From: Candidatus Poribacteria bacterium
Lineage (GTDB): Bacteria > Abyssobacteria > SURF-5
Length of the DNA: 64,000 bases
Reading direction: 5' to 3'
NCBI GenBank assembly: GCA_016215705.1
Contig: JACRIR010000135.1
Span: forward strand, 7,996-71,995
The position numbers and the translations under genes were made by a program. The notes under the pieces were generated by a model. The model made no database searches, was not told the DNA's origin, and saw only the letters and a list, made by a program, of their open reading frames with translations. This document shows, one piece after another, positions 1-64,000 of the stretch (position 1 is the stretch's first letter; each line of letters begins with the position of its first letter).

Positions 1-1196
1 AGGCTGGTTTCGTCCGCCGCGAATCCGCTGCGCAATCTGCCAATGATAACCGACAACTGATGTTTCTCGTCAAATCGCGGGCCGGAGTGCGGGTTCATAG
101 CAGCATCCTGGAGAATCTCGAGCAATCGTTTGCTTTCGCCCTCGTTGTTGCACACGAGCGCGACCTGATATCCTCCGTCGAGCCATTGCCCGAGTTTACT
201 CATGAAAGTGTCAAGCTGGCCGGCGACAGGGTCGAGCGAGTTGGAATGGACCCCATAGTAATCGAACCGGCGAAAAGTTTCTGAACTCTGTTCGAACCGG
301 CTCAGGCATACCGTCGGCCCTGTGAATTTGCCGAGAACCTCGTCAAGGGTGGCCAGTGACTCGCGGGCCAGGTCGTACAAAGGAGCGAGATGCTCCTGGC
401 TTGCTTCTTGCTCTATCAGAAGAGGCTCATCCCACGCGATAATTGAGTCTTTCGGCAGATAGTCGAGCAAAGAGGCATCACCGGCCGAGTCGACCCACCT
501 GTTGCGCGGCATCATCTCCAGGCGCTCGAGATTCTCAAAGGAACGCTGCGTCACAACGTCGAATACCCGGATGGATTCGATTTCGTCTCCGAAGAATTCG
601 AGACGCAAAGGGTCTTGCGAGCAAATGGGAAAGACATCCACAATACCGCCGCGAATGCTGAACTCGCCGCGCGTCTCCACCATAGTGCATCTGTGGTATC
701 CTCGTTCAACAAGAGTCAGGCTAAGGTCCTCAAGCGACCATGTGTCGCCGACTCTTAGGCAGAGGACCGCCGGGGCTACGAGCGCCGGCCTCGGGAGTTT
801 CTGCAGAATTGATCTGATGGGCGCCACTATGATCGGCCGCCTGTTGTTTTGATCCGGTCTTAAGAGAGCCCGAAGGGCGACGAGTCGTTCCGAGACGCTG
901 GTGTCCGGCGGCAGCACTTCGGCGGGCGGCAGGTATTCCCTTGGCGGAAAGAGGAAGAGGCCGGCCGAATCGTGGAAGCTCTCGTAGTCACCCAATGCCG
1001 TTTCAGCGGCTTCCACTGTCGAGGTCACGTAAAGCATTGGTCGTTCGAGGATGTCTGCCAGTTCGCCCGCAAACAGACGCGGCAGAGCGCCGCACAACCC
1101 GTGTATCCACACGTTTGTGTTATGGGACCGACATGCTTCGACGGTTTTCCCGAACGCTGAGAGTTTCCGTATTCTGCTTAACATGGCTCCGAACAC
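1..1196 (-). CDS. mfd: Transcription-repair coupling factor Mfd, N-terminal part (cut by window edge)
   Basis: This is the N-terminal third of Mfd, the translocase that removes RNA polymerase stalled at DNA lesions and recruits UvrA. My reading of the minus strand gives an uninterrupted frame of about 395 residues. It carries the UvrB-like hallmark RGGIVDVFP followed by LRLEFFGDEIESIRVFD, then a stretch ending FDEKHQLSVIIGRLRSGFAADE where the window stops; the RNAP-binding and helicase domains lie outside. The start is a choice between GTG at 1196, preceded by a purine-rich AGAGGTGGGG, and ATG at 1184, which has a GGAG only 2 nt upstream; I prefer GTG. It follows dxs by about 70 nt on the same strand and is probably the last visible gene of the xseA operon. 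The plus-strand frames across it are shadows. Confidence 0.9.
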   Translation of the reverse strand, partial: MFGAMLSRIRKLSAFGKTVEACRSHNTNVWIHGLCGALPRLFAGELADILERPMLYVTSTVEAAETALGDYESFHDSAGLFLFPPREYLPPAEVLPPDTSVSERLVALRALLRPDQNNRRPIIVAPIRSILQKLPRPALVAPAVLCLRVGDTWSLEDLSLTLVERGYHRCTMVETRGEFSIRGGIVDVFPICSQDPLRLEFFGDEIESIRVFDVVTQRSFENLERLEMMPRNRWVDSAGDASLLDYLPKDSIIAWDEPLLIEQEASQEHLAPLYDLARESLATLDEVLGKFTGPTVCLSRFEQSSETFRRFDYYGVHSNSLDPVAGQLDTFMSKLGQWLDGGYQVALVCNNEGESKRLLEILQDAAMNPHSGPRFDEKHQLSVIIGRLRSGFAADETS

Positions 1197-1263
1197 ACCA
1201 ATACCCCACCTCTTCCCCCCAGATGGGGGTGAGGAAGGGTATGCCTTGTGGCAATTGATTATT

Positions 1264-3180
1264 TCAGTTCTTCCGGGGGTGTGTCTCGATTCTCGTGCCC
1301 AACAGCTTGTTGGCGGCATCGATCACACCCTGCGCGCTCAGCCCGTATTTCCTGAGAAGCGCCGAACGCGGGCCGTGCTCGATAAATCTGTCAGGGAAAC
1401 CCAGCGTGGCAAAACTGACGGCCTTCTCCGGCTTCAGGCGCGTTATGAGTCCCATCAACCCGCTGCCGAATCCACCGGCAACAGTGCCGTCCTCAATGGT
1501 TATGATGCTTCGGGCCTTCTCAATGATCCGGCAATATGACTTCTCGTCGAGCGGTTTTGCGAAACGCGCATTGACGAGGCCCGCATTTACGCCTTCGCGC
1601 GCCAGTTTTTCCACTGCCTGCAAACCGACGTCCACCATGGCTCCCAGCGCGACGATCAGCAGGTCGTCGCCCTCCCGGATAACCTCGGGTCGGCCCATTT
1701 CAATCGGCAGGATAACCCCTTCCTGTGGAACTGATGCAGATGAATCACGGGGGTAGCGGATGGCCACGGGATGCGGCTGCTCGGTAGCCCAATCCAGCAT
1801 TGACTTCAGTTCCACGCCGTTTTTAGGCGCCATGATAACGATATTGGGAAGGCTTCGGAGAAACGCGACGTCAAACATTCCGTGATGCGTGGGGCCATCC
1901 TGGCCGACGGCGCCCGCCCGGTCAATGGCAAATGTCACTGGCAGGTTTTGCAGGCAAACGTCGTGGAATATCTGGTCGTAGGCTCGTTGCAGAAAAGTGG
2001 AATAGACCGCAAAAACGGGGCGGAACCCTCCGGCGGCAAGCCCTGCCGCAAAGGTTACCGCATGCTGTTCGGCGATGCCGACGTCAAAGAAGCGATTCGG
2101 GAATTTCTCGGCGAATTCTTTCAGTCCCGTCCCCTCGGTCATTGCGGCCGTAATTGCGACTGTTTTCGGATTCTTCTTTGCAATCTCGACTATGTGTTTG
2201 CCGAAGACCTCGGAGTAGTGGGGGCAATGCTGCGAATCGCCAGGCGGAGGCAGTGGCTCGCCTGTTTCTATCCGGAACGCGGGAATGCCGTGAAAGCTGC
2301 TGGGCTCTGCCTCGGCGTATTCATATCCTTTTCCCTTCTTCGTGAGAACATGGAACAAGATCGGGATTCTGAACGCGGCAATTTTTTGCAGGGTCTCGAT
2401 CAGGATGTCGAGGTCGTGCCCATCGACGGGGCCGACGTATTTGAATCCCAACTCCTCAAATAATGACCCCGGCTTGAGCAGGCTGGCCGCGCTTTTCTGC
2501 AGGCGTTTGGCGGTCTGGAAGAGTTTGGAGCCGACCGCGGGTATCCGCTTGAGGATATACTCCACGTCGCCTTTGAATCTGTTATATGAGGAAGCAGTTA
2601 TCAGACGGCTCAAATAGAGCGAGAGGGCGCCCACGCTTTGGGATATGGCCATCTCATTGTCATTCAAAACGACGATCAGGTCTTTCCCCATGTGGCCGAC
2701 GTGGTTGAGCGCCTCGAATGCGAGGCCGCCGGTCATCGAACCGTCTCCGATGAGCGCGATCGTCTTGAAATTCTCTTTTGCGATATCGCGCGCGCACGCC
2801 ATGCCGGCCATCGAGGAAATACTTGTGCTCGCGTGTCCGGTGGTAAAGCAGTCAAACTCGCTTTCATCCCGGTTGGGGAACCCGGCCAGCCCGCCAAGTG
2901 TGCGGAGCGTCTTGAAATCCTGCCGTCTGCCTGTGATGAGTTTGTGCGCATAGGCCTGATGGCCTACGTCGAACACTATCTTGTCGTGCGGACAATTGAA
3001 CACGTAATGGATTGCGAGTATGAGTTCTACTGCTCCGAGGCTCGAGGCAAGATGTCCGCCGCGGCAGGAAGTCGTCGCGATTATCTCCTGCCTTATTTCT
3101 TCCGCCAACTGCCGGAGTTGACTTACCGAAAGAGCCTTGAGGTCTTTGGGACTGTCTATTTTGTCGAGAAGCCTTTCCAT
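1264..3180 (-). CDS. dxs: 1-deoxy-D-xylulose-5-phosphate synthase
   Basis: DXS condenses pyruvate and glyceraldehyde 3-phosphate into DXP, the first step of the non-mevalonate isoprenoid pathway, using thiamine diphosphate. The 638-residue length is normal for the family. Visible signatures are the ThDP/Mg site GDGSMTGG followed by NDNEMAIS, the transketolase pyrimidine-domain segment DRAGAVGQDGPTHHG, and the C-terminal transketolase domain with EDGTVAGGFGS. The ATG at 3180 has AAGGT about 9 nt upstream. It lies 25 nt after ispA, so two isoprenoid genes are adjacent; ispH for the last step of the same pathway is at 31061-31906. Confidence 0.97.
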   Translation of the reverse strand: MERLLDKIDSPKDLKALSVSQLRQLAEEIRQEIIATTSCRGGHLASSLGAVELILAIHYVFNCPHDKIVFDVGHQAYAHKLITGRRQDFKTLRTLGGLAGFPNRDESEFDCFTTGHASTSISSMAGMACARDIAKENFKTIALIGDGSMTGGLAFEALNHVGHMGKDLIVVLNDNEMAISQSVGALSLYLSRLITASSYNRFKGDVEYILKRIPAVGSKLFQTAKRLQKSAASLLKPGSLFEELGFKYVGPVDGHDLDILIETLQKIAAFRIPILFHVLTKKGKGYEYAEAEPSSFHGIPAFRIETGEPLPPPGDSQHCPHYSEVFGKHIVEIAKKNPKTVAITAAMTEGTGLKEFAEKFPNRFFDVGIAEQHAVTFAAGLAAGGFRPVFAVYSTFLQRAYDQIFHDVCLQNLPVTFAIDRAGAVGQDGPTHHGMFDVAFLRSLPNIVIMAPKNGVELKSMLDWATEQPHPVAIRYPRDSSASVPQEGVILPIEMGRPEVIREGDDLLIVALGAMVDVGLQAVEKLAREGVNAGLVNARFAKPLDEKSYCRIIEKARSIITIEDGTVAGGFGSGLMGLITRLKPEKAVSFATLGFPDRFIEHGPRSALLRKYGLSAQGVIDAANKLLGTRIETHPRKN

Positions 3181-3205
3181 GTAACGCTTACCTTATTTAT
3201 TCCTC

Positions 3206-4150
3206 TTATGCCTTGCGATTTCCGACGATATCAGCGATGGCCTCCAGCATACCGGCGCGAGGGCCGAAATCGGCCAAATGCTTCTTCGATTGCTCGATCA
3301 AGCTGAGGCAGCGCCGCCGCGATTCCGCCACTCCGAAAAGCCTCGGGTAGGTTGCCTTGTTGAGCGCAACGTCCGAGCGCGAGTCTTTTCCGGTTATTGA
3401 TGAATCTGATTCCACGTCCAGAATGTCATCCGCGATCTGGAACGCGAGGCCGAGGCAGTGTCCGTATCCCGTCAGGCTCTTGAGTGTTTCCGTGTCCGTT
3501 CCTGCGATTATCGCCCCCATCCGGACGGAGGCGGTAATAAGCGCGCCCGTCTTGTGGGAATGAATGTACTCGAGCGTAGGGAATTCCACTTCCTTTCCTG
3601 CCCACTCGATATCTGCAACTTGTCCGCCGATCATTCCCATTGTGCCGGCGGCATGGGCCATCTCATACACGAGCTTTGGAACGACCGACTCGTGACAGTT
3701 GGAGAGAGCCTCAAAGGCCAACGTGAGCAAAGCGTCACCGGCCAATAGCGCGATGGCTTCCCCAAATTTCTTGTGAGTAGTTGGTATTCCCCTGCGAAGC
3801 TGGCCGTCGTCCATCGCCGGCAGGTCATCGTGAATCAGCGAATACGTGTGCACCATTTCCAGCGCGCAAGCGGCCGGCAAGGCTTCGGTTGTGTTGCCGC
3901 CGCAAAGCTCGTTGGTTGCCAGGAGGAGAACGGGCCTGATTCTCTTGCCGCCGGCAAAAACACTATAGCGCATTGCCTCACAAACCGACTCCTCCAGACC
4001 TTTGGTTTCGGGGAGCAGCCGACGGAGTTCCTTCTCGACCATGAGGCCCCGGTCTTTCAGGTATTCCTCAAGGCTATTCGTCGAAGAGAGAGTCGGTGTG
4101 AGCGCCTTCTTTCCCTGATTGCTTCGACGCTTCCTGTCCCTGTTCGGCAA
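3206..4150 (-). CDS. ispA: Polyprenyl (farnesyl/geranylgeranyl) diphosphate synthase
   Basis: A class I trans-prenyltransferase that elongates allylic diphosphates with IPP. The first aspartate-rich motif is DDLPAMDD, the second DDILD, and GGKRIRP is the IPP-binding lysine/arginine segment. The 314-residue frame begins with TTG at 4150, which has AAGGAG at 7-nt spacing but lies 77 nt inside xseB. The next possible start is ATG at 4042, just downstream of the xseB stop, but that would drop the family-like segment NSLEEYLKDRG. I favour the early start but hold it loosely. The product chain length cannot be read safely from sequence. It sits between xseB and dxs, the common bacterial order. Confidence 0.93.
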   Translation of the reverse strand: MPNRDRKRRSNQGKKALTPTLSSTNSLEEYLKDRGLMVEKELRRLLPETKGLEESVCEAMRYSVFAGGKRIRPVLLLATNELCGGNTTEALPAACALEMVHTYSLIHDDLPAMDDGQLRRGIPTTHKKFGEAIALLAGDALLTLAFEALSNCHESVVPKLVYEMAHAAGTMGMIGGQVADIEWAGKEVEFPTLEYIHSHKTGALITASVRMGAIIAGTDTETLKSLTGYGHCLGLAFQIADDILDVESDSSITGKDSRSDVALNKATYPRLFGVAESRRRCLSLIEQSKKHLADFGPRAGMLEAIADIVGNRKA

Positions 4151-4361
4151 ATTGAATCTCCTTCAAATCACCATGCTCGTCCCGCGTGAGCATGGCAACC
4201 TTTTTCTGAGCCTGTTTAAGTTTCTTGTCACAGAAACGCGACAGTCGTATGCCTTCCTCGAACTTCTTGAGAGTCTCTTCGAGTGGAAGATTGCCTGCCT
4301 CCAATTGTTCTACGATCTTTTCGAGGTTGTCAAGCGCTTCCTCAAAGCTGGGTTCCGGCAC
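4074..4361 (-). CDS. xseB: Exodeoxyribonuclease VII small subunit
   Basis: This is the small helical subunit of ExoVII, which degrades single-stranded DNA together with XseA. At 95 residues it is typical, and the N-terminal block FEEALDNLEKIVEQLEAGN and LEETLKKFEEGIRL are the family signature. The C-terminal 25 residues (GDLKEIQFAEQGQEASK onward) extend past the conserved part and overlap the ispA frame by 77 nt. It begins 4 nt after the xseA stop, so the two subunits are translationally linked. Confidence 0.95.
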   Translation of the reverse strand: MPEPSFEEALDNLEKIVEQLEAGNLPLEETLKKFEEGIRLSRFCDKKLKQAQKKVAMLTRDEHGDLKEIQFAEQGQEASKQSGKEGAHTDSLFDE

Positions 4362-4365
4362 TGAC

Positions 4366-5712
4366 CTAACCCTCCACTGTTTCCACGGCGCACCCCATCG
4401 AACCTTTATGGAGTCTCACACGCACGCGCTCACCCACCTTGGCCGTTGCGCTGTCCCTAAGAATTTCTCCAGTGGACGTACGATAGGTTATCGAATATCC
4501 TCTGGCCAGAACCGCCAAGGGGCTCAAAGAATCCAAATTTGCAGCCATCCCGGCAAGGTTCGCCTCGCGGGCCGCCAGGATATTGACCATGCGTTCTTTG
4601 AGCATCCGGGTGGCTGCAGAGAGACTTTCCAGTAGCGACACGACCGTTCTGTCCGGCCTTACGGCAAGCAGCCTTTTGGATGCCGTCGATAACCGGATCA
4701 AAAGGTCACCTAGCCTGCGCTGCTGCAATTCAGTTACTCGCTCGCACAAGTCGTCTAATTGCTGCTGATATTGAACCAGCATATCCGGCGCTCGCCGGAA
4801 CCCGAAACTCGAGATTGCCAGGTCGAGCCGGTGCTCAAGCTCCGAGAAATGAGAATCGACCGCGCGAAATATCCGGTCGCGAATCTGCGCTATCTCGGAA
4901 ATAACCGACTCGCGTTCTCTCACGACAAGCTCTGCGGCGGCGCTCGGTGTCGGCGCCCTGACGTCAGCGACGAAGTCGGCAATAGTGAAATCCACCTCGT
5001 GGCCGACGGCGGAAACGATGGGTGTCTCACACGCATAAATCGCACGCGCCACCATTTCCTCGTTGAATGCCCAGAGGTCTTCCAGGGATCCGCCTCCACG
5101 GCCGACGATTATGACATCGCAGTCACCTCGAGCGTCAAGCGTCTCGATACCGGCGGCTATTTCCGAGGCTGCCCCTTCGCCTTGAACGGCGGAAGGATAC
5201 AATATCACTTCAACGGTGGAGAAGCGCCGGTCGATAATGTTAAGGATATCGCGGATTGCCGCTCCGGTTGGTGACGTTACAACTCCGATCCGCTGCGGGA
5301 AACGGGGGAGAGGTTTCTTATGAGTTTCATCGAATAGCCCTTCCTCGCCGAGGCGCTTCTTGAGTTGCTCGAATGCGAGCTGGAGCGCTCCATAGCCGAC
5401 GGGCTCGGCGGTAACGGCGACAAGCTGATAGTTTCCCCGTTTCTCATAGACTGTCAAGCGGCCGGCAATATTTACCTGTAGTCCGTCCTCAAGCCTGAAT
5501 TTTAGCCGCGAAGCATCGCTCCGGAAAAAGACGATGCTAATCTGACTTTGGTCATCCTTCAGCGTGCAGTATACATGTCCCGAACCGTGCAATTTGCAGT
5601 TTGACACCTCGCCGCACACCCAAACGTGTCCGAAATTCTCCTCGAGCAACGCTTTGACAGTGCGCGTGAGTTCGGTAACTGTATAGATGCGCTCCGCGTC
5701 AATAAATCGCAT
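4366..5712 (-). CDS. xseA: Exodeoxyribonuclease VII large subunit
   Basis: This is the catalytic subunit of ExoVII. Domains in order are an N-terminal OB fold (VWVCGEVSNCKLHGSGHVYC), a nuclease domain with GVVTSPTGAAIRDI and GRGGGSLEDLWAFNEE, the segment VSAVGHEVDFTIADFVAD, and a coiled-coil C-terminal region. Length, 448 residues, is normal. The frame can be read from a TTG at 5727, but a GAGGG directly abuts that codon, while the ATG at 5712 has GGGA at 9-nt spacing, so I take the ATG. A sigma70-like promoter lies immediately upstream and this is probably the first gene of xseA-xseB-ispA-dxs-mfd. Confidence 0.96.
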   Translation of the reverse strand: MRFIDAERIYTVTELTRTVKALLEENFGHVWVCGEVSNCKLHGSGHVYCTLKDDQSQISIVFFRSDASRLKFRLEDGLQVNIAGRLTVYEKRGNYQLVAVTAEPVGYGALQLAFEQLKKRLGEEGLFDETHKKPLPRFPQRIGVVTSPTGAAIRDILNIIDRRFSTVEVILYPSAVQGEGAASEIAAGIETLDARGDCDVIIVGRGGGSLEDLWAFNEEMVARAIYACETPIVSAVGHEVDFTIADFVADVRAPTPSAAAELVVRERESVISEIAQIRDRIFRAVDSHFSELEHRLDLAISSFGFRRAPDMLVQYQQQLDDLCERVTELQQRRLGDLLIRLSTASKRLLAVRPDRTVVSLLESLSAATRMLKERMVNILAAREANLAGMAANLDSLSPLAVLARGYSITYRTSTGEILRDSATAKVGERVRVRLHKGSMGCAVETVEG

Positions 5713-5745
5713 GTCGATAAGTCCCAACCCTCTGAGGTTTCATAA

Positions 5746-5774
5746 ATTATAGCAGATTCAACGAACTTAAACAA
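5746..5774 (-). promoter_or_regulatory. Predicted sigma70-type promoter of the xseA operon
   Basis: Read on the minus strand, TTGTTT (5774-5769) and TATAAT (5751-5746) are separated by exactly 17 nt. Transcription would start near 5739, giving a short leader to the xseA ATG at 5712. The -10 box is a perfect consensus and the -35 matches four of six positions. Confidence 0.6.
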
Positions 5775-6184
5775 GCATCGGCGACAGCAATGATTTACGA
5801 CATCAGGGGCTTCCGCCGGCCATGACGCAGGTGAGTAATACGAAGTGTAAAGAGTGAAGAGTGAAAGGAACCCTACCAATCAACGGAGTAACACTGATTT
5901 TCACGGATTAAGAAAAAGAAAGAGAAGGGTCCTTTCCGAGGTTTCTAATGGAAATGGCTTGTTCTTTTCCTTTGCCAACGATGTCAGTACATGCGTCTTG
6001 ACAAAGATGAGTGCTTGGCGGTAATAATAGTAACCTCGCTGCGACCGGCTCGCAGTCGCAGGGGACAACAGGATTTTTTCAGGGTGTCCCCATTTCTATT
6101 CGATTTCATGTTTTGGCGACGACTATATTGTGAAGAGTTTGGCGGACGCGTCCGACTGAACAGCACCAACCAAAGGGAAGTTTC
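5775..6184. other. Intergenic region between xseA operon and ECF sigma gene
   Basis: No convincing gene is present. The stretch holds a degenerate piece of the dispersed 'ACACTGATTTTCACGGATTA' type repeat near 5890-5910. It also has an imperfect hairpin at 6061-6091 with arms GGGGACA and TGTCCCC, which resemble the arms of the palindromic repeats elsewhere in the window. On the plus strand TTGACA (5998-6003) lies 18 nt from TAATAA (6022-6027), a possible promoter for the downstream sigma factor with a leader of about 150 nt. Confidence 0.45.
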
Positions 6185-6709
6185 GTGGAGCAACGGACCC
6201 AGGATACTGCAGGGGCCTTAACCCGAATTGTGCGTGAACACCGGAAAGCGGTGTTTGCCGTGGCTTATGCGAAACTCCGGAATAGTCACGACGCCGAGGA
6301 CATCACGCAGGACGTGTTCGTCGAGGCGTATCGGAACGCTCATAAGCTGAAGAATCTGGAGAAAGTCGCCTCGTGGCTCTATAAGGCGACAGTCTACCGT
6401 TGCATAGACCACGTGCGCAAGAGTTCGAGGCGCGAGAAGCGCGAAGCCACATTCATGGAGTTTGCTCTTGCTGAGCCGCCGCCCGACCCGCAGATCGAAG
6501 ATGAAAAATATTCCGCAGTTGTGCGGGCCATCGATAAGCTTCCGGAAGACATGCGTGTGGTTATCATGCTCAAGCATTTCGCCGGGCTCTCATATGACGA
6601 CATCTCGAAGATGACCGGACTCTCGAAAACTACGATTGACGGCCGTCTCCGCACCGGGAAGAAGCAGTTGAGGCAGCGGCTTGCCGAAATAATGGATGAG
6701 TTAAGGTGA
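6185..6709 (+). CDS. ECF-type RNA polymerase sigma factor
   Basis: A 174-residue group 4 sigma factor. Region 2 spans roughly residues 15-75 (DAEDITQDVFVEAYRNAHKL, then WLYKATVYRCIDHVRK) and region 4 spans 110-165, with the helix-turn-helix LSYDDISKMTGLSKTTIDGR. The start is GTG at 6185 with AAGGGAAG a few bases upstream. Its stop overlaps the start of the next gene in a GTGA arrangement, so sigma factor and anti-sigma factor are translationally coupled. Autoregulation is usual for such pairs, but I did not find a matching duplicated promoter motif. Targets are unknown; the following envelope genes on the same strand are candidates. Confidence 0.93.
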   Translation: MEQRTQDTAGALTRIVREHRKAVFAVAYAKLRNSHDAEDITQDVFVEAYRNAHKLKNLEKVASWLYKATVYRCIDHVRKSSRREKREATFMEFALAEPPPDPQIEDEKYSAVVRAIDKLPEDMRVVIMLKHFAGLSYDDISKMTGLSKTTIDGRLRTGKKQLRQRLAEIMDELR

Positions 6710-9336
6710 GTAAGATGCCGAGTTGCAACGAAAGAATTTACCGGATACACAGACTCGTCGAAGGGGAATTGGGCCCGGACGAAACCTCCCGTTTGAATGA
6801 GCATCTGGCAGGGTGCCCGTCGTGTTCCGAGCAAGTTCGCGAGTTCAGTCAGATGAAGACGCTCATCGAGGAGAGCCTCGCGTCTAAGTTTGTCCTTCCC
6901 GCTGTGGACGAGCTTGTGGCTGGTTGCGAGTCAAGGGTCAGGCATCGAATATGGCCGAAGAGGGTCGAGCGTGGGTTATTCAAGAGGGCTCTCATCGTTG
7001 CGGCTGCTTGTCTGGCAGTGATTCTTCTCACGGGCTACATCTCCGGCCGCATATATTTCCGGAAGACGTTTTCGTACCAACTCAGCAGTATGGTCATAAG
7101 GTGTTCGGACGGCATCGAGAAAATGAGTCCCGATGGCAAATGGGAGAAGTTGCATGTCGGCGACCGCTTAAGAAAGGGGACCGTTCTCAGGACACCGGCT
7201 GGGGCTCAATCATTCATCTCGTTTGATGGAATCAGGCTGCTGACTGAGGGTGAGGCGCAAATCGAAGCGGAGGGGAGCCGGAGTCTGTCACTGAAGGAGG
7301 GGACGCTGTTTGTAGCGACAGCGGAGAGAAAGAAATCCGCCAGCGTAAGTTCGGCCAAGGTGGTTGTTCAATCGAGCGGTGGCGCTTTCGGGATTGGTCG
7401 CTCTCCGGACGCGACCACGATTGCGGTCGCAGCCGGTCATGTGAAGCTGACGGCGCCTGACGGAAAAACGCACAAGCTGGCGGAGAACCAGGTGGCTACT
7501 CTTCGGGACAGAACGAGCGCGTTCGAGCTAGCCTCTGCCAAAGTGCTTGACCCATTTGCCCGATATAGAGAGACCGTGATAGAGCGGATCAAGCAGCGGT
7601 TCGCGAAAATTATGTCGAGGTACGTGCCAAACTATCAGTTCACGCGGCGGATGATGAATCGTCTCGATGGGTCTTCCATTCTCGGCATGTGGGCTCAGCC
7701 CAAGGGGATGTTCCAGTTCGCCTCGTATACTCCGGCCGCTCCGCTCCGGTATGCCCAGGCTGACATGAGAGCGATCAGCGAGTATTACGAGAGCCTTTTC
7801 GTCCCGAGCAATCGCTCGATTTCCATTGGGAAGGAAAAGATTGTGTCGCTCGATCCGGGCACGGGCGCAGGTTTTCCGAGATGGTCGAGTGACGGCTCAA
7901 TGATAGCGTTCATAGAGACGCATCTGATGGCTTTGACCGGCATCGCGCGCGTTGTGAGAGTGGACGATCTGGAGAATCCGTGGGATGTTTCACAGGAGTG
8001 GTCTAATTCCGTGCGGTCAATGTTCCCGCTGACGTGGACACCGGATGACCGACATGTCTTGTTTCAGGTTGAAACGGGGCAAATGTGGGATGAACGCGGG
8101 CCCACGAACAACGTTAAAATCAAGATTGCTCCAGTTGACCCCGGCGAAGGTCCTCTTGTGGATTTTGACAGCCCGTTCCGTGACATTCCGTTGCCGCTTC
8201 CGCTGCCTGTAGGCAAGACTATTTCTCCGGGAATCGCCAAACTCCCGTATGGAGATGCGATGGTTTGTTCGAATTGGGGCAATCTGGCGTATATTCCAGT
8301 GGAGTCCGACGGCCAGGCGGTTCCGGCGGTTCCCGGCCTGTTCCTGACAAATTTCAATCCGCGCGAAATGTTCGTAATGGGAGGCGGCCTATCGCCATCA
8401 GGCATTTATGCCGACTTCACGGGTGTTGCAGGCCTCAATTTCAGTCAGATGGGGACGTACATACTCTACGGAGTCGAAGACATAATCGACGGATTCACGC
8501 AGCCGCCTCGCTCACTCAACGACCCGAGGATCAAGCGCATCGCGCCGAGCACGAATATGCAATTCACCGGGGGCTTTTCCTTCGACGAATCACTCGTGTT
8601 CTTCCACGAAGACGTAAATCATGCGTTCAACGCTTTCTATCCGACCAATATCTATCCCTGCGATTTCGACGTCTTCTATGCAAATGCGCTGCCGGGCGAG
8701 CCGGGAAAGCCGACACAGATTCACCTGCCGGGCAATCAGATGTTCATGCAGCCGTCGCCGGAAGGGAATCGTCTGGCGTACAGCAATTTTGACGGCGACA
8801 ATCTTGAGCTTCGCGTGGTCAGCTTTGACATCGAGGCGGACATTGATGCAGACCTCGGCGGCGTGCTTATAGACAACAGCGGCACCAATCTAATCGTCCC
8901 GCCGGGCGCGTTCGAGAGAGACTTCAAGGTCAAGATAAGCACCCCATTCAGCATAGGAGAGGAGGCGGAAATGCCGGAGGGGGAGAGCCGGTTCTTTGCA
9001 ATGCGGCTCCTCGATGCGCAGGGCCTGGAAAAGCCGAAGTTCATCGAGCCGATGACTCTCACCATCCGATATACCGATGACGAAGTCTCTGGATTGGATG
9101 AGGGAATGCTCGAGATTTACTATTATGATGACATTGACGCAGCGAACCCGAAGTGGGTTCCCCTCGGCGGAACTGTTGATCCGGAACACAACGAGATAAC
9201 CGTCGAAATCAGGCATTTCTCGAAATTCTCAGTCGGCCAAAAGGCCACAGCCGGCTTGAACCACAAAGGGTCGCAGACCCGAGGCGCAAAGAGCGCGGCG
9301 AAAAACAGACCTGCCGTCACGAATGGCGCGAATTGA
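6706..9336 (+). CDS. Very large membrane anti-sigma factor: zinc finger, TM, FecR, propeller-like, ZU5-like
   Basis: An 876-residue single-pass membrane protein. The cytoplasmic N-terminus carries a zf-HC2 anti-sigma motif (H33-x3-C37-x2-C40) directly after the sigma gene. A transmembrane helix follows at about residues 94-113. Outside the membrane are a FecR-like segment (about 145-265, with GDRLRKGTVLRTPAGAQSF) and a long region with TolB/WD-like strands such as FPRWSSDGSMIAFIETHL and FSFDESLVFFHED. A C-terminal ZU5-like domain begins near 690 (GTNLIVPPGAFERDFKVKIS) and runs to VEIRHFSKFSVG. Typical anti-sigma factors are 200-300 residues, so the sensory part is exceptionally large. That it senses an extracellular state and releases the sigma factor is inference. 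GTG start inside the sigma stop. Confidence 0.85.
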   Translation: MSKMPSCNERIYRIHRLVEGELGPDETSRLNEHLAGCPSCSEQVREFSQMKTLIEESLASKFVLPAVDELVAGCESRVRHRIWPKRVERGLFKRALIVAAACLAVILLTGYISGRIYFRKTFSYQLSSMVIRCSDGIEKMSPDGKWEKLHVGDRLRKGTVLRTPAGAQSFISFDGIRLLTEGEAQIEAEGSRSLSLKEGTLFVATAERKKSASVSSAKVVVQSSGGAFGIGRSPDATTIAVAAGHVKLTAPDGKTHKLAENQVATLRDRTSAFELASAKVLDPFARYRETVIERIKQRFAKIMSRYVPNYQFTRRMMNRLDGSSILGMWAQPKGMFQFASYTPAAPLRYAQADMRAISEYYESLFVPSNRSISIGKEKIVSLDPGTGAGFPRWSSDGSMIAFIETHLMALTGIARVVRVDDLENPWDVSQEWSNSVRSMFPLTWTPDDRHVLFQVETGQMWDERGPTNNVKIKIAPVDPGEGPLVDFDSPFRDIPLPLPLPVGKTISPGIAKLPYGDAMVCSNWGNLAYIPVESDGQAVPAVPGLFLTNFNPREMFVMGGGLSPSGIYADFTGVAGLNFSQMGTYILYGVEDIIDGFTQPPRSLNDPRIKRIAPSTNMQFTGGFSFDESLVFFHEDVNHAFNAFYPTNIYPCDFDVFYANALPGEPGKPTQIHLPGNQMFMQPSPEGNRLAYSNFDGDNLELRVVSFDIEADIDADLGGVLIDNSGTNLIVPPGAFERDFKVKISTPFSIGEEAEMPEGESRFFAMRLLDAQGLEKPKFIEPMTLTIRYTDDEVSGLDEGMLEIYYYDDIDAANPKWVPLGGTVDPEHNEITVEIRHFSKFSVGQKATAGLNHKGSQTRGAKSAAKNRPAVTNGAN

Positions 9337-9611
9337 AAGAATGAAACCACGGATTCGAGAAGAATTCACCACCAAGTCACCAGGAAGAAGAACAGGAAGA
9401 AGAAAAAGAAAAGAAGCATTTTAATCACGGATTAACACTGATTAACTCGGATTTAGGGGAAAAGAAGAGAAAGAAAAAGAGATTGTAACACGAATTACGC
9501 GAATTGCATCACGAATGGATGTTCGGTAGGAACATTTTTGCTGTTATCAACCGGAGACATGAAACCGGAAACCGTAGGTATAGCCTAAGACACGAGTGGG
9601 AGGGTAGGGGA
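9337..9611. repeat. Intergenic region with degenerate direct repeats
   Basis: Gene-free A/G-rich stretch. It contains fragments of a dispersed repeat type: 'CACGAATGGCGCGAATTG' near the 9318 boundary, 'ATCACGGATTAACACTGATT' at about 9424-9443 and 'CACGAATTACGCGAATTGC' at about 9488-9506. Similar pieces recur near 5890 and 16338. An open frame continuing upstream of 9612 to 9504 is repeat sequence, not part of the next gene. Confidence 0.5.
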
Positions 9612-11105
9612 ATGAAAACGATTACCTCAATTCTGTTTGTTATCGTACTTGTTGTTCTTGTTGCGCCGGGTATGGCCGCTGCTTCTGTTTATTACGTGCC
9701 CGACAATTATGCCACAATGCAGGCGGCAATCGACGCTGGAGTTTCCGGCGACACCATTATTGTCCGCGACGGCATATATAAGGGAGCGGGTAACAAGGAC
9801 ATCGACTTCAAAGGGAAAGCACTGACACTGCGCTCGGAGAACGGTCCCGCAGGTTGCATCATCGACTGCGAGGCCAGCGGCAGGGGGTTCTACTTCCATA
9901 GCGGTGAGACATCTGCATCGGTTCTGGATGGATTCACAGTAATCAATGGATTCGCCACCGAAGTCTCGCCGGACGACAACAGCGGGGGTGCGGTCAAATG
10001 TGTCGGCAACTCCAGTCCGACCATAGAGAATTGCGCGTTTAGCGGTAATTCGGCCTATCGTGGAGGCGCTATTGCCTGCTGGTTTTCCTCTCCAAGCATA
10101 ACGTATTGCTACCTGAGCGACAATTCGGCTGATCTCGACGGTGGCGCAATCTATTGCGCGCAATCTCTCGCGGACGTCGCCGACTGCGTCTTCTACAGCA
10201 ACTCGGCGCAATATGGCGGCGGGATTCATTTGACCAATTACTCCTATCCGACGATCACTAATTGCATCGTAAGCAGCAACGAGAGCGATCTCGATGGGGG
10301 TGGCATTTATTGCTGGTACTCCTCGCCGGCCGTTGCGAACTGCACTATTGCGGGAAACTCGGCTCTCGACGAGGGTGGCGGGACCGCCTGCTATTTTTCT
10401 TCGCCGGTTGTCACTGACTGCATACTCTGGGATGATTCCAGCGCCCATGGAGCAGAAATAGCGCTCGTATACATCTCTCAACTCACGATCAGTTACAGTG
10501 ACGTCGAGGGCGGAAGCTCGAGCGTCTATTCGCAGCCGGGCAGTGTTCTGAATTGGGGATCCGGAAATATCAACTCTAATCCGCTGTTTGCGGCCGGGGC
10601 GCTTGGCACATATTATCTCAGCCAGACGGCTGCCGGACAGAACGCGAACAGCCCTTGCATGAATGCAGGCAGTGACACTGCCGTCAATGTTGGAATGGAC
10701 TCGTATACTACGCGGACCGACGGCGTGGGTGACACCGGCGTGGTTGACATGGGATATCACTACGGTTTGTTTGTGCCAAGCGGTCTCACACAGATAAACC
10801 TGCTGTCGCCGGCGAATCAATCGGTTTTGTCCTCGGCTCCCACGTTCACGTGGACAGCCGACGGTGGCGCAAGCAGCGTCTATGCAGTTGATTTGAGCTA
10901 TTCTGCCAATTTCTCAAGCTACTGGTCCACATACAACAACATGCATCAACTTATTGATCAAACCTCGTGGACTATGCCAGCCTCGATTTGGAACAAAATT
11001 CCACATGGGAAACTAGTGTATTGGAAAGTTCGTGGCGCTGATTTGGATCATACGCCGCTCGAGGTCATCTACAGTGTCGAGGTTCGGTCATTCAATAAAC
11101 AGTAA
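9612..11105 (+). CDS. Secreted right-handed beta-helix protein with shared C-terminal module
   Basis: A 497-residue exported protein of unknown substrate. The start ATG at 9612 is chosen because it begins a clear signal peptide (MKTITSILFVIVLVVLVAPG, cleavage near AAA-SVYY) and has GGGAGG nearby. Residues about 24-380 form a parallel beta-helix of the polymorphic outer-membrane/pectate-lyase-like kind: it opens with PDNYATMQAAIDAG and then repeats NCxFSGNSAxxGGAI-type rungs at least five times. The last ~100 residues form a separate domain (from INLLSPANQSVLSSAPTFTW to RSFNKQ) that is closely related to the C-terminus of the sugar dehydrogenase at 44453-45937. No catalytic residues are evident; it may be structural or bind a polysaccharide. 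Confidence 0.85.
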   Translation: MKTITSILFVIVLVVLVAPGMAAASVYYVPDNYATMQAAIDAGVSGDTIIVRDGIYKGAGNKDIDFKGKALTLRSENGPAGCIIDCEASGRGFYFHSGETSASVLDGFTVINGFATEVSPDDNSGGAVKCVGNSSPTIENCAFSGNSAYRGGAIACWFSSPSITYCYLSDNSADLDGGAIYCAQSLADVADCVFYSNSAQYGGGIHLTNYSYPTITNCIVSSNESDLDGGGIYCWYSSPAVANCTIAGNSALDEGGGTACYFSSPVVTDCILWDDSSAHGAEIALVYISQLTISYSDVEGGSSSVYSQPGSVLNWGSGNINSNPLFAAGALGTYYLSQTAAGQNANSPCMNAGSDTAVNVGMDSYTTRTDGVGDTGVVDMGYHYGLFVPSGLTQINLLSPANQSVLSSAPTFTWTADGGASSVYAVDLSYSANFSSYWSTYNNMHQLIDQTSWTMPASIWNKIPHGKLVYWKVRGADLDHTPLEVIYSVEVRSFNKQ

Positions 11106-11456
11106 TCTCCAAAGAGCGTGAAAGGGAGAAAGGGGTGCAGGGGAAAGCAGAAGAACACAGCGTGGCAGAGCCGCAACGCAAGGTTAAATTGGGGACACCA
11201 TGCGGCATGGTGTCCCCAATTTAACCGGTGTCTGCCGGACAACTTACGAGGAACACCGTATGAGAACCATGACAGGAATTCGCGATTTCGAACGTGAGTA
11301 GTACAGCAAACAAGAGACCGAAAGCCGAGTATTAACGGGGGCACAGGGAAAATTGAGAAACACTTTGACCTGTGCCCCTTGACTCAAGACTCAATATGGG
11401 CATAATATTATCGTTGTGGTAAAGAATCAAAATGGAGGGGAAGAGACTATATTCTT
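11106..11456. other. Intergenic region with palindrome, hairpin and dispersed repeat
   Basis: No gene supported. It contains the perfect palindrome at 11182-11226 (listed separately) and a 31-nt dispersed repeat at about 11273-11303 matching 22145-22175. A long hairpin has arms GGGGCACAGG (11338-11347) and CCTGTGCCCC (11369-11378), separated by 21 nt. Confidence 0.6.
11182..11226. repeat. Perfect 45-nt palindrome, family A (GGGGACACCATG core)
   Basis: Two 22-nt arms, GGTTAAATTGGGGACACCATGC to the left and its exact complement to the right, flank a single G. The core GGGGACACCATG recurs at 36805, 37498, 55751 and, with one change, at 38352 and 58646. The outer part of the arms (GGTTAAATT here) is specific to this copy. 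Confidence 0.9.
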
Positions 11457-11669
11457 GTGGCAATTGCCATAGGCTCGTTAACCATTTCGGTGGTGTACAA
11501 ATATTTCTCAAGAGTTACCTTGCGAATGGCGTGGTTCATGGTGGCGCCTATTTTCGTTTCTGTTTACTTCGTGGTTGGTTTTATCGTGGGAGATCTTTGG
11601 GGAGTTATCGGCGGCAGAATCCTACGACCCACTCTATCCAACCTCTTGATGTGGTTGTCTGGAAAGTAG
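11457..11669 (+). CDS. Small predicted membrane protein
   Basis: A 70-residue frame starting with GTG. It has one or two hydrophobic segments (MAWFMVAPIFVSVYFVVGFI) and a glycine-rich tail (GDLWGVIGGRILRP). It ends about 85 nt before the FG-GAP gene on the same strand. I do not recognise a family and the ribosome-binding site is weak (GGAGG about 18 nt upstream). The overlapping 101-residue frame from 11432 has a composition typical of a shadow. Treat as hypothetical. Confidence 0.4.
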   Translation: MAIAIGSLTISVVYKYFSRVTLRMAWFMVAPIFVSVYFVVGFIVGDLWGVIGGRILRPTLSNLLMWLSGK

Positions 11670-11755
11670 TGCTGAGATGTCACCGTAGCGGTTCACGAAA
11701 GGCGAGAATATGCGCGAATCATGCGTCAGTACTCTGACATGGAGGAAAGGCAGAT

Positions 11756-12901
11756 ATGAACTGGAAAAAGGTTGCGCTGGGTTGCTCTATTTCCTCTGCG
11801 GTTCTTGTCGTCATCATTGCCGTCGGTGGTTACTTTGCGTTTCGACATTTCCGAAAATTCATTCCCGGTCGCATGGAAATACCAAAGAATCTCATCGACG
11901 CCTCAGTCCTTACGGGCTCGGACTTGCTTTCAAAGAAGACCTTTTTTGAGGATAGCCGACTGGGAAAGATCACTGATATTGAACTCGGGGAACTCGATCC
12001 GAGCCCGGGCCAGGAAATCGGGATTGCAGGTTCGCGCGGCGCAGCGTTCCTGGACGAAGAAGCGAGGCTGAAGTCAACAATCATGTTCAGCGGAGAGACA
12101 GATGATGTTAATATTATCGAGATCAACGCTGACGGCGTTTGTGAATTCCTAAATCGGGGATCATGGGGTGTCAGCGCATCTTTGATGGACCACAAGGGCA
12201 ATGTCATTTGGACATACAGCGATGAAACGGGCGTTGACGACATGGATTCGGGCGACATGGATGGTGACGGCACGATGGAGTTCGTGGTTGGCTTCAACGG
12301 CGGTGGAGGCGTGCATCTTGTTGACATCAATGGGAAGAAGAAGTGGAGCGAGTCCGATGGCAACGTCTGGCACGTTGAATTTGTGGACACCAATGGCGAC
12401 GGCATTCTTGAAATAGTGCACAGCAACGCCGGCGGACAGATGACGATAAGAGACCAAAACGGCAAGGTCGTCCGGCGAACGCATCCCGGCCCGTATTTCT
12501 CTCACTTCTCTCTCTGCAAATGGCCGACCCAAAAGGATCATGAATACGCCCTGCTGGCCGAAAATGACACCATCTGGATTTTTGACTTCGACGGTAAAAC
12601 CGTTGCGCAATTTACAGCGCCCAAGTGCGGCACGCTTGGACACGCCAGAGGCACACCTGTAAAGCTTATGGCTGACCAACCCGAATACTTCGCTACGCTC
12701 GTGGAGTTCAGACATTGGAATCGCGCAATTCTATATGTACATGATCGCGACGGCAAGCTTATGTACCAGGAAATCCTGCCGGAAACCTGTGCATCAATCG
12801 CAGCGCTATCTCTCAGCGACTCCAAGACAGACACGCTTCTAGTGGGCGGAGATGGCAAAGTGTGGCAGTACAAGGCTGGCAACAATTCTGATAAGCATTA
12901 G
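11756..12901 (+). CDS. Membrane-anchored FG-GAP/VCBS repeat protein
   Basis: A 381-residue protein with an N-terminal membrane anchor (residues about 9-28, SISSAVLVVIIAVGGYFAF) and a predicted extracytoplasmic beta-propeller. Calcium-binding-type loops are visible as DMDSGDMDGDGTMEFVVGF (about 161-180) and DTNGDGILEIVHS (about 204-216), the FG-GAP/VCBS pattern shared with integrin alpha chains. Preceded by GGAGGAAAGG 6-7 nt from the ATG. Function unknown; adhesion or ligand binding is an inference from the fold. The gene stands alone, with about 100 nt before the TldD-like gene. Confidence 0.75.
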   Translation: MNWKKVALGCSISSAVLVVIIAVGGYFAFRHFRKFIPGRMEIPKNLIDASVLTGSDLLSKKTFFEDSRLGKITDIELGELDPSPGQEIGIAGSRGAAFLDEEARLKSTIMFSGETDDVNIIEINADGVCEFLNRGSWGVSASLMDHKGNVIWTYSDETGVDDMDSGDMDGDGTMEFVVGFNGGGGVHLVDINGKKKWSESDGNVWHVEFVDTNGDGILEIVHSNAGGQMTIRDQNGKVVRRTHPGPYFSHFSLCKWPTQKDHEYALLAENDTIWIFDFDGKTVAQFTAPKCGTLGHARGTPVKLMADQPEYFATLVEFRHWNRAILYVHDRDGKLMYQEILPETCASIAALSLSDSKTDTLLVGGDGKVWQYKAGNNSDKH

Positions 12902-13004
12902 GGTTTAGAGATGTCTTGCAGGGGCAGAACTTGTGGTTATTCGCCTGTCGGTCCGATTCTGGCACTATGGAAACTGTCTATGGCCCTCTTAGGGAGGAAA
13001 ACGA

Positions 13005-14768
13005 ATGAAGAAGCTTTTCTTGGGAAGCCTGCTCGCGCTCATGTTGGCCCTCGTGCATCCGCTTGGTTATCTTAAGGCCGAATACGAGTCTTCGCGCGTC
13101 CCGTCCGTCGAAACCTCGGTTGCGAAGGGCTTCAAATCTTCCAAAATGTCTCAGGAACAGAGTCTGATCATGGGCGCGATGAAGCGCGAGCTTGATCGCT
13201 CCATGGCAAAGTTATCTCTCGACGACTATCCGTCACCCTATTTCATCAGCTACCTTATTAGAGACAAACGAGAGGTTTCTGTGACTGCAAGATATGGAGC
13301 GATCTTTTCATTCAGCGACAGTAAGTATCGTCCCAGTCATATAGAGGTGCGCGTCGGCACCCACGAGCTCGACAATTCCGACAAACCTTCATCCGCCTGG
13401 CGGCTGGATCATGGATTTCCGGTCGACAATGACGCAGCCGTGATAGAGAACAGGCTATGGATTCTTACTGATCTTCTTTACAAGAAGGCCCTGGCGGAAT
13501 ATATGAACAAGAAGGGGAAGCGGGCGTTCAAGGCAGATGAAAAAGTGAAGGTCAACGATTTTTCTTTTGAGGACAAACAAGACTTCGTCGGAGCCAAGGC
13601 AAGCCTTGCTTTTGACAAAGAACACTGGTTTGGAGTTCTTCGGCGCGTCTCGGAAGTGTTCCTGAAACACCCCGAACTTGTGTACTCCCAGATTGAATTT
13701 GACGCAACCGAGGATACGAAATATCTCGTAAACAGCGAGGGCACTACGGTCGTCGAAGGAAACACTTACTATGCAATCGAGGTATGGGCCGGCGCATGGT
13801 CGGAAGATGGGATGCCGCTGGCTCATTCGGTGCGCTACTCATGTCGAGACGCCGGGGAGCTTCCTTCCGAAACCAAAATGAAGAGTGACATCGACGAGAT
13901 GATATCGGAGCTGAAGCTGTTACGGCAGACCGAAGAAATAAAGCCTTGCACTGTGCCTGCGATCTTTGATCCTGAAATGAGTTCGGTTCTCTTCCACGAA
14001 GCAATGGGACACCGCCTCGAAGGGGATCGGCAACGGGAAGACAAGGAAGGGCATACGTTCAAGAACAAAGTCGGCGAGAAAGTGCTGCCTGAATTCTTGA
14101 CGCTTATAGATAATCCGACTTTGCCGGAATACGCAAATACGACGCTCTTCGGCCACTATCTGTATGACGATCAGGGGGTTCCCGGGCAGAAGACCATCCT
14201 GGTGGAAGATGGAGTTCTCAAGAACTATTTAATGTCAAGGAGGCCGATAGAGAATTTCGATAATTCCAATGGACACGGCAGGGTTTGCGCGAAATCAGGT
14301 ATTGGAGCGTCTCTTTCGGCGAGGATGGCAAATCTGCAAGTCCACTCGAAGAATGAACTATCCAGAACCGATCTGGAGCAAAGGCTTATCGACGAATGCA
14401 AGAAACGCGGGCTTGATTGCGGTCTGATATTCGTGGGAACATTGGGCGGACATACGAACACGGACACATATAATTATCAGGCGTTTCTTGGGAAACCGAA
14501 GCTTGTATACAAATTGAACGTCAGCGACGGCACACGTGAGCTCGTAAGAGGCGTTAACATAGTAGGCACGCCGTTGAACACTTTGGAGAAAGTCATCGCA
14601 ACAGGAAACGACTATGCCGTCTACAATGGCTATTGCGGGGCGGAATCCGGTATGGTCCCGGTGAGCGGGATTGCTCCGAGCATCCTCTTGAGCGAAATCG
14701 AAATTCAGCGGATTCCGGATGAGAAGTCGAGGCCGCCAATTCTTCTGCCTCCGGCGTTTGACCGCTGA
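13005..14768 (+). CDS. Exported TldD/PmbA-family metalloprotease
   Basis: A 587-residue member of peptidase family U62. The zinc motif HExxGH appears as FHEAMGHRLEGDRQ (about residues 332-345), and the C-terminal half has the family pattern from SGIGASLSARMANLQV to GFVNGxE-like segments ending in SGIAPSILLSEIEIQ. Unlike cytoplasmic TldD it begins with a signal-peptide-like stretch, MKKLFLGSLLALMLALVHP, and carries about 110 extra N-terminal residues. The ATG has GGGAGGAAAACG in front. TldD homologues degrade unfolded peptides or mature peptide antibiotics with a TldE partner; no tldE is seen here, so the substrate is unknown. Confidence 0.88.
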   Translation: MKKLFLGSLLALMLALVHPLGYLKAEYESSRVPSVETSVAKGFKSSKMSQEQSLIMGAMKRELDRSMAKLSLDDYPSPYFISYLIRDKREVSVTARYGAIFSFSDSKYRPSHIEVRVGTHELDNSDKPSSAWRLDHGFPVDNDAAVIENRLWILTDLLYKKALAEYMNKKGKRAFKADEKVKVNDFSFEDKQDFVGAKASLAFDKEHWFGVLRRVSEVFLKHPELVYSQIEFDATEDTKYLVNSEGTTVVEGNTYYAIEVWAGAWSEDGMPLAHSVRYSCRDAGELPSETKMKSDIDEMISELKLLRQTEEIKPCTVPAIFDPEMSSVLFHEAMGHRLEGDRQREDKEGHTFKNKVGEKVLPEFLTLIDNPTLPEYANTTLFGHYLYDDQGVPGQKTILVEDGVLKNYLMSRRPIENFDNSNGHGRVCAKSGIGASLSARMANLQVHSKNELSRTDLEQRLIDECKKRGLDCGLIFVGTLGGHTNTDTYNYQAFLGKPKLVYKLNVSDGTRELVRGVNIVGTPLNTLEKVIATGNDYAVYNGYCGAESGMVPVSGIAPSILLSEIEIQRIPDEKSRPPILLPPAFDR

Positions 14769-14892
14769 ACCGGGCCAGGTAATCCTAACGAGAATGACAC
14801 TGAGGAGTATGTGTTTGCGGCCTTACCGTGCACAGGCTCTGATCTCTCTGTGCAGGAATTAGCTTGTTGTGGAAAGTAGGAGTTTCAAGAGA

Positions 14893-16269
14893 ATGAAACA
14901 TGTTCGGAATGTGTTGTTTGTGATCCTCTTATTGGTACTTTTGTCAACTTCGGCCCTTGCCCAGCAAGAGAAAACGCGCATCGGCGTCTGGAATTTCGAT
15001 GCGGGAGAATTGATCCCGCTTGATGCGAACGTTGCATTGTCGGATGTGCTGAGGTCGGAGCTTTTTCTCACCGGCAAATTCGCAGTGATCGAGCGCAGTG
15101 ACATGGACCGCACTTTGCAGCAGCGGCGCTTTCAGCAGGCGGAATGTGTATCCACCGAATGCGTTGTTGAGGCAGGCCGGATTCTCGGTGTTGAGAAAAT
15201 GGTTAGCGGAACCATTGGCAAGGTCGGGGTCACGTATACGATCAATCTGCGGCTTATCGATGTCGGGACGGGCAATGTCGAGAGAATGGCAAAAGAGACT
15301 TGCCGGTGCGAAATAGACGACTTGATATACGTGGTCGGCGCGGCGGCGAAGGCTCTCGCCGAATCTGAAACCAGAGCGGAGCGGCAAGCTCGCATCGAGC
15401 GTGAAAGAATCGCTAAAGAGGAAGAGGAGAAGAAGAAGGCAGCGGAGAAGAAGGCGCGTGAATTTACGGCGGAAGGCATGATATTGATTCCGGCGGGCAA
15501 GTTTCTCATGGGCAGTCCTGAAGATGAAGGGGCTGATGTCGAACATCCGCAACACACGATATACCTGGATGCTTTCTACATTGACAAATACGAGGTCACA
15601 AACGCGCAGTTCAAGGAATTCGTGGAAGCTGCGCATTATGTAACCCAAGCCGAGAGAGACGGCTGGGGCAAAGTGTGGACGGGCAAGGGATGGCCAAAAG
15701 AAAAGGGCGCAAATTGGAAGCATCCGTATGGCCTGGAAAGCAGCATAGAGGATATCATGGACCACCCGGTGGTACAAGTGAGCTGGAACGACGCGAACGC
15801 ATACGCCCGATGGATCGGCAAAAGACTGCCGACCGAGGCAGAGTGGGAGAAGGCCGCGCGTGGAGCAGATGGCAGGAAATTTCCATGGGGCAATGCGGCG
15901 CCGGACGGCAGCAGGTGCAACTTTGCGGACAAGAATACTGATTTCGAGTGGAGTTACAAGGGGGCAAATGACAAATACAAGTACACTGCGCCCGTTGGAG
16001 CGTACGAAGCCGGCAAGAGCCCATACGGCGTGTATGACATGGCGGGAAATGTGTGGGAGTGGTGTTCTGACTGGTACGACAAGGACTACTACATCAAGAG
16101 TCCGACAAGTAATCCCGCTGGTCCATCATATGGAACTGCCCACCCTACTCGCGGCGGCGCTTGGAGTGTTAACGTGGACAACCTGCGGGCGGCGAACCGT
16201 TACTACTCCGCCGAGGCCGATTTCAGGGTCAACTACCTGGGGTTCCGGCTTGCGCACGATGCGGAGTAG
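14893..16269 (+). CDS. CsgG-like domain fused to FGE/sulfatase-modifying-factor-like domain
   Basis: A 458-residue exported protein. After a signal peptide (MKHVRNVLFVILLLVLLSTS) comes a CsgG/TolB-N-like domain (about 25-160: IGVWNFDAGE, then VIERSDMDRTLQQRRF). A short charged helical linker (about 165-195, EEEEKKKAAEKKA) leads to an FGE-sulfatase domain (about 195-455) with MILIPAGKFLMGSPEDEG, YIDKYEVTNAQFKEFV, RLPTEAEWEKAARG and DMAGNVWEWCSDWY. The redox/copper cysteines that true formylglycine-generating enzymes carry near the C-terminus are absent (NLRAANRYYSAEADFRVNYL), so catalysis is doubtful. ATG at 14893 is preferred over GTG at 14869 because it starts the signal peptide, with TAGGAG about 10 nt upstream. 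Confidence 0.85.
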   Translation: MKHVRNVLFVILLLVLLSTSALAQQEKTRIGVWNFDAGELIPLDANVALSDVLRSELFLTGKFAVIERSDMDRTLQQRRFQQAECVSTECVVEAGRILGVEKMVSGTIGKVGVTYTINLRLIDVGTGNVERMAKETCRCEIDDLIYVVGAAAKALAESETRAERQARIERERIAKEEEEKKKAAEKKAREFTAEGMILIPAGKFLMGSPEDEGADVEHPQHTIYLDAFYIDKYEVTNAQFKEFVEAAHYVTQAERDGWGKVWTGKGWPKEKGANWKHPYGLESSIEDIMDHPVVQVSWNDANAYARWIGKRLPTEAEWEKAARGADGRKFPWGNAAPDGSRCNFADKNTDFEWSYKGANDKYKYTAPVGAYEAGKSPYGVYDMAGNVWEWCSDWYDKDYYIKSPTSNPAGPSYGTAHPTRGGAWSVNVDNLRAANRYYSAEADFRVNYLGFRLAHDAE

Positions 16270-16508
16270 CTCGAATTGAGCCAGGAATGTACAGGGACCC
16301 GAGGCGCAACGGGCGCAAAGGAAGAAGACCCTGATCACGAATGGCGCGATTGGCTTTATTGGTGTGGATTCCCACCCCCGATCAGAGCTTGTCCCCAACT
16401 TGATTGGGGATCGAGGGCAGGCTTTTCGCGGGAATGACGGATTGTGATGGCTCTCCTCGGTGCGTAAGAACTCTTGAAGCCGTGCATATTTCACGCAGGA
16501 TAGGCGGA
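16270..16508. repeat. Intergenic dispersed-repeat sequence
   Basis: The stretch holds a 'CACGAATGGCGCGATTGG' repeat fragment near 16338-16355 and a 'GATTGGGGATCGAGGGCAGG' plus 'CGCGGGAATGACGG' fragment at about 16402-16441. The latter is half of the dispersed 'CATTCCCGCGAAAGCGGGAAT' inverted repeat that reappears near 50838 and 55829. The next frame is open through this region, but that part is repeat, not protein. Confidence 0.45.
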
Positions 16509-18662
16509 ATGAAATCAAACGTGAAGGCCCCGGTTCTCTCTCTTGCTCCTCTTGACTTGCTCCTCGTCGATATTCTCCGTTTTGCTCCCCGTGTCCACCG
16601 TGGTTTGGTTTCTCTCTTTCGTGTCTTCGTTCCTTTGTGGTTACTGTCCCTTCCTTTCTCGTGTTTCATATTTCCGCAGGAGGGGCTCGCTGCCGGAGAC
16701 ACGGGCAATGGGTCTTCGCGCCTTGTCGCGCAAGCCCAGCAGTTGAGAGATACTTCAACAATTGTAATCACGGAAGGAATCGGATTCGATGAGTTTGCTG
16801 TCGGCGATCCGCGATGCACCAAGGAGTTCATAAAGGAGCGGCTGGGTCCGCCTGAAAGAGAAACAAAGGATGCGCTCTCCTATTCCGGCAAGCATGGGTT
16901 AACCTTTGTCATGGCGTCCGACGCAGACTTGCCCATAGAAATTCGCTTGACCGATGGATTCAAAGGGAAACTGAGGTCGGGCATCACGATGTTCTCTTCG
17001 CAGAAGGACATATTCAAGGTTTACGGTGAGCCGACCTCTGTAGAACATGTGGATGATTTCCCCGTTTATCGCGGCGACAGGACATTGTACGTGAAGGGGA
17101 ACGACAACCAGATAGGTTATTTATACCTGGGACTGCGGTTCGTATTTGCCGGAGACCGAATACGCGAGATAAACATTGTCAGGAAAACAAAACCTGACGC
17201 CTCACAGGAATCTCCGCCGGTCTCACATCAACCGCAGCCCGTTACGGAATACCGGGGGACAATAGATACATCGACGATTGTTGTCGAAGAGGGACGCGGA
17301 TTCGACCAGTTCGTTGTGGGCGACCCTCAGTGTACGAAACAGTTCATAAAGTCCAGATTCGGGCGGCCAGCCGAAGAGACTGATCATTGGTTGAATTACA
17401 AGCCTCAATACGGGCTTGATTTCCTTACGACTGCCGACAAGGACATGCTCATCGAAATCCGCTTGAATCCGGGGTTCAGAGGAAAGCTCGGTTCGAATGT
17501 CTCAATGGACTCTCTCATGAATGACGTGTTTCAAATCTATGGGGGCCCGGTGGCGGAGCAAAGTGTCGATGACTTGGGTCCTCATTTTGAGAACAGGACA
17601 TTATTCAAGAGGGGAACGTTTAGTAAAATATTCTACAATGAATACGGAATGTTATTCTGGTTTAACGGAAATAGAATAAATCAGATAGTCATTCATAGAA
17701 AACCGCCAGGTTCTCCCGCGCCGCCTCGCCCAGTTGTGGCATCGCCTGGGGCGCCGCAACCGCTCGACATTCAGATTGACCGCCGCTATCCTCGGTGGGG
17801 ACCGCTGGTGCGCATCGAAAAGCTTTGGGAGTACGTGAAGATGCTTTGGATTTACTGGTACTATACACTGGCAATTTTAGCGCTTCTTCTCCTTCTCCTG
17901 AAAGACATCATCTTGAGGCTTTATTACCGCTGGCGTCCGCTTCCCGATGGGCGTCTGCTCAGTATCACTAACCCGACCGGTGAGCAGTCGACCAACATTA
18001 ACCTCTGGCTCGAGGCACGACGGTTGAAGAAGAGACATCTCTTGATAGGTTCCGGCGCAGGCGTCGACATCCGCCTGCGGCACAAGTCCGTGGACTACCA
18101 TCATGCGCTGATATCGGCGTACAGGACCGAGGGCGGCAACGTCACATATATCGAGCAGATGGGAGACGGACAGGTGATCGTCAATGGCGCGCACGGCGAA
18201 ATCATGCCGCTCGGCCAGAAGGCCGACGTGCAGATCGGCGAATTTCGGTTCCAGTACGAGAGACCAACCGAATACCGGCAAGTGCAGGCACGGTACAAAG
18301 ACGGCAGGACGGACGAGGGAGTGCCTGCCACATGGGATATCAATGCCGCCGGCTTTGTGCTCATTCCGAGCGACGCGCTCTCATGGAATGAGGCGAAGTT
18401 CATTCGCTTCAACAGACTAAAGGGCGTGTATTTCATGTGCGATTGGGATGAAGACATTCGAAGGGAACTCTTGAAGAGCGGCGACGAGATGCGCAAGCAT
18501 CCGGCTACGATCGACTTTACGGATGGCCAAACGCTGCCCGGCTACATGATCGGGTACAACGATGAGAAGAACCAGCGATTCTATTTTTTCCCCGAGGATC
18601 AGTCCGGCGACACCGTCTACATTCTCCTCGAGCGCAGCAGCGTCAAAGCCGTCAAGCAATAG
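16509..18662 (+). CDS. Membrane protein with tandem duplicated domain, TM helix and FHA-like domain
   Basis: A 717-residue protein. The ATG at 16509 has AGGA upstream; the open frame before it lies in repeat DNA. The N-terminal segment is hydrophobic (WLLSLPFSCFIFPQEGLAAG). Two copies of a ~145-residue domain follow (about 75-225 and 245-395): both begin DTSTIV, contain GDPxCTKxFIKxRxGxPxxET and end with an IREINIVRK- or INQIVIHRK-like strand. A strong transmembrane helix lies near 460-480 (LAILALLLLLLKDIILRLYY). It is followed by an FHA-like domain (about 515-590, LIGSGAGVDIRLRHKSVDYH) and a C-terminal beta domain with TDGQTLPGYMIGY. A link from an outside ligand to phosphothreonine recognition inside is inference; topology is not proven. 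Confidence 0.7.
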   Translation: MKSNVKAPVLSLAPLDLLLVDILRFAPRVHRGLVSLFRVFVPLWLLSLPFSCFIFPQEGLAAGDTGNGSSRLVAQAQQLRDTSTIVITEGIGFDEFAVGDPRCTKEFIKERLGPPERETKDALSYSGKHGLTFVMASDADLPIEIRLTDGFKGKLRSGITMFSSQKDIFKVYGEPTSVEHVDDFPVYRGDRTLYVKGNDNQIGYLYLGLRFVFAGDRIREINIVRKTKPDASQESPPVSHQPQPVTEYRGTIDTSTIVVEEGRGFDQFVVGDPQCTKQFIKSRFGRPAEETDHWLNYKPQYGLDFLTTADKDMLIEIRLNPGFRGKLGSNVSMDSLMNDVFQIYGGPVAEQSVDDLGPHFENRTLFKRGTFSKIFYNEYGMLFWFNGNRINQIVIHRKPPGSPAPPRPVVASPGAPQPLDIQIDRRYPRWGPLVRIEKLWEYVKMLWIYWYYTLAILALLLLLLKDIILRLYYRWRPLPDGRLLSITNPTGEQSTNINLWLEARRLKKRHLLIGSGAGVDIRLRHKSVDYHHALISAYRTEGGNVTYIEQMGDGQVIVNGAHGEIMPLGQKADVQIGEFRFQYERPTEYRQVQARYKDGRTDEGVPATWDINAAGFVLIPSDALSWNEAKFIRFNRLKGVYFMCDWDEDIRRELLKSGDEMRKHPATIDFTDGQTLPGYMIGYNDEKNQRFYFFPEDQSGDTVYILLERSSVKAVKQ

Positions 18663-18814
18663 GCGAAAGGGGGCCGCGCAGGGCGCGGGGTTCATGGTTT
18701 ATGGTTGGAGGTTGGAGAGAGGAAGCAAAAGGAAAGCTACGGAGCAGAAATGGCTTTTCCTCGTGCTCTCCCTGCTTCCCGTCGTTGAAGATAATTGGAG
18801 TTCGTTCGGCTTGG

Positions 18815-19894
18815 TTATTGCATGTCTTTTACGCAGCGGAATCCGATGTCGGCGCTGCTTCCAACAGGTCTGAAATACATTCTGCGAGAGGTTCTCGCTC
18901 CGTCGGCGCTATAGAACCATGAGCCGCCGCGGATGACCTTGAACTCACCGGTCTCGGGGCCTGTAGGGCCCGTGGGAGGGCTGACCTTGTAGTAGTCTTT
19001 GCCCCACCAATCGAAGCACCACTCCCACACATTGCCGGCCATGTCCTCGACTGCGTAGACGCTTCTGCCGCCGGCAAAGCTGCCCACCGGGGCGGCCTTC
19101 TTCTGGTTGTCGCTGAGGGACGCATTGCTCCACATGAGGCCGGCGCTGCTATCGGCCACATTTGCCAGCGCTATGGTGGGCTCGGCGTTTCCCCACGGAT
19201 ACACCCGGCCGTCGGTTCCTCGCGCCGCTTTTTCCCATTCAGACTCGGTAGGCAGTCGCTTTCCGGCCCACAGGGCATATGCGTTTGCATCATTCCAACT
19301 TACGCAGGCCACGGGATAGTTGGACATGTTATCTGCATTCGAGTCGGCGCCGTAAGGATGTTTCCATGTGGGCAAGGAGGCGTTTGAGGAGGCAGCCATT
19401 TCGGCGTCAGTGATGTAGCCGGTGGCATCCACGAACTTCTTGAACTGCTCGTTTGTAACTTCATATTTGTCGATGTAGAACCCGCGAAGACATACACCGT
19501 GAACGGGCGACTCATCTGGCTGCCCCGCTTCGGGCGTATTCCCCATGGTGAACGGGCCTGCTGCCACGTACACCATGCCCTCGGGAGCGGCCGCCATGCG
19601 CGCCTGAATCACTTGTGGCGCATCGACGGCGCACTGGCCGGTGGAAGGAGGAGGCGCCGGGGGAGCTGCAAGCGGCTCGGTTCTGACGGGAGCGGACGGC
19701 GCTTGCGTCGCCATCTCGCGACGTTTAGATTCGGCTTCTTTCGCGATCTTTGTTTGTTCGGTAGTCTGTTGCTCTTCTTCGCTCTTTCGTTCTTTATCAA
19801 TGGATCTCTGGTAGAAGAGACCACCGATGACCAAGAGGACGATGACTACCGCGATCGCGATAACCGTGGACTGCTTGCCTTGTTTTTCTTCCAT
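18815..19894 (-). CDS. Membrane-anchored FGE-like (pseudo-formylglycine enzyme) protein
   Basis: A 359-residue protein with an N-terminal anchor (residues about 9-28, VIAIAVVIVLLVIGGLFYQ), a charged helix (SIDKERKSEEEQQTTEQTKI) and a Pro/Ala-rich spacer. An FGE-sulfatase domain spans about 105-355: GMVYVAAGPFTMGNTPEAG, YIDKYEVTNEQFKKFV, RLPTESEWEKAARG, DMAGNVWEWCFDWW, VIRGGSWFYSADGAR. The position of the catalytic cysteine pair is occupied by FYSADGARTSRR, so it is unlikely to make formylglycine; such domains often serve as ligand-binding or C-type-lectin-like modules. It is a paralogue of the domain in the gene at 14893-16269. It is transcribed towards the FHA-type gene. Confidence 0.82.
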   Translation of the reverse strand: MEEKQGKQSTVIAIAVVIVLLVIGGLFYQRSIDKERKSEEEQQTTEQTKIAKEAESKRREMATQAPSAPVRTEPLAAPPAPPPSTGQCAVDAPQVIQARMAAAPEGMVYVAAGPFTMGNTPEAGQPDESPVHGVCLRGFYIDKYEVTNEQFKKFVDATGYITDAEMAASSNASLPTWKHPYGADSNADNMSNYPVACVSWNDANAYALWAGKRLPTESEWEKAARGTDGRVYPWGNAEPTIALANVADSSAGLMWSNASLSDNQKKAAPVGSFAGGRSVYAVEDMAGNVWEWCFDWWGKDYYKVSPPTGPTGPETGEFKVIRGGSWFYSADGARTSRRMYFRPVGSSADIGFRCVKDMQ

Positions 19895-19998
19895 GGTCGA
19901 ATCCCCTCAAAGTTTACCCGGACCCCCAGTGCAACTGTACTATCTATACTATCCGCAAAAATGCGGAATTGCAAGTGAGAGCGCTCGTAAGGGTCAAA

Positions 19999-20292
19999 TC
20001 AATTTGGAGAGAGGAACTGTCCCGTAATTCCGCAGACGCGAATTCGCAGGAGCAAGGCGAAAATGGGGCGCAAACAGAATCTCCGGATGATCGCGAAATC
20101 CACGTGGGCGCGGAATAAGTACAGCTTGAAAGCGTTGTTCAGCAAGTGCACGATCGCCACCATTAGAACCGCGAGTTTCACGTCATAGAAGATTGCGAAC
20201 ACCGGGGTCAGTGCGGTGCCGAGTCCGAAGCCTGTGAGAAGAGTCAGCACGGCCACGGGAAGCGTTACGGCAACGGTGACAATCGTCTCCAT
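19999..20292 (-). pseudogene. Truncated TauE/SafE-family permease
   Basis: Only the first two or three membrane helices of a sulfite-exporter-type permease remain: GFGLGTALTPVFAIFYDVKL and VAIVHLLNNAFKLYLFRAHV are recognisable. After about residue 75 the frame loses similarity (LLLRIRVCGITGQFLSPN) and stops at 97 residues, against about 250 in the family. No continuation is visible in the ~100 nt before the next gene. It follows padR by 21 nt, so a padR-tauE operon has probably been broken. Confidence 0.6.
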
Positions 20293-20313
20293 AAGGTATT
20301 TTATCTCCTCGCT

Positions 20314-20622
20314 TCATTGTGCCTTTTCCTCAAGCACTTCTTCAACCAGTTCCCGGATTTTTTCTTTGGCCTGTTCGAGGGCCCGCTTGCCTTTGGGCGT
20401 TGCGGCGTAATACTTGCGTATTTTGCCGCGAACAATCTCTCTCTCACAGGAAAGAAGTCGCTCGCGCTCCATCCGGTGAAGCAAAGGATAGAGCATGCCC
20501 GGGCTCAGGCGATATCCGTGCCGCCGCAGTTCTTTGAGCAAGGCGACCCCGTAGACTCGTTCCTTCGAGGCATGATAGAGCACATGGACTCGCACGGACC
20601 CTCGCAGGAATTCTTTTATCAT
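20314..20622 (-). CDS. PadR-family transcriptional regulator
   Basis: A 102-residue winged-helix protein of the PadR type with no C-terminal dimerisation extension (the short subfamily). Signatures are VLYHASKERVYGVALLKELR, the wing SPGMLYPLLHRMERERLL and KYYAATPKGKRALEQAK. It precedes the tauE remnant by 21 nt on the same strand. A pair of GATATC half-sites at about 20646-20664 upstream may be its operator (listed separately). Confidence 0.92.
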   Translation of the reverse strand: MIKEFLRGSVRVHVLYHASKERVYGVALLKELRRHGYRLSPGMLYPLLHRMERERLLSCEREIVRGKIRKYYAATPKGKRALEQAKEKIRELVEEVLEEKAQ

Positions 20623-20643
20623 CTTCTTGCTTGCCTTTCTTGA

Positions 20644-20680
20644 ATAGATATCTGAGTCCGATATCGTAAACTGATATTAC
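20644..20680. promoter_or_regulatory. Possible PadR operator with repeated GATATC
   Basis: GATATC occurs at 20646-20651 and again at 20659-20664, separated by 7 nt, with a further GATATT about 8 nt on. Each 6-mer is itself palindromic. The location just before the padR start fits autoregulation. The site assignment is inference. Confidence 0.4.
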
Positions 20681-20782
20681 CATAGCATTGACATTATGGC
20701 AAGCAGATTCCTTATGCCGGTCACGGGGTTCCGACGGAGGAGTCGATGTTTCCGACAAGGTTCGACTTGCGCTCGCAAGGCC

Positions 20783-21958
20783 TCAATACCTGCAGTGTTC
20801 CTGAAACGTTTCCCACATGGCGCGAAGGTTCTCGGGAGGAACGTCCGCCTGAACGTTATGAACTGCGGTGAACACGAAGCCACCGCCCGGCGCCAGGTCC
20901 TCGATCCTGTGTTTGACTTCATCTTTGACCTGGGCCGGTGATCCGTGGGGAAGAACGTCCTGAGTATCGATTCCGCCTCCCCAGAACGAGAGCTCTTTCC
21001 CGAACTCCCTTTTCAGGTCCTTTGTATCCATTCGCGCCGCGCTCACCTGAATCGGATTGAGGGCGTCGATTCCGGTTTCGATAAGGTGGGGAATTATGGC
21101 GCGTATGCTTCCGCAAGAATGCAAGAGTACTTTCACTTCGGTCTTCGCTGTTTTCTTGATATGTGAGAAAAGTTTGGTGTGGCGCGGTTTTAGGAGTTTG
21201 CGGTACAATTCCGGCGAGAACATCGGGCCGTTTTGTGTGCCGAGGTCATCACTGTGCAAGCAGACATCGATGTTTCCGCCAACTGTTTCGAGCACCCTTT
21301 CCCACAATTGCATCTGGAATCCGTTAATGCGATCAAACAGGTCTTCCATGAGTGCAGGATTCAGCATCATGTCTACGAGAGTGTCTTCAATACCGTGCAG
21401 CAGGAGGGCCATATCGAATAGTCCGAGGCCGTACAGACTGAATACGACGGCGCAGCCCGTGTCGCGAAGTCGCTGAGCTTCCTCGCGGAGTCCCATAAAT
21501 CTGCCGGCCTGTGCCGGGTCGGGCCACGGGAAGGCGGCCAGTCGCTGAGGAGTGAGGTCCCCCTTGAGCGGATGATCTACCGGGTCCATGTAGAGGCTTG
21601 AGGGGGGCTTTGCCCATTTGATGCCCCACTCGTCATGGACCACCATAGTTTCGTCCTCGAATTCGACTTTTGCTTCCGGTTCAGAGGGCAACTGGACGAG
21701 CGCTCCGCGCACGTCCACGCCGAGATGTCTGAGGATATTTTCGGGAATCTGCTTGAAGCCGCCAGCCTCCACATAGAAATTGTACAATGTATCGTCGGGC
21801 GTTTCTGCCAGCCCCATCAATTGGATCAATCTATCATACGCCTGAACCGTGATCCCAGTTTCGATTGAACTTCCGATGTCGAAGGGGATTTGGTCAGGCG
21901 CTCGGTGGTTGAGCGTGTCGAGCACTCTTTGTCTGGATGTAAAGGGGGTGACGTTCAT
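20783..21958 (-). CDS. Uroporphyrinogen decarboxylase-fold methyltransferase-like protein
   Basis: A 391-residue member of the UroD superfamily, of the kind that includes corrinoid-dependent methyltransferases rather than haem-pathway UroD. Visible are VLDTLNHRAPDQIPFDIGSS at the N-terminus, SLYGLGLFDMALLLHGIEDT, the probable zinc-binding LLHSCGSIRAIIPHLIETG and a C-terminal FVFTAVHNVQADVPPENLRA. No corrinoid protein or activator lies nearby. GGGAGG sits 5 nt before the ATG. It is downstream of the preA-like and amidohydrolase genes, with about 210 nt of repeat sequence between, so co-transcription is likely but not certain. Methyl transfer is a family-based guess. Confidence 0.85.
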   Translation of the reverse strand: MNVTPFTSRQRVLDTLNHRAPDQIPFDIGSSIETGITVQAYDRLIQLMGLAETPDDTLYNFYVEAGGFKQIPENILRHLGVDVRGALVQLPSEPEAKVEFEDETMVVHDEWGIKWAKPPSSLYMDPVDHPLKGDLTPQRLAAFPWPDPAQAGRFMGLREEAQRLRDTGCAVVFSLYGLGLFDMALLLHGIEDTLVDMMLNPALMEDLFDRINGFQMQLWERVLETVGGNIDVCLHSDDLGTQNGPMFSPELYRKLLKPRHTKLFSHIKKTAKTEVKVLLHSCGSIRAIIPHLIETGIDALNPIQVSAARMDTKDLKREFGKELSFWGGGIDTQDVLPHGSPAQVKDEVKHRIEDLAPGGGFVFTAVHNVQADVPPENLRAMWETFQEHCRY

Positions 21959-22035
21959 TTCTTCCTCCCGACAGGTTGTACTGAGCAGATTGAAGCCTCA
22001 CAGCGCGGCATAGCCGCAGCCAAACAGCACATATC

Positions 22036-22104
22036 GGGCGCGATGAATCGCGCCCCTACAGAATCTCTTGATTTATGTTTGTAGGGGCGCAATTCATTGC
22101 GCCC
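22036..22104. repeat. Pair of GGGGC-type palindromes in inverted orientation
   Basis: Between the amidohydrolase and UroD-like genes lie GGGCGCGATGAATCGCGCCC (22036-22055) and GGGCGCAATTCATTGCGCCC (22085-22104). They are joined by a spacer that begins CTACA and ends TGTAG. The first, with its left flank, matches 38399-38440 in inverted orientation; the second matches 38321-38341 (complement). Confidence 0.8.
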
Positions 22105-22169
22105 TCGTGATTTCCATGTAGGGTGTCGTGCGAAATCACGACAAGAATTCACGATTTCAAACGTGAGTA

Positions 22170-23018
22170 CTACAGGTTCAAAACCTCATGTGCGGTTTTC
22201 CAGAGAATTCTTTCCTTATCCTCGTCGCTCAAGTTTGTGCATAGGAGCGTTTCAATGGCGCTTCTGGGTTTGATGAATGGAAAATCACTGCCAAACATCA
22301 GTTTCTCCGCGCCGATCTTCCTTATTATACACGAAGCGCTGTCTGATCCTTCAATTTCGATGAAAAAAGAAATGTCCGCAAACACGTTTTGGCGCCTTTT
22401 CATGACATCTTGAGCCTCGTCAATGAAAGGAGTTCCGAGGTGGGCCATTATGATTTTCAGGCCCGCGAACTCGCGCGCCACGTCATCGACGTCTTTCGGA
22501 TGTCCATAGATGTCCATTCCCGGAATAGGGTCGAGGCCCGTGTGGAAAAGCACAGGGATGTTGCATGCCTGCGCTCTTTCATAGACCGGGAACATTCGCT
22601 TGTCGTTGACGTGGAACTGCTGCATACACTGGGGGAGTTTCAAGCCGGATAGTTCGTACACGCCGGCCATTCTCTCGAACTCTTCGAGTCGATCATCTTC
22701 CTCGGGGTGTACTCCTCCGAAACAGACAACGTTCTTGTGCTTGCGTTGAAGCTCCGCGAGCCATGCGTTGTATGAATAGAAATAGTAGTCGTCAGGTTTG
22801 GCCATCAGCTTGAGATTCCTGGATTTGAACGGTATGGTGCTTTGCCATTCTTGAAGGATGACAAACTTGAGAACGTCGATATTGCGATACTCTTCAAACA
22901 CGCTGTCGAGCGTCGGTCTGCAAACGGCCTTGAGGTTGCTGTGCGAACCGTAGTTCTCGATATATGCGTCAGCGACGTCATCCGGAAAGACATGAATGTG
23001 GACGTCTATCAGTTTCAT
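22170..23018 (-). CDS. Amidohydrolase family protein (amidohydrolase 2 type)
   Basis: A 282-residue TIM-barrel metal hydrolase. The start at 23018 begins MKLIDVHIHVFPDD, where HxH is the first metal motif, and has GGGAGGAAG upstream; an upstream start at 23063 would overlap the preceding gene. Further metal or catalytic positions are VLFHTGLDPIPGM, IIMAHLGTPF and the C-terminal MFGSDFPFIKPRS. Homologues include decarboxylases and lactonases acting on aromatic or cyclic compounds; the substrate is unknown. It begins 30 nt after the preA-like gene, so the two are one unit. Confidence 0.88.
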   Translation of the reverse strand: MKLIDVHIHVFPDDVADAYIENYGSHSNLKAVCRPTLDSVFEEYRNIDVLKFVILQEWQSTIPFKSRNLKLMAKPDDYYFYSYNAWLAELQRKHKNVVCFGGVHPEEDDRLEEFERMAGVYELSGLKLPQCMQQFHVNDKRMFPVYERAQACNIPVLFHTGLDPIPGMDIYGHPKDVDDVAREFAGLKIIMAHLGTPFIDEAQDVMKRRQNVFADISFFIEIEGSDSASCIIRKIGAEKLMFGSDFPFIKPRSAIETLLCTNLSDEDKERILWKTAHEVLNL

Positions 23019-23047
23019 AGGTGCTTCCTCCCGCAAGTCAGATAGCG

Positions 23048-24418
23048 CTAGACCAATCCCCATTTTTTCATTTGTCTGATGAATAAAAGGGCGTCAATCC
23101 GTCCTATCTTCTTCTTGTTCATAAACCCTTTAAGTGCGCTTGCCTTTTCTGAATGTTTGTACTTGTCCATCAGCTTCTCCAATTCAACGATGTTATCCAA
23201 ACTGATGGCTTTAACGGGACACTTCAATACGCATAGGTTGCACGCCCTGCATTTTGCCTTTTCAATTACGGCCTTCTTATCTTTGACGGTTATGGCGTTT
23301 TCCGTGCATACCCTCGCACACGTTTCACAACCTGTGCAGAGGCCGGCATCAACCGCTGCGCACAAAACGCCGTAAAGGGTGTCTCGCGCGAGCATGAATT
23401 CGCCCAGAACGGAGGCGGGTATGCAATCCTTGCTTCCAATGCCAACTATTTGATCGAGGCGGGATAGCCCTCGGGCATCAAGATAGCTGTTTAGGTCCTT
23501 GAGAATCTTTGAGATGACAGCGGGACCCTTGTCAAGAATCGCCGTCTGGAATTGGACGGTTGTCGCCCCGAGCGCCATGGCCTGCACGACGCCTTGATAG
23601 TCCCTGATCCCGCCGGAGGCCGAAAGCGCCGGATTCGTAGTGCCCAATGCGCTGCTGAAAACGGCCAATGCGGAATACGTCAACCTGTGGAGTTCGCCTT
23701 CCCATCCGAATGAGGGTATGTGCGGGATCAACGGTTTGAGGGTTTCGAGGTCCACACCGGGGTTTTGATCGAGCTGACCTACGACGGTCAGGAAGTCGGG
23801 CAATCTGTTTGCGAGCTTCGAGCGGATCAAGCCGTTCAGTATCCGGGGCGAAACGTAGAGAGACACGGTTGACTTGACGCCCACCGGAATCGAGACAGCC
23901 TTCTTAGCGCACTTTATTATTTGCGCGTACACCTTCGGATCCAAGCTCGCGTTTTGGCCCGCGTATCTGTACAAGGTCGTGAATTCGGGCAGCGGGCAAC
24001 AGAGGTCGAGTTCGATTGCGTCTGCGCCGGCGTCTTCAACGATCCTGGCGCTTTCCCGATAGCCGGCAAGGGACAGTCCCATGATACTCGCGATTATCGG
24101 GATATTGAGATCCCTTTTCATTCTTTCGATCCGCTTTGCGGTCTCTGAGACGGGGACGTCCGAGAGAGTGGGCAGGCAAAGGAGAGTCCCATCCTTCAAG
24201 CTCATGTATTTGTACGCGGGCTTGTAGGGGAATATGTCACTTCTGCCAACCCATCTCTCGTATTCCTTTTTCGTGAAGCCGGTTTTGGTGACAATGGCTC
24301 CTATCCCTGCCTCTTCAAGCTTCTTGATGTGCTCTGCGTTGGCGGTGATGGGTCCCGCCGATGCTATGAGCGGATTCGCCAGTTGCAGTCCCGCAAAATT
24401 CACGCTTAGGTTAGCCAT
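23048..24418 (-). CDS. PreA-like dihydroorotate/dihydropyrimidine dehydrogenase with 2[4Fe-4S] domain
   Basis: A 456-residue protein: a flavin-binding DHOD barrel (about 1-330, opening MANLSVNFAGLQLANPLIAS, with SASGGIRDYQGVVQAMALGA as phosphate-binding end) and a bacterial ferredoxin domain (about 335-395) with CTGCETCARVC and CRACNLCVLKC. This layout matches PreA of dihydropyrimidine dehydrogenase, but no PreT partner is adjacent and the catalytic region reads LDLCCPLPEF rather than the usual LNxSCPH, so the substrate may differ. ATG at 24418 has AAGGAGGAA at 6-7 nt; the frame extending to 24598 is repeat DNA. Confidence 0.85.
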   Translation of the reverse strand: MANLSVNFAGLQLANPLIASAGPITANAEHIKKLEEAGIGAIVTKTGFTKKEYERWVGRSDIFPYKPAYKYMSLKDGTLLCLPTLSDVPVSETAKRIERMKRDLNIPIIASIMGLSLAGYRESARIVEDAGADAIELDLCCPLPEFTTLYRYAGQNASLDPKVYAQIIKCAKKAVSIPVGVKSTVSLYVSPRILNGLIRSKLANRLPDFLTVVGQLDQNPGVDLETLKPLIPHIPSFGWEGELHRLTYSALAVFSSALGTTNPALSASGGIRDYQGVVQAMALGATTVQFQTAILDKGPAVISKILKDLNSYLDARGLSRLDQIVGIGSKDCIPASVLGEFMLARDTLYGVLCAAVDAGLCTGCETCARVCTENAITVKDKKAVIEKAKCRACNLCVLKCPVKAISLDNIVELEKLMDKYKHSEKASALKGFMNKKKIGRIDALLFIRQMKKWGLV

Positions 24419-24684
24419 TTGTATTCCTCCTTCTGTTGTCCAAAACAGCTTTTTTTCACCGCAGAGGGTGCGGAGGAGCGCAGAGAAAAACGGCAAAAAG
24501 CCAATGTGTTCAGTGCGCCCTGCGCACTCTGCGGTTAATGATTTGTGCAAGTTGTTTCGCCTTTGCAGTTCACGACAAAGAGGTTTCCTGGTTTGCATAT
24601 GTCAGTGTTTCTCGATTCTGTTCGCTTTTTTTTAATATAGAGACTCTAATATATAGACACTCTATGTATATGGCCAAAAAAAAG
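24419..24684. promoter_or_regulatory. Leader of the preA-like operon with MarR-type operator
   Basis: An 11-bp palindrome TAGAGACTCTA (24638-24648) and a near copy TAGACACTCTA (24654-24664) are spaced 16 bp start to start in an A/T-rich setting, between marR and the preA-like gene. This looks like an operator. Nearer the gene, about 24455-24535, lies a dispersed 'CACCGCAGAGGGTGCGGAGG ... CTCTGCGG' repeat. Confidence 0.5.
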
Positions 24685-25128
24685 TTATTTCTGAAGCGCG
24701 ACGGCGGCGATCTTTTCCATTATATCCAGCAAGAACTTCTGTTCTTGTTCGTTCAGGACGTGGAGCCAGTTTTTGGTTACTTCCCGATGCACGTTTTCGT
24801 GTTCCCTGTATGCGAGTTTGCCTTTGTCTGTAAGCTTTGTGCTCACTACTCTTCTGTCCGATTTGCTTCGCGTCCTTTTGACTATGCCCTTCTTGACCAG
24901 CTTATCTATCATGGTTGACATTGTGCTTTGCGCGACCTTTGCCTGTTCCGCGATTTGGCTGACCGTGCCTTCTTCCATGTTCCCGATGATTTCAATCGTG
25001 TGTATTTCATGGAAGGTGAGGTCCTTCATGCTCCCGTTCTTTATCCCGTCGATCTCGCGAAGCATCAGATTCGAGTACACCACGGCGAGCAGCGCGTTGT
25101 ATTTATCTATTTTGTCGATGGGAATCAT
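24685..25128 (-). CDS. MarR-family transcriptional regulator
   Basis: A 147-residue winged-helix regulator. The recognition region is TVSQIAEQAKVAQSTMSTMI, the wing VKRTRSKSDRRVVSTKLTDK, and the flanking helices supply the dimer interface. It is followed on the same strand by the preA-like, amidohydrolase and UroD-like genes, with a candidate operator in between, so it probably controls that block in response to its substrate. The inducer is unknown. Confidence 0.92.
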   Translation of the reverse strand: MIPIDKIDKYNALLAVVYSNLMLREIDGIKNGSMKDLTFHEIHTIEIIGNMEEGTVSQIAEQAKVAQSTMSTMIDKLVKKGIVKRTRSKSDRRVVSTKLTDKGKLAYREHENVHREVTKNWLHVLNEQEQKFLLDIMEKIAAVALQK

Positions 25129-25387
25129 GAACCTTCTATCCTCAATTGTTTCGATGGTCTAATTATATCATCCCATTGAATGGCTGTCAAGGCCAGGCAT
25201 TGATGAGTGATGACGAAAGAAGAGTCACGAGTCGTGGGTCGCGGGTCAAAGCAGAAGGGAAGCCAGTGACTGTTCTTAGATTGTCCGAAGCTTTGGCGAA
25301 GAATACTTGGATTCGTCAGATTCGTGTTCCCACGCTTCTTAACTTTCGCCTTGCTCCTCTTGCCTTTCTCCTCGCGGTCGCAGCGAC

Positions 25388-25618
25388 TCAGCCGATATCA
25401 GCGACCGAGACAACTTGTTTCTTGAATGGGCTCTTCTGCAAATCGTCGTAAAGCTTTCGGTCGGCGGTGACCATTTTGCCTTTTAGAAGGGCTGCTAATG
25501 CGACGTATAAGCAGTCGTAAATGCTCTGCCGCGTCCGGACGGCGATTGCGAAAGCGGAATCGAGGAACAATACGAACGAGTGGTCGTTCCTGTCGTTCCT
25601 TGCTCTTCCCGCCGGCAT
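25388..25618 (-). pseudogene. Remnant of a PIN-domain (VapC-like) ribonuclease
   Basis: The 76-residue frame matches only the C-terminal half of a PIN domain: AFAIAVRTRQSIYDCLYVAL has the third acidic residue, and GKMVTADRKLYDDLQKSP holds the final TADxxL motif. The N-terminal acidic residues and the antitoxin are missing; upstream sequence (RARNDRNDHSF) is unrelated. Probably a decayed toxin-antitoxin module. Confidence 0.55.
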
Positions 25619-25758
25619 CTGTTATATTATTCGGCATGGAATCTCTCTACCTTTTTGTGAAATTACGGGTGAATCGAGAGAGTTTGTTGAAAACCATGAA
25701 ACAAACCAGTGGCTAACGGCAGAAGCGGAACAAGACAAGGTAAAGGGAGGTAGATAGC

Positions 25759-26973
25759 ATGTTGAAGAAGCTGGTGGCAGGTGTGGGGACAGTGTTTCTA
25801 GTTGCCCAATTCGGCTGCGCTTCAACGGGGTCGTGGCCAAAGGAGAATCCGTGGCCGTCGTATCCGCCACCGGGCGCATATCCGGGGGTGGGCAGGCACG
25901 CCAGCGGATACTGGTGGATGCCGTCGAAGATCGGCCCGGCCAAAGGAACCGTGATTGAGCAGGGGAACAGGGGCGTTATTTTCTATGTGGGAGAGGCCGC
26001 TCCGGCGCCTGTGGCGGAAAAACCGAAGCCGCCGGAGGCCAAAGTGGTCGAAAGGATAATCTACAAGCCCATCCCGGTGAAGAAGGAAATCCAGGCTGAT
26101 CGCTATATTTTCCCCACGATAACCTTTGACGAAGGAAGCGCGGAACTGAAGGCGGAGCGCCTGAGGTTCGACGAGAAGAGAGGAAAATGGGGAGAGCTGC
26201 TTGCAAGCGGAACACAGATTGAGTATGCAGCCGAGCTTATAAAGAAGACCGGGTGTGAGATGATTTGGGTGGAGGGCAATATCGACTCCGCCGAGTCGGC
26301 GCAGAACGCGAGCTTGGGCCAGGCGCGGGCCGAAAATGTGAAGAAGGCCATCGTGGAATTGGGAGTGAAGCCGGAAGTTCTGATTGTGAAGGACTACGGC
26401 CCCACAAAGCCGATGGCAACCTCCGACACAGAGATTGGCCGAAAACTCAACCGCAGAGTGACCTTCACAATCATTCCACGGGGCGAGAGTCTCGAGCCTG
26501 AGACTTTGGTTCAGCCGCCCGCTCCGGAAGTCGGTCCGGGCGTCAAGGTCGTTGACAAGATAGTGGAGAAGGAAGTGGCAGTGCCTGAGTTGGTCATCAC
26601 TGACCACATCATTTTCTCCAACATCCATTTCGAGTTTGACAGGGCCAGGCTGACTCCTGAAGGGCTCGATAGCACCAGGAAAGCCGCCAAGCTGCTGAAA
26701 GTGGTCGAGGACGTAAACAAAGTGACTGTCGAAGGCCATTGCGACTTCAAGGGTACGGATGAATACAACGACAAGCTCTCGATGCGGCGCGCAAATACCG
26801 TCAAGAATGAGCTGGTAAAAGAGGGCGTGGCCGCTGAGAAGCTGGAAGCGATAGGATATGGCGAGAGCCGGCCAATCGCGGACAACGGCACAACGTTGGG
26901 TATGGCCCTCAACCGGCGGGTTGAATTCAAGCTGGGATACACAAAGCCGGAAAGCGAGAGAACCTGTAAATAA
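25759..26973 (+). CDS. OmpA-family protein with two peptidoglycan-binding-like domains
   Basis: A 404-residue exported protein. The N-terminus LVAGVGTVFLVAQFGC resembles a lipoprotein leader but the lipobox (AQFGC) is not canonical. Two OmpA_C-like domains follow: about 115-240 (FPTITFDEGSAELKAERLRF, ending KPMATSDTEIGRKLNRRVTF) and about 285-395 (IIFSNIHFEFDRARLTPEGL, then VEGHCDFKGTDEYNDKLSMR and NRRVEF). Only the second keeps the full DxxGxxxYNxxLSxxRA pattern; the first is divergent. It would tie the outer membrane to peptidoglycan. A strong hairpin terminator follows the stop. Confidence 0.9.
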   Translation: MLKKLVAGVGTVFLVAQFGCASTGSWPKENPWPSYPPPGAYPGVGRHASGYWWMPSKIGPAKGTVIEQGNRGVIFYVGEAAPAPVAEKPKPPEAKVVERIIYKPIPVKKEIQADRYIFPTITFDEGSAELKAERLRFDEKRGKWGELLASGTQIEYAAELIKKTGCEMIWVEGNIDSAESAQNASLGQARAENVKKAIVELGVKPEVLIVKDYGPTKPMATSDTEIGRKLNRRVTFTIIPRGESLEPETLVQPPAPEVGPGVKVVDKIVEKEVAVPELVITDHIIFSNIHFEFDRARLTPEGLDSTRKAAKLLKVVEDVNKVTVEGHCDFKGTDEYNDKLSMRRANTVKNELVKEGVAAEKLEAIGYGESRPIADNGTTLGMALNRRVEFKLGYTKPESERTCK

Positions 26974-26998
26974 GAAAAGGCAATTGTTGGATGAACCT

Positions 26999-27030
26999 AA
27001 AGGCCCCCTGATGAAGGGGGCCTTTCTTGT
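26999..27030 (+). terminator. Rho-independent terminator after the OmpA gene
   Basis: Stem AAAGGCCCCC (26999-27008) pairs with GGGGGCCTTT (27016-27025) across a 7-nt loop, followed by CTTGT. It lies between convergent genes (ompA-like plus, rel minus) and could act in both directions. Confidence 0.8.
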
Positions 27031-27089
27031 ATCCGAGGAAAGGGCTCTTTGCCCTTTCGCGTTGCTCCTTTCGTCGCCTGCCTATTTTC

Positions 27090-29081
27090 CTATGGTGTTT
27101 CCTTGAGCGAACTGCGTTTCACGCTATAGACCCCGTCAACTTTCCGGATGGCAATGATGATGTTGTTGAGTTCGCTTTGGCCGGTCACATCAATCGTGAA
27201 ATCGCAGATGCCCGTACCGTCCTTGCGCCCATAAGCATTGGCCGTTTGGAGATTCACATTGAGCTCACGTATCGAGGCAAGTATATCGGCGAGAAGGTTG
27301 GGCCTATCCGTGGCCTTGACCCGGATGCCGGCCGGATATGTCGCATGCGTCTTGTCGTCCCAGTTCACGTTCAGCATACGCGCCGGGTCGTCATTCGGCA
27401 CGTTCGGACAGGCTTCACGATGGATCGACAGTCCGCGCGAACGCGTGATATATCCCCTAATCTTGTCGCCGGGCAAGGGATTACAGCATTTCGCATATCG
27501 CACCATCATGTTGCTTATGCCGGCAACGCCTACACCGGGAGCCTCCTTCGCCGGCGCCTGCCGCGGCAATTCCGTCGGCGGCTGCGGCTCAGGCTGTTTC
27601 TGAACGCGAGGTTTCTCTTCCTTCTCGGCTGCGTGCCTAAGCTCGTCCTCCTGCACCTTCAGCCAGTGGCGTATCTTGCTGCGCGCGCGAGAGGTTTGCA
27701 CGAAGTCGAGCCAGTCGCGTCTGGGAGTCTGCTTCTTCGATGTTACTATCTCGACAACGTCGCCCTGTTTCAGGCGGTATCTCAAGGGGACCATTCGTCC
27801 GTTCACCTTGGCGCCCCGGCACTGGTTTCCGATGTCGCTGTGGATGGCGTATGCAAAATCGACTGCGGTCGAGCCTGCCGGAAGCTCGATTACCCTTCCC
27901 TTGGGCGTGAATGCATAAACCTCTCCCGAAAAAAGGTCCAATCTCAGGCTCTGCATGAATTCCTTCGGGTCCTTGAGGTCTTGCAGCCACTCGAGTAACT
28001 GCCGCAGCCAGACAAGCTTCTCATCGAATCGCTCCTTGGGTTCATCGCCTGTCTCTTTGTAAATCCAGTGAGCGGCAATCCCGTTCTCGGCGGTCCGATG
28101 CATTTCGCCCGTCCGTATCTGAACCTCGATGCGCTCGCCGAGCTTGCCGAGAACCGTTGTATGGAGCGATTGATACATGTTCATCTTGGGCATTGCGATA
28201 TAGTCTTTGAATCTCCCCGGGACCGGCGTCCACAATGTATGCACGATTCCGAGAGCAGCATAGCAGTCGCGCAGACTGTCTGTGATTACCCGGAGCGCCC
28301 TCAAGTCGAACAACTCGTCGAAACTTTTGCGCTGATCCGCCATCTTGCGATAAATGCTGTAGAAATGTTTGGGCCTGCCCGTAACCTCGGCCTTTATGCC
28401 GGCCTTCTTGAGCTCGGTTTGGAGCAGAGCGCAAAAAGTCTGAATCTCCTTCTCGCGCTGCGCCTTCTTCTCTGCAACCCGCTCCACAAGATCGTAATAT
28501 ACCTTCGAGTTGAGAAAATGAAGAGAAAGGTCTTCGAGCTCCGACCGGATTTTCGCGATTCCCAGCCTGTGGGCGAGGGGAGCGTATATTTGGAGAGTCT
28601 CAGTGGAGATCGATTGAATCTTCTCGGGAGGCAGGTACTTCAAGGTCTGCATGTTGTGAAGTCTGTCGGCCAATTTGATCAGAATCACGCGGATATCCTT
28701 GGCCATCGCGATGAGCATCTTCCGGATATTCTCCGCTTGATGTTCTTCGCTACTATGGTATTTGACGCGGCCTATCTGGGTGACGCCTTCAACAAGGGTA
28801 GCGACTTCTTCGCCAAATCGCTCCGCCAGTTCCGCTTTCGTATGATGGGTGTCTTCGATAACGTCGTGGAGCAGACCTGCCGCAATGGTGGTCGTATCGA
28901 GATGGAGTTCCGCAAGTAATTGGGCTACTTTTATGCAGTGCGTCAGGAATGGATCGCCCGAAAGGCGCATCTGGCCCGAGTGAGCCTGTTCAGCGTACGC
29001 AAATGCCTGCTCGACGAGCTTCAGGTCACCCTTCCGGTTGTAGCTTCTTATCTCTTTCAGAAGAGCCGCAAGTTCATTCAT
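27090..29081 (-). CDS. rel: Bifunctional (p)ppGpp synthetase/hydrolase
   Basis: A 663-residue Rel/SpoT protein that makes and degrades the stringent-response alarmone. The HD hydrolase domain (about 20-180) contains THCIKVAQLLAELHLD and GLLHDVIEDT. The synthetase domain (about 230-350) contains RFKDYIAMPKMNMYQSLHTT, where the usual NGYQSLH glycine is Met. TGS is at about 375-440 (YAFTPKGRVIELPAGSTAVD), then a zinc-finger/linker region and a C-terminal ACT domain. Somewhat shorter than the usual ~720, mainly in the linker. A sigma70-like promoter lies about 110 nt upstream. The ATG is preceded by only a weak Shine-Dalgarno sequence. Confidence 0.95.
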   Translation of the reverse strand: MNELAALLKEIRSYNRKGDLKLVEQAFAYAEQAHSGQMRLSGDPFLTHCIKVAQLLAELHLDTTTIAAGLLHDVIEDTHHTKAELAERFGEEVATLVEGVTQIGRVKYHSSEEHQAENIRKMLIAMAKDIRVILIKLADRLHNMQTLKYLPPEKIQSISTETLQIYAPLAHRLGIAKIRSELEDLSLHFLNSKVYYDLVERVAEKKAQREKEIQTFCALLQTELKKAGIKAEVTGRPKHFYSIYRKMADQRKSFDELFDLRALRVITDSLRDCYAALGIVHTLWTPVPGRFKDYIAMPKMNMYQSLHTTVLGKLGERIEVQIRTGEMHRTAENGIAAHWIYKETGDEPKERFDEKLVWLRQLLEWLQDLKDPKEFMQSLRLDLFSGEVYAFTPKGRVIELPAGSTAVDFAYAIHSDIGNQCRGAKVNGRMVPLRYRLKQGDVVEIVTSKKQTPRRDWLDFVQTSRARSKIRHWLKVQEDELRHAAEKEEKPRVQKQPEPQPPTELPRQAPAKEAPGVGVAGISNMMVRYAKCCNPLPGDKIRGYITRSRGLSIHREACPNVPNDDPARMLNVNWDDKTHATYPAGIRVKATDRPNLLADILASIRELNVNLQTANAYGRKDGTGICDFTIDVTGQSELNNIIIAIRKVDGVYSVKRSSLKETP

Positions 29082-29196
29082 AGCAAGGCGTTATATGTGT
29101 CCTATATTATAAGATTTACAGCCTTTTGGGCAGTCGATGGTTCCTCAGAGTAAGGGCGATTCGCGAACCGCCCAAGACTCCATGAAACCCAAAATT

Positions 29197-29225
29197 ATCA
29201 TACACCTTTGGGTGAGGAGTGTCAA
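29197..29225 (-). promoter_or_regulatory. Predicted sigma70 promoter of rel
   Basis: On the minus strand TTGACA (29225-29220) and TATGAT (29202-29197) are exactly 17 nt apart. This is the best promoter in the region; it would give rel a leader of about 110 nt. Confidence 0.65.
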
Positions 29226-29352
29226 AAAGAAGGCGAAAGGCGATAGTCGGCTTACTGCATACAGTTCGTGGTTTACAGTTGCCGATTAGTCAGTCTTGAA
29301 GATTGTGAGAGGTTAGTAAGACAACCCGGACTGCGGGCCTTGAAACCGTCGA

Positions 29353-31071
29353 CTAACCATTCTGTCGTATGTCGCGCAAGGACAGTTGAATGGATGTTGT
29401 TCCTTTATACGTGTTGAGTTGGGGAGTGTACGTGATATCCAGCGAAGCGCAGTTGGATACCATGTCCGCATATTGCCCCATCTTGAATCCTATGACCGGA
29501 AGCATTTTGTCCGCTTGCCGGACGGCGAATTTCAGGTGGTCGCCCCGGAGGACGCGAACCGTTCCGACCGGTTTGACGCCGAGCGAAGCAAATATGGGAG
29601 TCGGGTTGGCATTCCCGTGCGGGGCGAGCATCTCGAGCTGCTCAAGGAATTCGCCGGTGATCTGAGAGAGGGCCATATCCGCATCGATCCTTACCACAGG
29701 CCGCAGATCATCCTGAATTAGTTGCTCTCTGCATATCTGCTCGAATGCAGCCCGGCACGCATCCACCTTCGAGCATTCAATTGTGAGGCCGGCGGCGTAT
29801 TTGTGACCGCCAAAACTCACCAGATGCTCCTGGCATCTCCTCAGCGCCTCATATATGTGAAACTTATGGATGCTTCTGGCGGAGCCCTTGCCGGTCTGTT
29901 CGCCCATTGCCACAAGTATTGCGGGTCTATGGTATATCTCTACAAGCTTTGAGGCGACAATCCCGATGACGCCCGGATGCCACCGGCAGTCGTGCAGCAT
30001 AATAGAGAAATCGCGTTCCGGGTCGAACTCGCTCTCTATTTTGGAGAGCGCCTGGTTCAGTATCTCGTCTTCGATTGTCTGGCGGTTCCGGTTCTCTTCG
30101 TCCAGCTTTCTCGCGATTCTTTGAGCGAGCGCCTGTGAAGTCGTCAGCAGGAGTTGCACGCCCAGTTGGCCGCATCCCAGTCGGCCCGCCGCGTTCAGTC
30201 TCGGCGCAAGCTGAAACGCAACATTTCCTGAATTCACCTGGCGGCCTTCGAGGCCGGAAACCTTACAAAGCTCAGGGAGACCGGGCAAGGGGTTCTGGTT
30301 TTCGTTTACCATTTTCAGGCCGGCCCTCGCCAGGATTCGGTTCTCATCAACAAGGGGAACGATATCAGCTATTGTCCCCAGCGAGGCAAAATCGAGCCTG
30401 TCAGGCAGTCTCCCGAGCAATGCCGTCGCCAGTTTGAAGGCGACTCCCGCCCCCGAAAGGTCGCGAAACGGATATGTGGAATCGCTTCTTTTCGGATTCA
30501 GCACTGCGAGCGCAGCCGGCAACTGGCCTTCGGGCTCGTGGTGGTCGCACACGATCACGTCGATACCATGACTCGAGGCAAGCCTGATTTCTTCATGGCT
30601 CGATACGCCGTTATCGACCGTTATGATGAGAGTAACCTTTTCGTCGCGCGCTCTGCACACCCGTTCTTTGTTCAAGCCGTAGCCTTCGACGAGACGGTTC
30701 GGGATGTAGTAATAAGGCTGGCAACCCAAAGCATGAAGCTCATGCACAAGCAGCGCCGTGCCTGAAATGCCGTCCACGTCATAGTCTCCAAACACCAGTA
30801 TTTTCTCGTGGTCATTGACGGCTTGCTTGAGCCTGTATACGGCGGTGTCCATGTCCCTCAACAGAAAAGGATCGTGCAGCCTCTCGAGGACGGGGTTCCA
30901 GAAGGCGAGCGCTTGCTCGACGGTCTCTAGCCCGCGATTCAACAGCAACTGCCCGATGACAGGTGAACAGCCGACCCCCTGCGAGATATGCGTGACAAGC
31001 TGGGGATCAGATTCACAGAATACCCACTTCTTCTCATCTAAATCCACGTGTTGCTTCCTTCTAGGAACCAA
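29353..31071 (-). CDS. recJ: Single-stranded-DNA-specific exonuclease RecJ
   Basis: A 572-residue 5'-3' exonuclease of the DHH phosphoesterase family acting in recombination and mismatch repair. Metal-binding motifs are DYDVDGISGTALL, TVDNGVSSHEEI and VCDHHEPEGQ (the DHH motif). DHHA1 follows with VSFGGHKYAAGLTIE, and the C-terminal OB domain spans about 455-570. Its start overlaps the end of ispH by 11 nt, so it is the last gene of the mtnA-deoB-cmk-ispH-recJ unit. Confidence 0.96.
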   Translation of the reverse strand: MVPRRKQHVDLDEKKWVFCESDPQLVTHISQGVGCSPVIGQLLLNRGLETVEQALAFWNPVLERLHDPFLLRDMDTAVYRLKQAVNDHEKILVFGDYDVDGISGTALLVHELHALGCQPYYYIPNRLVEGYGLNKERVCRARDEKVTLIITVDNGVSSHEEIRLASSHGIDVIVCDHHEPEGQLPAALAVLNPKRSDSTYPFRDLSGAGVAFKLATALLGRLPDRLDFASLGTIADIVPLVDENRILARAGLKMVNENQNPLPGLPELCKVSGLEGRQVNSGNVAFQLAPRLNAAGRLGCGQLGVQLLLTTSQALAQRIARKLDEENRNRQTIEDEILNQALSKIESEFDPERDFSIMLHDCRWHPGVIGIVASKLVEIYHRPAILVAMGEQTGKGSARSIHKFHIYEALRRCQEHLVSFGGHKYAAGLTIECSKVDACRAAFEQICREQLIQDDLRPVVRIDADMALSQITGEFLEQLEMLAPHGNANPTPIFASLGVKPVGTVRVLRGDHLKFAVRQADKMLPVIGFKMGQYADMVSNCASLDITYTPQLNTYKGTTSIQLSLRDIRQNG

Positions 31072-31906
31072 GCTGTTCCAAAGCGGCCCTCACTGCGTCA
31101 ACATGAGACCGTGGCGTAGACGCGCCTGCCGTAATCCCGATCCGTTCCTTGCCGCGAACCATTTCCGGAACGATTTCGTCAGCCGATTCGATGTGGTACG
31201 TCGTTGCGCCGCTTGTGCGACAGAGCTCGGCGAGACGCGCCGTATTCGCGCTGTTCTTGCCGCCTACAACGAACATGACATCCACGGCGTTCGCCATCTC
31301 TACGGCGGCCGTCTGACGCGACTGGGTGGCCTTGCAGATAGTGTTATATATGCGGCACTCATATGCCACGGTCAATAAGGCTTCAACGACCTTTGCGAAG
31401 TTTTCCTGAGCCTGCGTCGTTTGGGCAAGCACACCGACCTTCGGACCAATCTCCTTGTTCTTCAACTGTTCCGCATTGCTCACGACAATCGGCTCTTTCA
31501 TGCAATAGCCCACGATTCCCTTTACTTCCGGGTGCGCCTGCTCGCCGACTATTACCACCTGATACCCGTCTTCCGAAAGTTTTTGCGCCAGTCTCTGCGC
31601 GTTTCTCACAAAGGGACAGGTTGCGTCAACGATTTCAAGTCCTTTCCTGTGAATTTCATCGAGGAGCTTCTTCTCGACTCCGTGAGAGCGTATCACTACA
31701 ACGCCTTCCTCCACGTCATCGAGTGTGTTGACGGTTGCCAGCCCTTTTTTGCGGAGTTCTTCCACTACCTCGGGGTTATGGATTATCGGGCCGAGCGAAT
31801 AGACTTTTTTCGTCTTTTCCGACAGGTAGTCTTTTACCATGTCGAGGGCGCGGCGAACGCCGAAGCAATAGCCGGCCTGGTCCGTCACCTGAATGGCCCT
31901 TTTCAT
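31061..31906 (-). CDS. ispH: 4-hydroxy-3-methylbut-2-enyl diphosphate reductase
   Basis: IspH makes IPP and DMAPP in the last step of the DXP pathway using a [4Fe-4S] cluster. The three cluster cysteines are in GYCFGVRRA, ATCPFVRNAQ and TICKATQSRQ; active-site segments VIIVGEQAHPEVKG and ITAGASTPRSHV are also present. At 281 residues it is complete. It overlaps cmk by 4 nt and recJ by 11 nt. It complements dxs and ispA at the start of the window. Confidence 0.97.
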   Translation of the reverse strand: MKRAIQVTDQAGYCFGVRRALDMVKDYLSEKTKKVYSLGPIIHNPEVVEELRKKGLATVNTLDDVEEGVVVIRSHGVEKKLLDEIHRKGLEIVDATCPFVRNAQRLAQKLSEDGYQVVIVGEQAHPEVKGIVGYCMKEPIVVSNAEQLKNKEIGPKVGVLAQTTQAQENFAKVVEALLTVAYECRIYNTICKATQSRQTAAVEMANAVDVMFVVGGKNSANTARLAELCRTSGATTYHIESADEIVPEMVRGKERIGITAGASTPRSHVDAVRAALEQLGS

Positions 31907-32598
31907 TCTTTCATCGCTTCCTTGCGGATTGTGTGTACGTGTTCAACAATTACTTCAACTACTTGCTCTATGGACATCGCAGTAGTGTCAATCACGAGGG
32001 CATCCTCGACTTTTCGGAGTGGTCCCACTGCGCGTGTCATGTCCCTGCGGTCACGCGCGACCACTTCGCGCTCCAGGTCTTCCAATTCAACATTGTGGCC
32101 GGCGCGTTCAAGGTCGTTCTTTCGCCTGCGCGCTCGCTCGCGGCTCGAGGCGTCCAGATAGAATTTGAAGGGCGTGTCAGGAAAAACCACCGTTCCGATG
32201 TCGCGTCCCTCCATCGCGACACCGCGGGTGCGCCCCATTTCCTGCTGCTGTCTGACGAGCACTTCCCGAACCGCTCCGATGGTGGCGATCCTGGAGCTTG
32301 CCTCGGTCACCTCGGGCTCACGGATAAGATGAGTTATCTCCTTGCCGTCGGCGAACACCCGCGCCCCCCGGTCTGCCGGAGCGAGTTCGATCTTCATTTG
32401 TCTCGCCAGTTCCGCGACTATTCTCGCGTCCGAAATATCCGTTTTCGTCGTGAGCGCCTTCCATGCGACAGCTCGATACATGGCGCCGGAGTCAATGTAT
32501 AGCAGCGAAAGCCTGCGCGCCACCAGTTTGGCCACCGTGCTTTTGCCCGCTCCGGCGGGTCCGTCAATGGCGACGACTATATGGTTTCTTTTGTCCAT
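31903..32598 (-). CDS. cmk: Cytidylate kinase
   Basis: A 231-residue NMP kinase that phosphorylates CMP and dCMP. The P-loop is AIDGPAGAGKSTVAK, the NMP-binding segment YIDSGAMYRAVAWKAL, and GVAMEGRDIGTVVFPD and ASSRERARRRKNDLE form the remaining nucleotide site and lid. It starts 2 nt after the deoB stop and its end overlaps ispH by 4 nt. cmk next to ispH is a recurrent bacterial arrangement. Confidence 0.97.
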   Translation of the reverse strand: MDKRNHIVVAIDGPAGAGKSTVAKLVARRLSLLYIDSGAMYRAVAWKALTTKTDISDARIVAELARQMKIELAPADRGARVFADGKEITHLIREPEVTEASSRIATIGAVREVLVRQQQEMGRTRGVAMEGRDIGTVVFPDTPFKFYLDASSRERARRRKNDLERAGHNVELEDLEREVVARDRRDMTRAVGPLRKVEDALVIDTTAMSIEQVVEVIVEHVHTIRKEAMKE

Positions 32599-32600
32599 TG

Positions 32601-33767
32601 TTAAACGAGAGCCTCGAGAAAACTCTCTCCTTCTTCCAGCGGCGATAGATCGAGGAAATCAGCTATGGTTGCGCCCACGTCAGCGAAGGTCTCCCGCACT
32701 CCCAGGCTGATCCCCTCCCTGTGTCCCGATGACAGGGCGAGCAGCGGAACGTACTCACGCGAATGGTCGGTGCTCGGTGTAGTCGGATCATTGCCGTGAT
32801 CGCCGGTGATGAAGAAAAGCTGATCCGAAGCCATCAGTTCCATATATAAGGGGATTGCAGCGTCAAATTCCATCAGCGCTCGAGCGTAGCCGGCTGAATC
32901 GTTGCGATGCCCGTATTTCATGTCGAAATCGACAAGGTTCGCGAATAGCAGTCCCTCGAACCGCTTCTGCATCTTCTCCGCGATGACTTTGATCCCTTCT
33001 GTATTTGATTCCACGTGTCTGCATTCCGTGAAGCCGCGCCCTGCGAAAATATTATCGATCTTGCCGACACCCTGCACTTCCATGCCTGCGTAGAGGGTTT
33101 TGTCGAGAAGTGTAGGGGACGGCGGCTCGACCGAGAAATCCTTGCGGTCAACCGTGCGAACGAAGCTACCCGGCTCGCCCGAATAGGGTCGCGCTATGAC
33201 GCGGCTCACTCCGTAAGGCCCTGTAAGCATGGCGCGAGCGGTCTCGCATACGCGGTAAAGCTCATCCAGCGGAATTATGCTCACGTGGGCGGCCACTTGA
33301 AAAACGCTATCGGCGGACGTGTACACTATAAGTTCCCCGGTCCGCAATTGACGCGGGCCAAGCTCATCGATTATCTCGGTCCCCGACGCGGTCTTGTTGC
33401 CGATTACCTTGCGCCCCACCTTTTTCTCAAATCGTTCGATCAATTCGCCGTCGAACCCGTTTGGAAACAGCGGAAAGGGTTCTGAAAGTATGGCGCCCAT
33501 CATTTCCCAATGACCGGCAGTTGTGTCTTTGCCGGGGGAGCGCTCGGCCATTTTGCCGTAGCAGGCTGCCGGATTCGGGGTGGGGGAGACGCCTGCAATC
33601 GGCATTATGTTGCCAAGACCCATCCTCCGCATGTTGGGGAGACAGAAGCCGTCGAGCGAAGCGGCTGCGTGCGAGAGTGAATTCGAGCCTTCATCCCCAT
33701 ATAAATTTGCGTCGGGCAGGGCGCCGCAGCCCACACCGTCGAGCACAATCAGAACCGCCCTGGCCAT
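32601..33767 (-). CDS. deoB: Phosphopentomutase
   Basis: A 388-residue alkaline-phosphatase-superfamily enzyme that interconverts ribose 1- and 5-phosphate for nucleoside salvage. The N-terminal metal site is VLIVLDGVGCGALPDA, the catalytic Thr segment SPGKDTTAGHWEMMG, and the C-terminal metal ligands lie in NLVDFDMKYGHRND and FFITGDHGNDPTTPSTDHSR. It begins 1 nt after mtnA, suggesting that ribose 1-phosphate units from methylthioadenosine or nucleoside breakdown feed this step. Confidence 0.97.
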   Translation of the reverse strand: MARAVLIVLDGVGCGALPDANLYGDEGSNSLSHAAASLDGFCLPNMRRMGLGNIMPIAGVSPTPNPAACYGKMAERSPGKDTTAGHWEMMGAILSEPFPLFPNGFDGELIERFEKKVGRKVIGNKTASGTEIIDELGPRQLRTGELIVYTSADSVFQVAAHVSIIPLDELYRVCETARAMLTGPYGVSRVIARPYSGEPGSFVRTVDRKDFSVEPPSPTLLDKTLYAGMEVQGVGKIDNIFAGRGFTECRHVESNTEGIKVIAEKMQKRFEGLLFANLVDFDMKYGHRNDSAGYARALMEFDAAIPLYMELMASDQLFFITGDHGNDPTTPSTDHSREYVPLLALSSGHREGISLGVRETFADVGATIADFLDLSPLEEGESFLEALV

Positions 33768-33768
33768 C

Positions 33769-34875
33769 TTATGCGACTCCGCGTCCCGCTTTCCCGCGGG
33801 CGGGCTTCTTGTGTCCCCTGCTTGAGCCTCCGCAAAGAGCCGCTGTGATAGCGCGCTTGTAAGGCGGGCGTATTATTCCTTTTTCCGTAATGAGCGCAGT
33901 GATGAGTCTCGCGGGCGTCACGTCGAAGGCCGGATTGTAGACATTAACGTTGCGCGGAGCGGTTCGCTTGCCCATGCCTTCGGTAACCTCGTCCGGACTA
34001 CGCTGCTCGATGGGGATTTCCTCTCCACTTCGCAAGGTGAGATCAAACGTCGAACTCGGGGCTGCCACGTAAAAAGGGATGCCATGCGCTCGTGCGAGCA
34101 CCGCCACGCTGTATGTCCCTATTTTATTTGCCGCGTCGCCGTTTGCGGCGATTCGGTCAGCGCCCGTTATCACGAGGTCAACCTTGCCCTCTCGCATCAC
34201 CTGGGCCGCCATGTTATCACAAATAAGTGTCACGTCGATTCCGGCCTGCATCAACTCCCACGCCGTAAGTCTCGCCCCTTGCAGTAGCGGGCGCGTTTCG
34301 TCCGCAATGACGCGCACCTTCTTCCTTTTTTCGTTTGCAACGAAGATGGCTGCCAGGGCTGTGCCTACCCCTCCCGTCGCCAGCGCGCCGGCATTACAGT
34401 GAGTGAGAACCGTGGCGCCCGAGCGAATTAGCCTGGCCCCGTGTTCGCCGATCTTTCGGCAAAGATTCCGATCCTCGTCGTGAATAAGAAGCGCCTCTTC
34501 CCGCAGGGCCGACATGATACGGTCGGGCGGCTGCCCTTTCATGTTGCGGGCCACCGAACGCATGCGCTCGAGCGCCCACTTGAGATTGACGGCTGTCGGC
34601 CGCGCGGATGCGAGATAGGAGACGGCCTCGTCAAGCTTCTTCGTGAGCGCGTCTGAAGACGTGGCTTTGTTGTTCCGCAGCGCGACGAGCACGCCGAACG
34701 CGGCTGCTATTCCGATGGCGGGCGCTCCCCGCACCTTCAGTTGCTTTATCGCATCCCATACGTCCTCAACGGTGTCACAATACACGTATGACAACTCGGC
34801 CGGAAGTCTTGTCTGGTCGATTATTTTAAGTCGTCCGTCTTCCCACGCTATTGTCTCAGGCCTTGTGTCAGGCAT
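33769..34875 (-). CDS. mtnA: Methylthioribose-1-phosphate isomerase
   Basis: A 368-residue member of the eIF2B-alpha-like family, converting methylthioribose 1-phosphate to methylthioribulose 1-phosphate in methionine salvage. Signatures are VRGAPAIGIAAAFG, VLTHCNAGALATGGVGTALA (catalytic Cys region) and VITGADRIAANGDAANKIGT with the catalytic Asp. The C-terminus has a short basic tail (SRGHKKPARGKAGRG). GAGGAG precedes the ATG by 8-9 nt. The other mtn genes are not in the window, so it may serve a shunt rather than the full cycle. First gene of the five-gene operon. Confidence 0.95.
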   Translation of the reverse strand: MPDTRPETIAWEDGRLKIIDQTRLPAELSYVYCDTVEDVWDAIKQLKVRGAPAIGIAAAFGVLVALRNNKATSSDALTKKLDEAVSYLASARPTAVNLKWALERMRSVARNMKGQPPDRIMSALREEALLIHDEDRNLCRKIGEHGARLIRSGATVLTHCNAGALATGGVGTALAAIFVANEKRKKVRVIADETRPLLQGARLTAWELMQAGIDVTLICDNMAAQVMREGKVDLVITGADRIAANGDAANKIGTYSVAVLARAHGIPFYVAAPSSTFDLTLRSGEEIPIEQRSPDEVTEGMGKRTAPRNVNVYNPAFDVTPARLITALITEKGIIRPPYKRAITAALCGGSSRGHKKPARGKAGRGVA

Positions 34876-34919
34876 TGATGGATCTCCTCATTCTCAGTCA
34901 GTCGCAGAGACTGGCATTA

Positions 34920-35036
34920 TTTTATTCATTGGACAAATCCCCCCTCCCCCTTTATTAAGGGGAGAAAGCGGAGGCCCTTTTATAAAGGCGGAAAGAAGAC
35001 CTTTGATGAAAGGGGATGGGGGAGTTCTCTTCATAG
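34920..35036. repeat. Pyrimidine/purine inverted repeat (CCCCCTCCCCCTTTA type)
   Basis: Between ilvD-like and mtnA genes. GACAAATCCCCCCTCCCCC (about 34932-34950) is followed by G-rich pieces TTAAGGGGAGAAAG, TATAAAGGCGGAAAG and GATGAAAGGGGATGGGGGAG. Related copies are at about 38033-38062 and 55918-55960. Confidence 0.6.
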
Positions 35037-35039
35037 GTT

Positions 35040-36776
35040 CTACCGCATATAACCGCCGAGATTCGCAGGCGCGCAATTCTCCGTATATAAAGCAAGCAAT
35101 CCGGTTCGTGCAGGCGGCCTGTGTTCGGGCAGGTTCTGCAAGCGGTCCTTCAGAATCCTATCGATTTCAGCCTCCGATTCTTCTTCACCGTCTGCGCCCA
35201 CGAGATCAAGCCGTCCGTTCTCGACGTCGATCAGAATGAGATCGTCATCCTCAATCGCTGCGATGGGACCGCCGTCCGCAGCTTCGGGGCACACATGGCC
35301 TACGCACGGGCCCTTCGAGCCGCCTGAGAATCTGCCGTCCGTTATGAGCGCCACGCTCCTGCTGAGGATTCTGTCCGATGCTATTGCCTCTGTCACATAG
35401 TATTGCTCCGGCATGCCGTTGCACCGGGGGCCTTGATAGCGTATGACGAGGGCATCCCCCGGGCGTATTTTCTTCTCATAAATGGCTTCCAGGGCGTCCG
35501 CCGGATTATCATACACACGGGCCTTGCCCGTAAAATGCATCATCTCTTTCTCGACGGCCGACCTTTTCATCACCGCGCCGTCGGGCGCAATATTTCCCCA
35601 TAGGACGGCCAGACCGCCGGTGTCTTTCAAAGGATCCGTGACCGGTCGGACGATATCGATCTTGCCGAGCGAATAATTCTCGAGGAATCGGGGCCTGTTC
35701 TGGAAGAATCCCTCCTTCTCGAGTTGCGCCAGATTCTCGCCGACTGTTTTGCCCGTGACCGTGAGCGCATCAAGATGGAGATATTCCCTGAGTTCGCGCA
35801 TGATGGCGGGAACTCCGCCTGCCGCCCACACCATGCTCGCGGGATGCGAGCCCGTTGGGCGCACGTTAAGGATCACAGGCACGCGGTTGTTTATTTTGGA
35901 AACCGTCTCGAGCGAGAACTCGAGGTCGAGCTCATGCGCGATTGCGGGCAAATGCAGCAGAGCGTTCGTGGACCCACTGATGGCGGCGAGAACCACGAGC
36001 GCGTTTTCAATAGCTTCCTGCGTGAGTATCCTTTCGGCCGTAAGCCTTTTGTCAAAAAGTTTCAACACCGTATTGCCTGTGCGCCGCGCTATCCGCGCCT
36101 GCAGCATGTATCCGGCCGGCAGGAGCGCCGAGCCCGGCAGCGCCATCCCGAGCGCCTCGGAAAGTATCTGCATCGTGTTCGCCGTGCCGAGAAACGCGCA
36201 CGTGCCCGCGGTCGGACACGCATGGGTGCGATAGAATTGGTAGTCTTTTCGCGTCATTGCGCGTCGCCGGTAACGCGAATAATATGTGCCGACCATGTCG
36301 AGTGTCGTGTCGGACGGGCCTGCCTGCATCACTCCGCCCGGCATGAAAATGGCGGGTATTCTGAGCCTCGCCGCCGCTATGAGATGCGCCGGAACGCTCT
36401 TGTCACAGCCCGAAATGAAAATGGCGCCGTCGAAGTGGCCCGCTTGCGCATGGAGCTCCGACGCCATTGCGAGCACCTCCCGTGAGGCAAGCGAGTAACT
36501 CATCGCCTCGGTGCCCTGGGCAATCCCGTCGCACATATCGGTGCAATAATGGATGGACGGGGCGCCACCCGCCTCGATGACACCGTCCCTCGCCACCCGC
36601 GCCAAATCCGACAGGTGAACTGAGCATGGATGCGAATCGCCGCCCGAGCATTCAATGAGAGTCCACGGTTTCTCGAGGTCGGCCTTTGTCCAGCCGGTCC
36701 CGAGTCTGAGCGCGTCGGCCTCGGGCGCCTGCGCTCTTCGCTCGATGCTCAGCCTGTCTTTCTTCCGATGTGGCAT
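35040..36776 (-). CDS. IlvD/Edd-family dehydratase (dihydroxy-acid or sugar-acid dehydratase)
   Basis: A 578-residue Fe-S dehydratase. Cluster cysteines are visible in CSGGDSHPCSVHLSDLAR, FISGCDKSVPAHLIAAARLR and YRTHACPTAGTCAFLGTANT. EALGMALPGSALLPAG and the C-terminal ITDGRFSGGSKGPCVGHVCP complete the family pattern. The dehydratase could act on dihydroxy-isovalerate (branched-chain amino-acid synthesis) or on aldonic acids; no other ilv gene is near, and divergence in the substrate segment leaves this open. AGGAGG lies 5 nt before the ATG. Confidence 0.85.
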   Translation of the reverse strand: MPHRKKDRLSIERRAQAPEADALRLGTGWTKADLEKPWTLIECSGGDSHPCSVHLSDLARVARDGVIEAGGAPSIHYCTDMCDGIAQGTEAMSYSLASREVLAMASELHAQAGHFDGAIFISGCDKSVPAHLIAAARLRIPAIFMPGGVMQAGPSDTTLDMVGTYYSRYRRRAMTRKDYQFYRTHACPTAGTCAFLGTANTMQILSEALGMALPGSALLPAGYMLQARIARRTGNTVLKLFDKRLTAERILTQEAIENALVVLAAISGSTNALLHLPAIAHELDLEFSLETVSKINNRVPVILNVRPTGSHPASMVWAAGGVPAIMRELREYLHLDALTVTGKTVGENLAQLEKEGFFQNRPRFLENYSLGKIDIVRPVTDPLKDTGGLAVLWGNIAPDGAVMKRSAVEKEMMHFTGKARVYDNPADALEAIYEKKIRPGDALVIRYQGPRCNGMPEQYYVTEAIASDRILSRSVALITDGRFSGGSKGPCVGHVCPEAADGGPIAAIEDDDLILIDVENGRLDLVGADGEEESEAEIDRILKDRLQNLPEHRPPARTGLLALYTENCAPANLGGYMR

Positions 36777-36804
36777 AAAGCCTCCTGGCCATTGTTAACG
36801 TATT

Positions 36805-36837
36805 ATTGGGGATATCATGCGACATGGTGTCCCCAAT
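36805..36837. repeat. Imperfect palindrome, family A
   Basis: ATTGGGGATATCATG and CATGGTGTCCCCAAT flank CGA. The left arm carries two changes relative to the other copies (GATATC for GACACC). It lies between the cyclase gene and the dehydratase gene, 9 nt downstream of the cyclase stop. Confidence 0.7.
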
Positions 36838-36845
36838 TATGATTT

Positions 36846-37493
36846 CTAGACTTGAATCAACACGGCTCTGCAAGGTGAGCCGTCACCCCCTGCAATGCGC
36901 AGCGGGAGACAGATAAGCTCGTAACTGCCCGGTTCTACCTCCGACAAATTCAAACCTTCAACCACAACGACCCCCGCTCCAAGCAACGCGCGATGAACCA
37001 CAGAGTCAGCCGAGCCAAATTTTTCGACCGAAAGATAGTCAATTCCGACCAGCTTCACACCTGCCTGAATAAGATATCCGGCAGTGTCTTCCGCTATATA
37101 AACGAAATCCTTTCGGAATTCTTTCTCGCGCCACAACCGGGAATTTCGTGTTTTGAAGAGGACTCGTTTTTCCCCTTTCAATGGAGCAGTCGCAAGCTCC
37201 TGATGTTTGATTTCAACCGGGTCGGTAACCTCGACGACGGCGGCGCGCCCGATCAGAACGTCGGGCGGTATCTCGTCTATCGACTTGCCGCCCTTGATGA
37301 AATGTAGCGGCGCGTCGATGTGCGTGCCTGTATGCGTGCCCAGGAACAGGCGCGACACGTTGTACGGGTCGCCTTTTTCAATTGATGAAGCGGATATCAC
37401 CTCGACCGGCGTATCCCCTTCATAAACCGGCATCCCGGCGCAGATAGGCACGGATATATCATAGTATTTCATCGGTCTTTTATGATAGGGCAT
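36846..37493 (-). CDS. Cyclase-family (kynurenine-formamidase-like) metal hydrolase
   Basis: A 215-residue protein of the cyclase/KynB family. YYDISVPICAGMPVYEGD opens the fold, the metal/catalytic motif HxGTHxDxPxH reads GTHTGTHIDAPLHF, and the C-terminal half carries GIDYLSVEKFGSADSVVHRA and LLGAGVVVVEGLNL. Members hydrolyse N-formylkynurenine, isatin or other cyclic amides; no kynurenine pathway gene is nearby. The start could be ATG 37493 or ATG 37472; neither has a good Shine-Dalgarno, and the former is 5 nt from a perfect palindrome, so the leader is unusual. Confidence 0.85.
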   Translation of the reverse strand: MPYHKRPMKYYDISVPICAGMPVYEGDTPVEVISASSIEKGDPYNVSRLFLGTHTGTHIDAPLHFIKGGKSIDEIPPDVLIGRAAVVEVTDPVEIKHQELATAPLKGEKRVLFKTRNSRLWREKEFRKDFVYIAEDTAGYLIQAGVKLVGIDYLSVEKFGSADSVVHRALLGAGVVVVEGLNLSEVEPGSYELICLPLRIAGGDGSPCRAVLIQV

Positions 37494-37497
37494 TCGT

Positions 37498-37598
37498 CAT
37501 AATCCGGGGACACCATGCCGCATGGTGTCCCCGGATTATGACGCCCCCGCATGGTGTCCCCGGATTATGACGCCCCCGCGTGGTGTCCCCGGATTATG
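37498..37598. repeat. Perfect family A palindrome with two extra tandem right arms
   Basis: A 43-nt palindrome (37498-37540) has 21-nt arms, the left being CATAATCCGGGGACACCATGC, around a single C. The right arm GCATGGTGTCCCCGGATTATG then recurs twice more after the spacer ACGCCCCC (period 29 nt), ending at 37598; the last copy has GCGTGG for GCATGG. It begins 5 nt before the cyclase gene's first possible start codon. Confidence 0.9.
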
Positions 37599-37654
37599 CA
37601 ACACGATTATGTTCACGCCGCTATCCGAGCGCGTCGGCCACAAAGAGCAATTTC

Positions 37655-38029
37655 CTACCGAAGATTACGTGAGGAAGAATGTGGAGGGTGAGGTTGGCTC
37701 CATCGCTTGAGCGCTCTTACCTCGGAAACAAACTTGCGGATGTCTTTCTCCAGCCCCTCTATCATATCGTCCAGCACATTCGAACTGGGGGTCCTGATAA
37801 AACTGCCCTCGAGCAGCCTTTCAACGTCCTTCACCATCCGGTTTAGATACGGTCGAACGTTCCCTATTGTGTCACCGATGATCTTGTCGACCCGGCGCAT
37901 CAGTTCTTCATCCGACGGCCTGGGGCGTGTCAGCACGCTGAACTCCTCATCTGCGCTGCATCCCAACTCTAGTTGCCTCGTGTCCGGCTCTTTCATGGCT
38001 TTCATGAAATCCTTGGGGGACGGCCTCAC
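37655..38029 (-). CDS. Hypothetical charged helical protein
   Basis: A 124-residue frame with a soluble, charged, mostly helical composition (DEELMRRVDKIIGDTIGNVR, DDMIEGLEKDIRKFVSEVRA). I do not recognise a family. The GTG start has a G-rich GGGGG stretch a few bases upstream, though this is part of a dispersed repeat. It lies between repeat blocks on both sides and on the same strand as its neighbours. The opposite-strand frame is Ser-rich and looks like a shadow. Confidence 0.5.
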   Translation of the reverse strand: MRPSPKDFMKAMKEPDTRQLELGCSADEEFSVLTRPRPSDEELMRRVDKIIGDTIGNVRPYLNRMVKDVERLLEGSFIRTPSSNVLDDMIEGLEKDIRKFVSEVRALKRWSQPHPPHSSSRNLR

Positions 38030-38551
38030 GTTTTCCCCCTAACAAAGGGGGTAAGGGGGAATTTCTCCTCATAATCCTGCTTCTCTCGTCTGAATTATAT
38101 ATGTTCAAATGCCAAATTGCAAGGCAAAAGAGAGTGTCTCGCCGGAATTTATGAAATGAAAACCTTTATTTAACTGATTGCTTTGACACCACTTATAAAT
38201 GTATGGGCGGCCAACGCCACCGGGACAAAAGGGAGACGGAAACTAATGACGAGTGATGAATGATGAACAAATAGGAACACGGCGAAGGGGATGGATCAAA
38301 CCGCAAAGGCGCGGCGGGAGCAATGAATTGCGCCCCTACAGACAAGAATGAAGAGAATCGGGGACACGATGTCGAATCAGTGTCCCCGATTCTCTGACGC
38401 GCGATTCATCGCGCCCGATATGTTCTGTTTGGCTGCGGCCACACCTGGCTATGCTTCCGTTTGATTCTGCCTCTTCTTCTCGCCTCCATGATCTGAATGA
38501 CGTTCATGGTGAAAGAAGCTCTTCGCTGCGCTCAGGATGACGGTCAAGGGC
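38030..38551. repeat. Repeat-rich intergenic region
   Basis: No gene. It contains in order a CCCCCTAACAAAGGGGG inverted repeat (about 38035-38051), a GGGGC-family piece GCAATGAATTGCGCCCCTAC (38321-38340), a family A palindrome at 38352-38395, and a copy of the 22000-22055 repeat in inverted orientation at about 38399-38440. The family A copy has 16-nt perfect arms AGAGAATCGGGGACAC and a 12-nt loop. The rest is A/G-rich without features. Confidence 0.65.
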
Positions 38552-39931
38552 TTAGAAGAATCCGTCCTTGCGCATGTCGGTTAGTGAGGCTTTGAAGGCG
38601 CCGATTAGCGTGTCAACATCTTCCGGCTTGTGGGCGATGGAGAGGAAGACGACGTGGCTGTCGGGCATGTGGACGCCATGGCGCCGCATGTAATAGCTAA
38701 GAAGCTTTCCAGCCACCATGTTCGCGTTTTTCTCCAGTTGGCGCATGTCCTCGGGATCATCTTCGAGGAAATGAGAGACGAAGGCGCTCTCGAAACCCAT
38801 CATGCGGAAGGGCACATTATTCTTGCGCGCAAACTCCTGCACCGCGCCGGTAAGGCGTCCGCCTTGTTCCCTGAGATAGGGATATACAGTGCCCTGGTTT
38901 TCTTTGAGATAATTGAGTTGAGCATAGCCCGCCGCGCACGAGACAATGTTGCCGGCATTGGTCCCGACGGAGTGAATTTTCGTGTTGACGTCCTCGCGGG
39001 GGTCACCCGTGGTGACTGCGACCTCCATGATGTCGTGTCTGCCCACGACCGCTCCGAGCGGCAGTCCGCCACCCATTATCTTGCCGAAGGTCGTCATATC
39101 GGGAACGATGTCCCACCTGTCCTGCGCGCCTCCGAAGCAGGTGCGGAATCCTGTCACCACCTCGTCGAAAATGAGAAGCACATTCGCTTCCTTTGTCACT
39201 TGTCTCAGTTTTCTCAGAAACTCGATGTTGAGTTTTGGCCAGCCGGGCCCCATCGGCTCGAGGATGACGCAGGCGAGGTCCCTCGCGTTCTCACGAATGA
39301 TATTGAACGCGGCCTCGTTATCGCGAGGGAGCACCATCGTCGTATTCAGGATGTGTTTGCAGATGCCCGGTGTGTCGAGCACGCCCTCGGGCCTGTCTTT
39401 TGTGCCCCGGCGCTCAGTGCCCAGGTTTGAGCTGACCATCACATCCGGATGCGTGCCGTGATACCCGCCTTCGAACTTGGCGATTTTCTCGCGACCCATG
39501 AATGCGCGCGCTATCTTTATTGCCTGCATCGTCGCCTCGGTGCCCGAATTTGTGAATTGAAGACGCTCCGCGCACGCGACGTTGTCAATGATGAGCTTTG
39601 CGAGCTTGTACTCGAACTCGTGACCCACCACCACACTCGTGCCGAGCGTAACTGCCTCCTGCACTGCCTTGACGACGACATCCGGCCCGTGTCCCAGTAT
39701 GAGCGGCCCGTAGCTCATCGCGATATCGATGAACTCGTTGCCATCGAGATCGACCAACCTGCAACCCTTTGCCTTCTTGATGATCATTGGGACAAACGGC
39801 GAATGGCGCGGCCCCTCCGTGAACCATGAAATCACGCCTGCTTTCTGCCGCTCCGCGTGCGCTTCCATGCACTTCTTCTGCTTTACAATCAGTTCTTGAA
39901 TGATCGGCAATTCCTTGACCTCTTCGAGCAT
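38552..39931 (-). CDS. Class III PLP-dependent aminotransferase (glutamate-1-semialdehyde aminomutase-like)
   Basis: A 459-residue aminotransferase. N-terminal LVDLDGNEFIDIAMSYGPLI, PLP-phosphate contact NSGTEATMQAIKIARAFMG, cofactor Asp in VLLIFDEVVTGFRTCFGG, and the Schiff-base lysine in TTFGKIMGGGLPLGAVVG are all present. It resembles HemL-like aminotransferases, but the gene stands alone, away from haem genes, so a role in haem synthesis is not assured; omega-amino-acid or beta-amino-acid transamination is possible. AAGGGGGATA precedes the ATG. Confidence 0.88.
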   Translation of the reverse strand: MLEEVKELPIIQELIVKQKKCMEAHAERQKAGVISWFTEGPRHSPFVPMIIKKAKGCRLVDLDGNEFIDIAMSYGPLILGHGPDVVVKAVQEAVTLGTSVVVGHEFEYKLAKLIIDNVACAERLQFTNSGTEATMQAIKIARAFMGREKIAKFEGGYHGTHPDVMVSSNLGTERRGTKDRPEGVLDTPGICKHILNTTMVLPRDNEAAFNIIRENARDLACVILEPMGPGWPKLNIEFLRKLRQVTKEANVLLIFDEVVTGFRTCFGGAQDRWDIVPDMTTFGKIMGGGLPLGAVVGRHDIMEVAVTTGDPREDVNTKIHSVGTNAGNIVSCAAGYAQLNYLKENQGTVYPYLREQGGRLTGAVQEFARKNNVPFRMMGFESAFVSHFLEDDPEDMRQLEKNANMVAGKLLSYYMRRHGVHMPDSHVVFLSIAHKPEDVDTLIGAFKASLTDMRKDGFF

Positions 39932-40221
39932 GATCGTATCCCCCTTTCAAAACGACCCATTCTCTTGTCCGCAAAGGCCCTCAGACCCGAGACGCAAAGG
40001 ACACAAACAAAGATGCAGTTTTCTTCGCATCCCTTGATTCTTATGTTTGCATCGAAGAACTTATTATACCACTCGATGTCGGTCCTGACCTATTCGCTGC
40101 GTGCGCGTGACGCAGTCTTTGCCCACAGGTGGCGTCATGAGGTCGTCGTTGCGCAGGAATGTCTGGTAGGAAAAAACCGATAAATGCGGGATGGGGGATG
40201 GCGCGTGAAACCAGGGTGGCC

Positions 40222-41850
40222 TCAGACTTTGCTTGTGTAGGGCCCCATATCGCCGTGTCGCTTCTCATTCTTTGTGCGGTCGGAAATTTCTACGGCAAAA
40301 ATCCATTTTCTCAGCATGGTTCGCTCAGCCACGGTCAGGTCAACAAAGTCGATGCCTGCCTGAAAAGCCAGGCCGTGTTCCGTGTCGTTCTTGGATATCC
40401 ACACGACGCGTCCGGTCTTTTCACCAAGGCGAAGATCATTGAACAACTTCGATTCCAGTTTGAGTATCTCGCCGGTCTTGAGCGCCATATTGGTTGCGAT
40501 TCTCATTCCGCCTTCGCTGATATCGAGAATCTCGCTGTCCATCCTGACGGTGATCTTGCCCGAAATCGCCTTGCGGAAGAATCGTCTGCTCTCGATTGAC
40601 CGTTGCTGTCCGAGCAGCGCGCCCTCAAGCTTGGAGACGAGGATCGAGGGATCGAGCGGTTCCGCGATGATATCGTTTATGCCGCTCCGGAACGCCGTTT
40701 CCACTTCCTCGCGTGAAATGCCGTGACTCAGCAAGATCAGTTGAACGGGAGGCTTCTTCTCGACGTACCTTATCTTTTCAACCAGGCGGAACGTGACTGA
40801 CTTGCCCGGTTCATGGCTGAGGATCACAAGCTTTGGCATCAGTTCTGTATACTTCTTGATCATCTCGCCGGGGGTTGGAGCATTCACTATCCTGTGCCTG
40901 ATGTTCCTCAATGCCGCGCTCACGGCGCCAAATAGAATTCTCTGCGGAATGTAGCAAATGACGAGTGGGGCGGTCTGGCCTGCGGCGGTCTCACGGGCCG
41001 GCTCTTTCGGGGTATCACGCGCCTCTTTTTTCCACAACTCAAGCTCATATGCGACCTCGCGCGCCGTCGTGTATCTGTCGGAAGGACTTTTTGCAAGCAT
41101 CCTGCGCAGGATTTTTACGATTCTCGGCGGGACTTCCTCGCCGCTCGGGAATCTCGGTGTATCAAGCAGGTGGCCCTTGATAATCTCTGCCGGTGTCTTA
41201 CCCTCAAAGGGCGGTTTGCCGACGACCATCTCGTAGAAAATGACGCCGAGAGAATAGATATCTGTTCGATGGTCGAGCACGCCCTCTCCGCATTGTTCAG
41301 GCGACATATAGATGGGTGTGCCGACAAAAGTCAGCGTATCTTCGGATGTGTCGCCCGAGACAATCTTCGAGATGCCGAAGTCCGCGACCAGCACGCGGCC
41401 GCTCGATTCCACCAGAATGTTGCTCGGCTTCAGGTCGCGATGGACGATGTCATTCTTGTGCGCGCATTCGACTGCTTCGCACACCTGCAGAATGTATTCG
41501 ACTGTTTCGTCAACCTCGAGCTTGCCCCTTTCCGTCAGCACACGCGAGAGGGGACCACCGTGCACGTACTCCATCGCCAGAAAAGGCATGCCATCGTGTT
41601 TTCCTACGCTGTAAATCTGAACAATGTTGCGGTGGCGAAGCTTTGACAATGCTCTCGCCTCTTGCTGGAACTTGCCGACGAAATTCTGGTCCTCGACATA
41701 TCTCGGGTCAAGTACCTTCAGCGCAACGTCACGCTCGAGGTCCTTGTCGAATGCGCGGTAGACCGATGCCATAGCTCCCCGGCCCACAAATTCAACGACG
41801 TGGAAGTTGCCGATATCCTGGTCTAATAGCGCTGTATCGAGCGATGACAT
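40222..41850 (-). CDS. Ser/Thr protein kinase with degenerate receiver and PilZ domains
   Basis: A 542-residue cytoplasmic protein; the start at 41850 has GAGGGA upstream, while the frame from 41943 adds an unrelated leader. The kinase domain (about 15-285) is complete: glycine loop VGRGAMASVY, Lys45 in VALKVL, HRDLKPSN with Asp139, DFG at 157-159 and APE-like MSPEQ. A receiver-like domain (about 310-430) follows, but the phosphoacceptor position is Ser (KLVILSHEPG) and the conserved Lys is lost (IAEPLDP). A PilZ-like domain ends the protein (about 440-530: RRFFRKAISGKITVRMDSE, ISEGGMRI, GIDFVDL), suggesting cyclic-di-GMP input. No transmembrane segment. Confidence 0.85.
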   Translation of the reverse strand: MSSLDTALLDQDIGNFHVVEFVGRGAMASVYRAFDKDLERDVALKVLDPRYVEDQNFVGKFQQEARALSKLRHRNIVQIYSVGKHDGMPFLAMEYVHGGPLSRVLTERGKLEVDETVEYILQVCEAVECAHKNDIVHRDLKPSNILVESSGRVLVADFGISKIVSGDTSEDTLTFVGTPIYMSPEQCGEGVLDHRTDIYSLGVIFYEMVVGKPPFEGKTPAEIIKGHLLDTPRFPSGEEVPPRIVKILRRMLAKSPSDRYTTAREVAYELELWKKEARDTPKEPARETAAGQTAPLVICYIPQRILFGAVSAALRNIRHRIVNAPTPGEMIKKYTELMPKLVILSHEPGKSVTFRLVEKIRYVEKKPPVQLILLSHGISREEVETAFRSGINDIIAEPLDPSILVSKLEGALLGQQRSIESRRFFRKAISGKITVRMDSEILDISEGGMRIATNMALKTGEILKLESKLFNDLRLGEKTGRVVWISKNDTEHGLAFQAGIDFVDLTVAERTMLRKWIFAVEISDRTKNEKRHGDMGPYTSKV

Positions 41851-42195
41851 AGTTATCCCTCGCTGATAATTGCCTATGCAACTGACGTCCGCATGTGCTG
41901 TCGCTCCGGCGCCCAATAAAACCGTGGAATGAACTCCGGACACTAATATTCGCTTGCTTGGAAAGCAAACATCATACCAAAGATTTGCGATCGTTTCCTC
42001 CGGTTATATAACTGCTTGTTGTGACAACTACTTCCGCAAATACAACAGAGTGCCATGTTATCCCACGAGTTCGCAAATAATGTCATTCATGTGCACAAAG
42101 GGACGCGGGAATACGAGTTCCCTTTCCCGTTTGTTCCCTCCATGCTACAATATGACCAAAAACATGCTCCGAACCCACTAAGCGAGGGCAACCCT

Positions 42196-43227
42196 ATGCT
42201 TGTCGGAGAACAAACGACCTATCGGGCCGATTTCTGGAATCCGGAACGGAATAATGAAGTTGATTGTTTCCTCTGCTGCCACCGTTGTCGCATCCTGAGC
42301 GGAAAACGTGGTATTTGCGGAGTTCGCGAGAACAGGGACGGCGTCCTCTATAGCCTCGTATACGGCCGTGTCATCGCGGAGAATCCTGACCCCATCGAAA
42401 AGAAACCGCTCTACCATTTCCTTCCGGGCACGCGCTCGTATTCCATTGCAACGCCGGGCTGCAATTTCCGGTGCGGCTTCTGCCAGAACTGGCAGATTTC
42501 GCAGGCTCGCGGCGAACTCGAAAAATTTCCGAGGACTTACGTTGAGCCTCGCGAGATCGTGGATGGCGCGCTTCGCGCGTCTTGTGCAAGCATTGCCTAC
42601 ACCTACACCGAGCCGACTATCTTCATGGAATACGCGCTCGCCGTCGCCAGGCTTGCGAAAGAGAAGAGTCTTAAGAACGTCTTTGTCACTAACGGTTATG
42701 AGACTCCCGAAGCAGTAAAGGCGATGTGCGGCCTCATCGATGCGGCCAACGTCGACCTCAAGTCATTCTCCGATACCTTTTATCGCAGCGTTTGCCACGG
42801 GCGGCTCGAACACGTGCTCAACTCCATCCGCAGCATGCACGAGGGCGGCATACACATCGAGGTCACGACCCTCGTGATTCCCTCTCAGAACGATTCCGAG
42901 GAAGAACTCGAAAAGATCGCAGGTTTTCTTTCTGAAGTCTCGCCGGACATGCCGTGGCACATCTCGCGATTCCATCCCGATTATCAGGCGCTGGACACGA
43001 TTCCCACTCCCATCAGCACCCTGGAGCGCGCGGCGCAGATAGGCGAGCGCAAGGGGCTCCGTTATATATATGTCGGAAACGTGCATGACACCGAGCGCCA
43101 ACACACCCACTGTCCCAGTTGTGGCAAGACCGTCATCAGTCGCTCGCTCATGCGTGTGACCGCCTCTAAGCTTAAGGATGGCAGTTGCGCTTACTGCGGC
43201 TCGTCGCTGCCACTGATAACGAAATAG
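42196..43227 (+). CDS. amrS: AmmeMemoRadiSam-type radical SAM enzyme (AmrS-like)
   Basis: A 343-residue radical SAM protein. The cluster motif CNFRCGFC has cysteines at about 89, 93 and 96. An N-terminal cysteine cluster (CFLCCHRCRILSGKRGICG, C24-C41) and a C-terminal zinc-ribbon-like part (CPSCGKTV, CAYCGSS) match the AmrS family, which is related to pyruvate-formate-lyase activase; TYTEPTIFMEYAL is also typical. ATG at 42196 has GAGGG 8 nt before. The partners AmmA and Memo are not in this window. The reaction is unknown. Confidence 0.88.
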   Translation: MLVGEQTTYRADFWNPERNNEVDCFLCCHRCRILSGKRGICGVRENRDGVLYSLVYGRVIAENPDPIEKKPLYHFLPGTRSYSIATPGCNFRCGFCQNWQISQARGELEKFPRTYVEPREIVDGALRASCASIAYTYTEPTIFMEYALAVARLAKEKSLKNVFVTNGYETPEAVKAMCGLIDAANVDLKSFSDTFYRSVCHGRLEHVLNSIRSMHEGGIHIEVTTLVIPSQNDSEEELEKIAGFLSEVSPDMPWHISRFHPDYQALDTIPTPISTLERAAQIGERKGLRYIYVGNVHDTERQHTHCPSCGKTVISRSLMRVTASKLKDGSCAYCGSSLPLITK

Positions 43228-43363
43228 GGGAGAAACGAAAGGAGCGAGGCGCAATGAAACTGCACAGTGAGCGATGAACCATGGCAAATCTCAAGACGAA
43301 AGTGAAGAAATGATGAAAGATGGGGAAAGGGGAATAGAATGCTCTCACTCATAGATTGGCAAC

Positions 43364-43413
43364 CCTAAACCATGAACCGTAGACCGTGAACTGTAGACCG
43401 TGAACCACATGCC
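43364..43413. repeat. Short degenerate tandem repeat ('GTAGACCGTGAAC')
   Basis: CCATGAACC-GTAGACC-GTGAACT-GTAGACC-GTGAACC forms about four ~7-nt units just before the glycosylase gene. A similar pattern ('GGTTTATGGTTGGAGGTTGG') sits at about 18693-18712. Confidence 0.5.
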
Positions 43414-43992
43414 ATGATTGCATTTGATGCAGGCGACCATTTTGCAGAACTTAAGAGGCTGCATTCGCAAGTGCGGCGCTGCCGCAAGTGTTTCCTCTGG
43501 AAGACACGCAAAAAGGCGGTTCCCGGTGAAGGGCTGCCCGATGCAACCGTGATGCTCATCGGTGAAGCGCCCGGAAAGAAAGAAGACGCTGCCGGGCGCC
43601 CGTTTGTTGGGCCGTCCGGAAAATTCCTCGACCAGATGCTCGAGGAAGTCGGCCTCGTGCGCGAAAACATATTCATAACATCCACCATCAAATGCATTCC
43701 TGTTCCCGCCGGCAAGCCGAAAAAAGTCAGCATCGAAGCCTGCAATCCCTATTTGCAGGGGCAACTCAAACTCGTCAACCCGAGAATCGTCTGTCTTCTC
43801 GGTGAAGTGGCGGCGCGGAACGTCCTTGGGGTTGATAAAGTCGCCGATGTCCGAGGAGAGATAATCAGGCGCAGTGAACACATATTCCTTGTCACTTATC
43901 ATCCGGCGGCCGCTCGCCGATTTCCTGCCCTGCATGCGCACATGCGCAAAGACTTCCGTCTTCTCGCGCGTCGCGCCAACATACGACAATAG
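43414..43992 (+). CDS. Uracil-DNA glycosylase, family 4 (Fe-S)
   Basis: A 192-residue UdgA-type enzyme that removes uracil from DNA. The four [4Fe-4S] cysteines are in RRCRKCFLWK (C23, C26), IKCIPVP and EACNPY. The catalytic motif A is GEAPGKKEDAAGRPFVG and motif B is LVTYHPAAARR, where His and the following Pro contact DNA. It is complete and lies about 130 nt before the rhodanese on the same strand. No convincing Shine-Dalgarno; the ATG abuts a short repeat. Confidence 0.92.
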   Translation: MIAFDAGDHFAELKRLHSQVRRCRKCFLWKTRKKAVPGEGLPDATVMLIGEAPGKKEDAAGRPFVGPSGKFLDQMLEEVGLVRENIFITSTIKCIPVPAGKPKKVSIEACNPYLQGQLKLVNPRIVCLLGEVAARNVLGVDKVADVRGEIIRRSEHIFLVTYHPAAARRFPALHAHMRKDFRLLARRANIRQ

Positions 43993-44123
43993 AGGAAGGG
44001 GGAACAAGCGGAGAAAGGGTCGAAAGGGGAAAAGGGGCAAAAGAGAGCCGAGAGGAACAAACTAAAGCGGCAGTTTCGGGTCACAGGAATTTGGAAACCC
44101 ACTACCGAGAAAAGGGGCGGAAT

Positions 44124-44441
44124 ATGCAAGAACCACTGCGTGTGCCTCCGAGTGAGGCTCGAGGGAAGGTCAAATCAGGCGACGCGCTGCTCGTATGCGC
44201 ATACTCAGACGCGGAGATGTTCAAGAGCATGCATTTGGAGGGCGCGATCTCGCTCCAGGAGTTCGAGTCGAAAGTGGCTGCGTTGCCGAAGACCCAGGAA
44301 ATCGTCTTCTACTGCGCTTGACCCAATGAGCGCAGTGCCGCCGGTCAGGCGGCAAAGTATCTCGAAAAAGGATACACTAATGCAAAGGCTCTCGGCGGCG
44401 GTGTCGAAGCGTGGAGGAAGGCGGGTTTTCCGCTCGTCTAG
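44124..44441 (+). CDS. Rhodanese-like protein with predicted selenocysteine (in-frame TGA at 44319-44321)
   Basis: A single-domain rhodanese of 105 residues if the TGA at codon 66 is read as selenocysteine. Upstream codons give MQEPLRVPPSEARGKVKSGD to IVFYCA; after the TGA the same frame continues PNERSAAGQAAKYLEKGYTN, ALGGGVEAWRKAGFPLV and a TAG stop. The family has cysteine in YCxCPNE at this place, so Sec replaces the second cysteine. AGGGGCGG precedes the ATG. A 7-bp hairpin, TGCCGCC-GGTCA-GGCGGCA (44336-44354), starts 14 nt after the TGA, as expected of a bacterial SECIS. If Sec is not used, the product would be a useless 65-residue fragment ending one residue before the active centre. 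The 44140-44463 frame is a shadow. Confidence 0.8.
44336..44354 (+). promoter_or_regulatory. Candidate bacterial SECIS hairpin in the rhodanese mRNA
   Basis: A perfect 7-bp stem with a 5-nt apical loop GGUCA; the loop begins 21 nt after the UGA. The same GGUC loop is found in the E. coli fdhF SECIS (established knowledge). The hairpin is within coding sequence, and codons through it still encode plausible rhodanese residues. No bulged U is evident in the short stem. Confidence 0.65.
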
Positions 44442-44452
44442 CTTGACGGGAG

Positions 44453-45937
44453 TCATTGTTTGACAAATGACCGCGCCTGGCCGCTCGTAATCACGTTGAG
44501 CGGCTGCTGGCTCAAATCCGCTCCGCGCACGCGCCAAAACACCTGCCGTCCGGCCGGAATGCGGTTCCAAATCGCCGCCGGCATCGCCCAGCTTGTCGCC
44601 GTGACGGTCATCCGCAGATTCTCGCGCGTCGACCAGAACGGCGTGAAGGTCGGAGCGAGACTCAGGTCCACCGCGAATCCGTTGTTTGTTCCACCATCCG
44701 GCGTCCACGCAAACGTTGGGGGAGAAGTCAATACGGACAGGTCTGCCGGCGATTGGAGAGTGATTGCCGCAAGCGTGCTGACGGTCGTTAAGCGATAGAT
44801 TGTCCCGTCCACCGGGGATGAGTGCCCAAGATAGAGTTCACCCGCCTCGTCCTCACCAAAAGTTGTGATCGCGAGTGCCGTGTCCAGCATCGGGACTACT
44901 GTCCATCCACCAAGTCCGTCCGGAACCGCGCCCGAAATTAATCCCGAGCAGAAATCGGCGAAGAAATATATCCCGAAAAGGTCGGGGAAGTCGGCCCCTC
45001 TGTATCGGTAACCGCCGGTGATGGAGCATCCGCCCGTGAGGTGGCTGTATTCCAGGATGGGCAGGGTCAATGTTCCGTCATTGCAGGCCGTTGTAGGATT
45101 GAAGCAATGATTACCCTCCATGAATCGCCACCCATAGTTCTCGCCACCCACGCTCGAGGCAGGCTGAAAATCAATTTCCTCCCACATATCCTGCCCAACA
45201 TCCGCAATGAACATATCGCCGGTCAGCCGGTCGAACGTGAACCGCCACGGGTTGCGCAACCCGAGCGCCCAGGTTTCTCCACGCGCACCCTGAATCCCGA
45301 CAAAGGGATTGCCGGCAGGGGTCGCATAAGGAACAGCGCTGTCGACGTCGATGCGGAGCATCTTCCCCAGGATCGTGTCCAGGCTCTGGGCGTTATTGAA
45401 AGGGTCACCCGCCGAGCCGCCGTCTCCCATGCCGATATAGAGGAATCCGTCGGGTCCGAATTGGAGCTGGCCGCCATTATGATTTGCGAATGGTTGCTGT
45501 TGCGTAAGCACAATAATCGCCGAATTCGGATTGGCAACATTCGGATTTGCCGAAACGGAATAACGCGCTACAACCGTGTCGCCGTTAACGTCCGTGTAGT
45601 CGATGAAGAAGAAACCATTGATTGCATAGTTCGGGTGGAATGCGACACTGAACAGTCCGCGCTCGCCGCCTGTCGATACAAGCGTTCTGATGTCCAGGAA
45701 TGGAGTCGCCAACACTTGCGTACCATCAAAAACCACAATTCGCCCGTCCTGAAGTGTAATAAAAAGCCTGCCGGAACCGTCACCCGCATTGGTAATATAT
45801 GTTACGTTTGGCACGCCGGTAGCAATTGGCTGCAACTGCAAGACGGTTGCAGATTGCGCGCTTCCCGAAATCAGCAGAAGCGCAACACACACTGACAACC
45901 CAACCCACTTTCTCATTTCCATGAACTGCGTATTCAT
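44453..45937 (-). CDS. Secreted PQQ-dependent sugar dehydrogenase with shared C-terminal module
   Basis: A 494-residue exported beta-propeller of the soluble glucose/sorbosone dehydrogenase family. A signal peptide lies at VGLSVCVALLLISGSAQSA. Propeller signatures are GERGLFSVAFHPNYAINGFF, HNGGQLQFGPDGFLYIGMGD, GLRNPWRFTFDRLTGDMFIA and DVGQDMWEEID, all typical of the group. About residues 385-490 form a separate domain (from ITLQSPADLSVLTSPPTFAW to RSFVKQ) closely related to the C-terminus of the beta-helix protein at 9612-11105. PQQ use is family-based. It faces the rhodanese gene tail to tail with only 11 nt between stops. Confidence 0.88.
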   Translation of the reverse strand: MNTQFMEMRKWVGLSVCVALLLISGSAQSATVLQLQPIATGVPNVTYITNAGDGSGRLFITLQDGRIVVFDGTQVLATPFLDIRTLVSTGGERGLFSVAFHPNYAINGFFFIDYTDVNGDTVVARYSVSANPNVANPNSAIIVLTQQQPFANHNGGQLQFGPDGFLYIGMGDGGSAGDPFNNAQSLDTILGKMLRIDVDSAVPYATPAGNPFVGIQGARGETWALGLRNPWRFTFDRLTGDMFIADVGQDMWEEIDFQPASSVGGENYGWRFMEGNHCFNPTTACNDGTLTLPILEYSHLTGGCSITGGYRYRGADFPDLFGIYFFADFCSGLISGAVPDGLGGWTVVPMLDTALAITTFGEDEAGELYLGHSSPVDGTIYRLTTVSTLAAITLQSPADLSVLTSPPTFAWTPDGGTNNGFAVDLSLAPTFTPFWSTRENLRMTVTATSWAMPAAIWNRIPAGRQVFWRVRGADLSQQPLNVITSGQARSFVKQ

Positions 45938-46401
45938 GATGCACCCCCAACCCCTTATGCTCTAACCCCCCAATATGTCCCCGAGATTGTTTCGCCCCGC
46001 TCGCAATGACCGCCCAGGGGGCAGTGTTTCTTTCACAATTAGCCACGTATGGCATGTGACGAGGCGCTCCTGGAGAAGGATGCGAAAGATGAAACGCCCT
46101 TCTCCTTTTTAGAAACTTGGCACAAAATCAAATGATACGCCAACCAAGCGGCAATTTCATCGCGATGTTTCAAAAACAGGCAATGAAAACGACCTTAATT
46201 GTATTATCTTGCGACAACAAATCCGTTGCTCCGACTTGCGTCTGCAAAGCATTGTTGAGCGTCATTGCGCAACTGCCTGTGAAATAATTGCTTATGTATT
46301 CGACCGCGAAAGTCGTCTGTCCCATGATCCCATTGGCATAGTCAATGCTCTCCAGTAAAGTAAAAAAAGGAAGAAGAGAAAACAAGTAAGGAGGTACGTA
46401 A
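45938..46401. other. Intergenic region before hsp20
   Basis: No gene supported. It contains a fragment of a dispersed 'GAGATTGTTTCGCCCCGCTC GCAATGACC' type repeat at about 45983-46011. The minus-strand frame at 46170-46577 is a shadow overlapping hsp20. Confidence 0.4.
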
Positions 46402-46875
46402 ATGGCTATCGTAAGACATAGAGGGGCGAGAGAGTTCGAGCCCTTTACAAATTTCTTCGATTTTCCGGAACTCTTTACGGATCGGTCTGTCGATTTCCCG
46501 TTAGGGTTCGGTGGCAGACGGCTCTTGGACATGCCTACGGTGTGGCATCCGACCGCCGATGTGTTCGAGGACGACAACTATTTCTATGTAAGGATGGACC
46601 TGCCGGGAATGACCAAGGACCAGATCGCGTTGTCCTTTGACGGCCATATCCTGTCCGTTACGGGTAACCGCGGAGAAGGCCAATATGGGGACGACACTTG
46701 CTACTGGTCCCGCGAGCGATACACGGGCGAATTCCATCGATATGTCCACGTTCCGGGGGAGGTCAACTCCGAGAACCTGATGGCCAAGTATGAAAGCGGA
46801 GTCCTCGAAGTGGCGCTGCCCAAAACCGAAAAGGCGAAAAGACTCAAGATAGCTATCGAGTCCGGAGAAAACTGA
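46402..46875 (+). CDS. Small heat shock protein, Hsp20 family
   Basis: A 157-residue holdase chaperone. The alpha-crystallin domain (about 50-150) opens WHPTADVFEDDNYFYVRMDL, with DLPGMTKDQIALSFDGHILS, the conserved arginine stretch RERYTGEFHRYVHVPGEV and YESGVLEVALPK. AAGGAGGT is 6-7 nt from the ATG, a strong site. A hairpin terminator follows. No CIRCE or ROSE element is apparent. Confidence 0.95.
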   Translation: MAIVRHRGAREFEPFTNFFDFPELFTDRSVDFPLGFGGRRLLDMPTVWHPTADVFEDDNYFYVRMDLPGMTKDQIALSFDGHILSVTGNRGEGQYGDDTCYWSRERYTGEFHRYVHVPGEVNSENLMAKYESGVLEVALPKTEKAKRLKIAIESGEN

Positions 46876-46914
46876 GTGAGAGGGCTTTCCTCTTGACCCG
46901 TAACTCAGACCCGC

Positions 46915-46948
46915 GCGCCAGCGCACTCCAGCGCTGGCGCTTGCTTTT
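46915..46948 (+). terminator. Rho-independent terminator after hsp20
   Basis: Stem GCGCCAGCGC (46915-46924) and GCGCTGGCGC (46931-46940) around a 6-nt loop, then TTGCTTTT. Confidence 0.8.
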
Positions 46949-47029
46949 GACTTTCCACTTTCGGCCTGCGCAATGCCTCAACATCTAGATGAACTTCCGT
47001 GTATGGGTTCTATATGTTGTATTTTTTTC

Positions 47030-47057
47030 TTGACAAATCCCCAAAATATGGTACACT
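47030..47057 (+). promoter_or_regulatory. Predicted sigma70 promoter of smc
   Basis: TTGACA (47030-47035), 16-nt spacer, TACACT (47052-47057), with an A/T-rich upstream stretch. Leader of about 60 nt to the smc ATG at 47125. Confidence 0.65.
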
Positions 47058-47124
47058 GTAGCCATAGTCATTCCAATTCACATCATTAGGCGGCGCGCAC
47101 AGTATCATCCTGGAGACATAACTC

Positions 47125-50100
47125 ATGTATTTAAAAGAACTTGAGCTTTGCGGGTTCAAGTCATTTGCACACAAGACTACGCTCAATCTAGAGAAGGGAA
47201 TATCGGGAGTTGTAGGCCCCAACGGGTGCGGTAAAAGCAACATAGGGGACGCAATCCGTTGGGTCCTCGGTGAGCAGAAGATGCGGGTGCTCCGCGGGCA
47301 GCACATGGAAGACGTCATATTCAGTGGAAGCGAAGACCGCCACCCCCTCGGAATGGCTGAGGTCTCACTTGTTCTTGATAATTCGAGCGGAAGGCTTCCG
47401 CTTGAATATTCCGAAGTAAGTATCACCCGAAGGCTTTTCAGGTCGGGCGAAAGCGAATACTACCTCAATAAACTGCCTTGTCGCAGGAAAGATGTCGTTG
47501 AACTTCTCATGGGAACGGGCATCGGCGTCGATTCCTATTCTCTCATTGAACAAGGGCGGATTGACCTCATCCTCAGCTCGAAACCGGAGGAACGACGCTA
47601 CATCTTCGAGGATGCCGCCGGCATTATGAAGTACAAAACCCGGAAAGACGCCGCGCTCAGGAAAATGGAGCGCGCCGACACGAACTTGCTTCGCCTCCAG
47701 GACACCATCATCGAGGTCCGGCGCCGGATAACTTCTCTCAAACGACAGGCCAACGCCGCTCAGCGGTATCGGCAATTCCGCGACGACCTGCGCGGCCTCG
47801 AGCTCAGGCTGGCTCTCCTCAAGTACCGCGAGCTCGACGAAGAACACAACGTTCTTGCCGCTCGCGCAAAGCAACTCGGCGACCAACTGGCGGAAATCAC
47901 GGCCAGACAATCGGGGGAAGAAAGTGATCTTGAAAAAGATCGCATGGGTATGCTGGAACTCGAGAAGGCCCTCTCGCAAGCCCGCGGTCATTCGCGAGAC
48001 CTCCAATCGCAGATAGAGAAGACCGAAAGCCAGATTGCCTTGTTGCGCGAGCGAATCTCGGCAATAGACGCTCGAGAGAAACGCGACATCGCCGATATCG
48101 AGGAACTCGATCGATCGCTCGAAACACAAACGCATGACCGCGCTTCGACCGAGGAAAAAGAGCGCGAGGCCACCGGGCGTGTTTCAGAGGCTCAACGCGG
48201 TCTCGACGAGAAAGAGGCCCAAATGGCCGGCCTCCTTCAGCAGCTTGCCGCCGGTGAGAAAGCGATAGAGGAATTACGCTCCCTCCAACTTGAGAAACTG
48301 AATCGGAAGATCAACCTGCAGAACGAGATCAATGCGACCGAGACGAACATCCAGTCGCTCTCCAAACGCATGGCGAAGTTGTCCGAACGCAAAGTTCAAG
48401 TGGAGCAGAGCGTTTCGCAGCAAGAAAACCGACTGAGCGAGACCAGGTTCATGATCGAATCCCTCCGCGCCGCCCTGGCCTCGCTCGGCTCGGAATTAAC
48501 CTCATTAAATGGAACTGTCGCTGCCAGGCATTCTGAACTGGAAATGTCAGTCACGCGTCGCGATACGGCCCGTGACTCGCTCGCGTCCGCCCGCTCGAAG
48601 CTTTCCTCGCTGGAAGAACTGCGGGACAAGTTCGAGGGCTACGAGGACGGCGTGCGCGCTATAATGCTTGCAAAACAACACGGCGATGCCCGGGCAATCG
48701 GCGTCCTGGGTCCGCTGGCCGACCTTGTCCGCGCCAATAAAGAACACGAGGCCGCCCTCGAAGCCGCGCTCGGTCAGCGACTCCAGAATATTGTGGTCGA
48801 GGACCTCGACGCAGCCCGCCTTTGCGTTCAACTGCTCGAATCAAGCCATGCGGGCCGCGCAAGCCTGATTCCCCTGGGCTCGTTTCCCACGAACGGGCAT
48901 ACTGCCGAGCCGCTGTCGCTCTTCGAGGCGGCGGGGACCCGGGCAATCGATCTTGCGCACTGTGACGAGCGAATCCGGCCCGTCATCGAAAAACTTCTTG
49001 GCTCGACGTTCGTCGTCGAGTCACTCGACGCCGCCCTCGCGCTTGCGCCGTCGCTGGACCCCCGGCGCGACCTCGTCACGTTGCGTGGCGAGGCCATATC
49101 CTCCGTCGGCATTATCACCGCGGGCGATACCGGTAAAGGTCGCGGATTACTGGGCCGAAAAAACGAGATAGAAGAACTTCGTGACTCGATTGGAAAAAAC
49201 ACTGCTGTCGTCGAAACCGAGAACGCAAAAATAGCGAGCCTGAAAAACGACATCGAACAATGCCACGGACTCATCCAGAAACTCCGAACTTCCGTGGGAT
49301 CGCATGAGGTTGAGCTTGCGAAGGCCGAGCGAGACCAGCAGCAACTGAGCGCAGGCAAACAGCGCGATGAGCAGGAATGTGACGTGCTCGAGCAGGAGCG
49401 CTTGCTCACCGCCCATGAAAGTCAGGAGCTCGCAAAACAACAACAATATCTCATGCTCCGGATAGAGCAAGCCAGGATCGTTGAAGCCGAAACACAGGAA
49501 GAACTGAAGGGCGCAGGAGTTGCGCTCGGCGAGTTCAGAAACCGCAAAGACGTCCTGGCCGCCGAAATAGCCGATTTCAAGGTCAACCTTTCTTCACTGC
49601 AACTTACCTGTCAGACCTTCAAGAGAGAAATTCATCGACTCGAGGCGGATATGCTGGAAACGGCGCGTCGTATCTCCGAGAAACGGAACGACGTCGCCGA
49701 GGGCGCCAGGACGCGGGCAGCTTTCGCAAATGAGATCGAGGACTCTCGTAGCGCGATCCAGCGGATATTCGAGCAGAAGCGCACACTCGACGCCGATATC
49801 GAGAAGACCGACGAGCAGAGACGCGAGCTCTTCGACAGAATGAAGGCCCTCGACGACAGTCTCAAGAAGACCCGCGCACTGGCTCACGATGTCGGAGCCC
49901 AACACCATCAGACCGAGATTGCGCTCGCGCAGAATGAAGAAAAAATATCGTTCCTGAAGGAGAAGACAATCGCTGACTACCGCCTGTCGATGTCCGAGAT
50001 TGCCCAGGAGATTACGGTCGAGGAGAACTTCGACCCGCAGGCGGCCGCCGATGAGGCGCAGCGGCTGAGGAGTAAGATCGAATCGATCGGCCCCGTGAAT

Positions 50101-50721
50101 CTTATCGCAATCGAAGAGTTTGAAGAACTCCAGCAACGCTACAACTTCCTCATTCAGCAGGAGGCCGACCTCAGAAAAGCAAAAGAGGCGCTTCTCGGGA
50201 TCATCAAAAAGATAAACGAAACCACGCAGACGATGTTCATGGAAACCTTCGAGCAGATTCATGGCCATTTCCATGAGATATTCAGGAATCTTTTCGGCGG
50301 CGGGCGCGCCACTGTGCAGCTCATCGATCCGTTGAACCCGCTTGAGAGCGGCATCGAGATCAGCGTGCATCCGCCCGGCAAGAAAGCGCAAAGCATCTCC
50401 CTGCTCTCCGGTGGAGAGAAGGCGCTCACTGCGATTGCGCTCCTGTTCGCGATTTTCAAATCGAGGCCGAGCCCCTTCTGCGTGCTCGACGAGGTGGACG
50501 CGGCCCTCGACGACAGTAACATCCTCCGGTTCACCCGCCTCGTCAAGATGTTCTCGAGCGACGTCCAGTTCATCGTCGTTACGCACAACAAGCGCACTAT
50601 GGAACTGGCCGATGTGCTTTACGGCGTCACGATGGAAGAGCGCGGCGTGAGCCAGATTGTATCGGTCAAATTCAAGAAGACGAGCGCATTCGAGTTTCTT
50701 GAGCCTAGCGTCGCTTCTTGA
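47125..50721 (+). CDS. smc: Chromosome segregation protein SMC
   Basis: A 1198-residue condensin ATPase. Walker A is GPNGCGKSNIGDAIRW (residues 31-46). Two long coiled coils flank a hinge at about 515-640 (GVLGPLADLVRANKEHEAAL). The C-terminal head has the ABC signature LLSGGEKALTAIALLFAIFK and Walker B FCVLDEVDAALDDSNILRF. Its length and layout are standard for bacterial SMC. It is followed by ftsY about 230 nt on, a common pairing, with a palindrome between. Confidence 0.98.
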   Translation: MYLKELELCGFKSFAHKTTLNLEKGISGVVGPNGCGKSNIGDAIRWVLGEQKMRVLRGQHMEDVIFSGSEDRHPLGMAEVSLVLDNSSGRLPLEYSEVSITRRLFRSGESEYYLNKLPCRRKDVVELLMGTGIGVDSYSLIEQGRIDLILSSKPEERRYIFEDAAGIMKYKTRKDAALRKMERADTNLLRLQDTIIEVRRRITSLKRQANAAQRYRQFRDDLRGLELRLALLKYRELDEEHNVLAARAKQLGDQLAEITARQSGEESDLEKDRMGMLELEKALSQARGHSRDLQSQIEKTESQIALLRERISAIDAREKRDIADIEELDRSLETQTHDRASTEEKEREATGRVSEAQRGLDEKEAQMAGLLQQLAAGEKAIEELRSLQLEKLNRKINLQNEINATETNIQSLSKRMAKLSERKVQVEQSVSQQENRLSETRFMIESLRAALASLGSELTSLNGTVAARHSELEMSVTRRDTARDSLASARSKLSSLEELRDKFEGYEDGVRAIMLAKQHGDARAIGVLGPLADLVRANKEHEAALEAALGQRLQNIVVEDLDAARLCVQLLESSHAGRASLIPLGSFPTNGHTAEPLSLFEAAGTRAIDLAHCDERIRPVIEKLLGSTFVVESLDAALALAPSLDPRRDLVTLRGEAISSVGIITAGDTGKGRGLLGRKNEIEELRDSIGKNTAVVETENAKIASLKNDIEQCHGLIQKLRTSVGSHEVELAKAERDQQQLSAGKQRDEQECDVLEQERLLTAHESQELAKQQQYLMLRIEQARIVEAETQEELKGAGVALGEFRNRKDVLAAEIADFKVNLSSLQLTCQTFKREIHRLEADMLETARRISEKRNDVAEGARTRAAFANEIEDSRSAIQRIFEQKRTLDADIEKTDEQRRELFDRMKALDDSLKKTRALAHDVGAQHHQTEIALAQNEEKISFLKEKTIADYRLSMSEIAQEITVEENFDPQAAADEAQRLRSKIESIGPVNLIAIEEFEELQQRYNFLIQQEADLRKAKEALLGIIKKINETTQTMFMETFEQIHGHFHEIFRNLFGGGRATVQLIDPLNPLESGIEISVHPPGKKAQSISLLSGGEKALTAIALLFAIFKSRPSPFCVLDEVDAALDDSNILRFTRLVKMFSSDVQFIVVTHNKRTMELADVLYGVTMEERGVSQIVSVKFKKTSAFEFLEPSVAS

Positions 50722-50784
50722 GTCCGGCATCGCTTAGTGCTATACTGTTGTCCGCATGAATCTGTCCGGCGATTGACTTTTTCC

Positions 50785-50808
50785 AGGGGCGCAGCATGCT
50801 GCGCCCCT
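50785..50808. repeat. Perfect 24-bp GGGGC-family palindrome between smc and ftsY
   Basis: AGGGGCGCAGCA with TGCTGCGCCCCT is a palindrome with no loop. It is followed at about 50838-50860 by a piece of the 'ATTCCCGTGAAAGCGGGAAT' dispersed inverted repeat. It might also act as a terminator, but there is no T-run. Confidence 0.75.
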
Positions 50809-50948
50809 CGTGTTTACTCTCATTCCCACGGCTCATCGTAATTCCCGTGAAAGCGGGAATCTCTTCTCGTCGCGCATGGCGGTCCCGGCCGAGCGCCCGC
50901 TCCCGAGGGAATGACAACCCGCACATGAACAGAAAGGACTGACAAGCA

Positions 50949-51884
50949 GTGGGGGAGAAGAACCGATTTGGCATCATTGCAAGACTGAGAAGCCAACTGA
51001 GCAAGGCGAGGGAAGGCTTCGCCGCGAAGGTTCGCAGTCTGCTTCGCAGGGGCAAAATAGATGAAGGTATTTTTGAAGAGCTTGAGGCTGCGCTTATTCA
51101 GGCCGATATGGGCGTCAATACCACTTCCGAGCTTGTCGAGAAAATGCGCAATCGCGCGAAAGATGACAAGCTTACTGACGCCGAGCAACTCTACTCAGTG
51201 CTCGAAGAAGAGCTCATCTCACTCCTTTCGCGTCCGGCCGGTGTCGAGCCTAAACCGGTTCAGCCCGTTGGTCCGCGGGTGACGTTGATGATAGGCGTCA
51301 ACGGCGTCGGCAAGACCACCACTATCGGCAAACTCGCAAACATGCATCGTCAGGACGAAAAGAAAGTGCTGATCGCCGCGGCTGACACCTTCCGGGCCGC
51401 CGCCATTGAGCAACTGGAGATATGGGCCAACCGCTCGAGCGCAGACCTGGTAAAACATAAGTCAGGCGCAGACCCGGCCGCTGTCGCCTATGACGCGCTC
51501 GCAGCCGCCATTGCAAGAAAATGCGATTATCTGATTATTGATACGGCCGGAAGACTTCATACCAAGACAAATCTAATGGAAGAACTCAAGAAGATAAAGC
51601 GCGTTCTGGGCAAGCTCGACCCCACTGCCCCTCACGAGATTCTCATGGTTCTCGACGCCACTACGGGGCAAAACGCGCTCTCTCAAGCGCGTCTTTTCAC
51701 TGAGGCGCTCGGCATTACCGGCATTGTTCTGACAAAACTCGATGGGACCGCCAAAGGCGGCATAGTCGTGGCCATTCAGCAGGAATTCGGAATACCGGTC
51801 AAATATATCGGCGTCGGCGAATCGCTCGACGACCTGAAACCCTTTCACCCCGACGAATTCGTGAAAGCCCTCTTCGAGGACTAG
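50949..51884 (+). CDS. ftsY: Signal recognition particle receptor FtsY
   Basis: The 311-residue NG-domain GTPase that docks SRP-ribosome complexes at the membrane. G1 is GVNGVGKTTTIGKLA (about residues 117-131), G3 DTAGRLHTK, G4 TKLDGTAKGG. The acidic A domain is short, so the protein is little more than the NG core. Start is GTG at 50949 with AAAGGA upstream. Confidence 0.97.
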   Translation: MGEKNRFGIIARLRSQLSKAREGFAAKVRSLLRRGKIDEGIFEELEAALIQADMGVNTTSELVEKMRNRAKDDKLTDAEQLYSVLEEELISLLSRPAGVEPKPVQPVGPRVTLMIGVNGVGKTTTIGKLANMHRQDEKKVLIAAADTFRAAAIEQLEIWANRSSADLVKHKSGADPAAVAYDALAAAIARKCDYLIIDTAGRLHTKTNLMEELKKIKRVLGKLDPTAPHEILMVLDATTGQNALSQARLFTEALGITGIVLTKLDGTAKGGIVVAIQQEFGIPVKYIGVGESLDDLKPFHPDEFVKALFED

Positions 51885-51908
51885 AAACCTTTGCCCTTTC
51901 GCCTTTCT

Positions 51909-52196
51909 CTATCCTCCCGCTATGGCTGAAAGAACTGAAATCTCATCCCCGTCGTTCAGCTTTCGCTTCAAATCGTTGGGCAGGTCGAGACGATCTCCGT
52001 TCAGCAGAAAAGTGGCCTGCCCTCGCTTTACGACTGTGGTGAAGAATCTGCGACCAAGCGCCTTTCTCTTGTCAAGGCGAGTGAACACCGCTTGAGGGGT
52101 ATCATCCTTTGTGAATGGTTCCTCAAAGGCGGTATTTAACGACTGTTCAACGAATGCGCCGATTATTCGTACACGTATCGACAATGCGATCACCAA
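51909..52196 (-). CDS. MoaD/ThiS-like sulfur carrier protein
   Basis: A 95-residue ubiquitin-fold protein with the C-terminal GG tail (SVLSAIAGG) that is thiocarboxylated by an adenylating enzyme. The FLLNGDRLDLPNDLKRKLND GDE segment is typical. It is placed 53 nt downstream of the aldehyde oxidoreductase on the same strand, so it probably supplies sulfur for the tungsto/molybdopterin. The start (TTG at 52196 or GTG at 52193) has no clear Shine-Dalgarno and is uncertain. Confidence 0.85.
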   Translation of the reverse strand: MVIALSIRVRIIGAFVEQSLNTAFEEPFTKDDTPQAVFTRLDKRKALGRRFFTTVVKRGQATFLLNGDRLDLPNDLKRKLNDGDEISVLSAIAGG

Positions 52197-52249
52197 CTAC
52201 GTACTTTGAGATTCTCTCCGCAATCGGGTAGGTGCAAATTCATTCGCAC

Positions 52250-54241
52250 TTACTTCATATCCTTTACGACGTTATCCAGGCGGAGGGCCATGAGTCTTGC
52301 CTTGTCAGGCACGCCCGTTTCATAGTTCCACCCCATCTTGTCATAATATCGTTTGGCCGTCTTGTCAAGATCGAGTGTGATGCCTGCAAGCGGTCCCTTA
52401 CCAAGGGCAGGATGCCCGGATGCCCTGTTTCGGATACGGGTATCGGCCGGTTTGATTCCTTCCCGGACATTAAAGCAATGTCTTAAGGTAAGTATCCTTT
52501 CTCCAATGTCGAGAAAGTCTTGTGTATTCAGTTTCCATCCGGTTGCCAGATTGATCCACTCGAAAAGCGGGTACTCTCCGACCATTAGGCCGAACATGCA
52601 AATGCCCGCACTGTTCCCTACTTGAACGTATTGACTGTTGATGGCCTGGTACTCACCCACCTTATCATAGTTGTACTTCGACGATTTCAAGGAGACCTGT
52701 TTGAACGGCTTGACTTGCTTGAATTTCTTGTGCAATTCCATGAGCATGACATAGGTGTCCGACGAAATCGTGTGGCGACCGGGGGTAGGCTCGACCTCGT
52801 ATGCGGTCCCAAACGAAGGGTCAAAAAGCGGACTGTGCATGGGTAGTTCCTGTCCGCCTGCATGAACGGCAAATTTCTCCGAGCCCTTCCCGATCTTCTC
52901 GGCAGCCTTCTTGACCCCATCGGCCAGGACATCACCGAAACCGGACCGCGTAGCCAGCATTTCGGTCATTTTGACAATCGCGTCGGCGTTTCCCCATGTC
53001 AGCTTGATGCCGTCGGTGTCCTTGTCGGTGATGAGCCCGTTTTCGTAGCACTCGATTGCGAACGCGACCGACGCCCCGGCTGAGATCGTATCGAGTCCGG
53101 TCCGGTTGCAGATTTCGTTCGCGGCAATGATTGATTCTAGATCATCGTTCAGGCACATTGTCCCGAAGGCAGCGAGGGTCTCGTATTCGGGCTTGTGGCC
53201 GTTCTCCATTGCGTATTTGCCCTCTTTCACTTTCACAATGCCGCCACAACCGAGCGGGCAAAAGGCGCAGAAGTATCGCTTCTCCTGATACTTGAGCACG
53301 TTCTCGCTGCTGATCTTGCTGGACTTGGAGTCGAGGGGAAAATCATGGTAACCGCTTCCGCCCCAGTTCTTCACAGGGGAATCACCCGATTCCGATGAGA
53401 AAGCGGTCAGCCCGGCGGTTCCGTACCGCAATATGAGTTCTTTATAGGTTGTAGGCGGTGTTGCGAAGAGGAAGGGAAAGAAGCTGCGAACCAGTTTGCC
53501 CATAAAGTTAAGGTTGTCCACCGATGCCTTATCTTTGAAAGGAGGCTTCTTCTTGAATTTCTCCAGATAGCTTTTTCGTATCTGCGAAAATGAATTAGAG
53601 TCTGCCAGCTCGGTCTTCTTATCGCCTAGCGCGGCGATAGCCTTCAGCCTCTTCGATCCCATCACCGCGCCCAGACCCGACCGCCCCGCCGCTCTTCCTC
53701 CGTCCGTTATCACACCCGAGATTAGCGAGAGCTTTTCTCCGGCAGGTCCGATGCAGGCAACCTGGTATTTATTGTCTCCCAGTTTCTCGCGGATTATGGT
53801 TTCCGTCTCGACGCAGTCTTTTCCCCAGACGAACGAGGCGTCCATAAGTTGAGCCTTGTCCTGGTTAATGACGAGAACTACGGGTTTCTGCGAAATACCT
53901 TTCACGAAGACGGCGTCGTAGCCGGTTCGTTTAAGCATCGGCGAGAAATATCCGCCTGAGTTCGCGTCCCCCCATGTTCCGGTGAGCGGCGATTTCCCTG
54001 CAACCATGTATCGCCCTGAAAACGGCGCGCCTGTGCCGGTCAGGAGACCGGTCGTAAAGCTGATAATGGCGTCGGGTCCGAGCGGGTCAATCTTCGCGGG
54101 CTGACGATCATATATAAGCTTTGCGGCGAGCCCGTATCCGCCGAGAAAATCACGATAGATCTGTTCGTCGATTTTCTCGTCCCAAATTTTTCCCGTGCTC
54201 AGGTCGGCCCACAGCACCTTACCCATGAAGCCAAAAGGCAT
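52250..54241 (-). CDS. Aldehyde:ferredoxin oxidoreductase (tungsten/molybdopterin)
   Basis: A 663-residue enzyme oxidising aldehydes to acids with ferredoxin as acceptor. The N-terminal domain has GYGLAAKLIYDRQPAKIDPL and TGTWGDANSGGYFSPMLKR. The cluster motif CAFCPLGCGG with a later MCLNDD provides the four [4Fe-4S] cysteines, and the pterin-binding segments include DTISAGASVAFAIECYENGL and GGQELPMHSPLFDP. The family is usually tungsten-dependent. AAAGGAG is 8 nt before the ATG. With the MoaD-like partner downstream it suggests anaerobic acid/aldehyde metabolism near the 2-oxoacid dehydrogenase genes. Confidence 0.92.
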   Translation of the reverse strand: MPFGFMGKVLWADLSTGKIWDEKIDEQIYRDFLGGYGLAAKLIYDRQPAKIDPLGPDAIISFTTGLLTGTGAPFSGRYMVAGKSPLTGTWGDANSGGYFSPMLKRTGYDAVFVKGISQKPVVLVINQDKAQLMDASFVWGKDCVETETIIREKLGDNKYQVACIGPAGEKLSLISGVITDGGRAAGRSGLGAVMGSKRLKAIAALGDKKTELADSNSFSQIRKSYLEKFKKKPPFKDKASVDNLNFMGKLVRSFFPFLFATPPTTYKELILRYGTAGLTAFSSESGDSPVKNWGGSGYHDFPLDSKSSKISSENVLKYQEKRYFCAFCPLGCGGIVKVKEGKYAMENGHKPEYETLAAFGTMCLNDDLESIIAANEICNRTGLDTISAGASVAFAIECYENGLITDKDTDGIKLTWGNADAIVKMTEMLATRSGFGDVLADGVKKAAEKIGKGSEKFAVHAGGQELPMHSPLFDPSFGTAYEVEPTPGRHTISSDTYVMLMELHKKFKQVKPFKQVSLKSSKYNYDKVGEYQAINSQYVQVGNSAGICMFGLMVGEYPLFEWINLATGWKLNTQDFLDIGERILTLRHCFNVREGIKPADTRIRNRASGHPALGKGPLAGITLDLDKTAKRYYDKMGWNYETGVPDKARLMALRLDNVVKDMK

Positions 54242-54501
54242 AGGCGACTCCTTTCAATGCTTTAGCCGGATTCCCGCCTTGCTCCACGTACATCTTACAG
54301 AGCAATCCCGCCTCCGTCAAGGGGGTCTTCGCGTCGATCAGATTGACGTGAAGCGCAATTCACCTTTCACAATTATCATGAATGCGGCGCCTTATTTGTT
54401 TGCCTCGTAGGGGCGACTCGGCGAGTCGCCCCCATGGATATTGTGTCTTAATATTTGCGAAACTCCGTACGAGTAAGCCGCTAAGCGTCGTCCTCGCATG
54501 C
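54242..54501. repeat. Intergenic region with GGGGC-family palindrome
   Basis: The palindrome at 54410-54432 has arms GGGGCGACTCG and CGAGTCGCCCC around a single G and is preceded by GTA. Nothing else in the region looks functional. Confidence 0.7.
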
Positions 54502-55719
54502 TCAAATCTCCATTCTCTCCAGTTTCCTCTTAAGAATCTGAAGGAACTTGGCCGCAGGCGCTCCATCCACAAGCCTGTGGTCGAAAGAGAGTGAAAGCTT
54601 CATGATCGGCGCGATTTCAATCTTATCGTTCTTGACCACTGGTTTTTTCACGATCGAGCCGACTCCGATTATCGCGGCCTCGGGCAGATTGATTATAGGG
54701 GTAAAGCAATCAATATCGTATGTCCCGAGACTGGAAACCGTGATGCTGCTGCCGGTGACATCGTCCACTTGCAGCTTGCCCGTCCGCGCTTTCTCGACGA
54801 GCGCATTGCAATCCTTCGCTATGGCCATTAGGTCTTTCTTGTCGGCGTCCTTCACGGAAACGGTTATGAGACCTTCATCGAGCGCTACGGCCAGGCCGAT
54901 GTTGATGTCGGCGTGCTTGCGAATCGAATCGCCCTCGAGCGAAACATTGAGCGCCGGATACTCGCGCATCGAGGACGCGGTCGCCTTTATGAGAATCGTG
55001 TTATATGAGAGGTCAGGGCCGCCGTCGCGCTTGTATGCATCCCTGTTTTCCTCGCGGTACTTGACTGCCCCGGTCATGTCGACCTCGGCGATGTGAACTA
55101 CGCGGGCGACCGTATGCGCGCTTCGGGCCATGTTGTCGGCTATCGAGCGTCGCATCTTGCCTATAGGAATAGTCTCGCCCGGCCTGCCCGCGACAGCGCC
55201 ACTTGCGGCTGAGCCGCTCTTGGCCGCTTCGATTGCCGCGAGGACGTCTTCGCGGATAACTCTGCCTTCAGGCCCGGTTCCCTTGATGAGCGACAAATCA
55301 AGTCCGTGTTCTCTCGCCATGCGTCTCGCGGCCGGCGACGCTTTAGCCTCGGCCTCTTCCCGGGTGGATTCCGGCTGAGGCGTCGCCTCTTTGAGCGCTT
55401 GTTTCTTTTCCCACTGCTCGCGCGTCAAGGCGACTGCCCTTGTCTCGGCGATTATCTTGTCGAGGCCGGGTATCTCTTCATTTGGTTCGGCGATAATGGC
55501 AATTGTCTTGCCGCATGGGATGACCTCGCCCTCGACGGCGATTATCTTGCGGATGACACCCGAGACGGTTGACTCTATGAGAGTGGTCACCTTATCCGAT
55601 TCGATTTCGAGGAGTTCCTCGCCCACCTCGACTCGCTCGCCCTCTTCCTTGTGCCACAGCACGACGAGTCCTTCCCTCATCACAAGGCCCAATTTGGGCA
55701 TCACAACTTTTGTAGCCAT
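54502..55719 (-). CDS. Dihydrolipoamide acyltransferase (E2) of a 2-oxoacid dehydrogenase complex
   Basis: A 405-residue E2 subunit. Start at 55719 (MATKVVMPKLG) has AGGA 8 nt upstream; the frame from 55770 is repeat-derived. One lipoyl domain (about 1-75) carries the lipoyl lysine in EIESDKVTTL. The peripheral-subunit-binding domain (about 125-165) reads ASPAARRMAREHGLDLSLIK GTG. The catalytic domain has LSFDHRLVDGAPAAKFL with the active-site His and Asp. It follows the fused E1 gene by about 245 nt on the same strand. The acyl specificity (pyruvate, acetoin or branched-chain) is not certain, and no E3 is present here. Confidence 0.93.
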   Translation of the reverse strand: MATKVVMPKLGLVMREGLVVLWHKEEGERVEVGEELLEIESDKVTTLIESTVSGVIRKIIAVEGEVIPCGKTIAIIAEPNEEIPGLDKIIAETRAVALTREQWEKKQALKEATPQPESTREEAEAKASPAARRMAREHGLDLSLIKGTGPEGRVIREDVLAAIEAAKSGSAASGAVAGRPGETIPIGKMRRSIADNMARSAHTVARVVHIAEVDMTGAVKYREENRDAYKRDGGPDLSYNTILIKATASSMREYPALNVSLEGDSIRKHADINIGLAVALDEGLITVSVKDADKKDLMAIAKDCNALVEKARTGKLQVDDVTGSSITVSSLGTYDIDCFTPIINLPEAAIIGVGSIVKKPVVKNDKIEIAPIMKLSLSFDHRLVDGAPAAKFLQILKRKLERMEI

Positions 55720-55750
55720 TTCTCTTTCCTCATAAGAAGGTGGCATTTGT

Positions 55751-55795
55751 TCCTTAATCGGGGACACCATGCCGCATGGTGTCCCCGATTAAGGA
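55751..55795. repeat. Perfect 45-nt palindrome, family A
   Basis: Arms of 22 nt, left TCCTTAATCGGGGACACCATGC, flank one C. It lies in the leader of the E2 gene. Confidence 0.9.
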
Positions 55796-55964
55796 CTGTT
55801 TCTTATCTTTTCCACCTTCTGTCTTTTCATTCCCGCGAAGGCGGGAAGCCATTTCCCTCGCCAAAATGACATTGATGTAGGGGCACGGCGTGCCGTGCCC
55901 CTACAAACAATTGTCGGACAAATCCCCCCTTCCCCCTTTTATGAAAGGGGACGAGGAGGATTTT
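55796..55964. repeat. Repeat-rich leader between E1 and E2 genes
   Basis: It holds a CATTCCCGCGAAGGCGGGAAG inverted repeat (about 55829-55849), a GGGGC-family palindrome with arms TGTAGGGGCACGGC (55876-55905), and a CCCCCCTTCCCCC/GAAAGGGGACGAGGAGGA pair (about 55924-55960). Confidence 0.75.
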
Positions 55965-57935
55965 TCATTCTCCCATAGCATTCCGGATAGCGGCTTCCAG
56001 CTTGTCTTCATCCGGAATTACGCTCTGCTCGAGTGGCGGCGCGAACGGAACAGGCGTGTCGAGCGCGGCCACGCGCTCTATCGGCGCATCCAGATAATCA
56101 AACGCTTCCTTCGCCACTATTGCCGCAACCTCCGCGCCGAAGCCGCCCGTCAAGCATCCCTCTTCCGCAATAACGAGCCTGCCCGTCTTCTTGACCGAGT
56201 TGATGATGGTTTCTTTATCGAGCGGCGCGAGCGTGCGCGGGTCTATCACCTCGATCGAGATGCCGTCGTTCTGTAGTCTCTCGGCAACCCCGAGCGCCTT
56301 GGGCACCATGGCAAGCAGCGCCACAACTGTCACATCTTTTCCGGCCCGCTTGATGTCGGCCTTCCCGAATGGAATGGTATATTCCTCTTTGGGCACTTCT
56401 CCCGAGTTGAAGTACATTGTCTTGCTCTCGAAGAACAACACGGGATTGTCCGAGCGGATGGCGGTCCTGAGCAGCCCCTTCGCATCGCGCGGCGTCGAGG
56501 GGACGGCTACGATCAAACCCGGAATGTGCATGAACAATGCCTCGAGGCTCTGCGAATGCTGGGCAGCGGCCGAAAAGCCGGCGCCGACGTTGGTGCGTAT
56601 CACGAGGGGGACCTTCACCTGCCCGGCCGTCATGAACCTGAGCTTGGCGGCCTGGTTTATGATCGGGTCCATGCAGCACGTGAGGAAGTCGCCAAACTCA
56701 ATTTCGGCCACGGGCCTTAAGCCTGTCATCGCTGCTCCGACGGCCGCTCCGGCTATGATATTCTCGCTGATGGGTGTATCGAGAACGCGGTTTTCTCCGA
56801 ACTCCTGCGCCAGACCGGCGGTCGCCCCGAAGATTCCGGTTGCCACGTCTTCTCCGAGTACGACAACGCTCGGATCCCGGGCCATTTCCTCACGGAGAGT
56901 TTCCTGTATCGTCATAGCAAGAGTGTTCTCTTCGGTCTCGCCTTTCGGCAGCGGTTTATCAGGTTGGTTCTCGGTGACAAACACGTTATGGGTCACGGTT
57001 GATGGGTCGGGCGACGGGCTTTCTTCCGCGAAATTGATTGCTTCTTTTATCGCGTTATCGACAGACTCCTCTATCGCATTGAGTTCTGCTTCCGTCGCGA
57101 TGCCCTCGGCCACGAGCTTGGCCCGGAAATTCGATATCGGACATTTCTGTTTCCACTGCTCGATCTCTTCCTCGTTACGATACGAGTACACGTCGCCCTC
57201 GTAATGTCCGTGCCAGCGGTAAGTCTTGCACTCGATCAGTGTAGGGCCTTTTCCGGCCCGTGCGCGCTCGACTGCTTTATCTGTCGCCGCTTTGACGGCC
57301 ATCACGTCGTTTCCATCCACGATCACGCCGGGCATGCCATAGGCCTTCGCCTTCTCGGCTACGTCGGCCACCTTCGAGTGTTTCGCGTAAGGCGTGAACT
57401 GGCCGTAGAGATTGTTCTCACAGACGAAGACAACTGGCAGGTCCCACACCGAGGCAAGGTTCATGCTTTCGTGAAACATACCTTCGGTCGTAGCGTCGTC
57501 GCCAAAGAAGCAGACAACCACTTTGCCGTTGTTCAGCACTTTTGAGCTCAGGCCCGCGCCCGCAGCAATCTGAGTGCCCGCGCCGACGATCCCGTTGGCC
57601 CCGAGGATTCCAAGTCCGACGTCCACGATGTGCATCGAGCCGCCACGCCCGCGACAATACCCCGTGTCTTTCCCGTAGAGTTCGGCCATCATCTTGTTGA
57701 GGTCGCCGCCCTTCGCGATGAGATGCCCGTGTCCGCGATGGGTGCTCGTAATATAGTCATCCTGCCGCAGGCTGGCGCATGCGCCCACTGCGACTGCTTC
57801 CTGCCCCGTATATAGATGAACAAAACCGGGAATGCTTCCATTTGCGAATTGCACGGAAACTTCTTCCTCAAACTTCCGAAGTCTGAGCATCAGATCGTAG
57901 AGTTTCAAGAGTTCTTGTTTAGATGATGATGTCAT
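55965..57935 (-). CDS. 2-oxoacid (pyruvate/acetoin) dehydrogenase E1, alpha and beta fused
   Basis: A single 656-residue chain carries both halves of E1. The alpha part (about 1-320) has GFVHLYTGQEAVAVGACASL and the ThDP motif GDDATTEGMFHESMNLAS...NNLYGQFT. The beta part (about 330-650) has VVLGEDVATGIFGATAGLAQ, TPISENIIAGAAVGAAMTGL and FGDFLTCCMDPIINQAAKLR. Usually these are separate genes; the joint runs through VFVTENQPDKPLPKGETEEN. The start at 57935 (MTSSSKQ) has GGAGG at 10 nt; the in-frame ATG 57944 is too near to it and 57986 has none. The alpha part resembles acetoin dehydrogenase TPP subunits, so the substrate may be acetoin rather than pyruvate. Confidence 0.9.
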   Translation of the reverse strand: MTSSSKQELLKLYDLMLRLRKFEEEVSVQFANGSIPGFVHLYTGQEAVAVGACASLRQDDYITSTHRGHGHLIAKGGDLNKMMAELYGKDTGYCRGRGGSMHIVDVGLGILGANGIVGAGTQIAAGAGLSSKVLNNGKVVVCFFGDDATTEGMFHESMNLASVWDLPVVFVCENNLYGQFTPYAKHSKVADVAEKAKAYGMPGVIVDGNDVMAVKAATDKAVERARAGKGPTLIECKTYRWHGHYEGDVYSYRNEEEIEQWKQKCPISNFRAKLVAEGIATEAELNAIEESVDNAIKEAINFAEESPSPDPSTVTHNVFVTENQPDKPLPKGETEENTLAMTIQETLREEMARDPSVVVLGEDVATGIFGATAGLAQEFGENRVLDTPISENIIAGAAVGAAMTGLRPVAEIEFGDFLTCCMDPIINQAAKLRFMTAGQVKVPLVIRTNVGAGFSAAAQHSQSLEALFMHIPGLIVAVPSTPRDAKGLLRTAIRSDNPVLFFESKTMYFNSGEVPKEEYTIPFGKADIKRAGKDVTVVALLAMVPKALGVAERLQNDGISIEVIDPRTLAPLDKETIINSVKKTGRLVIAEEGCLTGGFGAEVAAIVAKEAFDYLDAPIERVAALDTPVPFAPPLEQSVIPDEDKLEAAIRNAMGE

Positions 57936-58038
57936 TTGCTGCATACCTCCAAATCTGCCAACTGCCCGGTCGATTGTATTCGACAACCTGCCTCAGTCGG
58001 ATGTGTTCGACAATGACGACTTTGATGCAGTATCACAT

Positions 58039-58066
58039 GTAGGGGCACGGCGCGCCGTGCCCCTAC
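58039..58066. repeat. Perfect 28-bp GGGGC-family palindrome
   Basis: GTAGGGGCACGGCG with CGCCGTGCCCCTAC. It lies between the SCP2 gene and the E1 gene and differs from 55876-55905 by two bases at the centre. Confidence 0.85.
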
Positions 58067-58114
58067 GATAAGATAAATGTCGCCCGACCTCGCGCGGATG
58101 AATCCTCGTTGAGG

Positions 58115-58543
58115 CTATTCGACTATCAGGTTCTCGTAACCTAGCTCCTTCAGCACTTGCTTATATATTGCGAATGTGGGGCGAATCGCAGTCACAAGGC
58201 CGAGAGCCTTCTGAACGGCGCCCGACGCCTTTATCTTCTTGGTTGCGAGCGCAGTGACCGCATTCTCTTTCCCCTGCCAGTAGCGATGGGTGAAGTCCGC
58301 CGACTGCGTCATCGTTACGTCGGCCGGCGTGCCCTTATCGCCAAGTTCATAGTTGCCAAACTGCCCCGGCGGAGCTGGGTCCGCAAAGTTCAGAAGAATG
58401 CTCGCTTCCGGATCAGTATAGTTGAAGCGTATCTTGATCTTGGCCTTCTGAAGTTTCGGCCCGACCTCCGGATGGGAAACCACGCGTTTCATGAATTCCC
58501 CAAAGATTTGATAAAACTGCTGGCTGTCCTTGAAGTACCCCAT
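58115..58543 (-). CDS. SCP2 sterol-binding-domain protein
   Basis: A 142-residue single SCP2 domain, likely binding a hydrophobic ligand or acyl chain. Typical strands are IRFNYTDPEASILLNFADPA, the LGDKGTPADVTMTQSADFTH turn and a C-terminal KKIKASGAVQKALGLVTAI. AAAGGAG is 6-7 nt before the ATG. It is upstream of the E1/E2 genes on the same strand, separated by a palindrome; an operonic link is not certain. Ligand unknown. Confidence 0.85.
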   Translation of the reverse strand: MGYFKDSQQFYQIFGEFMKRVVSHPEVGPKLQKAKIKIRFNYTDPEASILLNFADPAPPGQFGNYELGDKGTPADVTMTQSADFTHRYWQGKENAVTALATKKIKASGAVQKALGLVTAIRPTFAIYKQVLKELGYENLIVE

Positions 58544-58645
58544 TGTGCGCTCCTTTCATGTTTGATGGACACCGCCCCATCTCTAGTAAAAAGGGACGGC
58601 CAGCCCCCATGCAATCGAAATTATTTGCTGTCCCTAAGCAGGGAC

Positions 58646-58743
58646 GCGCTCATTCGGGGACACGATGCGGCATCGTGTCCCCGAATAAGCGCTATTTCGC
58701 ATCATGCTCCCGAACAAGCGCCAAGCGGCATCGTATCCCCGAT
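58646..58743. repeat. Family A palindrome with degenerate tandem copies
   Basis: GCGCTCATTCGGGGACACGATGC and its near-complement (one mismatch) meet around one G at 58646-58692. They are followed by decayed copies of the arm such as GCATCATGCTCCCGAACAAG and GCATCGTATCCCCGATAA up to 58743. Confidence 0.75.
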
Positions 58744-58778
58744 AAATGATACCGCGCAAACAAGCGATCCGGCCAGCG

Positions 58779-59879
58779 TCAACAAGATTCGCACTTGAGT
58801 CCGAATGCGTCTGCTACGCCGTGGTGCATGACCTTGCCGTACGCCACGTTCACGCCCTTTTTCAGGACGTGGTTATCCGCGACCGCGCGCTCCCAACCTT
58901 TGTTCGCTAGCTCGAGGCCGTAGAGGAGCGTGGCGTTCGTCAGCGCATATGTAGAAGTCCTGGGAACCGCGCCGGGCATATTTGCGACGCAGTAATGAAC
59001 AACACCCTCCTCGACATATGTCGGGTTTGTGTGTGTAGTGGGGCGAGTGGTCTCGCAACAGCCGCCCTGGTCGACCGCTATATCCACTAATGCCGAGCCC
59101 GGGCGCATGCGCCGAAGCATTTCGCGGGTAACGAGCTTCGGGGCCTTCGCGCCGGGGATGAGTACCGCTCCTATGACAAGGTCGGCGTAAGCGACCTGCT
59201 CTTCGACATTGGCAGGATTCGACATCAAGGTTGACACATGACCCTGCATAATGTCGTGGATGTATCTGAGTCTCCCGAAGTTTATGTCGAGGATGCTCAC
59301 GCGCGCGCCAATGCCCACGGCCACGGAGCATGCGCTCGCGCCCGCGATTCCAGCGCCGATGATCACTATTTTCGCAGGGGGCACGCCCGAAACGCCCGGA
59401 AGCAGCACCCCGCCGCCTCCGTTCTTGGCCTCGAGGCAATACGCGCCCATCTGGATTGAAAGGCGTCCGGCTACTTCGCTCATTGGGGCCAGCAGAGGCA
59501 GAGAGCCGTCATCGAGCTGTATCGTCTCGTAGGCGATGCCGACCACTTTCTTCTTCATCAGGCTCTCTGTCAGATGTCGATCTGCGGCGAGGTGAAGATA
59601 TGTGAATATCACCTGTCCCTCGCGCATGAGAGGGAACTCCGCCTCGAGCGGCTCCTTCACCTTTATAATCATGTCCGCGCGCCGCCACATCTCTTTCACG
59701 TCATCACAAATCTTCGCGCCCGCCTCGACGTATGCCTGATCGGAGATGCCGCTGCCGACTCCGGCGTTCCTCTCAACGAGAACCTCGTGATGATTATCTA
59801 CAAATGCGGATACGCCCGCGGGCGTCATTGCCACCCGGTTTTCAGCCGTCTTGATTTCTTTCGGAACCCCTACAATCAT
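58779..59879 (-). CDS. ald: Alanine dehydrogenase
   Basis: A 366-residue NAD-dependent enzyme interconverting L-alanine and pyruvate plus ammonium. Start MIVGVPKEIKTAENRVAMTP, substrate Lys/His region FTYLHLAADRHLTESLM, nucleotide site IVIIGAGIAGASACSVAVGI, and the C-terminal VDIAVDQGGCCETTRPTTHT are all family-typical. It begins 43 nt after the tetR stop and may be co-transcribed with that regulator. Pyruvate is also the possible substrate of the E1/E2 genes downstream. Confidence 0.97.
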   Translation of the reverse strand: MIVGVPKEIKTAENRVAMTPAGVSAFVDNHHEVLVERNAGVGSGISDQAYVEAGAKICDDVKEMWRRADMIIKVKEPLEAEFPLMREGQVIFTYLHLAADRHLTESLMKKKVVGIAYETIQLDDGSLPLLAPMSEVAGRLSIQMGAYCLEAKNGGGGVLLPGVSGVPPAKIVIIGAGIAGASACSVAVGIGARVSILDINFGRLRYIHDIMQGHVSTLMSNPANVEEQVAYADLVIGAVLIPGAKAPKLVTREMLRRMRPGSALVDIAVDQGGCCETTRPTTHTNPTYVEEGVVHYCVANMPGAVPRTSTYALTNATLLYGLELANKGWERAVADNHVLKKGVNVAYGKVMHHGVADAFGLKCESC

Positions 59880-59922
59880 CGCTGCCTCCTGTCACTCTCT
59901 CCAGCCGGCCCGCCTCTCCGGA

Positions 59923-60621
59923 CTACTTCCTCAATTTGGAAGAAGCGCTTCGATTCGCCGGTCTCCCCCTGTTCTCTGCAATTATGCCCACTTGAAGAAC
60001 TTTCAGAATCTCGCGGAAGTGGTTTTCCACCATGCCCTCGTTTTCCACGATGTCACTGTTCGTGAAAACCCGGAAACGTTCTTTCTGATATCGGGATGCC
60101 AGAGTTGAAAGAAACGTTGAGTATACGCAGTCAATCACGTAAGCCGTTAACTCGATAGGCAGATCCTTGCGTATTGTGCCCGATGCTATCCCATCGGTGA
60201 GAACCCGGACAAAAAAGTTGGCCGACGGCCTCTCCAGCAGTTGCGCCATCTCGCTCAGGAACTTCTCTTCGCCGGAGGTGGTCAAGTCGAAATACATCTT
60301 GAACATGTGCCGGTATCGCGGAAATACCAGGAGGCTTTCCTCGAAAACCTTCTGAATCTTGGCGACAGAATCAAGGTCCATTTCTTCGATCTTGCCGTAA
60401 ATGCGGCTCAGGTTTCGAGCCGCCTCCTTGAATGTCGAGCAATACAGGTCCTGTTTGTCGGTGAAGTAGAGGTAGATCGAGCCCTTGGCGATGCCCGCCC
60501 GCTGGGCGATGGAGTTGATGTTGGCCTTGTGGTAGCCGTGCCGCGCAAATTCGGCGGCGGCGTTGCGGAATATGCGCTCGCGTTTTCTGGTGTCTATCCT
60601 GTTGAGAGCCTCTTTGGTCAT
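59923..60621 (-). CDS. TetR-family transcriptional regulator
   Basis: A 232-residue regulator. The N-terminal helix-turn-helix (about residues 10-60) reads RIFRNAAAEFARHGYHKANI, NSIAQRAGIAKGSIYLYF TDK. The C-terminal ligand domain is unrecognised. Start ATG 60621 (MTKEALN) is preferred; 60639 is an alternative. A perfect TGACCGGTCA site lies about 40 nt upstream, the expected place for autoregulation. It precedes ald on the same strand. Confidence 0.93.
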   Translation of the reverse strand: MTKEALNRIDTRKRERIFRNAAAEFARHGYHKANINSIAQRAGIAKGSIYLYFTDKQDLYCSTFKEAARNLSRIYGKIEEMDLDSVAKIQKVFEESLLVFPRYRHMFKMYFDLTTSGEEKFLSEMAQLLERPSANFFVRVLTDGIASGTIRKDLPIELTAYVIDCVYSTFLSTLASRYQKERFRVFTNSDIVENEGMVENHFREILKVLQVGIIAENRGRPANRSASSKLRK

Positions 60622-60655
60622 AAGGGTATTTCTCAGCAAGCTTCGGGGATATTCA

Positions 60656-60671
60656 GTGACTGACCGGTCAC
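60656..60671. promoter_or_regulatory. Predicted TetR operator
   Basis: TGACCGGTCA (60661-60670), a perfect 10-bp palindrome, preceded by GTGAC so that half-sites repeat (GTGACTGACCGGTCAC). Such CCGG-centred TGACC palindromes are common TetR operators. Confidence 0.6.
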
Positions 60672-61177
60672 CCAGTAAGCATTTATATCACACCGCGTCG
60701 AGGGATGTCAAGCATTTTCGGCATTTTCGGACATGACGAAGAAAAGAGTTTGTCTGCCACGGGGAACTCGGGGAGTCAGGAGGACAGACTCAACCAGCGT
60801 GGGCCAAGGCGGTCGCTGTCGTGTATCTGGGCAAAATAAGAACCAGCGGGAATACAACTGACATTTTGCCTATTGCCTTTCCATGGTAGCTCAAGTGGGA
60901 ACGACAAGGGGTCACGCCTACACGGCAGTCTCAATCCTTTCTGCTGTACCTTGCCGATTTCAAGAATATCCACCTGCGCGGATCAAAGTTTGACCTTGTC
61001 TCTTTCTCGACCTTGATGAATGGTACAACTCCTTAGAGCCTTTTGATGATGTTAGGCCTAATGGTGTATACTTCGGGAAAAGAGGAAACTCCCGCCATGA
61101 TCCGTTGGTGTCTTATATTGCAGAACATTCGAACTTAGGATGTTATATGGAACAAGACGAGCATTGTTTGCTCAGAG
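60672..61177. other. Intergenic region with no supported gene
   Basis: About 500 nt between the divergent tetR and GNAT genes. I see no ORF with credible composition. A 'TCTGCCACGGGGAACT' stretch at 60752-60767 resembles 'TCTACCACGGGGAACA' at 62001-62016, next to the Rhs remnant, so part of the region may be decayed mobile or Rhs-related sequence. Confidence 0.4.
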
Positions 61178-61606
61178 ATGACGAATATGGAAATTAGACC
61201 GTTTGAGCTACGTGATGAGGAGGCAGTAATCCAACTGTGGGCTGTCTGCGGGCTCGTCGTGCCGTGGAACAATCCCCATCGTGATATCCAGCGGAAACTC
61301 AAGGTGCAGGCGGACATGTTCCTGGTCGGATGTTTGGACGGCAAGGTCATAGCGAGCGTCATGGCTGGATACGATGGCCACCGTGGCTGGATCAACTATC
61401 TTGCGGTTCATCCACATCACCAACGCGCTGGGATTGCCAAGCATATGATGGATGAAGCCGAGGGCCGTCTTCGGGCAGTAGGCTGCCCGAAAATCAACTT
61501 GCAGGTGCGCAGCACGAATGCTGCGGTGATTGAATTCTACAAACGCATTGGGTTTAAGACCGATGACGTCGTGAGTCTAGGCAAACGGCTGGAACCAGAT
61601 GAATAG
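61178..61606 (+). CDS. GNAT-family N-acetyltransferase (YpeA-like)
   Basis: A 142-residue acetyltransferase. EIRPFELRDEEAVIQLWAVC opens the fold, the acetyl-CoA motif A is YLAVHPHHQRAGIAKHMMDE, and NLQVRSTNAAVIEFYKRIGF is the C-terminal motif B. It resembles YpeA. ATG 61178 (or the M4 at 61187) has only a weak ribosome site. Substrate unknown. Confidence 0.9.
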   Translation: MTNMEIRPFELRDEEAVIQLWAVCGLVVPWNNPHRDIQRKLKVQADMFLVGCLDGKVIASVMAGYDGHRGWINYLAVHPHHQRAGIAKHMMDEAEGRLRAVGCPKINLQVRSTNAAVIEFYKRIGFKTDDVVSLGKRLEPDE

Positions 61607-61727
61607 CAGAACCATGAGGTCCACGCTATCGTTGGAACAACAAGGGGTCTTAATGCTGTTCACTCAAGCCAAAATATGGCATAATCTCTCAGGTAGACTG
61701 CCGTGGTTAAGAGCGACTCCTATGCTT

Positions 61728-61985
61728 TTACTTTCCGATAGATTCTTTCCTCCTCGGTGCTTTGGCAAACAGGACTATGACATACACGAGAAAGCAGAAT
61801 GCGATTGTGAGCCAGACCCAAAAAGCCATCAATGTCACCGCGCAAGCGGGCCGTCCGAAGGCGTCGTATCTATATGTTTTCACGATGCCGCCGCTTGAGT
61901 TCAGTATTTCGGTCACGCTGCCTTGATGGTTCGTGTGGTAATAGTAGTCGTTTCCAGCATACCGCACAATCAGCGGATCGTCAAG
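61728..61985 (-). pseudogene. Displaced Rhs core fragment with unrelated membrane tail
   Basis: Read on the minus strand, DPLIVRYAGNDYYYHTNHQG SVTEILNSSGGIVKTYRYDAFG is nearly identical to the Rhs protein at 63014-63796. After RYDAFGRPACA the sequence switches to a hydrophobic tail (LMAFWVWLTIAFCFLVYVIV) and stops. Upstream of about 61980 similarity ends. It looks like an orphan Rhs tip cassette left by recombination. Confidence 0.7.
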
Positions 61986-62545
61986 GACAAAGAGAAAAAT
62001 TGTCTACCACGGGGAACATCCCGCAAACGCGGGACTTCGGCAACCTCAGCGCAGGAGGCACGGGGGAAAAACGACAAAGCGAGAAAGTTCGTTCCTGATC
62101 ACGTGCGCTCTGTCGAAGCTTTTTGGGATTCTATTCTCGGCGCTCGCACACCCCAACGCAGACTTGTCACACCGAAGCCGATGACCCTGTCAAAAGTGTA
62201 GCTCCTTGTGCTTTTCGAAGACGCCCCCTTATTCAGATCGAATGATTTGACCGCAAGCGGGGCGAAGCGATCACGCGAGAAACCAGAAAGCAAAGGGTGA
62301 ATATCTGACCCTACACAGTAAGAAATGCTTCTACGCCACCAAGGATGGTCCATGGCGCGTCTTTGCAGTCGAGTTAGACAAGCTTTTGTCCAAACCGCAT
62401 GTTTTTCCACCAAAAAGAAGAGGTTTTGCAGCCGAATCAAGAGTGTATATCTGACCCTTATGCTTTTCGGTTTTCGGCGGGGTCGTACCCATATCTTTAC
62501 GCATTTGGCAATCCGCCGCCGCTGTTCAGAGCAGCTTTCCTAAAA
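61986..62545. other. Non-coding region between Rhs remnant and lipoprotein gene
   Basis: No gene supported. The phrase ATATCTGACCCT occurs twice (about 62301-62312 and 62448-62459), the second copy close to 'CTTATGCTTTTC'. The frames across it have no recognisable family. Probably decayed Rhs or mobile DNA. Confidence 0.35.
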
Positions 62546-63007
62546 TCAGTCGAACAGCCGTTTGAATTGTCTGCCCCAGAACTCTACGACGCTACGTGCT
62601 GTGAGAGGCTCACGCTTTCCCCGATACGCATCAGAATCGAATACCTTCACTCGGCCCTCTGACGGAAAATACTGCAGTTGGTGAAATTCGTGTTCATGAC
62701 CGTAATAGTTCATGAGATGGGTGTAGATCGATGACTCTCTCGGCTTCCCATTCTTGTCCAAGAAAAACGCTTTGTAGATTTCAATTAATTCATCCTTATT
62801 GACTGGAGCATTCTTCTTTGGCTTTACGCTCAGGAACCTCTCCCCGTCGAAACTAAAGGAGTATTTCTCACCGTAGGTTTTCTTCAATGAGCGCATTCGC
62901 TCCATATCTTCCTCGGTCCGCTGGGAGCATGCCACGCAGAGGCAAGTCAACCATGCAACGAGCGAGCAGCAGAGTACTGCCTTCCGACATGCATTCGTTC
63001 TTTCCAC
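62546..63007 (-). CDS. Putative lipoprotein next to the Rhs toxin tip (possible immunity protein)
   Basis: A 153-residue protein with a signal peptide AVLCCSLVAWLTCLCVACSQ; the final cysteine (LCVAC) suggests lipidation though the lipobox is imperfect. The mature part is charged (MERMRSLKKTYGEKYSFSFD) with no recognised domain. Its start is 6 nt after the stop of the Rhs gene on the same strand. Rhs effectors often carry their immunity gene here, so that is the likely role, but nothing in the sequence proves it. Confidence 0.65.
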   Translation of the reverse strand: MERTNACRKAVLCCSLVAWLTCLCVACSQRTEEDMERMRSLKKTYGEKYSFSFDGERFLSVKPKKNAPVNKDELIEIYKAFFLDKNGKPRESSIYTHLMNYYGHEHEFHQLQYFPSEGRVKVFDSDAYRGKREPLTARSVVEFWGRQFKRLFD

Positions 63008-63013
63008 GATAAA

Positions 63014-63796
63014 TCACCTCTTAGGACACCTGTTGCTTTGAGCATTTTCGATTGCTATCTCATTCACGAATAGATCCGTCAATGAGAACCCCCATTGGCG
63101 ATTTCCCATGATCGAATCCAAGAAATTTGTTGGGGGAAATACGTCGTGCACCCACCCTTGCCATTCATTTGCGAAGCCTGCAAGTCGAGTATCCCCTGAC
63201 CCATATTCAAGCGTTAGTTGATATGTGACGTTGTAATGTCGGTCGAATGAGGCTTCTTCCGGATGTTCCCGAATATATTCTGGAGACAGTGATTGCCATG
63301 CTTCTGAACGGAGTTCGTGAGCCCTGTCATACATTCCGCTGTAATACTCATCCAGAATAGTGTAAGCCTCGCCATAGGCAGTTTCTTCAAACTGAAGTCC
63401 CAGAGGGTCTATGTGTAGCACCGGACTATTGGCGGTGTACGCGTATAGATTTGTTCCATTTATCGGTCCGATGGGATCTTCGGAGATGAATCTGCCGATT
63501 GACGGATCGTAGAATCGGAAGCGGTAGTAGTAGAGGCCGCTACGAGTGTGGAATTCACGGCCGGTGTAGGTGAAGCCGCCGGGGATGGCGGGGCCGGTCT
63601 CGCTCAGGATTTTGCCGAAGGCGTCGTATCTATAGGTTTTCACGATGCCGCCGCTTGAGTTCAGTATTTCGGTAACACTACCTTGATGGTTCTTGTGATA
63701 GTAGTAATCAACGCCATTGTACCGCACGATTAGCGGATCGTCAATGCCCGGGCCATGCGTGATGCTTGCCACCAAAGCGTCGCTTCCGTTGAGCAT
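63014..63796 (-). CDS. Rhs-family protein, C-terminal core and variable tip
   Basis: A 260-residue frame holding the end of an Rhs/YD-repeat protein. The core reads ITHGPGIDDPLIVRYNGVDY, HQGSVTEILNSSGGIVKTYR, SGLYYYRFRFYDPSIGRFIS, EDPIGPINGTNLYAYTANSP and stops at DPLGLQ, the usual boundary. Downstream about 125 residues (FEETAYGEAYTILDEYYSGM ... SNRCPKR) form a unique tip, the place where polymorphic toxin domains sit; I do not recognise it. The ATG at 63796 is not a natural start, because matching core sequence continues upstream in another frame (next entry). Confidence 0.75.
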   Translation of the reverse strand: MLNGSDALVASITHGPGIDDPLIVRYNGVDYYYHKNHQGSVTEILNSSGGIVKTYRYDAFGKILSETGPAIPGGFTYTGREFHTRSGLYYYRFRFYDPSIGRFISEDPIGPINGTNLYAYTANSPVLHIDPLGLQFEETAYGEAYTILDEYYSGMYDRAHELRSEAWQSLSPEYIREHPEEASFDRHYNVTYQLTLEYGSGDTRLAGFANEWQGWVHDVFPPTNFLDSIMGNRQWGFSLTDLFVNEIAIENAQSNRCPKR

Positions 63797-64000
63797 CCGA
63801 TCATGTCAAGCCCGTCATACGCGTAATGCCACTCCGAAGTGACAGCGCCCTGCGCGTTTTTCTCGATTGTCTTCAGCCTGCGGCCAAGCGCGTCATAGAC
63901 GAACTCGGTCCAGCCGCCACCGGATTGAGCCGGATAGTTTATCCTGACCAGCCGGTTCTCGTAGTCGTATTGCAGCGTGGCTGTCAGTCCGTTGACTGTC
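63797..64000 (-). pseudogene. Rhs/YD-repeat protein, upstream part, frame-shifted and cut by window edge
   Basis: The minus strand continues in another frame: LQYDYENRLVRINYPAQSGG, WTEFVYDALGRRLKTIEKNA, HYAYDGLDMI. At 63797-63798 the reading frame slips: GAC ATG ATC is followed by GG and then ATG CTC AAC of the downstream frame, so one base appears missing, or two extra. Without correction the frame ends at 63730. This may be a real frameshift or a sequencing error. The beginning of the gene lies beyond 64000. Confidence 0.75.

Follow-up and report, generated by a model that had tools for sequence, protein, structure and literature searches.

An in-frame UGA in a bacterial rhodanese gene very probably encodes selenocysteine in a divergent CxU rhodanese

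Introduction

Does the TGA at positions 44319-44321 of this DNA end a short gene, or does it encode selenocysteine (Sec) within a longer one? The question concerns a 64,000-nucleotide stretch of contig JACRIR010000135.1 from a Candidatus Poribacteria bacterium, referred to here as the window. With the standard genetic code only a 76-amino-acid frame is visible at the locus (44091-44321), opening with a TTG start codon at 44091. A first-pass annotation, made from the letters of the window, had proposed that this frame is the truncated view of a Sec-containing rhodanese with its own hairpin, a class that it described as already known, and that the genes for Sec synthesis and insertion lie elsewhere in the genome. 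Here we follow these proposals through the reading frame, homologous sequences, the hairpin, and the Sec machinery.

Results and Discussion

The reading frame continues through the TGA

The TGA shares its frame with an ATG at 44124 and a TAG at 44439-44441 (Table 1), so that the first-pass reading of an in-frame TGA followed by a normal stop, hidden in standard annotation as a truncated frame, holds. Translation with TGA as Sec gives 105 residues (...IVFYCAUPNERSAAG...GGGVEAWRKAGFPLV) and includes the second half of the rhodanese domain. Two family models match across residue 66: the Pfam Rhodanese model (PF00581) at residues 16-99 (1.6e-9), with a score of 38.6 bits that passes the gathering cut-off of 22.2, and the NCBIfam model NF041203 'rhodanese-related (seleno)protein' at residues 37-104 (7e-17). 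The product would be a single-domain, probably cytoplasmic selenoprotein of the rhodanese type. Standard annotation would cut the gene short, and the reading proposed here corrects it.

Table 1 Coordinates of the Sec rhodanese locus in the window and of related two-TGA and UxC genes.
Feature	Position	Strand	Remarks
Sec-containing rhodanese-domain protein, 105 aa, motif C64-A-U66 (candidate)	44124..44441	+	ATG start, TAG stop 44439-44441
UGA codon for selenocysteine U66 (predicted)	44319..44321	+	same column TGA in 29 sequences, window included
Codon of C64, canonical rhodanese catalytic Cys position	44313..44315	+	aligned with catalytic-loop Cys of solved rhodaneses
Possible ribosome-binding site, purine-rich AAAAGGGG, 5' of ATG 44124	44110..44118	+	sequence reading alone
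SECIS-type hairpin TGCCGCC-GGTCA-GGCGGCA, 7 bp, 5-nt loop starting GG	44336..44354	+	folding and covariation
Two-TGA rhodaneses, TGAs six bases apart, YUxU motif	L071:3193-3510, L072:3030-3353, L073:3102-3419, L074:1818-2141, L087:1522-1818, L099:1498-1821
UxC rhodanese, LYUTCP	L081:3266-3577 (G096)		genome with SelA, SelB, 74-bit tRNA-Sec match

The TGA is kept across homologues

Alignment of homologues, a check suggested with the first-pass annotation, places TGA in the Sec column of 29 sequences, many of them from other families. The set was completed by a profile search of 386 genomes; a contig scan of genomes with the window protein as the single query yielded nothing beyond Sec-free rhodaneses and partial matches. 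In a paralogue from the same genome (contig C250, 68-70% identity), and in the copies that the family's other two genomes carry, the Sec column is again TGA and the frame stays open beyond it, so neither a different codon nor a frameshift after the TGA, which the first-pass annotation had named as grounds for rejecting its reading, is found in these close relatives. Elsewhere the codon in this column is AGC (Ser) in G086c and TGC (Cys) in G225, the sister Cys form (FCTCPSEAT) and the only sequence with Cys at this position. In the genome of this plain Cys form, a search for SelA and SelB gave no match over the cut-offs.

The loci L067:5133-5549, L070:4926-5357, and L068:4795-5265 encode paralogous Sec rhodaneses, probable lipoproteins in which a hydrophobic stretch at the N terminus ends in Cys. 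Those at L067 and L070 adjoin a convergent gene for a GMC-type oxidoreductase. The Sec rhodanese is carried by three related genomes with Sec machinery, two of which hold both cytoplasmic and probable lipoprotein versions.

These sequences bear on whether the TGA is a true stop, which would leave a pseudogene or a 65-residue truncated protein followed by a chance hairpin. The standard-code frame does end at the TGA. Past it, however, ~15.5 synonymous and 8.5 nonsynonymous changes separate the window gene from its paralogue (dN/dS 0.07; pS is 0.68, near saturation), and this excess of synonymous over amino-acid changes, together with the occurrence of TGA and hairpin in all 29 sequences, argues for translation beyond the TGA. 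We consider a true stop very improbable, and the compensatory changes in the hairpin described below also count against it.

A SECIS-type hairpin lies downstream of the UGA

The hairpin (Table 1) has the sequence and spacing reported in the first-pass annotation: it begins 14 nt past the UGA, and the loop follows at 21 nt. A 60-nt fold has an energy of -21.7 kcal/mol (z -2.7), equalled in 2 of 200 shuffles. In E. coli, the SECIS element of formate dehydrogenase fdhF is also a hairpin downstream of the UGA with a GGU-type loop; set beside the window element by description, it shares these features, while the two proteins are unrelated. The model for bacterial SECIS elements calls for a loop of 3-9 nt, a stem of 4-16 bp, a G within the first two loop positions, and a UGA-to-loop distance of 16-37 nt (PMC13188914). 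With a 5-nt loop (GGUCA), 7 bp, and a distance of 21 nt, the element at 44336-44354 falls within all of these ranges.

By stem score this hairpin ranks fourth, tied with one other, among the 233 TGAs of the window that have at least 40 open codons before them and at least 25 after. This rank favors the possibility of a true stop beside a chance hairpin, and we rejected the hairpin alone as proof of Sec. The hairpin by itself is not decisive; the Sec reading was decided by homology across the TGA. A scan of the window with Rfam gave no match; to our knowledge, Rfam holds no general bacterial SECIS family.

Comparison of the hairpin between homologues is more informative than its stability in one of them. 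With the T of the UGA numbered 1, the pairs that join codon third positions are 18-36, 21-33, and 24-30. Pair 21-33 occurs as C-G in 14 of the 29 sequences and as U-A in another 14; the remaining sequence has G-C, so that it is unpaired in none. Pair 20-34 is G-C in 15/29 and C-G in 11/29. Taken together, these third-third positions are paired in 73 of 87 cells; synonymous redrawing of the codons predicts 33, and 0 of 5000 draws reached 73. In an analysis of 27 of the 29 sequences, changes on both sides of a pair account for 37 cells compared with 16 in shuffles (0/500); these shuffles ignore relatedness, yet the two pair types alternate across sequences of unrelated families. Sliding the partner by one to three columns abolishes the covariation signal, and the hairpin is absent from rhodaneses without the TGA. 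The hairpin is therefore conserved through compensatory change in homologues, and the loss of hairpin conservation in close relatives, which the first-pass annotation had listed as evidence that would overturn its reading, is not seen.

The genome encodes the machinery for selenocysteine insertion

The genome that contains the window has adjacent genes on contig C228 for SelA and SelB (which clear their cut-offs at 580 and 372 bits), a tRNA-Sec with a UCA anticodon on C59, and SelD on C134 (L078 / L026, G000:C134), which is itself a selenoprotein with an in-frame TGA (SSGGUACK). The first-pass expectation of selA, selB, selC, and selD elsewhere in the genome is therefore borne out. A second match to tRNA-Sec in this genome was rejected as a tRNA-Leu, as identified by ARAGORN, and matches in other genomes scoring near 50 bits were discounted and not counted as tRNA-Sec.

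Of 21 genomes that bear the TGA, the UxC genome G096 among them, 20 have both SelA and SelB over cut-off, compared with 5 of 19 comparison genomes (Fisher p ~7e-6, to be read as a guide because we picked the comparison genomes by hand and most are the best non-TGA matches). The exception, G074, has TGA copies and a 78-bit tRNA-Sec match, with SelA and SelB not found over cut-off. As its congener G344 has both genes, their absence from G074 likely reflects an assembly gap.

The frame past the TGA is open under any sense reading, and the codon might in principle be read by another route, either near-cognate suppression or reassignment to Trp or Gly. The conserved SECIS-type hairpin at the TGA and the complete Sec machinery with its UCA tRNA-Sec speak against such a route, as does the counterpart residue, which is Cys (G225) or Ser (G086c); among the long-loop subfamily rows seen, none has Trp or Gly there. 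We give this alternative very little credence. The preferred reading is that SelB would bind the hairpin at 44336-44354, leading the ribosome to insert at UGA 44319 a Sec delivered by the UCA tRNA-Sec, which would be made by SelA and SelD.

The predicted active site pairs Cys64 with Sec66

An AlphaFold2 model of the protein, with Cys replacing Sec, has a rhodanese fold (pLDDT 89.5). The structure closest to the model is E. coli GlpE (1gmx; Z 16.3, rmsd 2.3 over 102 residues), which has no Sec. The two proteins share the fold and the catalytic-site Cys. When the window protein is aligned with rhodaneses of known structure and with ordinary ones, C64 falls at the position of the catalytic Cys and the loop that follows is two residues longer than in ordinary rhodaneses. 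The short canonical loop that starts from the catalytic Cys in a GlpE-type thiosulfate sulfurtransferase is thus not retained, although the Cys is. U66 falls within the extended stretch of the loop, two residues past C64, forming a CxU motif, with the exact placement of the gap uncertain. The first-pass statement that the TGA occupies a position where the rhodanese family has Cys is consequently correct within the subfamily, where G225 has Cys, and does not extend to ordinary rhodaneses, in which the catalytic Cys corresponds to C64.

The fold and motif suggest a role in thiol chemistry. Acting as a rhodanese does, C64 could accept an atom of sulfane sulfur (or of selenium) or else an oxidised substrate, and U66 could attack or resolve the C64 adduct through a C64-U66 selenenylsulfide. 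The protein would then act as a fast persulfide or disulfide reductase, or as a sulfur-transfer enzyme, recycled by cellular thiols. We moderately favor this role for the C64/U66 pair. A Sec protein in which U66 instead binds a metal, a metalloid, or selenium, the last as a perselenide carrier, seems unlikely to us but deserves consideration: some rhodanese domains handle selenium, with the matches to MnmH/SelU here reflecting domain homology only, and roles as metal ligands have been suggested for other selenoproteins (PMC13188914). Against a binding role, no metal- or selenium-handling gene is recognisable adjoining the locus. The neighboring genes encode a radical SAM protein, a uracil-DNA glycosylase, a glucose/sorbosone dehydrogenase, HSP20, and an SMC protein; this neighborhood offers no functional clue, and the cytoplasmic copies have no common neighbors.

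The protein belongs with CxU rhodaneses, outside the present family model

Sec rhodaneses are not new, as the first-pass annotation had recognized. A 2026 review lists a CxU rhodanese as form 3 (NF041203, 'rhodanese_LYCAU'), along with forms 1, 2, and 4 (UxxS, UxxG) and TsoB (UxxxxU) (PMC13188914). The window protein shares with forms 1, 2, 4, and TsoB a rhodanese domain with Sec and differs from them in the Sec motif; its score with the TsoB model (NF045694) is 15 bits, where 805 are needed. With form 3 it shares a rhodanese domain, a single Sec in a CxU at the same place, the SECIS type, and the loop and C-terminal half, and it differs in having VCAY where the DVR stretch is common. C64-A-U66 occupies the same columns as the CxU of G365 and G149, which pass the NF041203 cut-off of 115 bits (156 and 131 bits). 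The window protein itself scores 61.2 bits and falls below it; three close CxU relatives and G277 score 61-72 bits, and the tested members of the window clade 42-72 overall. In the tree, this clade comprises the three genomes of the family with G139, G277, and G018, and is set apart from the rest with support of 100/96.

At 61 bits where 115 are required, the window protein represents a divergent branch of the CxU rhodaneses that lies outside the present NF041203 model. Its likeness to form 3, the sub-cut-off score, and the separate clade at 100/96 together place it as a known kind of protein in a branch beyond that model. We are highly confident of the joint interpretation that Sec would be inserted at UGA 44319 and that the product is a CxU rhodanese, find the comparative evidence for Sec insertion nearly conclusive, and regard the protein as a well-supported fresh example of an already known selenoprotein type.

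Relatives with UxU and UxC motifs

Six copies in the set have a UxU motif, encoded in G018, G033, G344, G317, and twice in G074, and G096 has a UxC (Table 1). The UxU and UxC rhodaneses are absent from the table of the review (PMC13188914), and no paper on them was found by text search. The tree requires at least two changes to account for UxU, forced by the starred branches. Several UxU copies have an extra hairpin right after the second UGA, where UxU copies have a mean of 4.2 of 6 pairs compared with 1.8 of 6 in CxU copies; the better pairing comes from few independent cases and is a lead only. In the UxC gene, a SECIS-like hairpin has shifted along with the UGA so that the distance is unchanged, with only four standard pairs beside the loop. 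On the minus strand of L071 (G018), a Cys form (FYCDCDDD) lies directly upstream (5') of the UxU copy at 3193-3510, placing Cys and Sec versions in tandem.

A broader interpretation would join these observations: the window protein would belong to a distinct branch of Sec rhodaneses, as yet without a name and outside NF041203, in a superfamily where sulfur and selenium are exchanged again and again at each of the two positions of a single active-site pair (CxC or CxS, CxU, UxC, UxU), with UxU arising at least twice, once beside the window branch in G018. We see the arguments for and against this combined proposal as evenly balanced. If it is true, two UGAs six bases apart would be decoded by one conserved SECIS hairpin, with several UxU copies having an extra overlapping hairpin after the second UGA. 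The natural series of CxC, CxU, UxC, and UxU proteins, with their hairpins tracked, offers ready material for testing what selenium contributes at each position and how a pair of nearby UGAs is decoded.

Repeats elsewhere in the window

Between the radical SAM and uracil-DNA glycosylase genes, a 14-bp unit, AACCsTArACCrTG, is imperfectly repeated in tandem about three times (43361-43402). A perfect 21-bp inverted repeat with a 5-nt loop, and with TTCGGGGACAC within both arms, occupies 58640-58690 and resembles a mobile-element or REP-type palindrome.
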